Shown here one piece after another: positions 1 through 64,000 of a stretch of DNA of 64,000 nucleotides (positions are counted from its first letter, which is position 1; each line of letters opens with the position of its first letter). This stretch comes from an uncultured Oscillospiraceae bacterium (GTDB lineage: Bacteria > Bacillota > Clostridia > Oscillospirales > Oscillospiraceae): the NCBI GenBank assembly GCA_947624385.1, contig CANQJZ010000004.1, positions 18,182 through 82,181 on the forward strand. The letters are read 5' to 3'. The notes under the pieces are model-generated. The model was not told where the DNA came from, ran no database searches, and worked only from the letters and a program-made list of their open reading frames with translations. A program made the translations under genes and the position numbers.

Positions 1-257
1 CCGCAAACGCCCTTGCCAAACCCGATACGGCTCACGGCGGGCTTGCCCTGGAAGGGGCCGACCACAAGGCTGTCCCCGTCCACCAGATAAAACCCGGTCC
101 AGTTGGCGTCGGGGAACGCCTGGGCCAGCACGGCGGAGGCGTTGGCCAGCCGCGCCGTCATGTCCCGCTCATCCCCCATATAAAGCGCCAGCTGCCGGCG
201 GAGCATGGCGTAAAATTCCAGCTTTTCCTTCGGATATTCCACTGGTATATAACTCAT
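1..257 (-). CDS. Free methionine-(R)-sulfoxide reductase-like GAF domain protein (partial, truncated by window edge)
   Basis: Reverse strand from ATG at 257 reads MSYIPVEYPKEKLEFYAMLRRQLALYMGDERDMTARLANASAVLAQAFPDANWTGFYLVDGDSLVVGPFQGKPAVSRIGFGKGVCG, matching the fRMsr motif (NWTGFY, GPFQGKPA, GVCG); GGAGGG RBS upstream. Confidence 0.85.
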   Translation of the reverse strand, partial: MSYIPVEYPKEKLEFYAMLRRQLALYMGDERDMTARLANASAVLAQAFPDANWTGFYLVDGDSLVVGPFQGKPAVSRIGFGKGVC

Positions 258-351
258 GACGCGTCCCTCCTTTTTGCATCATTGTACCAGCCCCCGCCCA
301 CGCTGGCAACCGTTTATTTCCAGTTCCATCTTGCGCGAAAGGCCCGGTTAG

Positions 352-434
352 GGTATAACAGCCGCTGCGCGCTGTTATACCAAAAAGATACCGGTCGCGC
401 TCTCGCTTGCGCGAAACCGCGCGACATGGTATGA
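352..434. repeat. Dispersed palindromic element (family C), copy 1, upstream of galM
   Basis: GGTATAACAGCCGCTGCGCGCTGTTATACCaaaaagataCCGGTCGCGCTctcgcttgcgcgaaACCGCGCGACATGGTATGA; closely related inverted copy at 50659-50744. Confidence 0.7.
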
Positions 435-466
435 TGGAGAAAAAGGTTTATAAGGAGGTCTATCCC

Positions 467-1489
467 ATGGCAGTTTCTTCCAGACCCTTTGGGTACACGG
501 CGGCGGGCGAGGCCGTCACCGCCTACACGCTGACCAACAAAAACCGCATGGCCGTGACGGTGCTGGACTACGGCGCCACGGTCCAGGCCCTGCTGGTCCC
601 CGACGACCGCAGCGGGCTTACGGACGTGGCCCTGGGCTACGATACCATCGGCGAATACGAGCGCAACGACGGCTACCTGGGCGCCACCATAGGCCGGGTG
701 GGCAACCGCATCGGCGGGGCGAGATTCAGCCTGAACGGCGTGGAGCACGCCCTGGCGAAAAACGACGGGGCCAATCACCTGCACGGCGGCGTCAAGGGCT
801 TCGACAAGGTGATGTGGCATATCGAGGCCAAAGATAACGCGCTGGTCTGCTCCTATCTGTCCCCGGACGGGGAGGAAAATTACCCCGGCAATTTGACCGT
901 GACCGTCACGTTCACCCTGACGGACGACAACGCCCTGGCCATCGCCTACGACGCCGTGTCCGACAAGGACACGCCGGTGAACCTGACCAACCACACCTAT
1001 TTCAACTTAAACGGCGGCGGGTCCGTGCTGGGCCATGAGCTTCAAATTTTCGCCGAGCGCTTCTGCGAAAATGACGGCGGCTGCCTGCCAACGGGCAAGC
1101 TGCTGGACGTGGCCGGAACGCCCTTTGACTTCCGAAGAGCCAAGACGATCGGCCGGGACATCGAGGCCGACGACGAGCAGCTTCGCCGGGGCGGCGGCTA
1201 TGACCACAACTATGTGCTGGCCGGGCGCAAGGCCGCGGTGCTTTTTAGCGCCGGCAGCGGCATCGAGATGACCGTGGAGACGGACCTGCCCGGTATGCAG
1301 TTTTACGCCTCCGGCGGCCTCACGGACAGGACCGGCAAGGGCGGCGCGCCCATCGTGTATCGGGGCGCGGCGTGTTTGGAGACCCAGCTTTTCCCCAACG
1401 GCATGAACTGCTGGGGCTTCCCCTCCCCCGTTTTGAGGGCGGGGCAAAAGATGCACACCGAGACGGTGTTTAGATTTGCGGTAAGGTGA
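467..1489 (+). CDS. galM: Aldose 1-epimerase
   Basis: ORF 407-1489; AAGGAGG RBS before ATG 467; motifs GRVGNRIGGARFSLNGVEHALAKNDGANHLHGG, VNLTNHTYFNL, LETQLFPNGMN. Confidence 0.92.
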   Translation: MAVSSRPFGYTAAGEAVTAYTLTNKNRMAVTVLDYGATVQALLVPDDRSGLTDVALGYDTIGEYERNDGYLGATIGRVGNRIGGARFSLNGVEHALAKNDGANHLHGGVKGFDKVMWHIEAKDNALVCSYLSPDGEENYPGNLTVTVTFTLTDDNALAIAYDAVSDKDTPVNLTNHTYFNLNGGGSVLGHELQIFAERFCENDGGCLPTGKLLDVAGTPFDFRRAKTIGRDIEADDEQLRRGGGYDHNYVLAGRKAAVLFSAGSGIEMTVETDLPGMQFYASGGLTDRTGKGGAPIVYRGAACLETQLFPNGMNCWGFPSPVLRAGQKMHTETVFRFAVR

Positions 1490-1502
1490 AAAAACGCTCA
1501 TT

Positions 1503-1680
1503 ATTGACGGCCCCCCTGTGTAAGGGGGGCTGGCAGCGCCTCTGGCGCTGACTGAGGGGTTGTTACGTCGGATAACAGACAACCCTTCCGTCGCGGCTGA
1601 CGCCGCGCCACCTCCCCTTGCACAGGGGAGGCAATCAAATAGGAAAAGGGGCTGCATTATTGCAGCCCCTCACTTTTTAT
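1503..1680. repeat. Long imperfect palindrome (family A) plus adjacent intrinsic terminator
   Basis: Arms GGCCCCCCTGTGTAAGGGGGGCTGGCAGCGCC..GACTGAGGGGTTGT and ACAACCCTTCCGTCGCGG..CCACCTCCCCTTGCACAGGGGAGG, then AAAAGGGGCTGCattattGCAGCCCCTCACTTTTT. Confidence 0.8.
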
Positions 1681-3887
1681 TATTCCCCGCCAAACAGGCG
1701 GCGGAGCTTTTGCAGCAGGCCGCCGGCGGCCGGCGATTTGGGCACGCCCTCGATGACCTGTTCGGAAAACCAGGCGTAGAGCTTATCCTGGCTGGCGGTG
1801 CCGGGGCCGGAACGGTCCCAGACGTAGGTCCCGTCGGGCTGCATGGTCCAGCTCCGCTCCTTATCGTCCCGCAGGGCGTCCAGGACCCGCAGCGCGCCGA
1901 CCCGGGTCTCCGGGGTGACGCACTCGATGAACGCCTCCACCCGCCGCCGGGTGTTCCGGTTCAGCAGGTCGCCGGAGCCGATGAAAATGCGCTGGTCCTC
2001 GCCCTTGCCAAAGGCGAAAATGCGGGAGTGCTCCAGGTACCGGCCCACCACGCTGCGGACCGTGATGTTGTCCGTGAAGCCGGGCAGGCCCGGCCGCAGA
2101 CAGCAGATGCCCCGGATGTAGAGCTCGATATGTACCCCCGCCTGGCTGGCGGCGATGAGCGCCCGCATGACCTCCATGTCGTTGAGGGAGTTCACTTTGA
2201 TGCGCGCCTGGCCCTCCGGGCCCTTGGCCGCCTCCCGGGCCAGCATATCCAGCACCCGTGTCCTAAAGCTGTTGGGCGCGATCCACATGACCTCCGCCTC
2301 GCCCGGGACCTGGCCCAGGGACAATGACTCGAACACCGCGGCGGCGTCACGCCCCACGGCCTCCCGGGAGGTGATCACGGACAGGTCCGTGTACTGCTCG
2401 CTGGTGATCTCGTTGTAGTTGCCGGTACCCACCTGGGTGAAGTACTGGATACGGCCGTTTTTCTGGCGGGTGATGAGACAGAGCTTGGAGTGTATCTTCT
2501 GGTCCGGCAGACCGTATATCACCGTGCAGCCGGAGTCCTCCAGCACCTCGGAGTAGTCGATGTTGTTCTGCTCGTCGAACCGGGCCCGCAGCTCCAAAAG
2601 GCACAGTACGCTCTTGCCCCGGTCCGCCGCGTAGGCCAGCGCGGCCGCCACCTGACTGCTGGCGGCGAGGCGGTACAGAGTGATCTGGATGGAGACAACA
2701 TCCGGGTCGTCCGCCGCCTCGTACAGCATATCCACAAAGGGGTGCATGCTCTGAAACGGGAAGCTCAGAAGGATGTCTTTTTTTGTGAGGTAGTCGAAAT
2801 ACTCGCCCTTCTTGAGCTGCACGGTCCGCCTTGGCCGGCGCTCGGCGTATTTCATGCCCGCGCCTCTTTTAAGGCCCGAGCCAAAGCCCAGCTCAAAGGG
2901 GACCCGCTGGACGAACACGTTGGCCTCCGGGACCTTGAGCGCCTTTATGAGCGCGGCGCGCAGCTTGGACGAGGGCTTGCCGTTGAAGGTGAGCCGCACC
3001 GGCTGCTGGCGCTTGCGCTTGCGCAGCATCTTCTCCATGGAGGCGCGAAAGTCCGCGTCAAAGCCGTCCAGGTCCGCCTCGATGAACACGTCCGCGTTTC
3101 TCGTGACCTGGAAAAGAACGCTTTGCCGGACCTCCTGCTTTTTGAAAAGCAGCGGCGCGTAATAGGCCACCATCTCCGCCGTTAAAATCACCTTCTGGCG
3201 GCCGTCCACCTCGCACACCCGGTAGGGCGGCACCCGCACCACGGGCACCAGGCCCAGACGAAAATCGTCGCCCTTGCCCGTCTTTTTCACGGCCACGGCC
3301 ACCCAGCTCTCCCGGTTGCCGATGAAGGGGAACGGGTGCTCCGCGTCCACGATCCGGGGCGTCAGAAGGGGGCGTATCTCGGAGAAGAATTTCCGGGCCG
3401 CCACCTCGTCCAGCTTGTCGGGCTTGCGAAAGTCCACCACGTCGATACCGGCGGCCTTCAAGTCCTTCAAAAGGCCCCGGTATATCCGCTCCTTGGGCTC
3501 CAGCTGGGCGGTGACCTCCTGCATGATGAGGCGAAGCTGCTCGCCGGCGGTGAACTGAGTCTTTTCGTCCCGCGCACCCGGCATCAGCGTGGCCCGGTGG
3601 ATCAGCGAGCCCACCCGGACCATGAAAAATTCCTCTAAATTGGAGTGGTAAATGCCCAGGAATTTGAGCCGTTCCAAAAGGGGCGTGTCCGCGTCCCCCG
3701 CCTGGTGCAGCACCCGCAGGTTAAATTGCAGCCAGCTCAGCTCCCGGTCCAGAAAGCAGTCCTGATCGTCCGCCGCTGCCGGGGTCCCGGCCGGATCGGC
3801 CGGGACCTGGTCGGCAGGCGCGTCGGAAGCGGTCAGTCGCTCTCTTTCTTCTCTTTCGTCTCGCTCTTGTCTTTCTTGTCCGCCCAT
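1680..3887 (-). CDS. ppk1: Polyphosphate kinase 1
   Basis: 735-aa ORF with FLDRELSWLQFNLRVL, SFPFQSMHPFVDMLYEAADDPDVVSIQITLYRLA, KIHSKLCLITR, TGNYNE, RGICCLRPG, FGKGEDQRIFIGSGDLLNRN. Confidence 0.95.
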   Translation of the reverse strand: MGGQERQERDEREERERLTASDAPADQVPADPAGTPAAADDQDCFLDRELSWLQFNLRVLHQAGDADTPLLERLKFLGIYHSNLEEFFMVRVGSLIHRATLMPGARDEKTQFTAGEQLRLIMQEVTAQLEPKERIYRGLLKDLKAAGIDVVDFRKPDKLDEVAARKFFSEIRPLLTPRIVDAEHPFPFIGNRESWVAVAVKKTGKGDDFRLGLVPVVRVPPYRVCEVDGRQKVILTAEMVAYYAPLLFKKQEVRQSVLFQVTRNADVFIEADLDGFDADFRASMEKMLRKRKRQQPVRLTFNGKPSSKLRAALIKALKVPEANVFVQRVPFELGFGSGLKRGAGMKYAERRPRRTVQLKKGEYFDYLTKKDILLSFPFQSMHPFVDMLYEAADDPDVVSIQITLYRLAASSQVAAALAYAADRGKSVLCLLELRARFDEQNNIDYSEVLEDSGCTVIYGLPDQKIHSKLCLITRQKNGRIQYFTQVGTGNYNEITSEQYTDLSVITSREAVGRDAAAVFESLSLGQVPGEAEVMWIAPNSFRTRVLDMLAREAAKGPEGQARIKVNSLNDMEVMRALIAASQAGVHIELYIRGICCLRPGLPGFTDNITVRSVVGRYLEHSRIFAFGKGEDQRIFIGSGDLLNRNTRRRVEAFIECVTPETRVGALRVLDALRDDKERSWTMQPDGTYVWDRSGPGTASQDKLYAWFSEQVIEGVPKSPAAGGLLQKLRRLFGGE

Positions 3888-5383
3888 TTGCTCTTCATCC
3901 CCCGGACCACGTTCTCCTCCACCGCTTTCTCAAGGGCGTCGGTCACGATCTTCAGCGCCTTGATACGTGCGTATCTCTTGTCCACCGATTCGATGATGTA
4001 CCAGGGCGCGTATTTGGTGCTTGTCTTTTGGAGCATATCCTCCACGGCCTGCTCGTACTGGGGCCACTTCTCCCGGTTGCGCCAGTCCTCGTCGGTGATC
4101 TTCCACTGCTTCTCCGGCGTGTTCTGCCGCGCCTCGAACCGCTCCAGCTGGGTGTCCGGGTCGATATGTATCCAGAACTTCAGCACCACGGTGCCCCAAT
4201 CGGTCAGCTCTTTTTCGAACTCGTTGATCTCCCCGTAGGCCCGCTTCCAGTCGTTCTCGGAGCAGAAGCCCTCGATGCGCTCCACCATCACCCGGCCATA
4301 CCAGGTGCGGTCGAATATGGCCACGTGGCCGCTGCGGGGCAGCTTCGTCCAGAACCGCCACAGGAAGTGCCGCGCCAGCTCACCCGGCGTGGGGCTGGCG
4401 ATGGGTATCACGTCAAAGCCCCTGGGGTCCAGGGGATAGGCCAGCCGCCGGATGTTGCCGCCCTTGCCGGCGGCGTCCCAGCCCTCGTAGCATATCACCA
4501 CGGGTATCTTCTTGCGGTAGATCTGGTTGTGGAGCCGGGCGAGCTTGTTTTGCAGCTTTTTCAGCTCCTTCTTGTACTCCGCCGGGTCGATGGCGGCGGT
4601 CAGGTCCGCGTCCTTCTGAGACGGGTGGCCCAGCAGCGGGAACTTCTTGTCGGTGGGCGTGCCCTCGTAACGGCCCGCCTCGATGGCCTTCTGCACCGTG
4701 TCGGTGATGGCCACAAGGCCGTCGTACAGGGCCTTTTTCCGGCCCTCGCCGTCCAAAATGTGCCAGGGCGTGGTCTTGGCCGTGGCCTCCATGAACTCGT
4801 CGTATGTCTTCAAAAACCGCTCGTATTCCTGCTGCTGCCAGAAATCGTCCCCGGACACGCGCCACTGGGTGTCCCGGTTCTCCCGCAGGGCGGTGATGCG
4901 CTCCAGCTGTTCTTCTTTGGAGATGTGCAGGAACAGCTTCACAAGCACATAGCCGTTGTCCCGCAGCTGCCGCTCCAAAATGTTGCAGGACTTCACCCGG
5001 CGCCGGTATTCCTCCCTTGGTATCTCCCGGCGCAGGTACTTGCCCACCACGTCCTCCATCCAGCCGGTGTCCATGAACAGGAACTTGCCGTTTTCGGGCA
5101 GCACGTCGAAGAACTTCTTCAAAAACGGGTACCGCTCCGCCGATTCAGGCACCCTGTCGAAGTTCTTCACCGAGTAGAACCGGGGGTCCATCTCGCTGAT
5201 GAGCTCGTTGACCAGGTTGCCCTTGCCGGCGCAGTCCCAGCCCTCCAACAGAACGATCACCGGCAGCTTGGCCTCCCGGATGGCCTGCTGCTGGTTGACC
5301 AGCATGGCGCGCAGACGCCGTATCTCCGCTTTGCGTGCGTCCTTGTCCAGCTTGTCGGGCTTGCGTTTATAATCCCGGATCAT
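3833..5383 (-). CDS. pap: Polyphosphate:AMP phosphotransferase (two tandem PPK2 domains)
   Basis: Two Walker-type motifs LLEGWDCAGKGNLVNEL and CYEGWDAAGKGGNIRRLAYPLDPRGFDVIPIASPTPGELARHFLWRFWTKLP, followed by FDRTWYGRVMVERIEGF. Confidence 0.9.
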   Translation of the reverse strand: MIRDYKRKPDKLDKDARKAEIRRLRAMLVNQQQAIREAKLPVIVLLEGWDCAGKGNLVNELISEMDPRFYSVKNFDRVPESAERYPFLKKFFDVLPENGKFLFMDTGWMEDVVGKYLRREIPREEYRRRVKSCNILERQLRDNGYVLVKLFLHISKEEQLERITALRENRDTQWRVSGDDFWQQQEYERFLKTYDEFMEATAKTTPWHILDGEGRKKALYDGLVAITDTVQKAIEAGRYEGTPTDKKFPLLGHPSQKDADLTAAIDPAEYKKELKKLQNKLARLHNQIYRKKIPVVICYEGWDAAGKGGNIRRLAYPLDPRGFDVIPIASPTPGELARHFLWRFWTKLPRSGHVAIFDRTWYGRVMVERIEGFCSENDWKRAYGEINEFEKELTDWGTVVLKFWIHIDPDTQLERFEARQNTPEKQWKITDEDWRNREKWPQYEQAVEDMLQKTSTKYAPWYIIESVDKRYARIKALKIVTDALEKAVEENVVRGMKSKWADKKDKSETKEKKESD

Positions 5384-5548
5384 GATATGATGCCTCCATT
5401 CTCCTTTTTAAATGATAAAAATAAAATAGCACATATACGCATATCTGTCAAAAGAAATTGCGAAAATCAACCGTTTTTGTCGATTTTGCGACCTTTGCAA
5501 TCGTCTGAGCCCTGGTGTATCATAATCGGCGGTTTGGAGGATATGCGT

Positions 5549-6364
5549 ATGGCTTATGAACTGATCGCCCTGGATATGGACGGTACGCTGCTCACACGGG
5601 ACAAGCGGCTTTTGGACGAGACGGTCCGGGACATAGACGCCGCGGCGGCATTGGGCAAAGAGACGGTGCTGTGTACGGGCCGGTGCGTGCCGGAGCTGGC
5701 GCCCTACCGGGCGCGCCTTTCGTCGGTGCGCTACGCCGTGACCGTGAGCGGCGCGGTGGTCTACGACCTGCGGCTGGACCGGGCCGTCTTCGACATGGGC
5801 ATCGACCGGGAGCTGGTGCTCAAGATCGTCGCTGTGGCGGATAAATACGGCGCGATGGCCCATCTCATGGCGGCGGACGCCTCCGTGCTGCCACGGGACA
5901 AGGCGTGCCGCGCCGCGGATTTTGGCATGGGGCCCTATCAGGAGCTCTATACCACCGTGCCGGTGCTGGTGGACGACGTGGCGGCCGAGGCGGCGGCGCG
6001 GCCGTATGTGCCCAAGGTGAACGTGTATTTTCGCTCGCCGGATGACCGGGACAAGGCCTATGAGGCGCTGCGGACCCTGCCCCTGACCATCGCCTTTGCC
6101 GAGGCCGCCGGGTTGGAGATGAGCCCGCCCGGGGTCACCAAGGCCACGGGGCTTCAATGGCTCGCGGCGCGGCTGGGTCTGGGGATGGAGCAGGTCGTGG
6201 CCGTGGGCGACGCGGACAACGACCGGTCCATGCTGGCCGCGGCGGGTCTGGCGGTGGCCGTGGGCAACGCGGAGCCGGAGGTGCTGGCCATGGCGGACGC
6301 GGTGGTGGCCGACTGCGACCACAACGGCGCAGGGCAGGCGATCCGACGGTTTTTGATGGGATGA
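5549..6364 (+). CDS. Cof-type HAD-superfamily hydrolase
   Basis: MAYELIALDMDGTLLTRDKRLLD..., C-terminal GVTKATGLQWLAARLGLGMEQVVAVGDADNDRSMLAAAGLAVAVGNA; GGAGG upstream of ATG 5549. Confidence 0.9.
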   Translation: MAYELIALDMDGTLLTRDKRLLDETVRDIDAAAALGKETVLCTGRCVPELAPYRARLSSVRYAVTVSGAVVYDLRLDRAVFDMGIDRELVLKIVAVADKYGAMAHLMAADASVLPRDKACRAADFGMGPYQELYTTVPVLVDDVAAEAAARPYVPKVNVYFRSPDDRDKAYEALRTLPLTIAFAEAAGLEMSPPGVTKATGLQWLAARLGLGMEQVVAVGDADNDRSMLAAAGLAVAVGNAEPEVLAMADAVVADCDHNGAGQAIRRFLMG

Positions 6365-6375
6365 AATACATGACC

Positions 6376-6612
6376 GTATTGACGGCCCCCCTGTGCAAGG
6401 GGGGCTGTCGCCGCCTATTGGGGTCCCCACGCGGCACGCTTGCCGCGTGGGGAGAGGAGGAGCCGCTGGCTATTCGGGGTTTGCCGCTTGCGGCGAATCC
6501 CGGCCTAGCCATGCGTGCTCCGACGATGACTGGAGGGTTGTAACGTCGGATGACAGACAACCCTTCCGTCAGCGCTTTGCGCTGCCACCTCCCCTTACAC
6601 AGGGGAGGCGTT
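6376..6612. repeat. Family A palindrome interrupted by a nested family B repeat
   Basis: TTGACGGCCCCCCTGTGCAAGGGGGGCTGTCGCCGCC [insert] TGACTGGAGGGTTGTAACGTCGGATGACAGACAACCCTTCCGTCAGCGCTTTGCGCTGCCACCTCCCCTTACACAGGGGAGGC; same outer sequence as 1503-1641. Confidence 0.8.
6424..6520. repeat. Family B repeat, copy 1 (nested in family A)
   Basis: GGGGTCCCCACGCGGCACGCTTGCCGCGTGGGGAGAGGAGGAGCCGCTGGCTATTCGGGGTTTGCCGCTTGCGGCGAATCCCGGCCTAGCC; inverted copy at ~7590-7695. Confidence 0.75.
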
Positions 6613-6691
6613 CAAATATGTACGTATCTTGCATTTTTGCGGTAAGTATGGTAATATACTGGTTTGGTAAACATAACGCGGAGGAAATGAC

Positions 6692-7534
6692 ATGACGATC
6701 TTATATGCCGCCATATTGGGCCTGGTCCAGGGGGTGGCGGAATTTCTGCCCATATCCAGCTCCGGCCATCTGGCGCTGCTGGAAAACATCATGGGCGGCG
6801 CGGGGCTGATGGAGCTGGACAACAGCGCCCTTTTCAACATCATGCTCCACCTGGCTACGCTGCTGGCCGTGCTGGCGGTGTACTGGAAGGACGTGTGCGC
6901 CATGGTCTTCGAGCTGGGCAACATGGGCGGCGACCTTATCCACGGCCGGGGCCTGGGTATCCACGACCGGCCCGCCCGGAAGATGATCTATATGCTCATC
7001 CTGGCCACGCTGCCGCTCTTTCTCATCGTGCCCTTTAATGACGCCATCGAGAGCCTGAACAACATCCCCTGGTTCATCGGCGCGGCGCTGATTTTAACGG
7101 GCACGCTGCTGTACATATCCGACCGGCTGCCGGCGGGTACCAAGAACGTCAGGACCATGACGGCCGTGGACGCGCTGGTCATCGGCCTGGCCCAGGGGCT
7201 GGCCACCATGCCCGGTCTGAGCCGGTCCGGGACGACGATAGCCGCCGGTATGGGCCGGGGGCTGAAGCGGTCCTTCGCGGTGCGGTTTTCGTTCCTCATG
7301 AGCCTGCTGTCTGTGGCGGGCGCGGTGATCTTACAGGTGCTGGACGTGGCAAAGGAGGGCATTGACACGGCGATGCTGCCCGCCTACGCCGTGGGCATGG
7401 CGGTAGCCGGCGTCACGGGGTACGCGTCCATAAGGCTTTTACAGGCCATCGTCCGCAAGGGCCGGTTCGGCGGCTTTGCGTATTACTGCTGGGCCGTGGG
7501 CCTGGTGAGCATCGCGGTCTCTATCTGGCTTTAA
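6692..7534 (+). CDS. uppP: Undecaprenyl-diphosphate phosphatase
   Basis: 280 aa; GLVQGVAEFLPISSSGHLALLE and GLAQGLATMPGLSRSGTTIAAGMGRGLKR. Confidence 0.96.
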   Translation: MTILYAAILGLVQGVAEFLPISSSGHLALLENIMGGAGLMELDNSALFNIMLHLATLLAVLAVYWKDVCAMVFELGNMGGDLIHGRGLGIHDRPARKMIYMLILATLPLFLIVPFNDAIESLNNIPWFIGAALILTGTLLYISDRLPAGTKNVRTMTAVDALVIGLAQGLATMPGLSRSGTTIAAGMGRGLKRSFAVRFSFLMSLLSVAGAVILQVLDVAKEGIDTAMLPAYAVGMAVAGVTGYASIRLLQAIVRKGRFGGFAYYCWAVGLVSIAVSIWL

Positions 7535-7574
7535 AACGCCGTGTTTTTCACGGCGGCAAGCCGCCGCAAAAAAC

Positions 7575-7705
7575 GCCGCTTCGTCGCCGCTCGCTGGGCT
7601 AGGTCGTGATTTGCCGCAAGCGGCAAACCCCGAATAGCCCGCGGCGTCTCCTCTCCCCACGCGACAGGCGTGTCGCGTGGGGGCCCCAAAACCACGCGCC
7701 CGCAT
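7575..7705. repeat. Family B repeat, copy 2 (inverted relative to copy 1)
   Basis: GGCTAGGTCGTGATTTGCCGCAAGCGGCAAACCCCGAATAGCCCGCGGCGTCTCCTCTCCCCACGCGACAGGCGTGTCGCGTGGGGGCCCCAA is the reverse complement of the 6424-6520 core with scattered mismatches. Confidence 0.75.
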
Positions 7706-7815
7706 AGCGTGCGCATGGCGGCTATTTATCCCATTCGAGGCGGGGCTCCCGCCCCCCTCGAGCTCCCCCTTGCGTTACGTACATTTTCTATTTCTTTGAC
7801 AGACTGGTAGAGCAT

Positions 7816-10773
7816 ATGGCACAGAAGAAAACGACTGCGGGCCGGAGCACGGCGAAAAAGCCGGCCTCCACGTCCCGGAGCGCCACAACAAAAAAGAAGA
7901 CGACCGCCTCCCGGAGCACCGGTACCCGGTCCAGCGCGCCCGCCAAGCGGTCCGGCGCCAAGACGACCAGATCCGGCGGTTCCAGGACCAGCGCGTCCAA
8001 GACGGCCAGCACCAAGCGTGCGGCCCCTAAGGCCAGCGGCGCCAGGTCCGCGCCGGAGGTCCAGTCCCGGCAGCCCATCCGCCGTCAGGCGGGGTCATGG
8101 GCGCTGCTGTTTCTGGGGCTGATCGCCGGCATCGGGTACTTCCCGGTGGACGCATGGCTGGTGGCCGGTATACGAAACATAGCCTCGGGCCTGTTCGGCT
8201 GGGGGTTTTATCTGCTGCCCGTGTGTCTGCTGGCGGGGGCGCTGATACTGGCGTTTCAGCGGGAGCAGCCCGTGGCGGCGCGGGTGGTGAGCGCGCTGCT
8301 GCTGCCCGTGGTGTTCGGCGCGTTCATCCATCTGCTGCTGTTCGCCCAGGACAACGTGTTCTCCATCGGCCTGGGGGACGGATTTCGCAAGCTGTGGCAG
8401 TACGGGCAGTATCTGACCGAGTACTGCGGCGGCGCGGTCAGCGGGGCGCTCGGCATCGCGCTGAAGAAGTCCGTGGGCATCATCGGCGGGTTCGTGGTGC
8501 TGGTGGTGGCGTTCTGTCTGCTGCTGCTGCAGGCCGCCAATCTGTCCGTGGTGGAGCTCTGGGGCTGGTTCAAGGAAAGGCCCAGGCCGGAGTACCCGCC
8601 GGAGGACGATTTCTTCGAGCCCGGCGAGGACGAGGGCTTCGCTGAGGAGGACTATCTCTTCCCCCTGGACGGCGGCAAGCCCATCCGGAAAACCGAGCCT
8701 GTAGTCGAGCCCCCCGCGCCCAAGCGTCAGAACAGGGCCCAGAGCGCGCCCAGGGCCCAGCCGGTCCCGGCCAGGGAGCCGACGCCGGCGGATACCCTGA
8801 CGGCGGAGGAAAAGATCATCCGCCGCCGGAATTTCTACGACCAGAGCCGGGAGCAGGAAAAGGACCTTCTCTTCGCCCAGTTCGACCTGGACCCGGTCCA
8901 GCCCGCGGCCCCGGAAAAGCCCAAAGTCCCCAAGGCCAAGGACCGGCCCAGGCCTGTTCCCACGGCCCGCAAGCCCGCCCCCTCCCCTACCGACGACGTG
9001 CAGCCCATGACGCCGGAGGAGGCGGCCGACATCGCCGGGGTGGAAATACAGTCCGCGGACATGGACGAGGCCGCCAAGGCCCCCAAAAAGGAGAAGATCG
9101 ACGTGGCCGCCGAGGGCGCGGCCATCGCCCAGGCCATCGAGGCGGACGCGGACGAGGACAGGCCCGAGTACGTCTATCCGCCGGTGGACCTGCTCAATTC
9201 CAGCGGCGACGAGACATACGAGGCCGACGGGGACATCGACGAGATGGAGGCCCAATTGGAGAGCGCCGTGCGCAGCTTCGGCGTGGGCGCAAGCGTGGTG
9301 GGCGCGGTGTACGGCCCCACCATCACCCGCTATGAGATGAAGCTGGACCAGGGCGTGAAGCTCAATAAGATCACCAACCTGGCCGGGGATATCGCCCTGA
9401 GTCTGGGCGTGAAGAGCGTGCGTATCGCGCCGGTGCCGGACAAGATCTCCACCGTGGGTGTGGAGGTGCCCAACAAGAGCGTGCGGACCGTGTGGCTCGG
9501 CGACCTGGTGGACTCCGACGCCTTCCGGGGCGATAAAAACAAGCTGTGCGTGGCCCTGGGCAAGGACATCGGCGGCAGCGTGGTGCTGTGCAACCTGGCG
9601 AAAATGCCCCACCTGCTCATCGCCGGTACCACCGGCTCGGGCAAATCCGTGTGCGTCAACTCTATGATCCTGAGTTTGCTCTATAAGTCCACGCCCGACG
9701 AGGTCCGCATGATCATGATCGACCCCAAGATGGTGGAGTTCGTGGTCTACAACGGCATGCCCCATCTCTACGTGCCCGTGGTCACCGACGCGAAAAAGGC
9801 GGCGGGGGCCCTGCAGTGGGCGGTGGTGGAGATGCTCAAGCGCTACCGGCTGTTCTCCGAATCCGGCGTGCGGGACCTGGCCAGCTACAACACCATCCAG
9901 CGCCGGGAGGGCGGGGAGACATTGCCCCAGGTGGTCATCTTCATCGACGAGCTGGCCGACCTGATGATGGTGGCGTCCAAGGAAGTGGAGGAATCCGTGT
10001 GCCGGGTGGCCCAGATGGGCCGCGCCGCCGGCATGCACCTGGTCATCGCCACCCAGAGCCCACGTGCCGACGTGATCACGGGCCTGATGAAGGCCAATAT
10101 CCCCAGCCGTATCGCCCTTTCCGTGTCCGGGCCGCTGGAAAGCCGTATCATCCTGGACCAGCAGGGGGCGGAAAAGCTTCTGGGCAACGGCGACATGCTC
10201 TACTCCCCCATCGGCAGCAAGCCGGTGCGGCTCCAAGGCGCCTTCGTCACCGACGAGGAGCGGGAGGAGATCATCAACTTCGTGAAGAAGGAGGCCGAGG
10301 CCGAGTACTCCGACGAGATACTGGCGGAGATCGAGAAGGCCGCGGCGGACAAGGACGCCAAGAACGCCCCCGCCGAGGAGGAGTCCGGCGGCAAGGGCGA
10401 TTACGACGAGCTGCTGCCCCAGGCGGTGGACGTGATATTCGAGACGAAACAGGCGTCCGTCTCCATGCTCCAGCGGCGGCTGAAGCTGGGCTATTCCCGG
10501 GCCGCCCGGCTCATCGACCAACTGGAGGAAGTGGGCGTGGTGGGGCCCTACGAGGGGTCCAAGCCCAGGCAGATCGTCATCACCAAGCAGCAGTGGCAGG
10601 AGATGCAGTACGCCCAGGGTACCGCCCCCGTGGACACCATCGCCCGGGAATTTGCCCAGGTGTCCGAGAGCGACGAGTTCGCCCAAACGGAGGAAGAGAC
10701 GCAGGCCGACCTGCCGCCCTTCGACCTGGACGATGAAGACAGTGACGACGCCGGGGAGGATGAAACGCTGTGA
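7816..10773 (+). CDS. FtsK/SpoIIIE-family DNA translocase with long basic Ser/Thr/Lys/Ala-rich N-terminus
   Basis: 985 aa; MPHLLIAGTTGSGKSVCVNSMILSLLYKSTPDEVRMIMIDPKMVEF, FIDELADLMMVA, C-terminal gamma domain VSMLQRRLKLGYSRAARLIDQLEEVGVVGPYEGSKPRQI. Confidence 0.95.
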   Translation: MAQKKTTAGRSTAKKPASTSRSATTKKKTTASRSTGTRSSAPAKRSGAKTTRSGGSRTSASKTASTKRAAPKASGARSAPEVQSRQPIRRQAGSWALLFLGLIAGIGYFPVDAWLVAGIRNIASGLFGWGFYLLPVCLLAGALILAFQREQPVAARVVSALLLPVVFGAFIHLLLFAQDNVFSIGLGDGFRKLWQYGQYLTEYCGGAVSGALGIALKKSVGIIGGFVVLVVAFCLLLLQAANLSVVELWGWFKERPRPEYPPEDDFFEPGEDEGFAEEDYLFPLDGGKPIRKTEPVVEPPAPKRQNRAQSAPRAQPVPAREPTPADTLTAEEKIIRRRNFYDQSREQEKDLLFAQFDLDPVQPAAPEKPKVPKAKDRPRPVPTARKPAPSPTDDVQPMTPEEAADIAGVEIQSADMDEAAKAPKKEKIDVAAEGAAIAQAIEADADEDRPEYVYPPVDLLNSSGDETYEADGDIDEMEAQLESAVRSFGVGASVVGAVYGPTITRYEMKLDQGVKLNKITNLAGDIALSLGVKSVRIAPVPDKISTVGVEVPNKSVRTVWLGDLVDSDAFRGDKNKLCVALGKDIGGSVVLCNLAKMPHLLIAGTTGSGKSVCVNSMILSLLYKSTPDEVRMIMIDPKMVEFVVYNGMPHLYVPVVTDAKKAAGALQWAVVEMLKRYRLFSESGVRDLASYNTIQRREGGETLPQVVIFIDELADLMMVASKEVEESVCRVAQMGRAAGMHLVIATQSPRADVITGLMKANIPSRIALSVSGPLESRIILDQQGAEKLLGNGDMLYSPIGSKPVRLQGAFVTDEEREEIINFVKKEAEAEYSDEILAEIEKAAADKDAKNAPAEEESGGKGDYDELLPQAVDVIFETKQASVSMLQRRLKLGYSRAARLIDQLEEVGVVGPYEGSKPRQIVITKQQWQEMQYAQGTAPVDTIAREFAQVSESDEFAQTEEETQADLPPFDLDDEDSDDAGEDETL

Positions 10774-11180
10774 CGGAATTGACCGCGCCGGTGGACGAGC
10801 ACGTCCTGCAGGGGCTTGGAACGCTGGAATTGGCGTACGTGGGCGACGGTGTGTTTGAGCTTCTGGTCCGCACGGCGCTTATCCGCCAGGGAGGCGGCCG
10901 GGTGGGTGATCTGCACCGCTCGGCGGTGGCCTACGTGGCCGCGCCGGCCCAGGCGGCGGCGCTGGAAAGGCTGCTGCCGACGCTGATGGAGGAGGAAGAA
11001 AGGATCGTCCACCGGGGCCGCAACGCCCATGTCCACGGCTGCCCCGCCGGGTGTACCCCGGCCCAGTATCATGCCGCCACGGCGCTGGAGGCGCTGTTCG
11101 GCTGGCTGTGGCTGGCGGGCCGGACAGAGCGGGTGCGGGCGCTGTTCGCCGAAATATGGGAGGAAAATCATGCCTCTTGA
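10770..11180 (+). CDS. mrnC: Mini-ribonuclease III
   Basis: GTG start overlapping the ftsK stop (GTGA); LELAYVGDGVFELLVRTALI, EEERIVHRGRNAH, YHAATALEALFGWLWLAGRTERV. Confidence 0.85.
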   Translation: MTELTAPVDEHVLQGLGTLELAYVGDGVFELLVRTALIRQGGGRVGDLHRSAVAYVAAPAQAAALERLLPTLMEEEERIVHRGRNAHVHGCPAGCTPAQYHAATALEALFGWLWLAGRTERVRALFAEIWEENHAS

Positions 11181-12762
11181 CGCCGTATTTATAACCGAAT
11201 TGGGCCGGGAGCTTCATGAAAAGCTCGCCGGCAGCAAGATCGACCGTGTCCACCAGCCGGAAAAGGACACGGTCGTGCTCACCCTGCGGGGCAACCGGGG
11301 CAACGCCCGGCTGGTGTTGTGCTTCGGCTCCGGGTCGGCCCGGGTGTGCCTGACCCAGGCGGAGTACGAAAATCCCGCCCAGCCGCCCATGTTCTGTATG
11401 CTCCTGCGCAAGCACATTCTGGGCGCACGGGTCACGGCGGTGGAGCAGCCGGAAAATGAGCGGATGCTGCTTATCCGCCTGGTGGCCTTTGACGAGCTGG
11501 GCCGGGCGGCGGAGAAAACCATCGCCATGGAGATGCTGGGCCGCAACGCAAACCTCATTTTGATCGACGCCGACGGCCGTATTCTGGACGCGGCCCGCCG
11601 GGTGGACGAGGAGATGAGCCCCCTGCGCCAGCTTCTGCCGGGGCTTATCTACCGGCTGCCGCCCAAGCCCGCGCCGGGGAAATTCTCCGGCCTGTCGCCG
11701 CTGATACGGCGGGAGATGGAGTGGCGGGGCCTGCCGCCGGTGTTGGAGAGTTTGGAAGGCTTGGAGCGGACCCCCACCATGCTGGTGGAGGACGGCAAGG
11801 CCGTGGACTTCACCTTTATGCCCATTTTGCAGTACGGGCCGCGCACGGAGAGCGTGAGCTATCCGGGCTGGTCCGACCTGTTGGAGGCGTTTTACGCCGA
11901 GAAGGACCGGACCGAGCACCTGAAAAGCCGGGCCCGGAGCCTGGCCAAGCTGGTGCGCAGCGCCAAGAGCCGGACGGAGAAAAAGCTGGCCCTGCGTCTG
12001 CGGGAGCTGGAAGCCACCCAGGACCGGGAGGCGGACAAGCGCCGGGGCGATTTAATTACCGCCAATATATGGCGGATGAAGCCAGGCATGTCCAGCGTGA
12101 CGCTGGAGGATTTTTACGAGCAGGACACTCCCCTGGTGGACGTGCCTCTGGACCCGCGCAAGTCCCCCCAGCAGAACGCGGCGGCGTATTACAAACAGTA
12201 CGCCAAGAAAAAAACCGCACGGGAACACCTGGTGGGCCTTATCGGGGAGAACCGGATGGAGGCGGAGTACCTCAGCTCCATCGCCGTGGAGCTGGACCGG
12301 GCCCAGACCCAGAGCGATTTAGAGGTGATACGCCAGGAGCTGGTCAAGGCCGGTTATGTGCGGGAGGCCAAGGCCAAGGGCAAGCGCCGGGAAAAGCCGG
12401 CCCAGCCTCTGCGGTTCGTCACCTCGGCGGGGCTGGAGGTGCTGGTGGGCCGGAGCAACCTGCAAAACGACGAGCTGACGTTCAAAACCGCCCGGCGCAC
12501 GGACCTGTGGCTGCACGCGCAGAAGCTCCACGGAGCCCACGTGATATTGCGCTGCGAGGGCGCAGAGCCGGACGAGCAGTCCATATACGAGGCGGCCTCG
12601 CTGGCGGCGTTTTACTCCGAGGGCGGTCAGGCCGGGCGGGTGGCGGTGGACGTGACCCAGGTCCGGTTCGTGAAAAAGCAAAAAGGCGCCCGCCCCGGCA
12701 TGGTGCTGTACACGGACCAAAGAACGATCATGGCGGAACCGAGGAAAGAGATATCATCCTAA
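11170..12762 (+). CDS. rqcH: Rqc2/RqcH-family (NFACT; fibronectin-binding-like) protein
   Basis: MPLDAVFITELGRELHEKLAGSKIDRVHQPEKDTVVLTLRG..., NFACT-R region LEVLVGRSNLQNDELTFKTARRTDLWLHAQKLHGAHVIL. Confidence 0.92.
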   Translation: MPLDAVFITELGRELHEKLAGSKIDRVHQPEKDTVVLTLRGNRGNARLVLCFGSGSARVCLTQAEYENPAQPPMFCMLLRKHILGARVTAVEQPENERMLLIRLVAFDELGRAAEKTIAMEMLGRNANLILIDADGRILDAARRVDEEMSPLRQLLPGLIYRLPPKPAPGKFSGLSPLIRREMEWRGLPPVLESLEGLERTPTMLVEDGKAVDFTFMPILQYGPRTESVSYPGWSDLLEAFYAEKDRTEHLKSRARSLAKLVRSAKSRTEKKLALRLRELEATQDREADKRRGDLITANIWRMKPGMSSVTLEDFYEQDTPLVDVPLDPRKSPQQNAAAYYKQYAKKKTAREHLVGLIGENRMEAEYLSSIAVELDRAQTQSDLEVIRQELVKAGYVREAKAKGKRREKPAQPLRFVTSAGLEVLVGRSNLQNDELTFKTARRTDLWLHAQKLHGAHVILRCEGAEPDEQSIYEAASLAAFYSEGGQAGRVAVDVTQVRFVKKQKGARPGMVLYTDQRTIMAEPRKEISS

Positions 12763-12778
12763 ACAGGGGGGAAAGCAT

Positions 12779-13366
12779 ATGGTAACGATTCGACCGCTGC
12801 GCCCGGAGCTATGCGAGGATTGGCTCGGGTTTTTTGAAAAAATCGCGTTTGGCGATCATGGGGAGTGGGCGTTTTGCTATTGTCTGGAGGGGCATTTGGA
12901 TCGGGAGACCGACGACAAATTGACAGAGCCAAATGACCGCAGGAAAAAAGCCGTTGAATTGATCGAAACGGGTGAAATGCAGGGGTATCTTGCTTATTTG
13001 GATAATACGGTCGTCGGTTGGTGCAACGCCAACGATCGAAAAAACTATAAATACATTGCCGAAATGTTTCAGAAGATCGGCTATCAGCCAAATGATAAGA
13101 AAGACGCAAAGGTAAAGTCGATTTTCTGCTTTGTGGTCGCGCCCGAATATCGGGGGAAAGGGATCGCGCAAAGTCTGCTGGAACGCGTATGTGAAGACGC
13201 GGCGCGGGACGGATATTCCTGTGTAGAGGCCTATCCGTTTGCAGATAAAAAATTCGAGTATCAGTATCATGGAACCGCCGGTATGTATGAGAGAAACAGC
13301 TTTTTTGAAATCGCGGATCTGAATTATGTGAAAGTCGTGCGTAAAAATTTGATTTGCCAGAAATAA
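12779..13366 (+). CDS. GNAT-family N-acetyltransferase
   Basis: 195 aa; KSIFCFVVAPEYRGKGIAQSLLERVCEDAARDGYSCVEAYPF (acetyl-CoA binding motif). Visibly more AT-rich than neighbours. Confidence 0.85.
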   Translation: MVTIRPLRPELCEDWLGFFEKIAFGDHGEWAFCYCLEGHLDRETDDKLTEPNDRRKKAVELIETGEMQGYLAYLDNTVVGWCNANDRKNYKYIAEMFQKIGYQPNDKKDAKVKSIFCFVVAPEYRGKGIAQSLLERVCEDAARDGYSCVEAYPFADKKFEYQYHGTAGMYERNSFFEIADLNYVKVVRKNLICQK

Positions 13367-13395
13367 CAAAAAACCTGCCCGATGGCAGGTTTTTT
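13366..13395. terminator. Intrinsic bidirectional terminator between convergent genes
   Basis: AAAAAACCTGCCcgatGGCAGGTTTTTTG. Confidence 0.9.
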
Positions 13396-13397
13396 GT

Positions 13398-14480
13398 TTA
13401 CCGTCCCGTGAGAAGGCCGATGGCGTTGGCCAGAAGCTCCGCCGCGCCGGAGCGGGTGAGCACCGCCTCCACGTCCTCCCAGTCGTAGGGCATGACCCCG
13501 GCGGCGGTGAGATTCGCCACGGCCTGGGCCCAGGGCTGGCCGCCGTTTTCCTCCCCCACGTAGGCCGCCGCGCTGACCACGTTGGTCACGCCAAGAACGG
13601 CGTTCAGCGTCACACAGGCCTCCTGCATGGTGATGGGCTCGGCCGGGTCATAGGTCGCGCCGGTGGCGGTGGACTGGCCGGTGATATAGCCGTTCATGAG
13701 AGCCGTGGCCACATAGGGCTTGAGCCAGGGGCCGATGGACTCGTCGTCCTGAAAGCCGGTGGAGCTGACGCCCTTAAGCACGTCGCAGTCCGCCGCCGTC
13801 ATGCACATGGTGAGAAACTCGCCCCGGCTCACTTCCGCGTCCGGGTGGAACACGTAATCGCTGCCCACGTTCTCCGCCGTGAACACCCCGGCTTCCGTGA
13901 GGGCGATGGCCGCGTACTCACAGCCCTGGCCGGTCAGGTCGGAATAGGTCACCTTGGACTTCTGCTTGATAAGCTTGATGATGACCGTGCCCTCCTGGGA
14001 GGCGTTGCCGGCGCTGTCCACGGCCCGGAAGCCGAAGTAGTCCTTGCCCCGCTTGCCCTCTTTGGGGGTGTAGACGAAATAGCCCTGGGCGGAAAGCTCC
14101 ACCGTGCCCTTCATGGGCTGGGTACACAGCTCGTAGGTCAGCGCATCGCCCTCCGCGTCATGGGCGGAGAGCTGGCCGCCCACGGACACGCCCCGGTAGG
14201 TCTCGATCTGCTGGTTCTCCGCCACGGGCGGGGTGTTCTCCTTCCCCGGCTGGGCGGCGTTGGCGTCGGCGTTATTGGCGGCGTAGGCGCCGCCGCTGAC
14301 GGATACCACCGACTGGCTGGGGCCGATCTGACCGTCGGTCATGTCGGCGTCGGCGGCCGTGTCGGCGCCGGTGACCTTCGTCCAGTCGGTCACGTCCCGG
14401 ACCGGCCCGGCGGCCAGCGCCGGCACAGCCCCCAGGACCATGACCGACAGCAGTATCCACGCGATCAAAGTTCGTTTCAT
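13398..14480 (-). CDS. Secreted protein with Ig/cadherin-like domain and S-layer homology domains
   Basis: Signal peptide MKRTLIAWILLSVMVLGAVPALAA; SVGGQLSAHDAEGDALTYELCTQPMKGTVELSAQGYFVYTPKEGKRGKDYFGFRAVDSAGN; SLH-like FHPDAEVSRGEFLTMCM. Confidence 0.8.
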   Translation of the reverse strand: MKRTLIAWILLSVMVLGAVPALAAGPVRDVTDWTKVTGADTAADADMTDGQIGPSQSVVSVSGGAYAANNADANAAQPGKENTPPVAENQQIETYRGVSVGGQLSAHDAEGDALTYELCTQPMKGTVELSAQGYFVYTPKEGKRGKDYFGFRAVDSAGNASQEGTVIIKLIKQKSKVTYSDLTGQGCEYAAIALTEAGVFTAENVGSDYVFHPDAEVSRGEFLTMCMTAADCDVLKGVSSTGFQDDESIGPWLKPYVATALMNGYITGQSTATGATYDPAEPITMQEACVTLNAVLGVTNVVSAAAYVGEENGGQPWAQAVANLTAAGVMPYDWEDVEAVLTRSGAAELLANAIGLLTGR

Positions 14481-14664
14481 GTAACGTTCCTCCATATTGA
14501 TTTGTACCGTTATTCTGTACGGCCCACGTGCAAATTATTCCCAGAGACATCATAATCGCGGGTCCACCCGGTTATGCCAAACTTCTTTCGCGCTTTCGCT
14601 TGTAGTTTGCCGCCGGGTGTACTATACTGGAACCATCTGAACAACGAAAGGAGCGCGTTTTTCT

Positions 14665-15183
14665 ATGCTGGACAAAAACATCGCGGCCATGCTGAACGAC
14701 CAGATCAACAAGGAGCTTTACTCGGCCTATCTCTATCTGGACTTTGCCAACTACTACGCCGACGAGGGCCTGGACGGCTTCGCCCACTGGTACGAGGTCC
14801 AGGCCCAGGAGGAGCGGGACCACGCCTTCATGCTCCGCCGGTACCTCATCAACAGCGGCGTGCGGGTGCGGTTCGAGGCCGTGGCAAAGCCCGACAAGAG
14901 CTTTTCCGACCATTTGGCCCCGCTGCAGGCCGGGTTCGAGCACGAGCAGTACGTGACCTCGCTCATCACGGCCATCTACCACGCCGCCTTCGAGCAGAAG
15001 GATTACAAGACAATGCAGTTTTTGGACTGGTTCATCAAGGAGCAGGGCGAGGAGGAGGCCACCGCCGAGGATATGGTCAAGAAGATGAAGCTCTTCGGCT
15101 CCGACGCCCGGGGGCTTTACGCCCTGAACCAGGAGCTGGCCGCACGGGTGTACGCCCCGTCCGCCACCGGCCCGGCCATGTGA
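14665..15183 (+). CDS. ftnA: Ferritin
   Basis: MLDKNIAAMLNDQINKELYSAYLYLDFANYYADEGLDGFAHWYEVQAQEERDHAFMLRRYL; FLDWFIKEQGEEEATAEDMV. Confidence 0.93.
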   Translation: MLDKNIAAMLNDQINKELYSAYLYLDFANYYADEGLDGFAHWYEVQAQEERDHAFMLRRYLINSGVRVRFEAVAKPDKSFSDHLAPLQAGFEHEQYVTSLITAIYHAAFEQKDYKTMQFLDWFIKEQGEEEATAEDMVKKMKLFGSDARGLYALNQELAARVYAPSATGPAM

Positions 15184-15219
15184 ACACAGACCGGTAAATT
15201 TTATAAGGAGGGACCTGAC

Positions 15220-16338
15220 ATGATCGTTGGACTGCCGAAGGAGATAAAAAACAACGAGTTTCGCGTGGGGCTGACCCCCGGCGCGGTGGGCGAGTATGTC
15301 CACGCGGGCAACACCGTGTATGTGGAAAAGGGCGCGGGCCTGGGCGCGGGCTTTGCAGACGCCGAGTACGCCGACAACGGCGCGGTATTGACGGACAGCG
15401 CCGATGAGGTATGGAACAAAGCGGAGATGATCGTCAAGGTCAAGGAGCCTTTGGAGTGCGAGTATAAGTACTTCCGGGAGGGGCTTTTGATCTACACCTA
15501 TTTCCACCTGGCCGCGGACAAGAAACTGACCGAGGCGCTGTTAAAGAGCAAAACCACCGCCATGGCCTACGAGACCATCCTGGGTCCCGGCGGGAAGGGT
15601 CTGCCCTGCCTGTACTGCATGAGCGAGGTGGCCGGGCGGATGGCCGTGCTGGAAGGGGCCAAGTACCTGGAAAAGACGTATGGCGGCCGGGGCGTCATGC
15701 TGGGGGCCGTCCCCGGGTGCGACAAGGCGGACGTGGTCATTCTGGGCGGCGGCAACGCCGGCATCAACGCCTGCCGTATGGCGGTGGGCATGGGAGCGCG
15801 GGTGACCGTGCTGGACATCAACCACCAACGGCTGGCATACCTGGACGAGGTATTTGGAAGCCAGATCACCACGCTCTATTCCAGCCGCGCCAATCTGCTG
15901 CTGGCGCTGGAAAAGGCCGACCTGGTCATCGGGTGCGTCATGCTGGCCCCCGGCCGGGAGTGCGAAAAGCTGGTGAAGCGGGAGGATCTCAAGCGCATGA
16001 AAAAGGGCGCGGTGCTGGTGGACATCGTCATCGACCAGGGCGGCTGCTTCGAGACAAGCCACCCCACCACCCACGCCGACCCGGTGTACGAGGTGGACGG
16101 GATCTTGCACTACTGCGTGGCCAATATCCCCGGCAGCGTACCCCGCACGTCCACGGAGGCGCTTGTCAACTCCACCCTGGCCCACGGCGTCCAGATCACA
16201 AAGCTGGGTCTGGAAAAAGCCTGCAAGGCCGACCCGTGCCTCATGAGCGGGCTCAATACCTACAAGGGCAAGCTGACGTTCGCGGCCGTGGCCGAGGCGC
16301 TGGATATCCCCTACACGGATCCGGATACGCTGATGTAA
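15220..16338 (+). CDS. ald: Alanine dehydrogenase
   Basis: MIVGLPKEIKNNEFRVGLTPGAVGEYVHAGNTVYVEKGAGLGAGF, VVILGGGNAGINACRMAVGMGARVTVLDIN, VLVDIVIDQGGCFETSHPTTHADP. Confidence 0.96.
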   Translation: MIVGLPKEIKNNEFRVGLTPGAVGEYVHAGNTVYVEKGAGLGAGFADAEYADNGAVLTDSADEVWNKAEMIVKVKEPLECEYKYFREGLLIYTYFHLAADKKLTEALLKSKTTAMAYETILGPGGKGLPCLYCMSEVAGRMAVLEGAKYLEKTYGGRGVMLGAVPGCDKADVVILGGGNAGINACRMAVGMGARVTVLDINHQRLAYLDEVFGSQITTLYSSRANLLLALEKADLVIGCVMLAPGRECEKLVKREDLKRMKKGAVLVDIVIDQGGCFETSHPTTHADPVYEVDGILHYCVANIPGSVPRTSTEALVNSTLAHGVQITKLGLEKACKADPCLMSGLNTYKGKLTFAAVAEALDIPYTDPDTLM

Positions 16339-16351
16339 AAAACGTAAAATG

Positions 16352-16528
16352 AACAGGGGGCTGTCATGGGACAGCCCCCTGTGATTTATGTGTCTCTCCC
16401 CCAGTCAGCGCGGAGCGCTGACAGCCCCCTCGTCAGAGGGGGCCTTTTATATGGAAAAATCATTTAAAAAAGCCTCCCTCTGACGAGGGAGGTGGCGCGG
16501 CGTAAGCCGCGACGGAGGGAGAGAAAGC
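16352..16528. repeat. Family A long palindrome plus adjacent terminator
   Basis: ACAGGGGGCTGTcatgggACAGCCCCCTGT (16353-16382), then CTCTCCCCCAGTCAGCGCGGAGCGCTGACAGCCCCCTCGTCAGAGGGGGCC..GCCTCCCTCTGACGAGGGAGGTGGCGCGGCGTAAGCCGCGACGGAGGGAGAG. Confidence 0.85.
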
Positions 16529-16529
16529 C

Positions 16530-17756
16530 TTATTTCCCTCCCGCGTTGAACACAAACTTGTCCAACCTGTCCATGGCCTCGGCGACCAGACTGTGCGGCA
16601 GGGCGAAATTCATGCGCACGGCCCAGGGGTCGTGGAAATCGGCGCCGTCCTGCCAGGCCACGCCCACGTCCCAGCCGGCGCGCAAAAGCTGCTGGTGGGT
16701 AAGGCCCGCCTTTTTGCAAAAGTCCTCGCAGTGCAGGAACATCATATACGTCCCCTCCGGCTTGGCCACCGTGACGCCGGGAAAACGCCGGAGGATGAAG
16801 TCATAGGCGTAGTTGATATTTTCCGAAAGCACCTGGCACAGCTCGTCGGTCCACGCCTTGCCCGTGTCGGAGTACGCGCCCATGAGCGCGTACATGGAGA
16901 GCACATTCATCTGGTTATAGTGGAAGGTGGCGGACATGTGGTCCATCCTGTCCCGCAGACGGCGGTCGTAGATGACGTGATAGCTGCCCACCAGGCCGGC
17001 CAGGTTGAAGGTCTTGCTGGGGGCGTACACGGCGATGGTGCGGCTTTTCGCGTCGGCGCTGACGGTCTGGGTGGGGATATGCTTATGGCCGTTCAGAATG
17101 ATGTCGGACCATATCTCGTCGGAGACGACTATGCAGTCGTTTTCCCGGTAGACCTCCATGGCCTTTTCCAGCTCCCAGCGCTCCCAGACCCGGCCGCAGG
17201 GGTTGTGGGGGGAGCAGAACACGGCCAGGTGGATGCCGTTTTGCTTGAGCCGCCGGTCCATGTCCTCATAGTCCATGCGCCACACGCCCTGGTCGTCCAA
17301 TTTCAGCGGACTTAATTCCGCCGTGCGGCCGGTGTCCTCCAGCACGTGGGTGAAGCCGATATACGTGGGGCTGTGCAGGAGAATTTTTTCGCCCGGCGCG
17401 GAAAACGCCAGCACGGCGCTGGCCACGCAGCCCAGCACGCCGTTTTCATAGCCGATATGCGCCGGGGCCAGACCCTCTACCCCGTGGCGGGTCCGGTGCC
17501 AGTCGATGATGGCGTCGTAATACTCCTGGCGGGGCATAAAATAGCCGTACAGGGGGTGTTCCGTGCGCTCTATGATGGTCCTGGGGATGCTGGGGGCCGT
17601 GGCGAAATTCATGTCCGCCACCCACATGGGGATGGGGGAAAAGCCATCCTTCGGCGCGCCGGGGGCGTTGCCCCAGGCGCCGTCCTGCCCGATCATGTCC
17701 ACGGCGGAGGCGTCCCTGCCCCGCCGGTCCCACGCGGTCTCAAAATCGAATCTCAT
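16530..17756 (-). CDS. MalY/PatB-type PLP-dependent aminotransferase (cystathionine beta-lyase family)
   Basis: MRFDFETAWDRRGRDASAVDMIG...PIPMWVADMNFATAPSIPRTIIERTEHPLYGYF; FCSPHNPCGRVW; SDEIWSDIIL; APSKTFNLAGL. AAGGAG RBS before ATG 17756. Confidence 0.92.
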   Translation of the reverse strand: MRFDFETAWDRRGRDASAVDMIGQDGAWGNAPGAPKDGFSPIPMWVADMNFATAPSIPRTIIERTEHPLYGYFMPRQEYYDAIIDWHRTRHGVEGLAPAHIGYENGVLGCVASAVLAFSAPGEKILLHSPTYIGFTHVLEDTGRTAELSPLKLDDQGVWRMDYEDMDRRLKQNGIHLAVFCSPHNPCGRVWERWELEKAMEVYRENDCIVVSDEIWSDIILNGHKHIPTQTVSADAKSRTIAVYAPSKTFNLAGLVGSYHVIYDRRLRDRMDHMSATFHYNQMNVLSMYALMGAYSDTGKAWTDELCQVLSENINYAYDFILRRFPGVTVAKPEGTYMMFLHCEDFCKKAGLTHQQLLRAGWDVGVAWQDGADFHDPWAVRMNFALPHSLVAEAMDRLDKFVFNAGGK

Positions 17757-17785
17757 AGCGCCCGCTCCTTGTAGTTTTTTGTCCA

Positions 17786-17847
17786 TTGTACCGGAAACAG
17801 GCGGGAAAAACAAGATACTTGCCAGAAGCCGCCTGGTGTTGTACAAT
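17786..17847. promoter_or_regulatory. Divergent promoter region with gapped inverted repeat
   Basis: TTGTAC-6nt-CAGGCGG ... CCGCCTG-5nt-GTACAA; on plus strand TTGCCA (17819) -17 nt- TACAAT (17842). Confidence 0.55.
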
Positions 17848-17875
17848 ACGGTTGCACATTAAGGAGGAAACGTCG

Positions 17876-18709
17876 ATGGCTTTACTACAGATGAACCTGA
17901 TGAGCCGGATGCTCATGCGCACGGTGCCGGTGAACGTGATATTGCCGGCGGATAAGCTCACCATGCCCGGAGAGCCCCGACGGGAGGACAAACCATACAA
18001 GACGCTGTACCTGCTGCACGGGGTGTTCGGCAACTACACCGACTGGGTCTGCGGCACCCGTATCCAGCGCTACGCCGAGGAACACGACCTGGCGGTGGTG
18101 ATGCCCTCCGGGGACAACGCCTTTTACGTGGACCGGCCCGCCGGGGGCAATAATTACGGCCGGTTCGTGGGGGAAGAGCTGGTGGAACTGACCCGGAAGA
18201 TGTTCCCCCTGTCCCATGCGCGGGAGGACACGTTTATCGCGGGCCTTTCCATGGGCGGGTACGGCGCCATGCGAAACGGACTGAAATACGCCGACACCTT
18301 CGGATACATCGCCGCCCTGTCCGGGGCGATGCACCTGGAGGAGATCGCGGCAAGGACGGACGGGGACAGCGACTTTCTCTCCAGCAAGGGTTTTGCCGAG
18401 TCCTGCTTCGGGGACCTGACAAAGCTTTTGGGCAGCGACATGGACCCAAAGGCTCTGGTCAAGGCGCTTCATGAGGCGGGCAAGCCCATCCCCAAGATCT
18501 ATATGGCATGCGGCACCGAGGACAGCCTTTTGGCCGCCAACCGGGATATGGCGGCGTATCTCAAGAGCCAGGGGGCGTCCGTGACATACGTGGAGGGTCC
18601 CGGCGGCCACGAGTGGGATTTTTGGGACACATACATCAAAAAGGCCATCGAATGGCTGCCCACGGAGGGCGCCGGTCTGGGTCTGAACAGCGGCAACGTG
18701 GGACTGTAA
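17876..18709 (+). CDS. Esterase-family protein (EstA/S-formylglutathione hydrolase-like alpha/beta hydrolase)
   Basis: YLLHGVFGNYTDWVCGTRIQRYAEEHDLAVVMPSGDNAFY; TFIAGLSMGGYGAMRNGLKY; GGHEWDFWD. Confidence 0.88.
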   Translation: MALLQMNLMSRMLMRTVPVNVILPADKLTMPGEPRREDKPYKTLYLLHGVFGNYTDWVCGTRIQRYAEEHDLAVVMPSGDNAFYVDRPAGGNNYGRFVGEELVELTRKMFPLSHAREDTFIAGLSMGGYGAMRNGLKYADTFGYIAALSGAMHLEEIAARTDGDSDFLSSKGFAESCFGDLTKLLGSDMDPKALVKALHEAGKPIPKIYMACGTEDSLLAANRDMAAYLKSQGASVTYVEGPGGHEWDFWDTYIKKAIEWLPTEGAGLGLNSGNVGL

Positions 18710-18724
18710 ACAAGGAGGAACAAC

Positions 18725-19858
18725 ATGAACGAAAACGCGAAAAAACTGGGCTTCGGGCTGATGCGGCTGCCCCAGCTGGACCCCAACGACCCGGCAAACG
18801 TGGACGTGGAGCAGGTCAAGGAAATGGTGGACCTGTTTCTGGAAAAAGGCTTTACATACTTTGACACCGCTTGGATGTACAACGGCTTTGCCAGCGAGGG
18901 CGTGGCGAAAGCGGCCCTGGTGGACCGGCATCCCCGGGACAGCTTCACCCTGGCGACCAAGCTGCACGCCGGGTTTTTCGACAGCCTGGAGGACCGGGAC
19001 AAGGTGTTCAACGCCCAGCTGGAAAAAACCGGCGCGGGGTATTTCGACTACTATCTGCTCCACGGCATCGAGGCGGACATGTACCCCAAATACGAAAAAT
19101 TCGACTGCTTCAACTGGCTGCTGGAGAAAAAGGCCAGGGGGCTGGTTCGTCACGCGGGCTTTTCCTTCCACGACACCCCGGAGCTGCTGGACGAGATACT
19201 GACAAAGCACCCCGAGATGGAGTTCGTGCAGCTGCAGGTGAACTATCTGGACTGGGAGAGCCAGTGGGTCCGGTCCAGGGCCTGCTACGAGATGGCCCAG
19301 AAGCACGGCAAACCCGTCATCGTCATGGAGCCCGTCAAGGGCGGGACGTTGGCCAAGGTGCCGCCTCAGGCGGAAAAGCTCTTCAAGGACCATGAGCCTG
19401 ATATGAGCCCCGCCAGCTGGGCCATCCGGTTCGCGGCCAGCCTGCCGGGGGTGATGATGGTCCTGTCCGGCATGTCCAACCTGGGACAAATGCGGGACAA
19501 TCTGGGCTATATGCAGGACTTTAAGCCCCTGACGGAGGAGGAAAAGGCCCTGTGCTTCCAGGCGGCGGATATCATAAACGGCAACATCGCCATCCCCTGC
19601 ACGGGCTGTTCTTACTGCACCGAGGGCTGCCCCCAGCACATCGCCATCCCCCAGTACTTCTCCCTGTATAACGAGGACATGCGGGAGGACCTGCGGCAAA
19701 AGGGCTGGACCATCAATTACAGCAACTACGATATGCTGGCCGGCAAGTTCGGCAAGGCCTCCGACTGCATCGGCTGCGGCCAGTGCGAGGGCGTGTGCCC
19801 CCAGCATTTGCCCATTATTGACAATTTGAAGAAGGTGGCGGCCCACTACGGCAAATGA
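18725..19858 (+). CDS. Aldo/keto reductase with C-terminal 4Fe-4S ferredoxin motifs
   Basis: LGFGLMRLPQLDPNDPANVDVEQVKEMVDLFLEKGFTYFDTAWMY; C-terminal CTGCSYCTEGCPQHI and CIGCGQCEGVCPQHLP. Confidence 0.93.
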   Translation: MNENAKKLGFGLMRLPQLDPNDPANVDVEQVKEMVDLFLEKGFTYFDTAWMYNGFASEGVAKAALVDRHPRDSFTLATKLHAGFFDSLEDRDKVFNAQLEKTGAGYFDYYLLHGIEADMYPKYEKFDCFNWLLEKKARGLVRHAGFSFHDTPELLDEILTKHPEMEFVQLQVNYLDWESQWVRSRACYEMAQKHGKPVIVMEPVKGGTLAKVPPQAEKLFKDHEPDMSPASWAIRFAASLPGVMMVLSGMSNLGQMRDNLGYMQDFKPLTEEEKALCFQAADIINGNIAIPCTGCSYCTEGCPQHIAIPQYFSLYNEDMREDLRQKGWTINYSNYDMLAGKFGKASDCIGCGQCEGVCPQHLPIIDNLKKVAAHYGK

Positions 19859-19859
19859 C

Positions 19860-19912
19860 TTGCAAAGCGGGACGAAAACAGCTATAATGCAAGCTGTTTC
19901 GCGTCGCTTTGT
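19860..19912 (+). promoter_or_regulatory. Promoter embedded in an inverted repeat upstream of the activase gene
   Basis: TTGCAA (19860-19865) -17 nt- TATAAT (19883-19888); flanked by CAAAGCGGGACGAAAACAGCT / AGCTGTTTCGCGTCGCTTTG. Confidence 0.6.
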
Positions 19913-19954
19913 GTCGAACGCGCACAATGATAGTCTTTAGAAGGGATAGCATCC

Positions 19955-22900
19955 ATGCCCCACGCGCCTGAACCTTTTGCCCTTGGGATCGACATCGGTT
20001 CCACCACGGTCAAGATCGCCGTGCTGCGTCCTCAGGACGGCCGGCTGGTCTTTTCCGATTATGAGCGCCACCACGCCAATATCCAGCACACCCTCTCCGG
20101 CCTTCTGCGCAAGGCCGAGAAGGAGCTGGGCGATATTCCCCTGCGCCCCGTCATCACAGGCTCCGGCGGCCTGACCATGGCGGGGCTTTTGGGCGTGCCC
20201 TTCACCCAGGAGGTGGTGGCCGTGGCAACGGCCCTGCGGGACTACGCGCCCCAGACGGACGTGGCCATCGAGCTGGGCGGCGAGGACGCCAAGATCGTCT
20301 ACTTCACCGGCGGCGTGGACCAGCGCATGAACGGCATATGCGCCGGGGGCACCGGCTCGTTCATCGACCAGATGGCAACGCTGCTGCAGACCGACGCGGC
20401 GGGGCTCAACGACTACGCGGCCCATTACAAGGCCATCTATCCCATCGCCGCCCGGTGCGGCGTGTTCGCCAAGAGCGACATCCAGCCGCTCATCAACGAG
20501 GGGGCCACCAGGGAGGACCTGGCGGCGTCCGTGTTCCAGGCGGTGGTGAACCAGACCATCAGCGGCCTGGCCTGCGGCAAGCCCATCCGGGGCAACGTGG
20601 CCTTTCTGGGCGGACCGCTGCACTTCTTGCCGGAATTAAAAAACGCCTTCGTGCGCACATTGAACTTAACGCCCGAACAGACCATCGCTCCGGAAAACGC
20701 CCATTTATTCGCCGCCATCGGCTCGGCCATGACCGCCCAGCCGGAGGCAAAAAGCGTCTCTATCTCCGCGCTTCGGACCATGCTGGAAAACCAGACCCAA
20801 ATGCGCTTTGAGATCAAGCGTCTGGCCCCGCTTTTTGAGAGCGAGGCGGAGTACGCCGCGTTCCGGGACCGCCACGCCAAGCATAAGGTCCCCGCCGCGC
20901 CGTTGGAGAGCTACAGCGGCAACTGCTTTTTGGGCGTGGACGCCGGGTCCACCACCACAAAGCTGGCGCTGGTGGGCGAGGACGGCACGCTGCTCTACAG
21001 CTTTTACAGCAACAATAACGGAAGCCCCCTGGCCACGGCCATCCGGGCCATCGGGGAGATCAAAAGCCGTCTGCCGGACAGCGCCCATATCGCCTGGTCC
21101 TGCTCCACGGGCTATGGCGAGGCGCTCATCAAGGCCGCGTTTTTGCTGGACGAGGGCGAGGTGGAGACCATCTCCCACTACACCGCCGCCGCCTTTTTCG
21201 AGCCGGAGGTGGACTGTATTTTAGACATCGGCGGGCAGGACATGAAGTGCATCCGTATCCGGGACAGGGCCGTGGACAGCGTGCAGCTGAACGAGGCGTG
21301 TTCCTCCGGCTGCGGCTCGTTCATCGAGACCTTCGCCGTGTCCTTGGGCTACACCGCGCCGGAATTTGCCAGGGAGGCCCTGTTCGCGAAAAACCCCATC
21401 GATCTGGGCACAAGGTGTACGGTGTTCATGAACTCCAACGTGAAGCAGGCCCAGAAAGAGGGCGCGCCGGTGGCGGACATCTCGGCGGGCCTGGCCTATT
21501 CGGTCATCAAAAACGCCCTGTACAAGGTCATGAAGATCGCGGGGCCGGAAGATCTGGGCCGACACACCGTGGTCCAGGGCGGGACGTTTTACAACGACGC
21601 GGTGCTGCGCAGCTTTGAGCGTATCAGCGGGTGTGAGGCCGTCCGACCGGACATCGCCGGCATCATGGGGGCCTTCGGCGCGGCCCTGATCGCCCGGGAG
21701 CGCTGGCAGGGGCGGAAAAGCGCCATGCTGTCCCTGGACGATATCTTGGCGCTTCAATACGACACCCGCATGACCCGGTGCCAGGGCTGCGTCAACCACT
21801 GCATGCTCACGGTCAATCTCTTTGACGGCGGAGCACGGCGGTACATATCCGGCAACCGGTGCGAGCGGGGCCTGGGCGAGGAGCGCAAGCGGGGTGACGC
21901 CATCCCCAACCTGTTCGCCTATAAGCTCAAGCGGGTGTTCGACTATGAGCCCCTGCCGGAGCGTGACGCGCCACGGGGCACGGTGGGCATCCCGCGGGTG
22001 CTCAACATGTACGAAAATTACCCCTTCTGGGCGGTGTTCTTCCGGGAGCTGGGCTATCGGGTGGAGCTGTCCCCTCAGTCCACAAGGGCCATCTATGAGA
22101 TGGGCATCGAGTCCATCCCCAGCGAGTCGGAGTGCTATCCGGCCAAGCTGGCCCACGGCCATATCCAGTGGCTGCTGCGGCGGGGGGTGAAGTTCATCTT
22201 CTTCCCCTGCGTGCCCTATGAGCGCAACGAGACGCCGGGGGCCAACAACCACTATAACTGCCCCATCGTCACCTCCTACGCGGAGAACATCAAGAACAAC
22301 GTGGAGGAGCTGGCGGACCCGTCGGTGCAGTTCATGGACCCGTTTCTGCCCTTCACGGACGAGCAGGTGCTGACAAAGCAGCTTGTGCGGGAATTTGCCG
22401 CGCTCAATATCCCGGCGGGCGAGGTACGCGCCGCGTGCCACAGGGCGTGGGCGGAGCTGGCTCGGTCGCGGGAGGACATTCAACAGCAGGGGGAAAAGAC
22501 GCTGCGGTACATGGAGCAGACCGGACGCCGGGGCATCGTCCTGGCCGGTCGGCCCTATCATATCGACCCGGAGATCAACCACGGCATCCCGGAGATGATC
22601 GCGTCCTACGGGGTGTGCGTGCTGACGGAGGATTCGGTGTCCCACCTGGCGGAGCCGGAGCGGCCGCTGATCGCGGTGGACCAGTGGATGTACCACTCCA
22701 GGCTTTACCGGGCGGCCCAGTTCGTGAAGAGCCGGGACGACCTGGACCTGGTGCAGTTAAACTCCTTCGGCTGCGGTCTGGACGCCATCACCACAGATCA
22801 GGTCAGCGACATTTTGACCCGCTCCGGCAAGCTCTACACCGTGCTGAAGATCGACGAGATGAACTCTCTGGGCGCGGCCCGTATCCGGGTACGCTCGCTG

Positions 22901-24223
22901 CTGTCCGCCCTGCGCCTGCGGGAAAAGGCCGGCGCGCCCCGGCGTATCGCCTCCGCCGGGTATGAGCGGACCGAGTATACGAAAGCCATGAAGGACGCGG
23001 GCTATACCATTTTGTGCCCCCAGATGTCCCCCATCCACTTCAGGATGATACAGGCGGTCATCGGCTCCTTCGGCTATAACATCGCCCTGCTGGACACGCC
23101 CCGGCAAAGCTCGGTGGACGTGGGGCTGAAATACGTCAACAACGACGCATGCTACCCCTCCATGCTGGTGGTGGGCCAGATCATGCAGGCGCTTCTGTCC
23201 GGCAAGTACGACACCCACCGGACCGCCGTGTTCATCACCCAGACCGGCGGCGGCTGCCGGGCGACGAACTACATCGGCTTCATCCGCCGTGCATTGGAAA
23301 AGGCCGGCATGGGCCACGTGCCCGTCATCTCCATCAGCGTCCAGGGGCTGGAGAGCAACGAGGGGTTCCACTTCACGCCCACCATGATCTTAAAGGCCGC
23401 GCAGGCGCTGGTGTACGGCGACCTCTTCATGCGGGTGCTGTACCGCATGCGGCCATATGAGCTCGAACCGGGCTCCGCCGACGCGCTGCACGAAAAGTGG
23501 GAGAAGATATGCGTGGACGCGCTGGGGGACCATTTCTCCATGGGCCGGTTCCGGAAAAACGTGGAGGGCATCGTCCGGGAATTTGACGCCCTGCCCATAC
23601 ACGAGGACATGGTAAAGCCCCGCGTGGGCGTGGTGGGCGAGATACTGGTCAAGTTCGACCCGGAGGCCAACAACCACCTGGTGGAGCTGTTGGAGAGCGA
23701 GGGCGCGGAGGCGGTCGTGCCCGATCTGGTGGACTTTCTGCTCTACTGCTTCTATAATTCCAACTTCAAGGCGGAGCATTTGGGGCAAAAACGGTCCACG
23801 GCCCGGCTTTCCAACCTGGGCATCGACGCCATCGAGCACATGCGGGCCCACGCCCGCCGGGAGCTGGAGCGCAGCCGGCACTTCACGGCCCAGTCCCGCA
23901 TCGGCCAGCTTGCCGGGTACGCCAGGGATTACGTGTCCCTGGGCAACCAGACCGGCGAGGGCTGGTTTTTGACCGGGGAGATGCTGGAGCTCATTCACTC
24001 CGGCACCACCAACATCATCTGCACCCAGCCCTTCGGGTGTCTGCCCAACCACATCGTGGGCAAGGGCGTCATCAAGCAGCTTCGCGCCAGCTTCCCCCAG
24101 GCCAATATTATCGCCGTGGACTATGACCCCGGCGCCAGCGAGGTCAACCAATTGAACCGTATCAAGCTCATGCTGTCCTCGGCCCGGGAAAAGGAAAAAG
24201 CCCGGACGGAGAGCGTGTCGTGA
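19955..24223 (+). CDS. 2-hydroxyacyl-CoA dehydratase activase-like giant protein (tandem BadF/BcrA-type ATPase domains plus DUF2229/HgdB-like region)
   Basis: 1422 aa; LGIDIGSTTVKIAVL and FLGVDAGSTTTKLALVGEDG repeats; DIGGQDMKCI; GIPRVLNMYENYPFWAVFFRELGYRVELSP; SFGCGLDAITTDQV. Confidence 0.92.
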   Translation: MPHAPEPFALGIDIGSTTVKIAVLRPQDGRLVFSDYERHHANIQHTLSGLLRKAEKELGDIPLRPVITGSGGLTMAGLLGVPFTQEVVAVATALRDYAPQTDVAIELGGEDAKIVYFTGGVDQRMNGICAGGTGSFIDQMATLLQTDAAGLNDYAAHYKAIYPIAARCGVFAKSDIQPLINEGATREDLAASVFQAVVNQTISGLACGKPIRGNVAFLGGPLHFLPELKNAFVRTLNLTPEQTIAPENAHLFAAIGSAMTAQPEAKSVSISALRTMLENQTQMRFEIKRLAPLFESEAEYAAFRDRHAKHKVPAAPLESYSGNCFLGVDAGSTTTKLALVGEDGTLLYSFYSNNNGSPLATAIRAIGEIKSRLPDSAHIAWSCSTGYGEALIKAAFLLDEGEVETISHYTAAAFFEPEVDCILDIGGQDMKCIRIRDRAVDSVQLNEACSSGCGSFIETFAVSLGYTAPEFAREALFAKNPIDLGTRCTVFMNSNVKQAQKEGAPVADISAGLAYSVIKNALYKVMKIAGPEDLGRHTVVQGGTFYNDAVLRSFERISGCEAVRPDIAGIMGAFGAALIARERWQGRKSAMLSLDDILALQYDTRMTRCQGCVNHCMLTVNLFDGGARRYISGNRCERGLGEERKRGDAIPNLFAYKLKRVFDYEPLPERDAPRGTVGIPRVLNMYENYPFWAVFFRELGYRVELSPQSTRAIYEMGIESIPSESECYPAKLAHGHIQWLLRRGVKFIFFPCVPYERNETPGANNHYNCPIVTSYAENIKNNVEELADPSVQFMDPFLPFTDEQVLTKQLVREFAALNIPAGEVRAACHRAWAELARSREDIQQQGEKTLRYMEQTGRRGIVLAGRPYHIDPEINHGIPEMIASYGVCVLTEDSVSHLAEPERPLIAVDQWMYHSRLYRAAQFVKSRDDLDLVQLNSFGCGLDAITTDQVSDILTRSGKLYTVLKIDEMNSLGAARIRVRSLLSALRLREKAGAPRRIASAGYERTEYTKAMKDAGYTILCPQMSPIHFRMIQAVIGSFGYNIALLDTPRQSSVDVGLKYVNNDACYPSMLVVGQIMQALLSGKYDTHRTAVFITQTGGGCRATNYIGFIRRALEKAGMGHVPVISISVQGLESNEGFHFTPTMILKAAQALVYGDLFMRVLYRMRPYELEPGSADALHEKWEKICVDALGDHFSMGRFRKNVEGIVREFDALPIHEDMVKPRVGVVGEILVKFDPEANNHLVELLESEGAEAVVPDLVDFLLYCFYNSNFKAEHLGQKRSTARLSNLGIDAIEHMRAHARRELERSRHFTAQSRIGQLAGYARDYVSLGNQTGEGWFLTGEMLELIHSGTTNIICTQPFGCLPNHIVGKGVIKQLRASFPQANIIAVDYDPGASEVNQLNRIKLMLSSAREKEKARTESVS

Positions 24224-24269
24224 TTTACAGGGCCGTCAAAAAACTTTCAGCCGGGGAGGCGCGTGACCC

Positions 24270-25373
24270 ATGAAGTTCAAAGCGTTTCTGGCAAGGAAAA
24301 ATATCGAGATATCCGTACGCCGGTATCTGGTGGACGCGCTGGGCGCCATGGCCCAGGGACTGTTCTGCTCGCTGCTCATCGGCACCATATTGAACACGCT
24401 GGGCCAGCAGCTGCACATCGGGTTTCTCACCGTGACCGTGGCCAACATAAACGGCACGGACTACACCGTAGGGGGCCTTGCCTCCGCCATGGTGGGGCCG
24501 GCCATGGCCGTCGCCATCGGCTACGCCCTGCAGGCGCCGCCGCTGGTGCTGTTTTCCCTGATACCCGTTGGCATCGCCACCAACGCCATCGGCGGCGCTG
24601 GCGGTCCGCTGGCCGTGCTGGCGGTGGCCATCCTGGCGGCGGAGCTGGGCAAGGCCGTGAGCAAGGAGACAAAGGTCGATATTCTGGTGACGCCGCTGGT
24701 GACCATTCTGGCCGGTCTGGGCGTGGCCTGGCTGATCGCGGCGCCCATTGGCAGGGCCGCCAGCTGGTGTGGCAGGGTCATCATGCTCGCCACGCGGCTG
24801 CAGCCGTTCTGGATGGGCATCGTCGTGTCCGTGGTGGTGGGCGTGCTGCTGACGCTGCCGGTGTCCTCGGCGGCCATATGCGCCGCTCTGAGCCTGACCG
24901 GCCTTGCCGGCGGCGCGGCGCTGGCCGGCTGCTGCGCCAATATGATCGGCTTCGCCGTCATGAGCTTTCGGGAGAACCGCTGGGGCGGGCTGGTCAGTCA
25001 GGGCCTGGGCACCAGCATGCTCCAAATGGGCAACATCGTCAAAAATCCCCGGATATGGCTGCCGGCCATCGTCACCAGCGCCATCACCGGTCCCATTGCT
25101 ACCTGCGTGTTCAAGCTGGAGATGAACGGCGCGGCAGTGAACGCCGGCATGGGCACCTGCGGCCTGTGCGGGCCCATTGGCGTGTGGACCGGCTGGGTGA
25201 CCCCCTCGGAGGCCGCCGTGGCCAACGGCGCCGCCGCCATCGTCCCGGGCGTTATAGATTGGCTGGGTCTGGCGCTGGTGTGCTTCGTTCTGCCGGGGCT
25301 TTTATGCTGGGCGCTGGGCCTTGTGTGCCGCAGGCTGGGCTGGATACGGGAGGGGGACCTGACGCTGGAGTGA
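24270..25373 (+). CDS. PTS transporter subunit IIC (EIIC_2-like membrane protein)
   Basis: MKFKAFLARKNIEISVRRYLVDALGAMAQGLFCSLLIGTILNTLGQQ..., multiple TM segments, GTCGLCGPIGVWTGW. Confidence 0.8.
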   Translation: MKFKAFLARKNIEISVRRYLVDALGAMAQGLFCSLLIGTILNTLGQQLHIGFLTVTVANINGTDYTVGGLASAMVGPAMAVAIGYALQAPPLVLFSLIPVGIATNAIGGAGGPLAVLAVAILAAELGKAVSKETKVDILVTPLVTILAGLGVAWLIAAPIGRAASWCGRVIMLATRLQPFWMGIVVSVVVGVLLTLPVSSAAICAALSLTGLAGGAALAGCCANMIGFAVMSFRENRWGGLVSQGLGTSMLQMGNIVKNPRIWLPAIVTSAITGPIATCVFKLEMNGAAVNAGMGTCGLCGPIGVWTGWVTPSEAAVANGAAAIVPGVIDWLGLALVCFVLPGLLCWALGLVCRRLGWIREGDLTLE

Positions 25374-25390
25374 GCGACGCGCCATAATTC

Positions 25391-25420
25391 TTGACATATC
25401 CGTCCGGCTTGGACTATAAT
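25391..25420 (+). promoter_or_regulatory. Sigma-A type promoter of the riboswitch/permease transcript
   Basis: TTGACA (25391-25396) -18 nt- TATAAT (25415-25420). Confidence 0.75.
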
Positions 25421-25427
25421 ATGAACT

Positions 25428-25568
25428 GTAAGAGGGAGTAGTTTGCGCGGGGCTTATCCCCGCGTCCGGCGGCTCGTCAGTACGGTCCCATGGGACCCGG
25501 GCCGCCGCAGAAGACGGTTCTGAAACGAGACTTTTACCGCGTCCAGTCATGCGGTAAAAGTCTTTTTT
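25428..25568 (+). promoter_or_regulatory. Probable yybP-ykoY (manganese) riboswitch with overlapping intrinsic terminator
   Basis: GUAAGAGGGAGUAG...CGUCAGUACG...CCGGGCCG...AAACGAGACUUUUAC; P1 GUAAGAG/CUUUUAC overlaps terminator stem GACUUUUACCGC/GCGGUAAAAGUC followed by U6. Confidence 0.72.
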
Positions 25569-25589
25569 GATGACGGAAGGAGTTTGCTT

Positions 25590-26858
25590 ATGTCCGTATT
25601 GGCCCTGGTCCTGTTCATCCTCACCTACTGCCTGATGATCGCACTGCCCAAATTCCGGCCCTGGGTGGCCCTGTCCAGCGCGGCGCTGTATGTGATACTG
25701 GGCTTCGTGTCCCCCGCCGGGCTGGGCGACGCCATCGACTGGAACGTGCTGATGATGCTGTCCGGCACCATGGGCACGGTGAGCCTGTTCATCGAGTCGC
25801 GCATGCCCAACCGGATGGCGGAGGTATTGCTCGCCAAGACGCCAAACGTCATGTGGGTGGCGGTGGCCATGAGCCTGTTCGCCGGGGTGGTCTCCGCCTT
25901 CGTGGACAATGTGGCGACGGTGCTCATGCTGGCGCCGGTGGGCCTCGCCATCGCGAAAAAGCTGAACACCAGCCCCGTGCCGCTTTTAATCTGCATCGCC
26001 GTAAGCTCCAATCTGCAGGGGGCGGCCACCCTGGTGGGCGACACCACCAGTATCATGCTGGGCGGCTACGCGGACATGGACTTTCTGGACTTCTTCTTCA
26101 TGGACGGCAGGTTCAGCATCTTCTGGGCCGTGGAGCTGGGCGCGCTGGTGACGGTGCCCATCATCATGTGGATGTTCCGGGACCAGCGCTCGCCTGTCAG
26201 CATCCCGGACAGGACCGAGGTCACGAACTACGTGCCTACATACCTGCTGCTGGGTACGGTGCTGCTGCTGATCGCCGCGTCCTTCATCCCCGGCAAGCCC
26301 ACCATTACCAACGGCCTTATCTGCATCGGCGTGTTTCTGGTGGGGGCGGTCCACTCCCGGCTGCGGGAGAAGAGCTGGCACAACGTGAAGGCCGCGTTTT
26401 TGGAGATCGACTACCAGACCCTTTTGCTGCTGGCGGGGCTGTTCGTGGTCATCGCGGGCATCACGGCCGGCGGCGTCATCGATGCCATCGCGGCCCTGTT
26501 CGTCCGGGTGGGCGGCAGCAACCTGTTCGTCATGTACTCCATCATCGTGTGGGGCTCGGTGCTGTTCTCCGCGTTCGTGGACAATATACCCTATGTGGCC
26601 ACCATGCTGCCTGTGGTCACCGGCATCGCCGCCAGCATGGACTGCTCGCCCATTTTGCTGTACTTCGGGCTGCTCACCGGCGCGACCCTGGGGGGCAACA
26701 TCACCCCCATCGGTGCGTCCGCCAATATCACCGCCATCGGCATTTTGCGCCGCCAGGGCTACGAGGTCAGCACCAGGGACTTCATGCGCGTGGGCGTGCC
26801 CTTCACCCTGGCCGCGGTCATGACCGGGTATCTTTTCTGCTGGTTCGTGTGGAAATGA
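25590..26858 (+). CDS. ArsB/NhaD/SLC13-type permease
   Basis: WVALSSAALYVILGFVSPAGLGDAIDWNVLMMLSGTMGTVSLFIESRMPNRMAEVLL; SAFVDNVATVLMLAPV; SAFVDNIPYVATMLPV; GATLGGNITPIGASANITAIGIL. Confidence 0.88.
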   Translation: MSVLALVLFILTYCLMIALPKFRPWVALSSAALYVILGFVSPAGLGDAIDWNVLMMLSGTMGTVSLFIESRMPNRMAEVLLAKTPNVMWVAVAMSLFAGVVSAFVDNVATVLMLAPVGLAIAKKLNTSPVPLLICIAVSSNLQGAATLVGDTTSIMLGGYADMDFLDFFFMDGRFSIFWAVELGALVTVPIIMWMFRDQRSPVSIPDRTEVTNYVPTYLLLGTVLLLIAASFIPGKPTITNGLICIGVFLVGAVHSRLREKSWHNVKAAFLEIDYQTLLLLAGLFVVIAGITAGGVIDAIAALFVRVGGSNLFVMYSIIVWGSVLFSAFVDNIPYVATMLPVVTGIAASMDCSPILLYFGLLTGATLGGNITPIGASANITAIGILRRQGYEVSTRDFMRVGVPFTLAAVMTGYLFCWFVWK

Positions 26859-26943
26859 ACGGCTGACACCGGCGGGCAGCGAAAGTCAGGACACGGCGCG
26901 TCTTTTCCGCTACACTGTGTCCAGCACGGAAGGAGGCGGAGCC

Positions 26944-27816
26944 ATGGACTGGGCCACCGGCATCCAGCGGGCACTGGACTACATCGAATCGCACCTGACG
27001 GCGGGTGACCTGGACTACGGCGAGATCGCACGGCAGGCGGCCTGTTCCCCCTTCTACTTCCAGCGCATTTTCGGGGCGCTGTGCGGCATGAGCCTGGGGG
27101 AATACATTCGGGCCCGGCGGCTGACCCTTGCCGGCAGGGAGCTGGCCGCCGGGGGCGCAAAGGTGCTGGACACGGCGCTGAAGTACGGCTATGAGAGCCC
27201 GGAGAGCTTTGCCCGCGCCTTCGCCCGCTTCCACGGCGTGACCCCCTCGGAGGCCAGACGGGACGGCTCCCGGCTGCGGTCCTTCTCCCCGCTTTCCGTG
27301 CGACTAACACTGAAAGGCGGTACGATCATGGACTATAAGATCGTGGACAAACCCGGCTTCACCCTTTTGGAAAAGGTGGAGCGCCACACCATCGCGGACA
27401 GGGAGAACCTGAACACCATCCCGGACTTCTGGACCCGGGCCCAGGCCGACGGGACCATCGAAAAGCTCCTGGCGCTGGCCTCGGACAGATCCTGTGTGCT
27501 GGGCGTCTGCTACGGCAATCAGCCCACGGACGACAAGACCTTCGACTACGCCATCGCGGTCCAAGCAGACCCGGAGACCCCCGTCCCGGAGGGCTTTCGG
27601 CGCACCGCTATCCCTGCGCGGACCTGGGCGGTGTTCGACTGCGCCGGTCCCATGCCGGACGCCATCCAAGCTCTCTGGCATCGGATCATCACGGAGTTCT
27701 TCCCCGGCTCCGCCTACGAGCCCACCTGTGAGCTGGACATGGAGGCATACCCCGACGGGGACATGACGAGCGAGGACTATCACAGCCAGATCTGGGTCCC
27801 CATCACCAGAAAATAA
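26944..27816 (+). CDS. AraC-family regulator with C-terminal GyrI-like effector-binding domain
   Basis: ALDYIESHLTAGDLDYGEIARQAACSPFYFQRIFGALCGMSLGEYIRARRLTLAGRELA...; MDYKIVDKPGFTLLEKVERHTI. Confidence 0.9.
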   Translation: MDWATGIQRALDYIESHLTAGDLDYGEIARQAACSPFYFQRIFGALCGMSLGEYIRARRLTLAGRELAAGGAKVLDTALKYGYESPESFARAFARFHGVTPSEARRDGSRLRSFSPLSVRLTLKGGTIMDYKIVDKPGFTLLEKVERHTIADRENLNTIPDFWTRAQADGTIEKLLALASDRSCVLGVCYGNQPTDDKTFDYAIAVQADPETPVPEGFRRTAIPARTWAVFDCAGPMPDAIQALWHRIITEFFPGSAYEPTCELDMEAYPDGDMTSEDYHSQIWVPITRK

Positions 27817-27821
27817 AAAAC

Positions 27822-27855
27822 GGAGGCACGGTCGCTTGACCATGCCTCCTTGATT
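27822..27855. terminator. Intrinsic terminator
   Basis: GGAGGCACGGTCgcttGACCATGCCTCCTTGATTTT. Confidence 0.75.
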
Positions 27856-27864
27856 TTACCGCCC

Positions 27865-28152
27865 TCAAAGCTCCGCACGGAGCTCAAATTCCCGGGCCTG
27901 ACGGCGCTTTCGGTCGTGGGTATAGTACACCGCCACGCCCAGCGCGGCCAGCGTCAGCACAAAGTGCAGCGCACAGCACTCCCGCGCCGTGGGCAGTCCG
28001 CCCAGGGGCACCGCGTCCTCCCGGACCACCACTTCTTCCGTTATCGTATAGCCCTTGTCCGGCTCTTCCGCGGCCAGCGCCGTGACGCCCAGCGCGCCAA
28101 AGGCCAGCACGAAAGCCAGCGCCAGCGCCAACAACCGTCTTGTCCTGTTCAT
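27865..28152 (-). CDS. Small membrane protein with signal peptide
   Basis: MNRTRRLLALALAFVLAFGALGVTALAAEEPDKGYTITEEVVVRED...CALHFVLTLAALGVAVYYTHDRKRRQ; GGGAGG RBS. Confidence 0.55.
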   Translation of the reverse strand: MNRTRRLLALALAFVLAFGALGVTALAAEEPDKGYTITEEVVVREDAVPLGGLPTARECCALHFVLTLAALGVAVYYTHDRKRRQAREFELRAEL

Positions 28153-28225
28153 GATACCCATCATCCTCCCGGTCCGCCAATGGCGGTCTCCATGATAGTA
28201 AGACGGGCAAAGGCGCAAAAACGGC

Positions 28226-28453
28226 TCACTTTTCCGAAAAATTTTCAAAATCTGTATACCGCTTGCTCATCGCCCCGTAGCGGAAGCGGGCCATCTCGTT
28301 CTTGGCCAGCACGTCCGCCTCGCTGCCCCGGTACTGGCAGCGGATGCAGTAATACTCTTGTTTATCCTTGTCGTAGAACATGTCGATGTCCAGGTCCCGC
28401 ATGAAGCAGGACGGGCAGCGGTAGTTCAGTCTGCCCTTTCCAGCTTGAGCCAT
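28226..28453 (-). CDS. Small zinc-ribbon-like protein
   Basis: 75 aa with paired CxxC: YRCPSCFMRDLDIDMFYDKDKQEYYCIRCQYRG; start overlaps the 3' end of the upstream gene. Confidence 0.7.
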   Translation of the reverse strand: MAQAGKGRLNYRCPSCFMRDLDIDMFYDKDKQEYYCIRCQYRGSEADVLAKNEMARFRYGAMSKRYTDFENFSEK

Positions 28454-30264
28454 GTGCTGAACGCCTCCTTTTCTTTCAGGGTACCCGTATAGCCCAGGGT
28501 GAACATGGGACTGAAGGCGTAGCCCTCCCGGACGTAGCCCGTCTTGTCCCGGCCATCGCAGGTCATGGTCACCTTCGTCTTGATGGGCGGCAGGGTGCAG
28601 TTGGCTTCATCCGCCCCGGCCAGGGACGCCTCCCGACACCGGTAGGCATAGGGGATGATCTCTTTCTGCTGCCCAGCCTGCACCGCCAGGGTCAGGCTCG
28701 TCATATCCTCCGGGTACTCGGTGGTGCCGTAGCACGCCACCATGTACTCGTTGACGGTGACAGCCGCGGCAGGGTCGCTCATGGACAGCACTCGCCGCTC
28801 GATCTTGACCTGGCCCGTGCCCTCCGGGAAGGTGAGCACCGTCTGCAATTTTACGGTCAGGTCGGAAAACTCGATCTCCACCGGGTCCAATGTCAGCACC
28901 CTGTCGCTGCCTTCTTGCGAGAAATGGCCGTGGGTGCGGCAAAGGCACAGGTCCACTTCCTCCCCGTTGTGGCATATCTTGGCGCTGCGTATGGTCCCCT
29001 CCCCGGCGTAGTGGGTGAAGTACCCGGCACGGTATTTCTCCTGAATGAGAAACGGGTAGCTGGCGTCCTGGACATGGGCCGTGCCGATGCCCACGGGCCA
29101 CTCCAGCTTGGCCACGTATGGCCGCAGGTCCACGATAGCCCCGCCCTGGTCCATGTTCACGCACACACGCATGTACGGGTCGCAGTACCAGAAAAGCTGC
29201 TTGTCGCTGCCGTACAAAATATCCCGCCACAGGGCGCACTCCGGCTCGGTGTAGTGCTTATTCTCCCGGTAAAAGTCCGCGAACTCGCTCATGGTCATGT
29301 CCGTGAGCTTGCCCTCTTTTTTGAGCTTGCCATAGTACGCGCACCCGTCCTCGTAGGACTTCTTCAGCAGCTCGTATGGCGCCTCCCACCGGCCCATCTT
29401 GTTCATCCAGCCGGGACCGACGAACATCATGTTATAGGCATAGCCGTTGTTGAACTTCGCCAGATACCGGTACTGGTCGATGAGGTTATAGAGGTACGGG
29501 TATTCCCATGTCTTTGTGTCGTAGATCATGCCCCGCAGAACGTTTTGCGGGTGGGTGCCAAAGTTGGAGCCGTTGCCGTCGTAGCAGGCCAGCAGGTCCC
29601 GGCTCAGGTGGGGTATAGCCACGATGCCGCTGTCCTCCGCCTCGTTGGCGGCGGGCGCGTGGGTATTCTGCTTCGAGGGTATCCATGGGGCCCAGGGCCC
29701 GCCGTCCATGAAGGTGTACCAGGAATTGTTGCAGGTGTGGTAGGCCTTGGGGCCTTCCTCCCAGCAGGTTGCCACGGCGCACTTGACGGACGGGTACTCC
29801 GCTTTGATGAAGTTAATGAGGTCCGCGTCCATGTAGTAGGACCCGGTGGACTCGGGGTAAAAGCCGAACCGGTCGTAAAACTTGCCGAACACATCCCGGA
29901 CGATGGTCTTCTTTTCCTCCATGGAGAACATCCAGATGCAGAAATCCTTTGTCTGGTACTTCTCCCGGAACTGCTCGCAGGGCAGCCCCAGCAGGCTCAG
30001 AGATATCTCGTCGCCGTACTTTTCGTGGTGCTCCTTTGCGATGGCCACGGCCTCGTCGTTGAAGAGGCTGGCGTAGGTCATTTGGATGGTGGTCTTGAGC
30101 CCGTTTTTGTGGGCGATGGCCTGTTGTGTCTTGAAGATGTCCAGGCTTTCGGTCAACAGCGCCCCGCGGCCGATGTCCTCCGCCTTACCCTGGCCCGTGA
30201 CCTTCTCGGCGTACTCCGGCACCATCTCCGGCCGGTGGACGATGTTGACGATGAACCGATCCAT
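28426..30264 (-). CDS. Large protein of uncertain family (possibly DUF3863/DUF3864, glycoside-hydrolase-like)
   Basis: 612-aa ORF MDRFIVNIVHRPEMVPEYAEKVTGQGKAEDIGRGALLTESLDIFKTQQAIAHKNGLKTTIQMTYASLF..., divergent from a GH42 gene. Family tentative. Confidence 0.7.
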   Translation of the reverse strand: MDRFIVNIVHRPEMVPEYAEKVTGQGKAEDIGRGALLTESLDIFKTQQAIAHKNGLKTTIQMTYASLFNDEAVAIAKEHHEKYGDEISLSLLGLPCEQFREKYQTKDFCIWMFSMEEKKTIVRDVFGKFYDRFGFYPESTGSYYMDADLINFIKAEYPSVKCAVATCWEEGPKAYHTCNNSWYTFMDGGPWAPWIPSKQNTHAPAANEAEDSGIVAIPHLSRDLLACYDGNGSNFGTHPQNVLRGMIYDTKTWEYPYLYNLIDQYRYLAKFNNGYAYNMMFVGPGWMNKMGRWEAPYELLKKSYEDGCAYYGKLKKEGKLTDMTMSEFADFYRENKHYTEPECALWRDILYGSDKQLFWYCDPYMRVCVNMDQGGAIVDLRPYVAKLEWPVGIGTAHVQDASYPFLIQEKYRAGYFTHYAGEGTIRSAKICHNGEEVDLCLCRTHGHFSQEGSDRVLTLDPVEIEFSDLTVKLQTVLTFPEGTGQVKIERRVLSMSDPAAAVTVNEYMVACYGTTEYPEDMTSLTLAVQAGQQKEIIPYAYRCREASLAGADEANCTLPPIKTKVTMTCDGRDKTGYVREGYAFSPMFTLGYTGTLKEKEAFSTWLKLERAD

Positions 30265-30363
30265 AGACAGTCTCTCCTTTCATCTTGGGAATATCTGGTG
30301 TATAATAAAGTCCTACCATGTTATATCAACAAATCATTCACTCGTCAAGCGGAGGGTTTGCCA

Positions 30364-32373
30364 ATGACAGAAAAATTGCTGTACGGCGCGGCCTATTACG
30401 CCGAGTACATGCCCGTGGAGCGTATCGACAGGGACATGCAAATGCTCGCGGACGCGGGCTTTAACGTGATACGCGTGGCGGAGTCAGCATGGAGCACCTG
30501 GGAGCCGCGGGACGGCCAGTTCGACTTCTCCCTTTTGCTGCGGGTGCTGGACGGGGCGCAAAAGCACGGCATCAGCGTCATCGTGGGCACGCCCACCTAC
30601 GCCATACCCCCATGGCTGGCCAACAAATACCCGGACATTTTATCCGACACCCACGCCGGCCCATGCCGCTACGGCCCCAGGCAGAATTTCGACATCACCC
30701 ACCCCGGCTACCGCTTCCACGCCGAGCGCATCATCCGAAAGCTGGCGGAGGCGGTCAGCGGCCACCCAAGCGTGATTGGCTGGCAGCTGGACAACGAGAC
30801 AAAGCCATACGACACCTGCTCGCCCCGGGCTCAGTCGCTGTTTAAGGACTGGCTCAAGGACCGTTTCGGCACGGTAGAGGCGCTCAATCAGGCCATGGGC
30901 CTTGCCTACTGGTCCAACTCTCTGGGCAGCTGGGACGATCTGCCCGACGTGCGCGGGACCATCAACGCCAGCCTGGGCGCGGAATACCAGGCGTTCCAGC
31001 GCCATCTGGTGACGGAATTTCTGCTGTGGCAGCGGTCCATTCTGGACCAGTACAGGCGCCCGGACCAGTTCGTCACCCACAATTTCGACTACGCCTGGCG
31101 GGGCTATTCCTACGGCTACCAGCCGGACGTGGACCAGTTCGACGCCGCCGCGGCCGTGACCGTGGCCGGGTGCGACATCTATCACCCCGGCGCGGTTAAT
31201 CTGACCGGCGCGGAGATCGCCTTCGGCGGCAACGTGGCAAGGGGGCTTAAAAAGTCCAATTACATCGTCCTGGAGACGCAGGCCCAGGGCCCCTTTGGCC
31301 GGCTGCCCTACCCCGGCCAGCTGCGCTTGCAGGCCCTCAGCCACTTAGCCTCCGGCGCGGACGGCATAGAATACTGGCACTGGCACAGCATCCACAACGC
31401 CATAGAGAGCTACTGGAAAGGCGTTTTGAGCCACGACCTGGCTCCCAACGAGACATACCGGGCGTGCGCCGCCATCGGCGCGGAGCTCAAAGCCCTGTCC
31501 CCTCACCTGCTGCACCTGCAAAAGCGCTCTCACGTGGCCGTGATGGTCAGCAACCGGTCCCAGACGGGCCTGCAGTGGTTCCCCGCCGCGCCCATGAACA
31601 CCCAGCCAAAGCGGGACTACAGCGACTATCTGCGCTGGCTGTGCGACAGTCTCTACCGCCTGAACGTGGAATATGACATCATTTCCGACGCAGAGCGGGA
31701 CTTCTCCCGCTATGACCTTCTGGTCCTGCCCTGCCTGTACGCCGCGCCCGAGGACCTGCTGCGGGCGGTGGACGGCTACGTGCGCCAGGGCGGGCACATT
31801 CTGGTCACGTTCCGCACGGGCTTTGCGGACGAAAACCTGAAAATTTACCACGACGCCCAGCCCCATATGCTCACGGACTGCCTGGGGCTGACCTACGACC
31901 GGTTCACCTACCCCGAACCGGGCACAGAGCTTGCCTCCGACAGCATAAAATTGCCCGCGCACGTGGCGGTGACGGACTGGATGGAGCTTTTGGAGCTGCG
32001 CGGCGCCGAGGCGCTGTGTACGTATCAGCACCCGGTGTGGGGCGGCGTGCCCGCCGTGACAACGCACGGATATGGAGCCGGTCAGGCCGCCTATCTGGCC
32101 GCGTACTTTGACCCGGCGGGTCTGGATGCGGTGCTGGAAGCGTTGCTGCCCCGGCTGGGGGTAAGCGTGCCAAATGAGCGCTTCCCCCTCGTCGTCCGCC
32201 GGGGGACGAGCGCAAAAGGGCGTGAGATCGTGTTTACCATGAACTTCTCCGGCCAGAGCGTGACCGTGGAAAAGCACCCCGCCGGGACGTTCCTGCCGGA
32301 GGGCGAGACGATCGGCGAAAACGTGCCGTTCACGCTCCCCGCATGGGGCGTGCGTGTGATGGAACTGGCCTGA
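30364..32373 (+). CDS. Beta-galactosidase, GH42
   Basis: YGAAYYAEYMPVERIDRDMQMLADAGFNVIRVAESAWSTWEPRDGQFDF; GWQLDNETKPY; TQAQGPFGRLPYPGQLRLQALSHLASGADGIEYWHWHSIHNAIESYWKGVLSHD. Confidence 0.93.
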   Translation: MTEKLLYGAAYYAEYMPVERIDRDMQMLADAGFNVIRVAESAWSTWEPRDGQFDFSLLLRVLDGAQKHGISVIVGTPTYAIPPWLANKYPDILSDTHAGPCRYGPRQNFDITHPGYRFHAERIIRKLAEAVSGHPSVIGWQLDNETKPYDTCSPRAQSLFKDWLKDRFGTVEALNQAMGLAYWSNSLGSWDDLPDVRGTINASLGAEYQAFQRHLVTEFLLWQRSILDQYRRPDQFVTHNFDYAWRGYSYGYQPDVDQFDAAAAVTVAGCDIYHPGAVNLTGAEIAFGGNVARGLKKSNYIVLETQAQGPFGRLPYPGQLRLQALSHLASGADGIEYWHWHSIHNAIESYWKGVLSHDLAPNETYRACAAIGAELKALSPHLLHLQKRSHVAVMVSNRSQTGLQWFPAAPMNTQPKRDYSDYLRWLCDSLYRLNVEYDIISDAERDFSRYDLLVLPCLYAAPEDLLRAVDGYVRQGGHILVTFRTGFADENLKIYHDAQPHMLTDCLGLTYDRFTYPEPGTELASDSIKLPAHVAVTDWMELLELRGAEALCTYQHPVWGGVPAVTTHGYGAGQAAYLAAYFDPAGLDAVLEALLPRLGVSVPNERFPLVVRRGTSAKGREIVFTMNFSGQSVTVEKHPAGTFLPEGETIGENVPFTLPAWGVRVMELA

Positions 32374-32515
32374 CGAGAGGCGCAGACAGTACAACGAACC
32401 GCGTCACCGGGACGCTTGTTTTTGGCGAAAATCCCTCTTGTGCGCATTGGCGGGGACAGTGTACAATGCGCGGTGAACGGAAGGCCTCGACAGGCCAGGC
32501 CAGAAAGGAAATCCC

Positions 32516-34438
32516 ATGCAAACTTCCTACTATTCCGAGGCGCTGAAGCTGGCGCAAAAAGAATTTCACCGCTGCACCGCCGCGGGCGAACACCCCTACC
32601 CCGCGGTGCTGGACGCCTTTGTGCCGGCGGAGCGCCTTTCCGGCGGGGTGGACCTGGGCATCGTGTCCATCCCCATGGACTTTGTGGTGGGTACCCGCAC
32701 CGCCGCCAGGACCAACGCCTTTGCCCGTAACTTCCTGCCCCTGCTGCCTGTGGACTCCGAGTTCGCCTCCAAGTGGAACAACCTGTGCCAGGCCCACCTG
32801 GACGAGGGCATCCGGGAGCCCGTCAAGGTCTACGAGTACCTGAACCGGTACTATGTGGAGGAGGGCAACAAGCGCATCAGCGTGCTGAAATTCTTCGGCG
32901 CGGAGGCCGTGGAGGCCCATGTCATCCGGGTGATGCCCGAGGCACGGGGCGACGCGGAGACGACGCTGTATTTTGAACTCATCGACTTTTACCGGCTCAG
33001 CCGGACCAATTTCATCGAATTTACAAAGCCCGGAAGCTGCGCCCGCCTGCAGCAGCTTTTGGGCAAGTCCCCCGGCGAGACCTGGTCGGACGGCGACCGG
33101 GCCGGCTTCCGCTCGGCCTACTGCAACTTCCGCCAGGCGTACGAGGCCAACGGCGGCAAGCGCCTGGCCTCCACCGTGGGCGACGCGCTGCTGGCCTATG
33201 TGGAGGTCTACGGCTATCAGGTCCTGCGGCAAAAGTCCGGTGCGGAGCTTAAAAAGTCCGTGGCAAGCGTGTGGCAGGAGATCACGCTCCAGCAGGAGAG
33301 CACCCCCATCGACGTGAAGCTGGACCCGGCGGCGGAAAAGCCGGAGAGCCTGCTGGCGAAAGTTTTGCCCAAGGCGGAAAAGCCCCTGCGGGTGGCCTTC
33401 ATCCACGACAAGGACCCCAGCCTTTCCGGCTGGACCTTTGGCCACGAGCTGGGCCGCCAGCACGTGCAGCGGGTGTTTGGGGACAAGATCGAGACAAGGG
33501 CCTATTTCAACGCCCTGGACGCGGACCCGCTGGACGTGATACGCGAGGCGGCACAGGACGGCTATACGGTGCTGTTCACCACCTCCCCCCGGCTGCTGCC
33601 CGCCAGCTTACGGGCCGCGGTGGACGACGCCAGGCTCACCATTTTGAACTGCTCGCTCAACATGTCCCACCGGTATATCCGCACCTACTACGCCCGGATG
33701 TACGAGGCCAAGTTCATCGCCGGCGTCATCGCCGGGAGTTTGGCCGGGGGCAACGACGTGGGCTATATCTGCGACTATCCCATATTCGGCCAGGTGGCCG
33801 GTATCAACGCCTTCGGTCTGGGCGTGCAGGCCGTGAACCCCCTGGCAAAGGTCCGGCTGGAGTGGTCCTCCGTGGGCGGGCTGAACAGCGCCATGGCGCG
33901 GCTGAAGGAAAACGGCGTGCGGCTGGTGTCCTCCCAGGACCTGGCCCGGCTGCGGGACAATGGGCACACCCCCTTCGGCCTGGCCATCGTCACGGACAGC
34001 GGCACGGTGAACCTGGCCCGGCCCGTGTGGCAGTGGGGCGTGTATTATGAGACCATACTGCGCCGTATCCAGGACAAGAGCTTCCAGGCCGAGGCGGAGC
34101 GCAGCCCCCGGGCGCTGAATTACTACTGGGGCATGTCCGCCGGGGTCGTCGAGATGCGCTATTCCGAAAAGCTGCCCGAGAGCACCCGGAAGATGGCGGA
34201 ATTTCTGGGCCGGAGCTTCCAAGCCGGCACGTGCGAGCCCTTCCGGGGGCCGCTGTTCGACCAGTCCGGCCGGCAGGTGCTGGAACGGGGCGAGACCCTC
34301 ACCCCGGACAAGGTCATCGATATGAGCTGGCTCAACGAGAACATCGTCGGCGCCATCCCCGCCTGGGAGGATCTGGACGAAACGGCGAAAGACACGGTGG
34401 ATATCGTCGGTATCATGTCGTCGAAACAAGCTGAATAA
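32516..34438 (+). CDS. ParB/Srx-like N-terminal region fused to a BMP-family (PnrA-like) ligand-binding domain, no signal peptide
   Basis: N-term VKVYEYLNRYYVEEGNKRISVLKFFGAEAVEAHVIRV; C-term LRVAFIHDKDPSLSGWTFGHELGRQHVQRVFGD..YEAKFIAGVIAGSLAGGNDVGYICDYPIFGQVAGINAFGLGVQAVNP. Confidence 0.75.
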   Translation: MQTSYYSEALKLAQKEFHRCTAAGEHPYPAVLDAFVPAERLSGGVDLGIVSIPMDFVVGTRTAARTNAFARNFLPLLPVDSEFASKWNNLCQAHLDEGIREPVKVYEYLNRYYVEEGNKRISVLKFFGAEAVEAHVIRVMPEARGDAETTLYFELIDFYRLSRTNFIEFTKPGSCARLQQLLGKSPGETWSDGDRAGFRSAYCNFRQAYEANGGKRLASTVGDALLAYVEVYGYQVLRQKSGAELKKSVASVWQEITLQQESTPIDVKLDPAAEKPESLLAKVLPKAEKPLRVAFIHDKDPSLSGWTFGHELGRQHVQRVFGDKIETRAYFNALDADPLDVIREAAQDGYTVLFTTSPRLLPASLRAAVDDARLTILNCSLNMSHRYIRTYYARMYEAKFIAGVIAGSLAGGNDVGYICDYPIFGQVAGINAFGLGVQAVNPLAKVRLEWSSVGGLNSAMARLKENGVRLVSSQDLARLRDNGHTPFGLAIVTDSGTVNLARPVWQWGVYYETILRRIQDKSFQAEAERSPRALNYYWGMSAGVVEMRYSEKLPESTRKMAEFLGRSFQAGTCEPFRGPLFDQSGRQVLERGETLTPDKVIDMSWLNENIVGAIPAWEDLDETAKDTVDIVGIMSSKQAE

Positions 34439-34470
34439 AATCCCCCAAGACAGAGAAAAGAGGTGATCCC

Positions 34471-35064
34471 GTGCGGATACTGGCCGTGTCAGACGTGGCT
34501 GCTCCCCGCTATTACGATTATTTTCAGGCCGGCTCGCTGGACGGGTTCGACCTCATTCTGGCGTGCGGCGACCTGCGGCCGGCGTACCTGGAATTTCTGG
34601 TGACCATGGCCCACTGCCCGCTGGTGTACGTCCGGGGCAACCACGACGACATGATGCTTACCCATCCGCCGGAGGGCTGTATCTGCGCGGAGGACGATAT
34701 CATCGAGGTCAAGGGCGTGCGTATTCTGGGCCTGGGCGGGTCCTACCGATACCACCGGGAGGGCGAGTGCATGTTCACCGAGCAGCAGATGCAGCGGCGC
34801 GTCCGCAAGCTGTGGCGCAAGCTGCGCAAGCACGGCGGGTTCGACATATTGCTGACCCACGCCCCCGCCAGAGGGCTCAACGACTTCGACACCCTCTCCC
34901 ACCGGGGGTTCGAGTGCTTTTTGACGCTGCTGGACAAATACAGGCCCAAATACTTCATCCACGGCCATATCCACCGCACCTACGCCCACAACGTCCCCCG
35001 GCGGGACCAGTACGGCGACACCGCCGTCATCAACGCCTATGAGTATTGCGAGATAGAATACTGA
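34471..35064 (+). CDS. Metallophosphoesterase (YfcE-like)
   Basis: GTG start; MRILAVSDVAAPRYYDYF..DLILACGDLRPAYLEFLV; VYVRGNHDD; DILLTHAPARG; FIHGHIHRTYAHN. Confidence 0.9.
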   Translation: MRILAVSDVAAPRYYDYFQAGSLDGFDLILACGDLRPAYLEFLVTMAHCPLVYVRGNHDDMMLTHPPEGCICAEDDIIEVKGVRILGLGGSYRYHREGECMFTEQQMQRRVRKLWRKLRKHGGFDILLTHAPARGLNDFDTLSHRGFECFLTLLDKYRPKYFIHGHIHRTYAHNVPRRDQYGDTAVINAYEYCEIEY

Positions 35065-35081
35065 TAACGAAAGGCAAGAGC

Positions 35082-36467
35082 ATGCGCACTGCCGACAAAA
35101 ATGAACTTTTCCGCTCCGTACCCGTGTCGCGGGCGGTGATCGCCATGTCCATCCCCACGGTCATAAGCCAGCTTATCAACCTGGTCTACAACGTGGTGGA
35201 CACGTTCTTCATCGGCCGCACGGGCAATTCCTATATGGTGGCGTCCGTGACCGTGGCCTTCACCGTGTTCATGATGACCGTGGCCATGGGGAACCTGTTC
35301 GGCATCGGCGGCGGCAGTCTGCTGGCGCGGCTGATGGGTCAGGGCCGGACCGACGACGCCAGACGGGTGTGCGCCTTCAGCTTTTACGGGGCCATCGCCA
35401 TCTCCCTGCTGTATTCGGCGCTGGTGGGCGTTTTTCTCCATCCGCTGCTGGATATCCTGGGCGCTTCGGACGCCACGGCGCGCTATGCGGTCCAATACCT
35501 CTGGCTGACCGTGATAGTGGGCACGCTGCCGGTGGTCCTGTCCGCCGTGTGCGGACATTTGCTGCGCAACGCGGGCTACTCCCGGCAGGCCAGCATCGGC
35601 CTTTCCAGCGGCGGGCTTTTGAACATCGCCCTGGACCCGCTTTTCATGTTCGTGCTGCTGCCAAAAGATTGGGAGGTATTCGGCGCGGCGCTGGCCACGC
35701 TGCTATCCAACATCGCCGCGTGCGCGTACATGCTGGTGACGCTCAAAAAAGTGTCCCGCACCGCGCCGCTGAGCATGCGTCTGGCCGACGCACGGGCCAT
35801 CCGGCGGGCGGATAAGCGGGGCGTGTTCGCCGTGGGCGTACCCTCCGCGCTGCTGACGGCTTTGTTCGACGTGGCCAACGTGTTCCTGAACGCCCTGATG
35901 GCCGCCCACGGGGACCTGCCCCTGGCCGCCATCGGCATCGTCATGAAGGCGGAGCGGCTGCCCAACGCCATCTGCATCGGCATCTGCCAGGGCATGCTGC
36001 CCATCGTGGCATATAATTACGCCTCCGGCGACCGGGCCCGCATGCAGGACACCATACGCTTCGCCCGGAACATCGGCCTGATCATCACGGTTTTTTGCGT
36101 GGCCTTCTTCCGGCTGTGCGCCGGACCCATATGCCGGCTTTTCATCAGCACCTCCGGCTCCCACGCCCAACAGGCCCTGGAGACCGTGACATACGCCACC
36201 GCCTTTATGCGCATCCGGTGTCTTGTCTCGCCGGTGCAGTTCATGAACTACCACACGTCCTACTGCCTGCAGGCCATGGGCGACGGGCGGGACACCCTGG
36301 CCCACTCCGTGGTCCGGCAGATCGTGTTCTATATCCCCTTCATGTTCCTGCTGGACCGGCTCTTTGGCCTGACCGGGCTTGTCAGCGCCGTCATCGCAGG
36401 AGAGACATGCGGCGCGGTCTTCGCCCTGTGGCTCCTGCGCCGGTGGCTGAAAAAAGTGGGGGAATGA
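35082..36467 (+). CDS. MATE-family efflux transporter
   Basis: ELFRSVPVSRAVIAMSIPTVISQLINLVYNVVDTFFIGRTGNSYMVASVTV...; GIGGGSLLARLMGQG. Confidence 0.93.
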   Translation: MRTADKNELFRSVPVSRAVIAMSIPTVISQLINLVYNVVDTFFIGRTGNSYMVASVTVAFTVFMMTVAMGNLFGIGGGSLLARLMGQGRTDDARRVCAFSFYGAIAISLLYSALVGVFLHPLLDILGASDATARYAVQYLWLTVIVGTLPVVLSAVCGHLLRNAGYSRQASIGLSSGGLLNIALDPLFMFVLLPKDWEVFGAALATLLSNIAACAYMLVTLKKVSRTAPLSMRLADARAIRRADKRGVFAVGVPSALLTALFDVANVFLNALMAAHGDLPLAAIGIVMKAERLPNAICIGICQGMLPIVAYNYASGDRARMQDTIRFARNIGLIITVFCVAFFRLCAGPICRLFISTSGSHAQQALETVTYATAFMRIRCLVSPVQFMNYHTSYCLQAMGDGRDTLAHSVVRQIVFYIPFMFLLDRLFGLTGLVSAVIAGETCGAVFALWLLRRWLKKVGE

Positions 36468-36469
36468 AA

Positions 36470-36647
36470 AAATCGGGGCTGTTCAAACAGCCCCGGTTTT
36501 TTATTGTCTCTCCCTCCGTCGCGGCTATCGCCGGAGCCACCTCCCTCGTCAGAGGGAGGCTTTTTTAAGGAATTTTCCTATTTAAAAAGGCCCCCTCTGA
36601 CGAGGGGGCTGTCAGCGCCTTTGGCGCTGACTGGGGGAGAGAAAAAC
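36470..36647. repeat. Family A long palindrome plus terminator (inverted relative to 44080-44252)
   Basis: CGGGGCTGTTcaaaCAGCCCCGGTTTTTTATTGTCTCTCCCTCCGTCGCGG...GGCCCCCTCTGACGAGGGGGCTGTCAGCGCCTTTGGCGCTGACTGGGGGAGAG. Confidence 0.88.
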
Positions 36648-36653
36648 CCCCTT

Positions 36654-36755
36654 AATACAATCCCGCGATGATATCCACGCACTTGTCCACGCCAAGAGTG
36701 CCGCTGTCCAGGGCGATGTGGTAGTGTTGGACCTTGCCCCACTCCATGTCCGTGT
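36654..36755 (-). repeat. Displaced duplicate of the 3' end of the cytidylate-kinase-like gene (copy A)
   Basis: 102 bp matching 38140-38241 with two differences by eye, both synonymous (GAT/GAC, CAA/CAG). Confidence 0.9.
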
Positions 36756-36824
36756 TATGCGGGCTTATGGCCACCTTGACAGACCGCATAAGCACTATTT
36801 CTTAATTACAAATGTTTGTTGGGA

Positions 36825-37682
36825 CTAAAGTATATTCCCTATGTAATAGAGTAAGATAATGTGCAGCGGATAAAAAACATAGAAAAGATATTTGACCTTT
36901 TTGCCGCGAGTTCCGTCGTATGCAACTATAAAAGGAAGTGCGAGGATTAGCATCCATTGATAGTTGACGGTAAAGGCCGGACCGCCCACTTGCATAGGAT
37001 GGAAACCGAGTAAATCCAGCAGCAACTCTGCAACATTACTCAACGAACCAGAAGATCCAAACAAAAATATTTCTAATCTAGTAATTACAATCATCCCACG
37101 GCGTATGAAAGACGTTGTGTTAAGGATAAAGAAGATTAAAGAAAAGGCCAGATAACTAAAAATTAGTTTTTTCTTGTCATGCCGTGTTATATACATTAGC
37201 AATCCTAAAAAAGTGTAGATCAATCCACCCTCTACAAAGACAGCACTGCCCAAAACTGGCATGACGAGATACATGGCGGCTTGGTCGCCAAAACGACCAG
37301 CTACCATAACGCCTATAATCCATGATGACACTTGCCACACAAGATAAACGAGCAAGTATTTCCAAAAAGATTTTCTATTTTCCCGTGCTAAATCGGATAA
37401 GCCAAACCAGCAACAGACACAGTATATTTGGCGAAAAAAGTTGTTGTCTATGTCGAGAATATACTGTACGACACCCATAAAAACGCTCGCGGTATATAAC
37501 CTTAACAAGTAGTGCTTTTTATTCCTAGTGTTTCGCCATCCTTCAACTGCGGCAAACAGAAAAAGAGGCGCGGCTATTCTCCCTATCCAGCGCATGACAA
37601 TAGGTGAACCGGTTATAAAGCTGCCTATATGGTCACTGAGCATTGAAATCAATGCTATAACTTTAAGTGAGAACAGACTCAT
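36825..37682 (-). CDS. TraX-family membrane protein
   Basis: MSLFSLKVIALISMLSDHIGSFITGSPIVMRWIGRIAAPLFLFAAVEGWRNTRNKKHYLLRLY..., C-term GKKVKYLFYVFYPLHIILLYYIG; RBS AGGGG before ATG 37682. Confidence 0.88.
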   Translation of the reverse strand: MSLFSLKVIALISMLSDHIGSFITGSPIVMRWIGRIAAPLFLFAAVEGWRNTRNKKHYLLRLYTASVFMGVVQYILDIDNNFFRQIYCVCCWFGLSDLARENRKSFWKYLLVYLVWQVSSWIIGVMVAGRFGDQAAMYLVMPVLGSAVFVEGGLIYTFLGLLMYITRHDKKKLIFSYLAFSLIFFILNTTSFIRRGMIVITRLEIFLFGSSGSLSNVAELLLDLLGFHPMQVGGPAFTVNYQWMLILALPFIVAYDGTRGKKVKYLFYVFYPLHIILLYYIGNIL

Positions 37683-37779
37683 GATCCCCTCCAGAAAGGA
37701 AACTTCATGTGTAGAAAAAGGCAATCTCTAAAACATGAACTTGCGCCAAATAGCAAAAACTATGTATTCAATCCATAGT

Positions 37780-38098
37780 TATCCTCCTATGCACTGATTT
37801 CATCAAGGCAACCAGAAATGCCGCAAACAATTTGGACGTTCTAAAACTCTTTGGTAGGGTAAGCGAATCCATACGTAGTATGTCCATAGCGTTCGAGGAC
37901 TTGAGAAGTCAAGGTTACTCGTCGTTCGAGGTGCTTAGGGGCGCAATCAAAAGCGCAACGTCTTCCTTGGGTATATTCCCCAGCGTTGCTACTGGCATAG
38001 GCGCTATCATCGGCATTGTCAAGCTCATTGACAAGTACACCGTCACATTCAAGGGCGCGAAAGGGTTCTTGACGCCGACCGAGGACAAGCATGACTGA
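37780..38098 (+). pseudogene. AT-rich gene remnant, possibly phage tape-measure-like
   Basis: Open frame ...CTDFIKATRNAANNLDVLKLFGRVSESIRSMSIAFEDLRSQGYSSFEVLRGAIKSATSSLGIFPSVATGIGAIIGIVKLIDKYT...; no convincing start. Confidence 0.35.
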
Positions 38099-38137
38099 GG
38101 GATTGTCACCGAAACTGGTAACAATCCCTCCGACGTC

Positions 38138-38722
38138 TCAATACAATCCCGCGATGATGTCCACGCACTTGTCCACGCCAAGAGTGCCGCTGTCCAGGGC
38201 GATGTGGTAGTGCTGGACCTTGCCCCACTCCATGTCCGTGTAGAACTGGTAATAGGCGGCGCGGCGCTTGTCCTTGTCCCGCAGGCGCTTCTCCGGGCTG
38301 TCGCCAGTCTCGCCATAGAGCTTCACGATGCGCTCGGCCCGCTTTTCCATGGACGCGTAGACGAACACCTTCAAAAGGTCCTGTTTCCCGTCCAGGATAT
38401 AGTCCGCGCACCGGCCCACGATGACGCAGGACTCCTTGGCCGCGATCTCCAAAATGAGCTTGCGCTGCACGGTCCAGAGGTAGTCCTGGATGGAAAGGCC
38501 GTTGACGGACCGGTCCGCGAACGCCGTTGCCAGCCAACCGCCCCGGGGCGTATACTCGCCCCGCTCGGCTATGTACTCCTTGGCAAGGCCGCTCTCCTCC
38601 GCGATCTTCTCCAAAAGCTCCTGATCGTAGCAGGGGATGCCCAGCTTTTCCGCCAGGTGCTTGCCCACCGTGCGGCCGCCGCTGCCGAACTCCCGGCTGA
38701 TGGTGACGATCCTGTTTGCCAT
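38138..38722 (-). CDS. Cytidylate kinase-like family protein
   Basis: MANRIVTISREFGSGGRTVGKHLAEKLGIPCYDQELLEKIAEESGL...CVIVGRCADYIL. Confidence 0.92.
   Translation of the reverse strand: MANRIVTISREFGSGGRTVGKHLAEKLGIPCYDQELLEKIAEESGLAKEYIAERGEYTPRGGWLATAFADRSVNGLSIQDYLWTVQRKLILEIAAKESCVIVGRCADYILDGKQDLLKVFVYASMEKRAERIVKLYGETGDSPEKRLRDKDKRRAAYYQFYTDMEWGKVQHYHIALDSGTLGVDKCVDIIAGLY
38140..38241 (-). repeat. 3' end of the cytidylate-kinase-like gene (copy B of 102-bp direct repeat)
   Basis: See 36654-36755. Confidence 0.9.
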
Positions 38723-38810
38723 AGTTATTTATGCTCCTTCCTCCGGCGGGCGTTTTTGCCCCGCCGGGCCATTTTCCAACGTTGCATGATAGCATAAAAT
38801 GAGGTTTTCG

Positions 38811-39455
38811 TCAACCGTCAATAGCCGCCCGGACCACGGGGCACGCCGCCCGATACCCGGCGTCGTTGGGGTGGAGGCCGTCGTCGGAATAGCGCCCGTC
38901 CAGCCGGCCGTCCGCCGTTTGCAGCGCCGCGTACACGTCCGCGTACGTATACTCCAGCTCCGCCGCCATAGAGCGCAGGGCGTCGTTGACGGCGCATATG
39001 ATGTCCGTATAGTAAAGGTCCGGGCTGTCCGCGATGGGATAGATGGACTGGACCACGATCCGGGCCTTTGGCAGGTTTTCGTGGATATTCTGCACGATCG
39101 AACGCAGATTGGCCGTGACCTGACCGGCGCTGTAGCCCGAGAGCAGGTCGTTGACGCCGCCCAGGACCACCACGACGGACGGGTCGGCCGCGTATACCCG
39201 GTCCATGCGCTCCAGCATACCGCCGGTGGTGTCCCCGGCGATGCCCTCGTTGACGGTGCGCAGACCCGGATAATAGGTTTGCAGGTCGCAGTACTCCGTG
39301 ATGCTGTCGCCGAAAAACACGGCCGTCTCCCCTTCCCCCTGGGCCTCCCGGCCCGCTCTTGGTCCGGCCCAGAAGATGGCCGCGGCCATACCGGCCAGCG
39401 CGGCCGCCGCCAGCACCCGGATAGTGACGCGCCCACGGCGCTCGCCCCGCTTCAT
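38811..39455 (-). CDS. SGNH/GDSL-type esterase
   Basis: TAVFFGDSITEYCDL; VNEGIAGDTTGGML; VVVLGGVNDLL; YSDDGLHPNDAGYRA; ATGA overlap with upstream gene. Confidence 0.9.
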   Translation of the reverse strand: MKRGERRGRVTIRVLAAAALAGMAAAIFWAGPRAGREAQGEGETAVFFGDSITEYCDLQTYYPGLRTVNEGIAGDTTGGMLERMDRVYAADPSVVVVLGGVNDLLSGYSAGQVTANLRSIVQNIHENLPKARIVVQSIYPIADSPDLYYTDIICAVNDALRSMAAELEYTYADVYAALQTADGRLDGRYSDDGLHPNDAGYRAACPVVRAAIDG

Positions 39456-40804
39456 GGGTCCTGCCTCCTTTCGGACAGACGTTCGTACAGGCCCGACGCG
39501 TCGGACGCGCCGCCGCCCAGCAGGTACACCGTCCCGTCCGTCATGGTCACCTTGAGCCACGGTCCCGTCCGGGGGTCCAGACACAACGTGGCACGGCCCC
39601 ACGGGGTGGTGAAAGCGCCCTTCAAAATGCTGTCCGCCCCGGTGCCCAGCACCTGCGTCATGCCCTTTGGCAGCGCGTCCAGGACCTCCGCGTCCGCGAT
39701 GTCCTCCAGGGGCAGGGCGTAGTCCCTCCCAAAGCTCTCGGCCAGCAGCATGCCTTCCTCGATGCGCAGCGGCTCCGGCGCGGCGCACATGGCATCCACG
39801 CAAAGGCCCATGACGGGCAGGGCCAGCAGCAGCGCCAGGGACAGGACCATGAACGCCTTGCCGCCGGGCCGGGCCAGGTTCACGGTGGAGTTGACGCCGG
39901 TGCGGGCGTTGATGATGGTCCGGCTGTCGTTGGGGTCATAGTAAAACTGCCCCCAGAGCCAGCGATCGTCCTCGTCTACATAGAAGCCCTGGCCGCTGGC
40001 GGCGGTGAGCTTTTCCTGCACGTGCCGGACCCGAAACTCGATGGCCACGGCCGCGGCGCACACGCCCACCGCCAGGGCGATCGTGAGCAGGAGCACCGCC
40101 CCGCCCCCGGCGGGAGAGAGAGCCTGGCTGGCCCACACGCCGATGTCGAGGGCCGCCAGCGTCCAGGCGCACAGCAGCCACACCCGGTCCCACGCCCGGC
40201 GGCGGACCCGGGTCAGCGCCGCCGTCACGGCCTCGTTCTCGTCCACCGCCTCCGCCCGGTTGCGGTAGAGAACTTTCGCCCCCAGGCCGCAGCCAAAGGC
40301 CACTGCCCCGTCCAGAATATACATCCACCACAGCTCCCGGTCAAATAGCGCCGGGACCGCCGCGATCAAAGCCGCCGCCGCGAACCACCAGAGGCTCGCC
40401 CGTTTGACCGGCTCCGCCGCCGCGGTGACGCTGGCGGTCCGGATGGTGGGCACGGCCCAGCCCCTGGCCTTTTTCACCGCCTTCAGCTTGCCGTTCCACC
40501 GGGCGGTGCAGGCAAATTCCCCCACGATCAGCAGGTCGAACCAGAGAAACAGCAGGCAGAAGTTGATACCCGGCCAATAGAGCGCCGCGAACAGGGCCGC
40601 CAGCGCCGCCAGCCCTAAGCAAACCAGCAGCTGCGAGCGCTTATAGCCCTTCAAAAGGCCCAATACCTCCGGGTCCGCCCGGCCCGCAATGGGGAACGTG
40701 ACCCCCACCACGATGTTTTTCTTGAACTTCGCCTCGTTGGCGTTCAGGGCATACAGCACCGGCAGCAGCACGATGCACGCGCCCCAGGAGATCAGCGCCG
40801 TCAT
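39452..40804 (-). CDS. DUF5808-like multi-TM membrane protein
   Basis: EDDRWLWGQFYYDPNDSRTIINARTGVNSTVNLARPGGK, multiple TM segments; ATGA overlap with gntR. Confidence 0.75.
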   Translation of the reverse strand: MTALISWGACIVLLPVLYALNANEAKFKKNIVVGVTFPIAGRADPEVLGLLKGYKRSQLLVCLGLAALAALFAALYWPGINFCLLFLWFDLLIVGEFACTARWNGKLKAVKKARGWAVPTIRTASVTAAAEPVKRASLWWFAAAALIAAVPALFDRELWWMYILDGAVAFGCGLGAKVLYRNRAEAVDENEAVTAALTRVRRRAWDRVWLLCAWTLAALDIGVWASQALSPAGGGAVLLLTIALAVGVCAAAVAIEFRVRHVQEKLTAASGQGFYVDEDDRWLWGQFYYDPNDSRTIINARTGVNSTVNLARPGGKAFMVLSLALLLALPVMGLCVDAMCAAPEPLRIEEGMLLAESFGRDYALPLEDIADAEVLDALPKGMTQVLGTGADSILKGAFTTPWGRATLCLDPRTGPWLKVTMTDGTVYLLGGGASDASGLYERLSERRQDP

Positions 40805-41172
40805 TTTGTCCCCTCCTTATAAAGCTTTCTGCACAGCGCCACGGCCTCGTCCTCGTCCAGCCCCGCCAGACGAAGCTCCCCCAGCCGCAGCCGCAGGCCC
40901 TCCAGCGTGTCCCTGGATGGGCCGGCGTTTTCCGTCCGACTGGCCATCACCGCGCCGCTTCTCCGGTCCGTGGCGATAACGCCCTCCTGCCGCAAAAGCT
41001 GATAGGCCTTGCTCACGGTCATCATGTTCACGCCGCACTCCTCCGCCAACGCCCGGACCGTGGGCAGCCGGTCACCCGGCATAAGCTCGCCCCGGGCCGC
41101 GGCCAGGACGATCTGGTTTCTTATCTGCATGTAGATCGGGACATCCGCGGCAAAATCCAGCTTCAGGAGCAT
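40801..41172 (-). CDS. GntR-family regulator (YtrA-like)
   Basis: MLLKLDFAADVPIYMQIRNQIVLAAARGELMPGDRLPTVRALAEECGVNMMTVSKAYQLLRQEGVIATDRRSGAVMA. Confidence 0.93.
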   Translation of the reverse strand: MLLKLDFAADVPIYMQIRNQIVLAAARGELMPGDRLPTVRALAEECGVNMMTVSKAYQLLRQEGVIATDRRSGAVMASRTENAGPSRDTLEGLRLRLGELRLAGLDEDEAVALCRKLYKEGTK

Positions 41173-41185
41173 TGGTCTCACCTCT

Positions 41186-41222
41186 GCATTGTTTGTATTA
41201 GTCAGCATAATACAAATAATGC
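41186..41222. promoter_or_regulatory. Probable GntR/YtrA operator
   Basis: GCATTGTTTGTATTA gtcagca TAATACAAATAATGC: 15-bp arms, 7-nt spacer, one mismatch, just upstream of gntR. Confidence 0.75.
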
Positions 41223-41263
41223 AGTTTGTCAACAACTTTTTTGCCCCGTCTGTGATAAAGATA

Positions 41264-41292
41264 TTGCAAATGGCCCTGGGGTGTTTTATAAT
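41264..41292 (+). promoter_or_regulatory. Sigma-A type promoter of the TM1266/ABC operon
   Basis: TTGCAA (41264-41269) -17 nt- TATAAT (41287-41292). Confidence 0.65.
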
Positions 41293-41427
41293 GAAAATCA
41301 ATAAAGCGTGGCTGACGCCAAAACGGGGAGTTGCAGCGAAAGGCACGGTCCAGCGGAGCGGCGGCTCCGCCGTTGGCCGCGCCGGTTTTTGGCGCGGCGG
41401 CGTTATTGTAAGGGGAGAGAGAAAGCT

Positions 41428-41688
41428 ATGATGGTAACACGCGTTGCCGTGATCGGCATCATTGTGGAGAACACGGACAGCGTTGAACAGCTCAACGCCA
41501 TATTGCACCGCTATTCCGGTTATATCCTGGGCCGGATGGGGATACCTTACCGGGGCCGGGACATCAATATCATCAGCATTGCCGTGGACGCGCCCCAGGA
41601 CGTGACCAACGCCCTGTCCGGCGAGATAGGAGCGCTGCCCGGCGTCAACGCCAAAACAGCCTATTCCCACGTGATTTCCCGGCCCTGA
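41428..41688 (+). CDS. TM1266-type iron-only hydrogenase system regulator (ACT-like)
   Basis: MMVTRVAVIGIIVENTDSVEQLNAILHRYSGYILGRMGIPYRGRDINIISIAVDAPQDVTNALSGEIGALPGVNAKTAYS. Confidence 0.88.
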   Translation: MMVTRVAVIGIIVENTDSVEQLNAILHRYSGYILGRMGIPYRGRDINIISIAVDAPQDVTNALSGEIGALPGVNAKTAYSHVISRP

Positions 41689-41737
41689 CCCGAAAAGGCC
41701 GGACAGGCGGGAAAGGCATATGAAAGGGGACCTTTCC

Positions 41738-42715
41738 ATGAAACGCCTGTATGCCACCCTGCTGGCCCTTGCCCTGTGCCTGAGCCTGTGCGCCGGAGCG
41801 TGCGCCAGCCAGGCCCGTATCGACGAGGACCTGGCCGTGAACGTGATGGTCCTGAACGGGACCACCGGCTTCGGTATGGCAAAGCTCATGGCGGCGAGCG
41901 CCGCGGGCGACGCACAGCTCAACTATTCCTTTTCCGTGGAGACGGACGCCAGCAACGTGACCGCCGCGCTCATAAGCGGCGGGTGCGACATTGCGGCTCT
42001 GCCCACCAACGCCGCCGCGGCGGTGTACAACAAGACCCAGGGCGGCGTGCGCCTTCTGGCGCTGAACACCCTGGGCGTTTTGTATCTTGTGGTGAACGGC
42101 GAGGCCATGACGGTGCAGTCCCTGGCCGATCTGGACGGCATGCGGGTCTATGTCCCGGCCCAGAACCCGCTGTTCCTGTTCCAGGCGTTGTGCGGCGCGG
42201 CGGGCGTGGACGTGACCATTGACGACACCTATGCCCAGCCCGCGGACCTGCGCACGGCCCTGGCCGCCGGCGAGGTAGACGCGGCGGTGCTGCCCGAGCC
42301 CATGGTGACCATCGCATGCGCCGCCAACGAATCGCTTATCCCGGCGCTGGACCTGACGGAGCAGTGGCAGAACTATTACCCCGAGAACAGTCTGGTCCAG
42401 GGCTGCGTGGTGGCGCGGACCGAATTTGTCGATGAGCACCCGGCGGAGGTAGACGCGTTTTTGGAGGAATACGGCGCGTCCATCGCCTACGCCCGGGAGC
42501 AGCCGGCGGACGCCGCCGCGCTCATCGAGCAGACCGGGGTTTTCACCAATGCGGCCGTGGCGGAAAAGGCCCTGCCCCGCTGCAACCTGTGCTTTATCAC
42601 AGGCGACGAGATGCAGACGGATATGGACGGATTTTTGCAGATCCTCTATGGCATAGCCCCCGAATCCATCGGCGGGGCCGTGCCCGACGAGGCGTTCTAT
42701 TACAAAGGTCAATAG
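41738..42715 (+). CDS. ABC transporter substrate-binding protein (NMT1/SsuA-like)
   Basis: Signal peptide MKRLYATLLALALCLSLCAGACAS; GGCDIAALPTNAAAAVYNKTQGGVRLLALNTLGVLYLVV. Confidence 0.85.
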   Translation: MKRLYATLLALALCLSLCAGACASQARIDEDLAVNVMVLNGTTGFGMAKLMAASAAGDAQLNYSFSVETDASNVTAALISGGCDIAALPTNAAAAVYNKTQGGVRLLALNTLGVLYLVVNGEAMTVQSLADLDGMRVYVPAQNPLFLFQALCGAAGVDVTIDDTYAQPADLRTALAAGEVDAAVLPEPMVTIACAANESLIPALDLTEQWQNYYPENSLVQGCVVARTEFVDEHPAEVDAFLEEYGASIAYAREQPADAAALIEQTGVFTNAAVAEKALPRCNLCFITGDEMQTDMDGFLQILYGIAPESIGGAVPDEAFYYKGQ

Positions 42716-42716
42716 C

Positions 42717-43484
42717 ATGAAAAGCCGGAGAATACCGGGAAAAGGGATATTCACTCTGGCTTTCTGGCTGGGAGTGTGGGCGCTGGTCGCCGCGGCCGTG
42801 GACCGGGAGCTCTTGTTCCCCGGTCCCGTCACCGTGGCCCGGCGCCTTGCGGCATTGGCCGGGGAGGGCATGTTCTGGCGCGTCACCGCCGTAAGCCTGC
42901 TGCGCATCATATGCGGCGCGGCGGCGGGCATTTTCGCCGGGGCGGTGCTGGCCCTGGGGACGGACAGGTCCAGGCTGCTGGACGCGCTGTTCGCGCCGCT
43001 GATGGGCGTTATCCAGGCGGTGCCCGTGGCCAGCTTCATCCTGCTGGTGCTCATATGGGTCGGGCGGGACATATTGCCCACGGTGATCGTATTTTTGATG
43101 GTGCTGCCGGTGGTCTGGTCCAACATGTCGGAGGGGTTGCGCTCGGCGGATGGCGAATTATTGGAGCTGGCCCGGGTCTACGGCTTTTCCCGGTGGAAGA
43201 CGGCCCGGCTGGTTTACGGCCCCTCCATCGCGCCATATTTCCTGTCCGCGTGCCGGGCCTGTCTGGGGCTGGCGTGGAAATCCGGCGTGGCGGCCGAGGT
43301 ACTGACGGTCCCGGCCCAGGCCATCGGCCGGGAGCTTTACGAGGCGAAGCTGTACATGAACACGGCCGATCTATTCGCCTGGACGGCGGTGGTGGCGGTG
43401 TGCTCGCTGGTCATCGAATACCTGCTGGATGCCGCCATCGTGCGGCTGGGCCGGCGGCGCCGGATGGGAGGCGACGGGCCGTGA
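42717..43484 (+). CDS. ABC transporter permease
   Basis: Hydrophobic; LFAPLMGVIQAVPVASFILLVLIWVGRDILPTVIVFLMVLPVVWSNMSEGLRSADGELLELARVYGFSRWK. Confidence 0.9.
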   Translation: MKSRRIPGKGIFTLAFWLGVWALVAAAVDRELLFPGPVTVARRLAALAGEGMFWRVTAVSLLRIICGAAAGIFAGAVLALGTDRSRLLDALFAPLMGVIQAVPVASFILLVLIWVGRDILPTVIVFLMVLPVVWSNMSEGLRSADGELLELARVYGFSRWKTARLVYGPSIAPYFLSACRACLGLAWKSGVAAEVLTVPAQAIGRELYEAKLYMNTADLFAWTAVVAVCSLVIEYLLDAAIVRLGRRRRMGGDGP

Positions 43485-44077
43485 TACGCTTTGAGGACGT
43501 TTGCCTTTCCTACGGGGACAAGCAGGTTTTATCCGGCGTGACGCTGCACGCCGGGCCGGGGGAGCACATCGCCCTGATGGGCCACTCCGGCTGCGGCAAG
43601 ACATCCCTGCTGCGGCTGGCGGCCGGTCTGGTGCGGCCCACGGCCGGGATGGTCACGTGCCGCGCCAAGCGGCTGGCCTACGCCTTTCAGGAGCCGCGGC
43701 TGCTGCCCTGGTTCACGGCGGCGGAAAACGTGAACGCCGTGCTGGACGGGGGCCGGTCCGGCATGCCGAAGGCCCGCCAGTGGCTGGCGGAGGTAGGGCT
43801 GGCCGACGCGGCGGACGCGCTGCCACGGGAGCTCTCCGGCGGGATGGCCCAGCGGGTGAACCTGGCCCGGACACTGGCACGGGAGGGGGACCTGCTGCTG
43901 TTGGACGAGCCGCTGAAGGAGCTGGACGAGGCCCTGTGGGAGGATATTTTGGCCCTGCTCCAGCGCCACGCGGAAGGCCGGACATTGCTGGTGACCACCC
44001 ACGACATCCGCGCCGCACGCGCCCTGGCCGACCGGGTCTATACGTTCCGGGAGGGAACGTTTGTGCCGATAGAGTGA
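43481..44077 (+). CDS. ABC transporter ATP-binding protein
   Basis: GTG start overlapping the permease stop; MGHSGCGKTSLLRLAAGL, LSGGMAQRVNLARTLA, LLLLDEPLKELD. Confidence 0.92.
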   Translation: MIRFEDVCLSYGDKQVLSGVTLHAGPGEHIALMGHSGCGKTSLLRLAAGLVRPTAGMVTCRAKRLAYAFQEPRLLPWFTAAENVNAVLDGGRSGMPKARQWLAEVGLADAADALPRELSGGMAQRVNLARTLAREGDLLLLDEPLKELDEALWEDILALLQRHAEGRTLLVTTHDIRAARALADRVYTFREGTFVPIE

Positions 44078-44079
44078 TT

Positions 44080-44252
44080 TTCTCTCCCCCAGTCAGCGCC
44101 AAAGGCGCTGACAGCCCTCTCGTCAGAGGGGGCCTTTTTATATGGAAAATTCATTGAAAAAAGCCTCCCTCTGACGAGGGGGGTGGCGCGGCGCAAGCCG
44201 CGTCGGAGGGAGAGACAATAAAAAACCGGGGCTGTCGAAAGACAGCCCCTTC
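44080..44252. repeat. Family A long palindrome plus terminator
   Basis: CTCTCCCCCAGTCAGCGCCAAAGGCGCTGACAGCCCTCTCGTCAGAGGGGGCC...GGAGGGAGAGACAATAAAAAACCGGGGCTGTCgaaaGACAGCCCC. Confidence 0.88.
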
Positions 44253-44259
44253 TTTGTTT

Positions 44260-44916
44260 TTATGCTCTCAGTCTCTCCTGCTCGCGGAAGGACGCCAGGA
44301 CTTCCTCGGTGTCCAGGACCACGGGCGGCTGGATATCCTCGCCCTTGTGGGCGCAGACCGTGGCCAGATATTCCCCGTCCAGCCAGAACTCATGGAACTG
44401 CCAGCCCTCGGGGCCGTGGATCACGTCCTCCTGATCCAGGCGGAGAAGCTGGTTGCGGCTCACCGCCTTGACCCACGCTTCTTTACGGGTCCAGATGCGG
44501 AAGAAGTCCCGGTTCTGTTCCTCATGGGGCTGCTCCGCCAGCCAGTCCCGCTCCCGGAAGTGGAACCGGCGGGCCACCGACATGTGTACGGGCCGTATCT
44601 GCTGCACGTCCGCGCCGATCTCGTGGTCGCTGATGGCGCACATGGCGTATGGCCCGGAGTGGGACAGACTGAAGTGCAGGTCCTCCCGCCGGGCGAACAC
44701 AGGCTTGCCCGCCTGCAAAAACCGCACCGGTTCCTCCGGCTCCACGCCGTGCTTCTCCACCGCGTACCGCCACAGCAGGCCCGCCCCCAGGCTGGCCTCA
44801 CGGGCCGGGGCGTAATGCAGCCGCTCCATCCGTCTGCGCCGCCACCGGGGCAGGTAGTACGTCCCTTCCTCCGTCAGGGACTCAGCCGGGTTTTTCAAAA
44901 TGAAGATCTCTGTCAT
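44260..44916 (-). CDS. 4'-phosphopantetheinyl transferase (Sfp-like)
   Basis: HFSLSHSGPYAMCAISDHEIGADVQQIRPVHMSVARRFHFRERDWL...FFRIWTRKEAWVKA. Confidence 0.9.
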   Translation of the reverse strand: MTEIFILKNPAESLTEEGTYYLPRWRRRRMERLHYAPAREASLGAGLLWRYAVEKHGVEPEEPVRFLQAGKPVFARREDLHFSLSHSGPYAMCAISDHEIGADVQQIRPVHMSVARRFHFRERDWLAEQPHEEQNRDFFRIWTRKEAWVKAVSRNQLLRLDQEDVIHGPEGWQFHEFWLDGEYLATVCAHKGEDIQPPVVLDTEEVLASFREQERLRA

Positions 44917-44922
44917 TTTTTC

Positions 44923-46197
44923 TCACCAACTCGCGTTATACCAGTAATGATAGATGGCGTGATTCAGGATGTGGAACAGGTCCAGATCGGCGTGCCGGTA
45001 CTGGCGGGCATCCTCCAGCTCCACATCGTAGATCCAGTCCGTCCCGTCCTCCGGGATGACCACGAAGGAGTGGGGCGCGAACCGCTCGTTGACCTCGGCC
45101 GCCACGATCTGGGCGTTCTCCCCCAGAGCGCGGGCCAGCAGGCCAAAGGTCGCGGCGTAGCCATAGCAGGTGCCGCCGCCGTACTTGAAAAACCGGGCCG
45201 CCCGCTCGTTGATCCAGTCGGTGCTGCCCACGGTCTCCGGGTACAGGTCCTCGGGCACGTGCTTGTACTCAAAGTTGTCCTTGACGTAAAGATACGCCGC
45301 CTGCAGGGCCTCCACGCCCTCCAATTCATTGGCGCCGCTGGCCGCCAGCGCCTGGGTGAGCTTTTCGTCCAGGTCGATGTCGCCCGTCGTATAGCGCCCG
45401 TCCGGGCCGAAGGCCCAAACGCCGTCCGTCGTATCCCGGACAAGCTCGCCGTTTTCGTCCGCCTCGTACAGCCACCCGTACATACGAAATACGCCCGGCT
45501 CCCGCACGGGGATGGCACCGGAAAGACACGCGTCGGCCATATAGGGCCACGCCCAGTCGTCCTGGCTCACGTCCGAGGGCATCAGCCCCGCGGTGAACAG
45601 CGCCTGGCTCTGGGGCTCCGGCTCACGCCCGGCCAGCCGTTCCAGAACGATGGCGGCCTCCCGCCTGGCGATGATCTGGGCGCTGTCCGCCGTGGACGGG
45701 TCGTCCAGCAGCGCGCCCTCGGACACGGCCGTGGCCACGGCGCGCACCCACGCCTGCTCATCGCCCTGCATTAGCAGGCCCAGCCGGTCCAGGGTCTCCG
45801 CCAGGTCGGCGCGGGTCACGCCCGCGTCCGGCTGAAAGGTCACGCCCGGGTCCAGTATGCCCGCCTGGATAAGCCCGGCCGCGCCGCGGTACATGCCCTC
45901 CCGGCCCGTCTCGCCCAGCCACATGGCCGACGCGGGCTGGGGCAGCCCGTCCGCCAGGGCGTTGGCCGCTCGCGCCAGCTCCCCCCAGGTGAGCGCTTCC
46001 TCCGGATGGAACGCCCCGTCCCTGCTCCCGTCCAGCAGCGCCGGGTGATCGGTCCGGTCTGACAGCGACAGGGTATAGGGGGGCTGCTCTGGCGCCGGCG
46101 CCTCGTCGGCCCGCCCCACGGGGCACAGACCGGCCAGCGCCACGGCCATCGCCAGGGTGGCCAGGGACCCTCGGACAAGCTTCCAGAACTTCCTCAT
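44923..46197 (-). CDS. Secreted transglutaminase-like protein with N-terminal SLH-like region
   Basis: MRKFWKLVRGSLATLAMAVALAGLCPVGRA; LEGVEALQAAYLYVKDNFEYK..GGGTCYGYAATFGLLARALGENAQIVAAEVNERFAPHSFVVI..WIYDVELED (C/H/D triad). Confidence 0.85.
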   Translation of the reverse strand: MRKFWKLVRGSLATLAMAVALAGLCPVGRADEAPAPEQPPYTLSLSDRTDHPALLDGSRDGAFHPEEALTWGELARAANALADGLPQPASAMWLGETGREGMYRGAAGLIQAGILDPGVTFQPDAGVTRADLAETLDRLGLLMQGDEQAWVRAVATAVSEGALLDDPSTADSAQIIARREAAIVLERLAGREPEPQSQALFTAGLMPSDVSQDDWAWPYMADACLSGAIPVREPGVFRMYGWLYEADENGELVRDTTDGVWAFGPDGRYTTGDIDLDEKLTQALAASGANELEGVEALQAAYLYVKDNFEYKHVPEDLYPETVGSTDWINERAARFFKYGGGTCYGYAATFGLLARALGENAQIVAAEVNERFAPHSFVVIPEDGTDWIYDVELEDARQYRHADLDLFHILNHAIYHYWYNASW

Positions 46198-46512
46198 AGC
46201 CAAGCGAGACGCCCCGTTCCGGTCAGAACGGGACGTGCAGTCCTTTCTCTCTATTGCTGCACGCACACCGGACCTTCCGCTGGCTGTTCACACGGCGGAG
46301 TTCCTCAAAGTGCGCGTACATCCTGTGCTTTCTCTTACGTACAGTTTACAATATCTGTAAAATAAATGCAAGCCGTCACATACTGGCAGTTACGACGAAA
46401 GTGTTCCCACTGCTTTTAACTTTTTGCACGAAAGAGCCGTCCTTTTGCCAAAAAATCCGGAAGCTCTCTGTAAAATACGGCTAATTGTTTCCAACTTGTC
46501 TGGTTTGCCCGA

Positions 46513-47379
46513 TTACATCTCCAGATCCCGTATATAGACGATCTTGCTGCGGGGGTCGGACTTATCCTGCCGTTCCTCCACCTCGAACCTGTCGATGGCC
46601 TTCACCATGCCGGACAGCTTGGAGTAGCCGTAATTGCGGCTGTCAAAGTCCGGGCGCTTTTTCTGGATGAGCTGGCCCACGGCGCCGAGAGAAACATAGT
46701 CCTCGTCGGCCGTGCCGGACAGGTCCAAAATGGAGTCCGCGATGAGCCAGACCACGCTGTCCGGGATGGGCTGGTGGCCGGACACGGCGGGCCGGGGCGC
46801 GCTTTCCTGCTGCTCCGGCTCCGGTTTTTTGGTCGGCTCCGGCTTTTTGGCAGGCTCGGGCTTTTTGGTCTGCTCGGGCTTTTTCTTCCGGGCCGGCTGG
46901 GCCGTTTTCGCCGTCACCTTCACGGCCTTTTCCCGGATGACCTCGATGTAGATGAACCGGTTGCAGGCGGCGATCAGGGGGCTGGGGGTCTTCTGCTCGC
47001 CGATGCCGATGACGAACTGGCCCGCCTCCCGCAGACGCCGGGCAAGGCCCGTAAAGTCACTGTCGGAGCTGACGAGCACGAACCCGTCCGTGTTGCCGGA
47101 ATAGAGGATGTCCATGGCGTCGATGATCATGGCCGAGTCCGTGGAATTTTTGCCTTTCGTATAGGCGAACTGCTGCACGGGCGTGACGGAATTGTCCAGA
47201 AGCGTCTGCTTCCAGCCGGAAAGGTTGCGGGTGGACCAGTCGCCGTAGGCCCGTTTCAGGTTGGGGGTGCCGTAGATGGCGACCTCCTCCATGACGCCCT
47301 GCAAACAGTCCCTGGGCGCGTTGTCCGCGTCAATGAGCACCGCCAGACGCAGGTTTTTGTCGTTGTCCGTTATGGGCAT
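46513..47379 (-). CDS. NYN-domain protein with C-terminal OST-HTH/LOTUS-like domain
   Basis: LRLAVLIDADNAPRDCLQGVMEEVAIYG..RAYGDWSTRNLSGW..DSAMIIDAMDILYSGNTDGFVLVSSDSDFTGLARRLREAG; C-term VSLGAVGQLIQKKRPDFDSRNYGYSKLSGMVKAI; KKPEP-type linker. Confidence 0.88.
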   Translation of the reverse strand: MPITDNDKNLRLAVLIDADNAPRDCLQGVMEEVAIYGTPNLKRAYGDWSTRNLSGWKQTLLDNSVTPVQQFAYTKGKNSTDSAMIIDAMDILYSGNTDGFVLVSSDSDFTGLARRLREAGQFVIGIGEQKTPSPLIAACNRFIYIEVIREKAVKVTAKTAQPARKKKPEQTKKPEPAKKPEPTKKPEPEQQESAPRPAVSGHQPIPDSVVWLIADSILDLSGTADEDYVSLGAVGQLIQKKRPDFDSRNYGYSKLSGMVKAIDRFEVEERQDKSDPRSKIVYIRDLEM

Positions 47380-47560
47380 ATTCGAACCCTCCGTTTCATC
47401 CACAGTATACAGGAACCTTTTCCATTTTGCAAGAAAACCGGCGCGGGAAGTCAAAAAGCAAAAAAATGATTTCCATATCTTTGCAAAAAAACTTGAAACG
47501 GACGGCGGCTTGTACTATAATATCACAGTCTGATTTCAATAAAGCGCAAGAGGTGTCAAC

Positions 47561-49195
47561 ATGAGTGCTTCCAAAGACAAGCGTATCCGCAGGGAACAGA
47601 TCGCGGCCGGGACGGACAGGCGTTCCAACGCCAGAGCCGAGGAACAGAAAAAACAGCGCAAGTCCACCATCACCTACGCCATCGTCGGTATCGTGGTGGT
47701 GCTGTTCGTGGCGTTCGTGCTGTTTTATAACTCCGCGTTCATGGTCCGGCATACCACGGCCGTGACCATCGACGGCCAGGACTATTCCGCCGCCCAGCTG
47801 AACTACTATTATTCCACCAGCTATATGAACTTCTATAGCGCGTACAGCAACTATATCACCATCTTCTTCCAGCCGGACCAGAGCTTGGCCGACCAGACCT
47901 GCTCCTTCGACCAGAGCATGTCCTGGCGCGACTACTTCCTGGACAGCGCCACCCACGATATGGCCCAGATCCAGATGCTCAACGACCAGGCCGAGGCCGC
48001 CGGCTTCACCCTGAGCGAGGAACAGCAGGCGAACTACGACGAGCAGATGGAAGAGCTGCACACCGCCTGGGAGGACCTGGGCTACTCCAACCTCCAGCAG
48101 TACCTGAACCTGAACTTCGGCAAGGGCGTGGATGAAGAGCTGGTCCGCCAGGAGATGTATAAGGCCAGCGTGGCCGCCGCCTTCTCCGAGTACCAGCACG
48201 ACAGCTATGAGTACTCCGACGAGGAGCTGGACGACTACTACGCCGAGCACGCCGACGAGCTGGACGTGATCGACTACGCCTATTACTCCATGCCGGTCCC
48301 CACGCCGGAGCCTACCGAGGAACCCGCTGAGACGGACGAGGCCGAGGCCACGGAAGAGCCCGAGCCCACCGACGAGCCCGAGGCCGTCAGCGAGGATGCA
48401 GAGGCCGCCGAGGACGAGACCGAGGCCGAGGAAGTGGAAGAGGAAGAGCCCGTGTACACGCCCTCCGAGGACGCCGTTGCCATCGCCGAGGCGGTGGACG
48501 GCCAGGACGAGGAAGCTTTCACCGACTATCTGGACGAGGAGAAGGACGGCGCCGAGCCCACCCACCAGACCATGCCCGGCAGCCAGCTTTCCGAGATCTA
48601 TTCCGAGTGGCTGCTGGACGCTGACCGTGAGGCCGGTGACGCCGCCGCCTTCGCCACGGAGAGCACCGAGTATATCGTGATGTTCCTGGGCCGTGATACC
48701 AACGACTATCCCGCCGTGAACTTCCGGCACGTGCTGATCGAGGCCGAGGATACCGACGGCGACGGCGAGTTCAGCGAGGAAGAGATCGACGCCGCGAGAG
48801 AAGAGGCCGAGAGCGTATACGACGAGTGGAAGGACGGCGACGCCACGGAAGACTCTTTCGCCGAGATCGCCAACGACCACTCCGACGATACCGGCTCCAA
48901 CACCACCGGCGGCCTTTATGAGCACGTGGCCAAGGGCGATATGGTGGAGCCCATCAACGACTGGATCTTCGACGCGGCCCGCAAGGCCGGCGACACCACG
49001 GTCGTGTCCTATGACGGCAGTAACTACACCGGCACCCATGTGGTCTATTTCGTGGGCGATGACGACATGTCCTACGCCCACTACCAGGCCGACGCCGCCC
49101 TGCGGGACGAGGCCTATGAGACCTGGTCCGAGGACCTGATGGAAGCTTACGAACCCACCACCGCCCATTTGAGCATGTGCGGGAAAAACCACTAA
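47561..49195 (+). CDS. Membrane-anchored SurA/PrsA-like (PpiC-type) foldase with acidic insert and EF-hand-like loop
   Basis: N-term TM STITYAIVGIVVVLFVAFVLFY; C-term VNFRHVLIEAEDTDGDGEFSEEEIDAAREEAESVYDEWK..SFAEIANDHSDDTGSNTTGGLYEHVAKGDMVEPINDWIF. Confidence 0.82.
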   Translation: MSASKDKRIRREQIAAGTDRRSNARAEEQKKQRKSTITYAIVGIVVVLFVAFVLFYNSAFMVRHTTAVTIDGQDYSAAQLNYYYSTSYMNFYSAYSNYITIFFQPDQSLADQTCSFDQSMSWRDYFLDSATHDMAQIQMLNDQAEAAGFTLSEEQQANYDEQMEELHTAWEDLGYSNLQQYLNLNFGKGVDEELVRQEMYKASVAAAFSEYQHDSYEYSDEELDDYYAEHADELDVIDYAYYSMPVPTPEPTEEPAETDEAEATEEPEPTDEPEAVSEDAEAAEDETEAEEVEEEEPVYTPSEDAVAIAEAVDGQDEEAFTDYLDEEKDGAEPTHQTMPGSQLSEIYSEWLLDADREAGDAAAFATESTEYIVMFLGRDTNDYPAVNFRHVLIEAEDTDGDGEFSEEEIDAAREEAESVYDEWKDGDATEDSFAEIANDHSDDTGSNTTGGLYEHVAKGDMVEPINDWIFDAARKAGDTTVVSYDGSNYTGTHVVYFVGDDDMSYAHYQADAALRDEAYETWSEDLMEAYEPTTAHLSMCGKNH

Positions 49196-49215
49196 GTCGA
49201 AATGCTCCTGAAGAC

Positions 49216-49246
49216 GATGGGGACCGGTAAAACCGGTCCCCATTCG
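49216..49246 (+). terminator. Hairpin terminator
   Basis: GGGGACCGGTaaaACCGGTCCCCATT. Confidence 0.65.
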
Positions 49247-49407
49247 TCGGTCAGGGCTGTTCTTCCTTTTTCCCAAGAGAGCAGTTGTCAAGGGTAATAT
49301 TGATGAATAGAGAATAGATGCAAAGAGAGGCGACCCATTTCCATAATGGGCTGCCTCTTTTTGTATGGAGAAGAAGATCAAGAGTGGACGTAGCAGCCAA
49401 AAGCTGT

Positions 49408-50098
49408 TCAGTTGTTTATTCCCTTTTCAAAATACTCCCGCGGAGAAACATGATAGTATCCCCGGAATGCCCGATAGAAGTTGCTGGTGCTGCCATATCC
49501 CACCATGGCGGCCACATCCTCTATGGAAAGGGTCGTTGCTTTCAGCAGCGCGAGAGCCCGGTCCATCCGCTGCTCCAGCAGGATCTCGGAGAATGTCCTT
49601 CCCGTCTCCCTGCGAAGAAGCGCCGAAATATAGGTTGGGTGGTAGGAGAAATGCGCGGCGATCATCCCCAAGGTCACGTCATCCACATGGGATCAGAACG
49701 CCGATGATCACTATGTCCTGCTCCGAGTCGCCGCGGATGGCATAGCCGCTGAAGGGCTGGCCGATATAGCACTCGTTTTCCCGGACTGTCACCAAGTTGT
49801 CCAAACTGGCGCTGAGGGCCTGATAGTCCTGCCGGTAGGCGAAATTCAGAAAGAAAAAATCCTGGCGGTGGAACTGCTCGTTCACATGACGCTCTTTCAG
49901 TACGCAGACCAGTACATCCTCCTCCGGCTCTCCCAGCCAATAGGACATGATCTCTTCGTTTTCCCGTATGCTCTCCGGCACAAAGGCCCAGTTCAGATCC
50001 GGAAACTCACGCCCCAGTTTTTCGATCGCGTCATCAACTGTCCTAGCCCACACTCCTGTCCTGACCAGTATAACGCAGATATTAAGATAAGTCACCAT
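49408..50098 (-). pseudogene. AraC-family regulator, internally deleted and frame-disrupted
   Basis: N-terminal cupin-like ORF 49679-50098 (...YIGQPFSGYAIRGDSEQDIVIIGVLIPCG*), then HTH ORF 49408-49686 in another frame (MIAAHFSYHPTYISALLRRETGRTFSEILLEQRMDRALALLKATTLSIEDVAAMVGYGSTSNFYRAFRGYYHVSPREYF). Confidence 0.7.
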
Positions 50099-50177
50099 AT
50101 TTCTTAAGTTTTACCGCTGTTTTTCCCTGCCTTTGCGTGTATCATTTACTCATAACATATAGAGGGAGAGAAAAACT

Positions 50178-51173
50178 ATGGACTTCAACGCGGACTCATT
50201 CAAGATCTTTGATAAGGAATGGGCGCTGGTCACAGCCGGCACACCGGAGCACTACAATACCATGACCATTTCCTGGGGCGGCCTTGGAACGTTATGGGGC
50301 AAGCCGGTGGCCACGGTCTATGTGAAGCCCATCCGGTACACCCACAGTTTCCTGGACGCCAACGACTATTTCACCGTCAGTTTTTATCCTGAGAAATACC
50401 GGAGGGCACTGCTGACCCTGGGCTCCCTATCCGGCAGGGACGGGGACAAGGTGGCCAAGGCCGGGCTGACAGCCAAAGCGCTGGAGGGCGCCGTCACCTT
50501 TGAGCAGGCAAAGATAACGCTTCTGTGCAAAAAGATCTACCGGCAGGAACTGGATACCGCCGCCAAGGGCGGCATCTCCGCCCTGACCCATGCCTTGGCC
50601 GTGAGCCTCGCGGGAAAGGTGCGGGTCAACTCCATCTCTCCCGGCTGGATCGACACGGGTTATACCATGTCGCACGGTTCCGGCGTTAGCCGGGAGCGCG
50701 ACCGGGATCTTTTGGGTGTAACAGCGCGCAGCGGCTGTTACATCGTCTATGAGGGCCCCGACGCGGCCCAGCACCCGGCTGGTCGGGTGGGCGTTCCGCT
50801 GGATATTGCCAACATGGTCCTGTACCTTTGCTCTGACAAGGGCGGCAAGTGGTTCACCGAGATGAGCATGGGCGCGTCTCTGCCCACCTACGATTCCATG
50901 GTGGTGTTGACCCACTTTAAGGGCCACGTCATGGGCGGCTTCGGCGGCTCCAACAAAAACATCGGCATCGGCTGTGTGGACGGGCGGATCGGCAAGAAGA
51001 TGCTCCATTTCAAAGACGGCGACGAGTGGGGCGTGGCCCAGGAGGAGCTGATGGAAAAGATCAGCGAATCCACGACAGCCACCATTGACCACTTTGGCAA
51101 GCGCGTCACCTATCAAGGAGAAACTGCCGTCCGCATTTCGCGGACGGCGGTCCGCCGGAAGGAGTGGCGTGTC
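50178..51173 (+). pseudogene. In-frame mosaic of flavin-reductase N-terminus, SDR C-terminus and DUF362 fragment
   Basis: Open frame: MDFNADSFKIFDKEWALVTAG..CKKIYRQELD | TAAKGGISALTHALAVSLAGKVRVNSISPGWIDTGY..QHPAGRVGVPLDIANMVLYLCSDKGG | YDSMVVLTHFKGHVMGGFGGSNKNIGIGCVDGRIGKK. Confidence 0.7.
50659..50744. repeat. Dispersed palindromic element (family C), copy 2, inside the mosaic ORF
   Basis: Reverse complement of 352-434 with mismatches: GTTATACCATGTCGCACGGTTCC..GCGCGACCGGGATCTTTTGGGTGTAACAGCGCGCAGCGGCTGTTAC. Confidence 0.7.
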
Positions 51174-51869
51174 GTGAGATTTACAGCTCTGCAAAGCGCG
51201 GATGACATCATCCGCCTTACACAGCAGATCGGATTCCTCCCGTTTTTCAAAAACGGCATACCCGGCTTTTCCGTTGAGGAACACTGCCCGCCGGAGCTGT
51301 GGTTTGCAGACGATGTGGACGGTCCCTGGGAGTGGAAGGGCCCCATCGCCCGCAGCGGTCGATGCGTCTATGGGAAGTTCTTTGCCGGAAAGGCGGGTTT
51401 TGTGATCCGGGAGTGGTTTCCGGACTTTGCCAACCTCCGCAGGGATGGCTACGACTTCGACGCCCGGTTCGACGACGGGCTCGCCTCTTACAAAGATAAG
51501 GGCATCTATGATACGGTCGCGGCCCGCGGCGCGTTGCTGTCGAAGGAGCTGAAGGACCTGTGCAACTACCGCAAGGGCGGAAACAAGGGCTTCGACACTG
51601 TGATCACCCGGCTGCAGATGCAGACTTATGTGAGCATAGCCGATTTCGTCTATATGCAGGATAAATACGGCCAGACCTATGGCTGGGGTGTGGCGAAATA
51701 CTCCACGCCGGAGGCGCAGCTGGGCCATGACTGTGTGACGGCTGCATACGGGCGCGAACCGGCCAGATCCTGGGAGCGGATCGCAGAGCATATGCAGAGC
51801 GTTCTGCCGGATGTCCCCGCCGAAAAGCTCCAAGCCATTTTCGCAGTGCGCTCTCATCTTGCGGTATGA
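51174..51869 (+). CDS. AlkZ-related protein
   Basis: GTG start with AAGGAG RBS; VRFTALQSADDIIRLTQQIGFLPFFKNGIPGFSVEEHCPPELWFADDVDGPWEWKGPIARSGRCVYGKFFAGKAGFV... In frame with the upstream mosaic. Confidence 0.7.
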   Translation: MRFTALQSADDIIRLTQQIGFLPFFKNGIPGFSVEEHCPPELWFADDVDGPWEWKGPIARSGRCVYGKFFAGKAGFVIREWFPDFANLRRDGYDFDARFDDGLASYKDKGIYDTVAARGALLSKELKDLCNYRKGGNKGFDTVITRLQMQTYVSIADFVYMQDKYGQTYGWGVAKYSTPEAQLGHDCVTAAYGREPARSWERIAEHMQSVLPDVPAEKLQAIFAVRSHLAV

Positions 51870-51889
51870 AGATACCAATGGAACGAAAG

Positions 51890-51955
51890 AGATGGGGGTC
51901 GCCGCGGGAGACCAACATGACCGTGGGAAAGCCGTGGCGGCCGATCGTCACATTT
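51890..51955 (+). pseudogene. Possible N-terminal MATE transporter fragment
   Basis: Reads MERKRWGSPRETNMTVGKPWRPIVTF, resembling a MATE N-terminus, then breaks off. Confidence 0.3.
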
Positions 51956-52427
51956 CCAGCTTCCGAGCGTAGCGGACCGTGGCCGCTGTGCCGCCGCGCC
52001 ACTCACCGTTATAGACCGCCAGCAGATAGGCCGCGTGATCCACCATGTAGCGATTGCGCTCCATCATGCAGCCATCGTGATAATCTTCGCTGATGTAAGT
52101 CACCGTATCCGCCCTTCTCAAAATCCTCTTATAAAGCCTCCGCGCTGAAGCTGTCCACTTGTCTGCCTGTCCCTCGAACGGCACGACACAGTGAAGTTTC
52201 AGCGCGGGGTTTGTTTTGCGCAGTTCAAGAACGATCAATACCGCCCAGGTGTCCGTTCCCTCCGCCATGCCAGAGTAGAAATCTGTCACGCCAGCCTCAA
52301 TCAGCTTTTGGATTTCCCTCTTCAGCACCGCTTTCAGTTCTACGCATCTGCTGTCTGACTCGTCGTATCCCCACGGGAACTTTTTTGGTCGGTGCCCGGT
52401 AAATGCACAGCAATTGTCGATCATCAA
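51948..52427 (-). CDS. SLOG-family (DUF1273-like) protein, apparently C-terminally shortened
   Basis: MIDNCCAFTGHRPKKFPWGYDESDSRCVELKAVLKREIQKLIEAGVTDFYSGMAEGTDTWAVLIVLELR...MMERNRYMVDHAAYLLAVYNGEWRGGTAATVRYARKLEM*. Confidence 0.82.
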   Translation of the reverse strand: MMIDNCCAFTGHRPKKFPWGYDESDSRCVELKAVLKREIQKLIEAGVTDFYSGMAEGTDTWAVLIVLELRKTNPALKLHCVVPFEGQADKWTASARRLYKRILRRADTVTYISEDYHDGCMMERNRYMVDHAAYLLAVYNGEWRGGTAATVRYARKLEM

Positions 52428-52440
52428 AACTCCCCCTTCT

Positions 52441-52463
52441 ATATGGCTAAATAATAGCCATAT
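52441..52463. promoter_or_regulatory. Operator-like palindrome between the SLOG gene and HTH regulator
   Basis: ATATGGCTA aataa TAGCCATAT (perfect 9-bp arms); further ATGGC/GCCAT half-sites and a minus-strand TATAAT adjacent. Confidence 0.65.
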
Positions 52464-52516
52464 GCCATGGCCATTATATCAGCCATAATAGGCAGTGTAA
52501 AGAAGGGGCTGATCGT

Positions 52517-52723
52517 ATGATTCGCTATGCGCCGCTGTGGAAAACCATGGCTGAACAGAAAGTCACAACCTACACCCTGCGCTTCAAATACGGCATGAGC
52601 CACGCAACTGTTCAGCGGCTTCAGACCGATATGCCTGTGTCAACGCACACGCTCAACAAGCTCTGCACGATCCTGAACTGCCAACTGGCAGACATCGCGG
52701 AATACATCCCCGATAACCAATGA
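52517..52723 (+). CDS. Small Cro/C1-type HTH regulator
   Basis: MIRYAPLWKTMAEQKVTTYTLRFKYGMSHATVQRLQTDMPVSTHTLNKLCTILNCQLADIAEYIPDNQ. Confidence 0.88.
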   Translation: MIRYAPLWKTMAEQKVTTYTLRFKYGMSHATVQRLQTDMPVSTHTLNKLCTILNCQLADIAEYIPDNQ

Positions 52724-52985
52724 TCGGAGTCAAAACCTCCGGCGAAGCCGGAGGCTTGAATAGGCCCTAGAAGGGCCTGGTACCGGCAGGCGTCTCAAGA
52801 CGCATCGAATTTTTACCGCTTGCATCGCTTGCCCCACAGCCCGTAAACGGGCGATCCCTTTTCCCGGCAGTGCTCTCGTTGATTAAGTTTTTTTACTTGT
52901 AGCTCGCTTCGCTCGATGCTTGCAGCTAAAGCTTTTTGCGAGACGCCTCCACTGGCATAGCCAGTGGTTTCCGAAACCAATGAAA

Positions 52986-53022
52986 AGACGCCTTTGGCTT
53001 TCTTGCCAAAGGCGTCTTTTGG
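52986..53022. terminator. Strong intrinsic hairpin
   Basis: AAGACGCCTTTGGCtttcttGCCAAAGGCGTCTTTT. Confidence 0.8.
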
Positions 53023-53036
53023 GGCTATACTGTTTG

Positions 53037-53358
53037 TCAGTCGTAGACCAGTTTCTGAAGGACGATCTCCTCTGCGCGGTCCTTGATGTTGTTCATTCTG
53101 CGGACCCATTCCATTTGGTCTACGGCTTTGAGCTGTTCTGTGACGCCCTCCTGTTTGGCCATAGCGGGGATCAGGATGTCCAGCCGTTCACGGCAGGCGG
53201 CGTCGATGTCCGCAATATGCTTTGCGAGCGTCTCGTTCGTGAGCATAATGTTAAACAGCACACTGCGGTGCTCCTTCAGGTATCGGTGGCGCATACGTCC
53301 ATACTTGCCTACATGATAGTCAGTGGTGTCTGACAGGACCAGGTCGGGGATCGCCGTC
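53037..53358 (-). pseudogene. TnpV-like transposon protein, N-terminally truncated
   Basis: PDLVLSDTTDYHVGKYGRMRHRYLKEHRSVLFNIMLTNETLAKHIADIDAACRERLDILIPAMAKQEGVTEQLKAVDQMEWVRRMNNIKDRAEEIVLQKLVYD. Confidence 0.85.
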
Positions 53359-53640
53359 CATGTCAAGGCGCGAAAACTGCTACGATAATGCAATGGCTGA
53401 AAACTTCTTCTCCATCCTCAAGGCAGAGTGCATTTACAGGCACAAGCCGAAAACCTTCCGAGAGGCCAATGATCGCATTGACAGCTTCATCCACTTTTAC
53501 AACCATGAGCGCATCCAGCTAAAGACTGGAGTGGCGCCGCTCTCGCTGCGCCACTCACGCTGCGTCACTCCGCTTAATTCCAATTTCCTGCTCAGGGGCC
53601 TCTTCTTTTCCCTATCCAGTTTTCCTGGGGCTGTACACAC
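53358..53640 (+). mobile_element. IS3-family transposase remnant (3' end of integrase core)
   Basis: MSRRENCYDNAMAENFFSILKAECIYRHKPKTFREANDRIDSFIHFYNHERIQLKTGVAPLSLRHS; 5' part missing, abuts the TnpV remnant. Confidence 0.88.
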
Positions 53641-53661
53641 GCACAAGAGACCCTTCTCTAT

Positions 53662-54504
53662 CTATTGATCTTTCGGTCCGTCGTCCTTTTGGCTGGCGGC
53701 GTATTCCTCCGCCTGGCGCTCATGCAGGTCGCGGATGGCGTTTTCCAGGTCGAAGGTCCGGTCCAGGTGCCGGTATATCGCCATAAACCCTCCGGACAGG
53801 GGCAGCCACAGGTTGGTGATGACCACCACCAGCATGCTGACCGGCGAAAAGACAAGCGCCGCGCCCAGATACGCCAGACATAGCAGCGCCCCGCCCAGCG
53901 TAGACAGCGGATGGGCCAGCGTCAGCAGGAGCGCGTTTTTCGCGATGGACAGAAAGGGCTGGTCAAACAGGGGTATCAGCGCCCACATCCACAGGAAAAA
54001 CCCCGTCGTCACCACCGCGCCCACCAGCAGCAGGACCAGAATGAGCATCCCCGGCCCGCCGGGGGATACGTGGCGGAGGATGAAGTACTGCGCGCCGTAC
54101 ACCAGCGCATACAACACGCCGGGCAGCAGACTCTGCCGCCGGTTTTTCCGCAGCGCCTCCCGCCAGCTGTAGGACCACATCAGCGGCTCGTCCCGCAGGC
54201 TCCGCAGCAGCGTGTCCGCCAGCGCGCTCCAAAACGGGCCGGCCAGCATCCCGCCCACCAGGCATGCGGCCGCCAGCGCCAGCAGCAGGTGGCTCTCAAC
54301 GGCAAAGTACATGCCCAGAAAATAGGGGATCATGACCAGCAGCGCGATAAAGCCGCTGATCCAAAAGGCCCCAAAGTCCCGGCCCGAAACCTCCGCCCAG
54401 CGGGCAAAGCCCTTTTTCCGGGGCGCGTTCGGGTCCACGCCGGGCCCGGGCCTGTCAAAGCGCATAAAAGGGAACAATGCCGCCGTCACCTCCGTTTCAG
54501 GCAT
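53662..54504 (-). CDS. Multi-TM membrane protein (possibly YesL/DUF624-like)
   Basis: 280 aa, TM helices, GGMLAGPFWSALADTLLRSLRDEPLMWSYSWREALRKN. Confidence 0.65.
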   Translation of the reverse strand: MPETEVTAALFPFMRFDRPGPGVDPNAPRKKGFARWAEVSGRDFGAFWISGFIALLVMIPYFLGMYFAVESHLLLALAAACLVGGMLAGPFWSALADTLLRSLRDEPLMWSYSWREALRKNRRQSLLPGVLYALVYGAQYFILRHVSPGGPGMLILVLLLVGAVVTTGFFLWMWALIPLFDQPFLSIAKNALLLTLAHPLSTLGGALLCLAYLGAALVFSPVSMLVVVITNLWLPLSGGFMAIYRHLDRTFDLENAIRDLHERQAEEYAASQKDDGPKDQ

Positions 54505-54581
54505 CCAGTATACACCATATCCGCCCCGGCCGCAACAACGATCATCTGACGGCGAAACGCCAAAAGGAAAGGGTTCGAGCT

Positions 54582-55608
54582 ATGCCAAAGTACCATCTTG
54601 CCATTGACATCGGCGCGTCGTCGGGCCGGCACATCGTGGGCTGGCTTGCGGACGGCGCGCTGAAGACGAAAGAGGTCCACCGCTTCCCCAACGGGGTCCA
54701 GGAGCGGGACGGCCACCTGACCTGGGACATAGCCGCCCTGCTGGCGGAGGTCCGGGCGGGCATTGAAAAAGCCCGGACGGAATTTGGACAGATCGCCACC
54801 CTCGCCATCGACACCTGGGGCGTGGACTACGTGCTGCTCCGGGGGGACGAGGAAGTCCTGCCCTGCTGCGCCTACCGGGACGGGCGCACCGAGGCGGCGA
54901 TCGAAAAGGTCCACGAAAAAATGCCCTTCCCGGAGCTCTACCGCCGGACCGGCTGCCAGTTCCAGCCCTTCAACAGCATCTACCAGCTTTACGCGGACAA
55001 GCTGGCCGGCCGGCTGGAGGGCGTCACGGACATGCTGATGCTACCGGAGTACCTGCTCTGGAAGCTCTGCGGTGTCAAGGCCCGGGAGTACACCAACGCC
55101 ACCACCACCGGCATGGTCAGCGCCCAGACCGGGGAATTTGACCTGGGCATCGCGGACGCGCTGGACCTGCCAAGGGCGCTGTTTCCCAGGCTCACCAGGC
55201 CGGGGACCAAAGGAGCTGTGCCCGGACACGCCCTTTCCGGAGATCGTGAAGCTGGCGGAGGCCAGCGCCTGCGCCGCCACCGTGGACGCCAACGCGCCCG
55301 CGTTTTTGGCCCCGGAGAGCATGAAAGCGGCCTTTGACGAGGCTTCCGGCAACGCCCTCCAAACCCCCGGCGATTACTTCCGCTGCGCCTATGCAAGCCT
55401 GGCCCAAAGCTACCGGGACGCCATCCGGGAGCTGGAACGCAACACCGGCAGAACATACGAAAAGCTCTACATCGTGGGCGGCGGGGCGAAAAACGCTTTT
55501 CTGAACCGCCTGACCGAACAGGCCACGGGCCTTGCGGTCGTGGCTCTGCCCATCGAGGCCACGGCCCTGGGCAACTTAAAAGTACAAATGGAGGCAGCAT
55601 CATGTTAG
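54582..55608 (+). pseudogene. rhaB: Rhamnulokinase with internal deletion/frameshift
   Basis: Frame 1 MPKYHLAIDIGASSGRHIVGWL..LWKLCGVKAREYTNATTTGMVSAQTGEFDLGIADALDLPRALFPRLTRPGTK; frame 2 ELCPDTPFPEIVKLAEASACAA..YFRCAYASLAQSYRDAIRELERNTGRTYEKLYIVGGGAKNAFLNRLTEQATGLAVVALPIEATALGN. Confidence 0.82.
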
Positions 55609-57023
55609 TGGAGACCAAAGCGAGAGTGGGCGTGTTCGCCATCGCCCTGGGGGCCTATCTGCCCCAGTTCCCGTCCCTGGTACCCGAGTTCGAGGGCCAG
55701 TACGCCGACTTCAAAAAACGCATCCCAGACACCGTGGAGCTCATAGACGGCGGCCTCGTCACCACCAAGGAGCTGGCCATGGCCGCGGGAGACAGGTTCC
55801 GGGCCGCGGACGTGGACCTGGTGATATTGCAGCTTCTCACCTACGCCACCAGCTACAACATGCTCCCCGCCGTGCGAGACCTGGACGTGCCCGTGGTGCT
55901 GGTGAACCTGCAAAAAAAGCGGGCGCCGGACTACGAGCACACCGACACGGCCACCTGGCTTGGTACGCTGTACGCCTGCGGGGCCGTGGGCGAGATGGTG
56001 GCGGACCTGGAGCGGGCCGGCAAGCGCCACGCGGTGATAACCGGCGTGGTGGAGGGCGGCGACGAGCATGCCCAGGCGGAAATCGAGGACTGGTGTAAAG
56101 CCGCCCAGGTGCGCCGCCGCTTCCGGGACACCAACCTGGCCCAGATCGGCCGGCCCTATCCCGGCATGATGGACCTCTATATCGACGAGACGAATCTCTA
56201 CCACCGCATGGGCCTGTACACCAAGCAGTTCGATTGGGAGAAGATGTGGGCCATCGCGGACGACGTGACCGACGAGGCCGCCATCCGGGCCAGGGCGCAG
56301 GATATCCTGGACACCTTCGACATCGAGGGCGGCGGGACCGTGGAAAAGGTCTGGGATATGGCCAAGTACGTGGTGGCCTTCGAGCAGTGGGTGAAGGACG
56401 AGCAGCTGGCCTTCGTGGCCTCCCACTACGACGGCTTCGCCCGGGGCGTGGCCGGGAAGCTGGACAGCATGCTCATCCCCGCCTTCTCCATGCTCATCAA
56501 GCAGGGCACCGCCTGCGCCGTGGAGGGGGACATCAAGGTCGCCATGGCCATGAGCATCCTCAAAACCATTTCCGGCACGGGTCAGCTTTCCGAGATGTAC
56601 TCCATCGATTTTGACGAGGATATCTGCATCATCGGCCACAGCGGCTCCGGGGACGCGGACATCTCCCAGGCGCGAAAGCCCACCATGAAGATCGTCCCCG
56701 TGTTCCACGGCAAGACAGGCGGCGGGTACCTGACCCAGTTCTATCCCCCCACGGGGCCGGTGACGTACCTGGGCATCACCCAGGACCGGGACGGCCATTT
56801 CAAGTTCGTCGTGGCCGAGGGCGTCAACGAGCCGGGACCCATCTTCACCTTTGGCGACACCAACATGCGCACCCGCTTCGCCTGCGGAGCCCGGGAATTT
56901 TGCGACAGGTGGAGCGAGGCCGGTCCCACCCACCATATGGCCGCCGCCGTGGGACGGCATATCGAAACCATCCTGAAAGTCGCTAAAATCTTCAACGTAC
57001 CGGTCGATATCATAACGAGATAA
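55602..57023 (+). CDS. L-fucose/L-arabinose isomerase-family protein (candidate non-RhaA rhamnose isomerase)
   Basis: AFSMLIKQGTACAVEGDIKVAMAMSILKTISGTGQLSEMYSIDFDEDICIIGHSGSGDADIS; GPTHHMAAAVGRHIETILKVAKIFNV. Confidence 0.85.
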   Translation: MLVETKARVGVFAIALGAYLPQFPSLVPEFEGQYADFKKRIPDTVELIDGGLVTTKELAMAAGDRFRAADVDLVILQLLTYATSYNMLPAVRDLDVPVVLVNLQKKRAPDYEHTDTATWLGTLYACGAVGEMVADLERAGKRHAVITGVVEGGDEHAQAEIEDWCKAAQVRRRFRDTNLAQIGRPYPGMMDLYIDETNLYHRMGLYTKQFDWEKMWAIADDVTDEAAIRARAQDILDTFDIEGGGTVEKVWDMAKYVVAFEQWVKDEQLAFVASHYDGFARGVAGKLDSMLIPAFSMLIKQGTACAVEGDIKVAMAMSILKTISGTGQLSEMYSIDFDEDICIIGHSGSGDADISQARKPTMKIVPVFHGKTGGGYLTQFYPPTGPVTYLGITQDRDGHFKFVVAEGVNEPGPIFTFGDTNMRTRFACGAREFCDRWSEAGPTHHMAAAVGRHIETILKVAKIFNVPVDIITR

Positions 57024-57034
57024 GGAGAGATACC

Positions 57035-57847
57035 ATGAAAGACATCCTCACCGCGCCCTTCATGACCGAGATGATCCGCACAGCCACCAATATGTACGCC
57101 CACACCTGGGACGAGCGCAACGGGGGCAATATAAGCCTGCTGCTGGACGAGGCGGAAGTAAGCGATTATGTAAACTTAAACACCGTCGTCCGCACCCTCC
57201 CCACGGGGTTTGAGGCCCCGGAACTGGACGGGAAGTACTTCCTCGTCACCGGCACAGGCAAGTACTTTAAAAACGTGCAGTACGCCCCGGACGTGAACCT
57301 GGGCCTGGTGCGTCTGGCGGACAAGGGCGCCACGGCGGAGCTTCTCTGGGGCTTCACGGACGGGGGCAGAGCCACCAGCGAGTTCCCCGCCCACATGATG
57401 AGCCACGCCGCCCGGCTGGCGGTAGACCCGGAAAACCGCGTGGTCATGCACTGCCACCCGGCGAATTTACTGGCCATGACCTACGTCCACGACCTGGACG
57501 AGCGGGCTTTCACAAGGACCCTGTGGCAGATGTGTACCGAGTGCATCGTGGTGTTCCCGGACGGGGTGAACGTGCTGCCCTGGATGCTGTGCGGGACGAA
57601 CGAGATAGGCGAAGCTACTGCCGAGAAGATGGGCACGGCCCGTCTGGTGGTCTGGGCCCAGCACGGCATCTACGGCGCGGGCAAGGACCTGGACGAGACC
57701 TTTGGCCTCATCGAGACGGCGGAGAAGGCGGCGAAAATCTGGATGAAGATCGCCCCCCTGCCCATCAAGCAGACGCTCACGGACGACCAGCTGCACCTGC
57801 TGGCGGAGCACTTTAAAGTGACCCCCCGGGCGGGGTATCTGGCGTAA
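57035..57847 (+). CDS. rhaD: Rhamnulose-1-phosphate aldolase
   Basis: WDERNGGNISLLLDEAEV; YFLVTGTGKYFKNV; GGRATSEFPAHMMSHAARL; VMHCHPANLLAMTYV; VVWAQHGIYGAGKDLDETFGLIETAEKAAKI. Confidence 0.93.
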   Translation: MKDILTAPFMTEMIRTATNMYAHTWDERNGGNISLLLDEAEVSDYVNLNTVVRTLPTGFEAPELDGKYFLVTGTGKYFKNVQYAPDVNLGLVRLADKGATAELLWGFTDGGRATSEFPAHMMSHAARLAVDPENRVVMHCHPANLLAMTYVHDLDERAFTRTLWQMCTECIVVFPDGVNVLPWMLCGTNEIGEATAEKMGTARLVVWAQHGIYGAGKDLDETFGLIETAEKAAKIWMKIAPLPIKQTLTDDQLHLLAEHFKVTPRAGYLA

Positions 57848-57868
57848 GCGGCCCAAACCAGAAACCAC

Positions 57869-58030
57869 GGGGAACGTCTCGTCCATGATCCGCACGATGT
57901 CCGCGACCGTATTTTTGCCGTTCATATTTTCCCATACGACCGTGCCGTACCTGTCCAGCGCGATATGGCTCACAGGCGGCTTTTTGAAAAGCTTCTGGGC
58001 GACGCGGTCATAAAAACCGTTGTGCGCCAT
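57869..58030 (-). pseudogene. PqqD-family gene remnant
   Basis: MAHNGFYDRVAQKLFKKPPVSHIALDRYGTVVWENMNGKNTVADIVRIMDETFP, then frame runs into antisense of rhaD. Confidence 0.6.
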
Positions 58031-58138
58031 ATCGACCTCCGGCGGCACCCGCGCCGCGCCGCCGATGAAAGCGCATTGACGGATAAAGTGCGGCGGGATA
58101 TAATACAATAAGATCCAGTGCGAAAGCGGGTGGCGCGG

Positions 58139-58663
58139 ATGAAAAAGACGGATGAGCTGGCGCAGGGCGAGGAGCTTATCATGCTCGCCCGGTCCCGATG
58201 GACCAGCTATATCCTGCCGACGCTGCTGGCCGCCGCCTACGGCTGCGGCTGGCATCTGGCCCGGAAAAGCGGCGAGGACTCGCTCGTCTTCCACCTGCTG
58301 ATGACCGCCATCGCCCTGTGGGGTATACGGTTTTTCGCCCGGCGGCTGTCTACCCGCCTGATGCTGACCAGCAAGCGGGTGTACGGCGAGGCGGGGGTGT
58401 TCGTGACAAAGACGCTGGACGTGCCCCTGGACCGGGTGGGCGGCGTTTACGTGGAGGAGAGCCTTTTGGGAAAGCTCACCGACCGGGGCACCGTCACCAT
58501 CACCACGGCGGGCAGCACCTTCGCGTTCCCCTATATCCCGTCGGCGGTCAGGTTCCGGGACGCGCTGATGCGGCAGATCGAGCTGACAGAGGCGGAGGAA
58601 AAAAAGCAGCAGACGGAGGCCCTGGCGAGAGCCATCGTCCGCGGCATGCGCCGTGGCAGATAA
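58139..58663 (+). CDS. PH-domain membrane protein (YdbS-like)
   Basis: MKKTDELAQGEELIMLARSRWTSYILPTLLAAAYGCG...RLMLTSKRVYGEAGVFVTKTLDVPLDRVGGVYVEESLLGKLTDRGTVTITTAGSTFAFPYI. Confidence 0.82.
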   Translation: MKKTDELAQGEELIMLARSRWTSYILPTLLAAAYGCGWHLARKSGEDSLVFHLLMTAIALWGIRFFARRLSTRLMLTSKRVYGEAGVFVTKTLDVPLDRVGGVYVEESLLGKLTDRGTVTITTAGSTFAFPYIPSAVRFRDALMRQIELTEAEEKKQQTEALARAIVRGMRRGR

Positions 58664-58675
58664 CAGGTAAATACC

Positions 58676-58714
58676 ACAGGAAAACCCCCGGCTCGGGTGA
58701 GCCGGGGGTTTTTG
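58676..58714. terminator. Intrinsic terminator between convergent genes
   Basis: AAAACCCCCGGCTCgggtGAGCCGGGGGTTTTT. Confidence 0.9.
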
Positions 58715-58721
58715 GCGGTCA

Positions 58722-59279
58722 TCAGTTGTTGGGCGTATTGCCGCTCTGGCTGGCGGCGGCCGCGCCGCCGGCCGCGATCACGCCGGATTCGTTCTCCCGG
58801 CGTATCTCCCGCTCCCGGATGATGCGCTCCAGGGCCACGTACACGGACACGATCTTGTCCAACTGGCTCTCGTCCAGCACGTCGATGTAGTACACGTCGT
58901 GCAGGGACACCCACTTCTGGTGGGTCCGGGCCAGTACGCCGCCCAGGGAGTTGACGAACTCATAGTTGTGCTGGAGGATGTCGCCCCGCATCTGCCAGCC
59001 CAGGCCCTCCAGGTCGATAACGTCCTGCATCACATGGAAAAGCTCGGTGCGGACCTCTACCTCCTCCCCGTCGGCGAACTCGATGACATGGGTCTCGTGC
59101 AGGGAGATGGGCTTGTGCCTGATGGTGGCGACGGTCTCGCCAGCCGCGTTGCGAACAGTGGTGGTGTCATGGATGGAAATGGCCTTGCTCTCCACGGTGT
59201 ACAGCACCTGGTCGGCCTCGTCCATGATCTCCATTTTCTTGTGGATGGAGAGCATCTTGCTCTTGGCGTGCAGAAGCAT
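58722..59279 (-). CDS. LURP-one-related (YxjI-like) protein
   Basis: MLLHAKSKMLSIHKKMEIMDEADQVLYTVESKAISIHDTTTVRNAAGETVATIRHKPISLHETHVIEFADGEEVEVRTELFH. Confidence 0.78.
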   Translation of the reverse strand: MLLHAKSKMLSIHKKMEIMDEADQVLYTVESKAISIHDTTTVRNAAGETVATIRHKPISLHETHVIEFADGEEVEVRTELFHVMQDVIDLEGLGWQMRGDILQHNYEFVNSLGGVLARTHQKWVSLHDVYYIDVLDESQLDKIVSVYVALERIIREREIRRENESGVIAAGGAAAASQSGNTPNN

Positions 59280-59304
59280 ATTTCGTCCTCCTGAATGGGT
59301 CGGC

Positions 59305-59703
59305 TCAGTCCTTCGGGCCCTTGAACGCGCCGATCGTGTACAGCACCGGCAGGATCAGAGGCGCCACGACGGACACGACGATGGCCAGCGCGCCGTTGGT
59401 GGTGGAGATGCCGGACACGGCGCTGATGATGCCGAACACCAGAAGGATGATGCCCAGGACCTTGCAGCCGGTGAACTGGCCCTTCACGCCCAGGATACCG
59501 GCCACCAGGCCCAGCACGGACCCGCTGCCGAGCATGACGGCCGTGACGCTGCCGGCCACCACGCCGACGCTGGCGCTCTCCGCCGCGGCGCCAAGCACCG
59601 CGCCGCCCATGACGGCGGTCAGGATCGTCAGGACGATGCCCAGGACGCACACGACGATGTAGATGATGCTGACGACTTTCAGAAGCGTATTGGGTTTGGT
59701 CAT
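59305..59703 (-). CDS. Small multi-TM membrane protein, unknown function
   Basis: 132 aa, four predicted hydrophobic segments. Confidence 0.7.
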   Translation of the reverse strand: MTKPNTLLKVVSIIYIVVCVLGIVLTILTAVMGGAVLGAAAESASVGVVAGSVTAVMLGSGSVLGLVAGILGVKGQFTGCKVLGIILLVFGIISAVSGISTTNGALAIVVSVVAPLILPVLYTIGAFKGPKD

Positions 59704-59807
59704 AGTTGTTCTCCTTTTTTGTTTTCCAGAAAATTCCGGGTCATAGGTATTTTACCACATAAGCAGGAATAATACAAATTTTTTAATTACTTAATATCAG
59801 GCCCGGC

Positions 59808-62800
59808 TCAGGACTGGACGGTGGTCTCCAGGTCCTTGCCCAGCGCCCGCTGTTCCTCGGCGAACTGCTCCGCCTTGCGCTTTTGCCACTCGGTGGCCTC
59901 CTTGAACTCCACGGGCTGGTTGAGCACCACCTGCGGGAAGGGCACGTTGATCTTGTACTTGTCGAAGATCAGCTTCATCTCCCGGTTCAGGTCACGGGCC
60001 ATCTGGATGCGGTCGCCCTCGGCGCACTGGGCGACGATCTTGATGATAACGCCGGAGTCGGCCAGCTCGGACACGCCCTTATAAAACGGGCCGTCGGTGA
60101 TCTTGGGCAGGCGCTCCCGGACGTGGGGCAGCTCCTCGGCCAGGATGGCCTCCACCCGCTCCAGGCTCTCGCCGTACTCGATGCCCACGTCGCAGGCGGC
60201 GAAGGACTCCTTGCGGGTCATGTTGATCACGTTGGAGATGGCGCTGTTGTTGATGATCTTGATGTTCTTGCCCGGTTCCTCGATCTTGGTGGTGCGCACG
60301 CCGATCTCCACGACGGTGCCCCGCCAGTCGCCGATGGTCACGATATCGCCCACGCGGAACTCGCCCTCAAAGATGATGAACAGGCCGGCCACGATGTCCT
60401 TCACCAGGTCCTGGGCGCCAAGGCCGATGACCAGGCTCAGGATACCGGCGGAGGCAAGGAGCGTGGCGGTGTCCACGCCGAACATGGCAAAGCAGAAGTA
60501 CAGCGCCACGATCACGGCTGCGTATTTGACCAGGTTGTTCACAAGACGTATCACCGTCTCGCCCCGAGCGCCCATGCTCCGGCTCAGGAACTTCAGGATG
60601 GTGCGCAGCAGCATGCTCACCACGCTGACCACGCACAAAATCATGACGCTGGCGGTGATGGCGAACACGTTCACGCCCTTTGTCCAGGTGCCGTCCAGCA
60701 CGTAGCGGAACACGCTGGTGCGGGTGAAGGCGGTCTCCTTATTGGCAACGGCTACCACGATGAACAGGGCCAGAAGGCCCAGCAGCACCTTCAGCACCAT
60801 CATGGTCTTCTGCTCGGCGGTCATCTCGCCCCAGCCAAGGGCCTGGTTGCTCCATCGGCTGAAGGCGCTCTCCGTCTTTTTCACGGTGCCGTCCGGCATG
60901 ACCACGTCCACCATCCGGGCCCGCTTGCCGGCGCTCGCCTGCTGCGTGGGCTCGGCAGGTTCGGCGGGCGTCTCCTCCCCGGTCTGCTCGCTCTTATCGT
61001 CCCGCCGCCGCTCCAGGCTCAAAAGCAGGCACATCAGCGCCAGGCACACCAGGCTCACCCCGGTGGTGCTCAGGCTCAGAAGCACCCGGTCGCCAAAGAG
61101 CTCATTGGCCGGAATGACCACGTATACGAACGCGTCGTCCGTCTCGATGGCCGCGCCGTAGTACTTGTCCATGCCCAGGGTGAGGTAGCCGCTGTCCCCG
61201 TCCCGGAACATGTCCTCGCCCATGCCGTAGTCCGCGGCGCTGCGGCCGATGTACCGTTCCTCCGGGTAGTAGATGAAGTTCCGGGTGTCCCGGTCCACCG
61301 CGAAGGCGAAGCCGTTGACGCCCACCCGGATGTTTTGCAGCACCGCGCTCAGGCTCAGCTGCTCCACCGCGTTGGCCAGCAGCTCCGGCTGGACGGATAC
61401 CTGCACGAAGCCGTTGGCGCTGCCGTCCTCGTCCCGGATGGTGACGCCCACGTACTGGCGGTACACGCCCACGTCGTCCTTCTGGGCCGGCTGGACCAGA
61501 TAGGGCACGCCCTGCAAAAGCTGCCGGAACTCATAGGACTGCTCGGTGGGGTCCTCGCTGAGGGTGAAGTTGGTGTAGGGCGAATCGGTGGAGACGATCT
61601 TGCCGTTGGCGTCAAAGACGAAAAGATATTCCACGCCGATGGCCCGACTGAGCTCGGCCAGCCGCTCCCGGTCCTCAAAAATATCCGGCCGCTGGCTCAG
61701 GATATAGGCGGCGGTCTCGCCCTTGCTGACGTAGCTGTTGTTATACTGCTCGGTGAGCATGTCCACGTTGGCCTGGTACCGGCCCATGGTCATCTCCACC
61801 TCTTCCAGGCGCTGGGTGTTTTGCAGCGACGCCCGGCTCATGCAGTAAAGGGTCTGCATGTAGTAGGATATGACCAGGATGCAGATAAGGCCCACGGAGG
61901 AAACGGTGACCAGCTTCCGGCCCACACGCCGGTGCCAGCGGAACGCGCCCGCGTCCTTGTAGTTCTCGGCCCGCTCCTCCTCGGTGGCGGCCTCGTCCCG
62001 GGCCTGTTCCTCCTTCAGCATCACGATGGCGTAGAACACCACCACCGTAATGGCGGTGAAGAACACGAACAGCACGATGATGACGGTGATGGCGTTGGCG
62101 GAGTTGATCTCGCCCCTTGTCACCGCGCAGATCACGTATACGTCGTCGGCCTTGACCACGCCGCAGTAAAGCTCCTCGCCGTTGACGGTCATCCAGCAGC
62201 ACCCGCCGTCCTCCAGGTCCTCCACCCGAATGCCCGCGTCCAGCGCGTCCAGGCCGATCATGGCCTCGTCCGGGTGGTAGAGGAAGGTGTAGTCCTTGGC
62301 GGAGATGACGAAGGAATAGCCGTCCAGGCCCACGCTCACGTTCTCCAGAACGCTCTTCCAGGAGGAGGTCTCCTCCGTCAGCCTGTCCAGCTCCGCCGGG
62401 TCCTGGGCAACCACGGCCATATGGCCCCGGTCGATCATGGCGCCGTAATAGCGCAGCTGGCTGTCCCCCGTGTCCACCTCGAAGGCCTGGGAGGGGTCGT
62501 CCGTGCCGAACACGGTGCGAAGCTGGTTGTAGCGGGCGCGGGTGAAGTCGGTCCTGGCCGGTTTGGCCTTATAGAGAACGTTGCCGTCCATGTCCAGGAT
62601 AAACACATTGTCCACGCTCAGAAGGTCCCGGTAGCCCAGCATCACGTCGTCGTTCAGCTCCGGGTCCACCTTCTCCCGCACCATGTACGCCAGGCTCATG
62701 GCCTTGGACTGGTAGATGCCGTCCACGGTCTGCTTCAGGCGCTGGGAGGACTCGCCGGCGGACTGGACCAGCTCGCGAAGCTGCTCGATCTTCTGCTCCG

Positions 62801-62924
62801 TGTCCCGGCGCTGCTGCTGCTGGGAGAGATAGTTCTGCATGGTGGTGAGGTACACGCCCAGGCCGACGAGGCAGACAAGCTCGATGACGATCATGACGAT
62901 CGCTTTTTTCGTCAGTTTTTTCAT
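59808..62924 (-). CDS. MscS-family channel with two extended N-terminal extracytoplasmic sensor (Cache-like) modules
   Basis: C-term ATLLASAGILSLVIGLGAQDLVKDIVAGLFIIFEGEFRVGDIVTIGDWRGTVVEIGVRTTKIEEPGKNIKIINNSAISNVINMT (MscS); N-term two TM-bounded modules of ~250 aa containing VENVSVGLDGYSFVISAKDYTFLYHPDEAMIG and LQNIRVGVNGFAFAVDRDTRNFIYYPEERYIG. Confidence 0.88.
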   Translation of the reverse strand: MKKLTKKAIVMIVIELVCLVGLGVYLTTMQNYLSQQQQRRDTEQKIEQLRELVQSAGESSQRLKQTVDGIYQSKAMSLAYMVREKVDPELNDDVMLGYRDLLSVDNVFILDMDGNVLYKAKPARTDFTRARYNQLRTVFGTDDPSQAFEVDTGDSQLRYYGAMIDRGHMAVVAQDPAELDRLTEETSSWKSVLENVSVGLDGYSFVISAKDYTFLYHPDEAMIGLDALDAGIRVEDLEDGGCCWMTVNGEELYCGVVKADDVYVICAVTRGEINSANAITVIIVLFVFFTAITVVVFYAIVMLKEEQARDEAATEEERAENYKDAGAFRWHRRVGRKLVTVSSVGLICILVISYYMQTLYCMSRASLQNTQRLEEVEMTMGRYQANVDMLTEQYNNSYVSKGETAAYILSQRPDIFEDRERLAELSRAIGVEYLFVFDANGKIVSTDSPYTNFTLSEDPTEQSYEFRQLLQGVPYLVQPAQKDDVGVYRQYVGVTIRDEDGSANGFVQVSVQPELLANAVEQLSLSAVLQNIRVGVNGFAFAVDRDTRNFIYYPEERYIGRSAADYGMGEDMFRDGDSGYLTLGMDKYYGAAIETDDAFVYVVIPANELFGDRVLLSLSTTGVSLVCLALMCLLLSLERRRDDKSEQTGEETPAEPAEPTQQASAGKRARMVDVVMPDGTVKKTESAFSRWSNQALGWGEMTAEQKTMMVLKVLLGLLALFIVVAVANKETAFTRTSVFRYVLDGTWTKGVNVFAITASVMILCVVSVVSMLLRTILKFLSRSMGARGETVIRLVNNLVKYAAVIVALYFCFAMFGVDTATLLASAGILSLVIGLGAQDLVKDIVAGLFIIFEGEFRVGDIVTIGDWRGTVVEIGVRTTKIEEPGKNIKIINNSAISNVINMTRKESFAACDVGIEYGESLERVEAILAEELPHVRERLPKITDGPFYKGVSELADSGVIIKIVAQCAEGDRIQMARDLNREMKLIFDKYKINVPFPQVVLNQPVEFKEATEWQKRKAEQFAEEQRALGKDLETTVQS

Positions 62925-62934
62925 GGCGCACCCC

Positions 62935-63690
62935 TCAGTCCCACTTGTCGATGTAGTCCTGGACGGTGCCGTCGGAGAGCATCTCGTCCATGGCCGCGGC
63001 CACCTGCTCGCTCAGATCGGAGCCCTTTTGGGTGGCCACGCCATAGTACTGGGTGGCCAGAGAACCGGGCAGATAGACCCGGTCCTCGTTCATATACGCC
63101 TGGGCGATGCACCCGTCCATGCAGACCGCGTCCACGTCGCCCCGTTCCAGCGCGTCGGACAGGTCCTGGTAGGTGTCCATTTCCGCAAGCTGCACGCCCT
63201 TGTGGCTGTACTGCTTCATGGTGTCGGTGACAAGCTCGCCGGTATTGGACCCGGCCAGCACGCCCACGGTCATGCCCCCCAGGTCCATCCACCGCCGGAA
63301 GCAGGACGAGGTCTGGACCATGAAGACCGTATCGTCGCTATAGTACGGCTCGGAGAAATCGAACAGCTCCTGCCGCTCGTCGTTGATGGAGTAGCAGGCG
63401 ATGAGGCAGTCCACCTGGCCGTTTTGCAGCACTTCCTCCCGGGTGGTGGGGGTCACGGTGACGAACTCCACCCCGTCCCGGCCCAGCCGCGTGGCCAGCT
63501 CCTTGGCCAGGTCGATCTCCAGGCCGTAGTATTTGCCGGTGGTCTCGTTGAGAAAGCCGAAATTCACGATGTCATCGCGAACGCCTACCACAAGAGGCTG
63601 TTCCTCCGCCAGGGCATGCTGCCCGCCGGCAAAGACGTTCACGGCCAGCAGGACAAGCAGCGCCAGCGACAACGCACGGATCTTCTTCAT
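62935..63690 (-). CDS. Family 3 extracellular solute-binding protein (amino-acid type)
   Basis: MKKIRALSLALLVLLAVNVFAGGQHALAEEQPLVVGVRDDIVNFGFLNETTGKYYGLEIDLAKELATRLG...DCLIACYSINDERQELFDFSEPYYSDDTVFMV. Confidence 0.92.
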   Translation of the reverse strand: MKKIRALSLALLVLLAVNVFAGGQHALAEEQPLVVGVRDDIVNFGFLNETTGKYYGLEIDLAKELATRLGRDGVEFVTVTPTTREEVLQNGQVDCLIACYSINDERQELFDFSEPYYSDDTVFMVQTSSCFRRWMDLGGMTVGVLAGSNTGELVTDTMKQYSHKGVQLAEMDTYQDLSDALERGDVDAVCMDGCIAQAYMNEDRVYLPGSLATQYYGVATQKGSDLSEQVAAAMDEMLSDGTVQDYIDKWD

Positions 63691-63822
63691 CTGCACACCT
63701 TCCCTTCGACAGAATAACATCCAACTTTTTATATTATAATATAACATAGTTTCACGGGCTTGTCCACTGTTTTGCGTGTTTATTCGCCGTCAGGACGGGT
63801 TTTTCCCGGAAAAACAACTCCC

Positions 63823-63875
63823 TTTGCGTGCGACAACCCCCCGACCGCTTTTGGCGGGCACCCCCCTTTGACAAA
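63823..63875. repeat. Partial family A-like repeat
   Basis: GCGACAACCCCCCGACCGCTTTTGGCGGGCACCCCCCTTTGACAAAGGGGGC; shares the ACAACCC...CCCCTTTG half-arm logic. Confidence 0.45.
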
Positions 63876-63893
63876 GGGGGCTTCAATATAACA

Positions 63894-63923
63894 AAAAAGC
63901 ACTGCGCATGCGCAGTGCTTTTT
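63894..63923. terminator. Intrinsic terminator downstream of tRNA-Gly
   Basis: AAAAAAGCACTGCGCATGCGCAGTGCTTTTTC. Confidence 0.85.
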
Positions 63924-63926
63924 CGC

Positions 63927-64000
63927 TGGAGCGGGCAACGAGATTCGAACTCGCTACCTCCACCTTGGCAAGGTGGCGCTCTGCCAAATGAGCTATGCCC
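63927..64000 (-). tRNA. tRNA-Gly (anticodon GCC), 5' end cut by window edge
   Basis: Reverse complement GGGCATAGCTCATTTGGCAGAGCGCCACCTTGCCAAGGTGGAGGTAGCGAGTTCGAATCTCGTTGCCCGCTCCA; cloverleaf with encoded CCA. Confidence 0.95.

Follow-up and report, generated by a model that had tools for sequence, protein, structure and literature searches.

A 64,000-nucleotide stretch from the genome of an uncultured gut bacterium of the Oscillospiraceae (hereafter, the window) carries, on the minus strand, a gene for a mechanosensitive channel of the MscS superfamily with two N-terminal sensor modules and, immediately upstream, a gene for a family 3 solute-binding protein (SBP). We consider it roughly an even chance that the two genes work together as an MscS-type channel under chemical control, in which the loaded SBP docks on the sensor modules, whether or not these also bind a ligand themselves. 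MscS channels are mostly regarded as tension valves, whereas this arrangement suggests that the channel responds to an outside chemical besides membrane stretch. Each component has precedents, namely MscS channels whose N-terminal regions are large, Cache receptors, and receptors stimulated by SBPs, but their combination appears to be new: neither a Cache-MscS channel nor its pairing with an SBP was found in the open-access literature that was searched.

An MscS channel with tandem dCache-like modules

The channel gene (59808..62924, minus strand) encodes a 1038-aa protein composed of two TM-dCache-TM units, the first of them with a dCache-like domain, an extra TM helix and an MscS core. The coordinates of this ORF and its C-terminal MscS signature had been correctly reported in a preliminary description of the window, and the MscS domains are matched in Pfam: MS_channel_2nd (PF00924) with an E-value of 2.5e-17, MS_channel_1st (PF21088) with 8e-9 and MS_channel_3rd (PF21082) with 21.3 bits, just above its threshold of 21.0. 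The pore, beta and C-terminal domains by which the superfamily is recognized are thus all present (Pfam, NCBIfam). Together with the additional TM helix (residues about 708-726), the MscS TM helices and the beta and C-terminal domains span residues about 707-1003 (59916..60804, minus strand), as delineated by Pfam, NCBIfam and hydropathy. An ORF of 1115 aa runs antisense to the channel gene. However, given that both the channel and the SBP genes are under purifying selection (dN/dS of 0.12-0.29), the 1038-aa ORF is not a GC-rich phantom, and the domain matches likewise speak against that reading.

Hydropathy resolves the order TM, ~250 aa, TM, a 40-aa linker, TM, ~250 aa, TM and a 75-aa linker, after which come the additional TM helix and the MscS helices. 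This agrees with the two consecutive N-terminal TM-loop-TM modules noticed earlier, and we infer eight TM segments with the N-terminus inside, the reading that accords with MscS topology. Module 2 (residues about 338-636; 61017..61913, minus strand) contains a Pfam dCache_1 domain at residues 374-576, the score of which, 45.0 bits, is exactly the Pfam cut-off of 45.0; the same family is matched by 18 of 19 relatives. In module 1 (residues about 1-299; 62028..62924, minus strand), the Pfam matches to Cache domains are all sub-threshold, but a separate AlphaFold2 model of this module (mean pLDDT 73) retrieves dCache domains of chemoreceptors as its best Foldseek matches, with E-values of 1e-9 to 1e-7 and low TM-scores of about 0.2-0.4. 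The full-length model, a monomer of modest confidence (mean pLDDT 60.6) in which the MscS part is poorly modelled and falls below 50 in places, matches both dCache domains and MscS; for the dCache structures, Foldseek does not specify which of the modules is matched. Both modules match dCache folds, module 1 tentatively; the lack of such a fold had been named beforehand as a refutation of the Cache-type interpretation. When profiles of the modules were compared with the sequences of solved structures, only chance hits were obtained.

The two modules are homologous to each other, as judged from the comparison of their profiles (99.2%, E-value of 6e-20 over 270 columns), so a duplicated TM-dCache-TM unit is the probable origin of the N-terminus of the channel. 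The internal repeat from which this relationship was originally suspected is real and is recovered also by tblastn within the channel ORF (segment E-value of 2.5e-14), although the first copy reads VLENVSVG rather than VENVSVG as initially given. Amino acid sensing by domains of the dCache_1AA type was considered and rejected: the motif of this group is YxxxRxWY (PMC9901441), followed by Y...D, and there is no R.W[YF] anywhere in the channel protein.

The solute-binding protein and the gene pair

The SBP (62935..63690, minus strand) consists of 251 aa and combines an SBP_bac_3 domain (Pfam E-value of 5.3e-28) with a predicted export signal, a hydrophobic stretch judged by eye, which together identify it as a family 3 member. 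It has no lipobox; this was dropped as a special trait of the channel SBP, because none of three stand-alone ABC SBPs that were inspected in the same genome has one either. In the alignment, Arg106 and Asp192 are invariant and lie at the usual amino acid contacts, that is, at positions which commonly grip the amino acid backbone in proteins of this fold. The nearest solved relative is 2v25 (E-value of 7.7e-32), which is Campylobacter Peb1a, a binder of aspartate and glutamate. Given this closest match and the invariance of the two backbone-contacting residues, the ligand of the SBP is likely to be amino-acid-like.

The stop codon of the SBP gene is separated from the ATG of the channel gene by 10 bp (62925..62934, minus strand), and GAGGGG, which overlaps the stop, may serve the channel gene as ribosome-binding site. 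There is no ABC permease or ATPase gene beside the pair, so that the close upstream position on the same strand and the lack of nearby ABC genes, both pointed out previously, hold. No promoter was found between the two genes, whereas a sigma-70-like site lies upstream of the SBP gene (63738..63766, minus strand; TGGACA, 17 nt and TATATT, with TG before the second hexamer; 10 of 12 matches), which is weak evidence on its own, considering that 2 such sites were found in the region and 1.0 was expected.

Downstream of the channel gene and on the same strand (58722-59703) are genes for a LURP-one-related protein and a small membrane protein, which are kept in only some relatives. The same is true of the other neighbours of the window copy, the SBP gene being the only one that is kept consistently. 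Elsewhere in the window, a carbohydrate kinase gene (FGGY_N; 54477-55608, plus strand), located beside isomerase and aldolase genes, is spread across two reading frames and seems to be broken, and a 563-aa ORF (50178-51869, plus strand) combines matches to flavin reductase, short-chain dehydrogenase, DUF362 and AlkZ-related proteins, an odd mosaic or an assembly fault.

Conservation and origin of the pair

Within the genus, the channel is carried by 18 of 35 genomes (one of these copies is cut by a contig end), and the same 18 carry a close SBP, whereas the other 17 carry neither; one genome contains two copies of the pair. The gaps between the two genes are about 10-13 bp, with a short overlap in two genomes. 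The same gene order is found in L044, with 58% identity to the window in the channel and 47% in the SBP, and in the genera g110, g99 and g21, where the identities are about 31% and 39-42%, respectively. In these distant lineages, the two genes are separated by a 4-bp gap or overlap by 12-22 bp, and the SBPs of the latter three genera have lipobox-like signals, as read by eye. Adjacency is thus strict in every SBP-linked lineage, and the linkage in relatives, the absence of which had been put forward as a possible refutation of a functional pair, extends well beyond the genus. The identities of the two partners correlate pairwise (r = 0.94 for channel versus SBP), which partly reflects common descent, as does the co-inheritance of the two genes.

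The channel-linked SBPs form one clade (support 95/99) apart from the SBPs of ABC importer operons; the related SBPs sampled outside this clade are encoded in ATPase-SBP-permease-permease operons of other genera, that is, in amino acid ABC importers. This pattern fits a single recruitment of an SBP from an importer followed by co-inheritance with the channel. In a quick channel tree, the SBP-linked rows require two changes of state, and the tree does not show a single gain of the SBP. Only four alignment columns separate channel-linked from ABC-linked SBPs at 80%, with no clear signal of an interface.

The channel architecture is broader than the SBP-channel pair. In g5, g12 and g113, relatives with this architecture are encoded without an adjacent SBP, indicating that the architecture can do without one. 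Outside the family of the host, no long Cache-MscS protein was found in a class-wide sample of 388 genomes at an E-value threshold of 1e-55. In the g5 relatives L067:2987-6919 and L068:2989-6921, which have no adjacent SBP, the dual-module MscS protein is extended at its C-terminus by ~270 aa that match nothing in Pfam; the guess that this extension is an ATPase domain therefore found no support there. A further dual-module MscS gene (L070:2154-6455) begins 15 bp after a gene for a histidine phosphatase (branch 2) with a signal-like N-terminus, an exported partner other than an SBP. Short MscS genes of the order, too, are preceded by genes whose products have a predicted membrane helix along with a long non-cytoplasmic portion (L157:1324-3180, L160 on the minus strand and L161:384-4370). 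The pairing of MscS with exported proteins may be common in the order.

Possible modes of action

Several known systems come close to the pair. In ionotropic glutamate receptors and the bacterial GluR0 (PDB 2pyy), a family 3 SBP-type domain is tied to an ion channel by fusion to a potassium-channel-like pore, whereas the SBP of the pair is a protein of its own next to an MscS pore. MscK, YbiO and MscM, the MscS proteins with large N-terminal regions, share the pore, beta and C-terminal domains with the channel, but here the N-terminal region consists of two TM-dCache-TM modules and the channel is coupled to an SBP gene. Stimulation by loaded SBPs is known for chemoreceptors, kinases and cyclases (PMC9602780). 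The SBP-stimulated Cache receptors have in common with our channel an extracellular dCache domain between TM helices and an SBP partner from a receptor-stimulating family; however, the output here is an ion channel rather than a kinase, cyclase or chemotaxis domain, and docking is a proposal. The alpha2delta subunits of voltage-gated calcium channels likewise attach two dCache_1-type domains to an ion channel complex, although as an auxiliary subunit and not fused to the pore, and YxxxRxWY is missing from the channel described here (PMC9901441).

As proposed in the preliminary description, the SBP, the Cache modules or both may gate the pore. The exported SBP, presumably recruited from an ABC importer, would bind an amino-acid-like solute and, when loaded, dock on the extracellular dCache modules, with or without direct binding of a ligand by the modules. 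The change in the dCache modules would reach the MscS pore by way of the TM helices and the linkers in the cytoplasm, either shifting its tension threshold or opening it, so that the release of osmolytes or amino acids would depend on the extracellular solute as well as on turgor; some MscS channels do export glutamate (PMC12541555, PMC6110860). In its most specific form, this scheme would make the pair a counterpart of ionotropic receptors, in which an amino-acid-loaded SBP acts as a co-receptor that docks on the tandem dCache modules and opens or sensitizes the MscS pore; we put forward this version tentatively, at well under even chances; the tie between SBP and receptor is one of genetic linkage. 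If the proposal is true, the presence of extracellular chemosensors and a dedicated SBP on an MscS channel would mean that gut bacteria couple nutrient sensing to the efflux of osmolytes or amino acids, and it would provide a testable bacterial parallel to the Cache-bearing calcium channels of animals.

Alternatively, the channel might be modulated by a small molecule that the dCache modules bind directly, while the SBP, without contact to the channel, helps by concentrating the ligand or clearing it away. Direct binding is the usual mode of dCache domains, and the long Cache-MscS relatives that lack an SBP are in line with it, but the strict adjacency in all SBP-linked lineages and the established docking of SBPs on the ectodomains of receptors (PMC9602780) make this variant rather doubtful. 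Because no other MscS was detected in the host genome, the channel probably doubles as a release valve. It might even be nothing else, that is, an ordinary tension-gated osmotic valve in which the Cache modules sense the state of the wall or membrane or play a structural part and the SBP is no more than co-expressed, for instance, to recover solutes after osmotic shock. A sole MscS may have to act as a valve, and the large N-terminal regions of MscK and YbiO have precedent value here; nevertheless, the consistent retention of the SBP gene, unlike that of any other neighbour, and the lack of a host ABC permease beside it render this explanation unlikely.

Finally, service of the SBP to an ABC importer in trans, with its place beside the channel incidental or regulatory, is suggested by the related SBPs in the ATPase-SBP-permease-permease operons of sister genera but is highly improbable, given the separate clade of the channel-linked SBPs and the presence of an own SBP with each of the four polar amino acid ABC permeases that the host genome yielded (the assembly is 93% complete, so that a permease might have been missed). 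The channel SBP lies beside none of these permeases, and none of the four is without an SBP for it to serve. Although it shares the conserved Arg and Asp with SBPs of Peb1a-type amino acid importers, it thus lacks the dedicated permease and ATPase that distinguish them, and neither separate transcription of the SBP nor an ABC partner elsewhere, both raised beforehand as objections to the pair, is borne out by the gap, in which no promoter was found, and the permease inventory. The host genome also encodes an SBP-fused sensor, a 1125-aa ORF (G000:C31:4241-5221) in which two SBP_bac_3 regions are combined with a membrane helix and a histidine-kinase-like start (HDIRTPMN).
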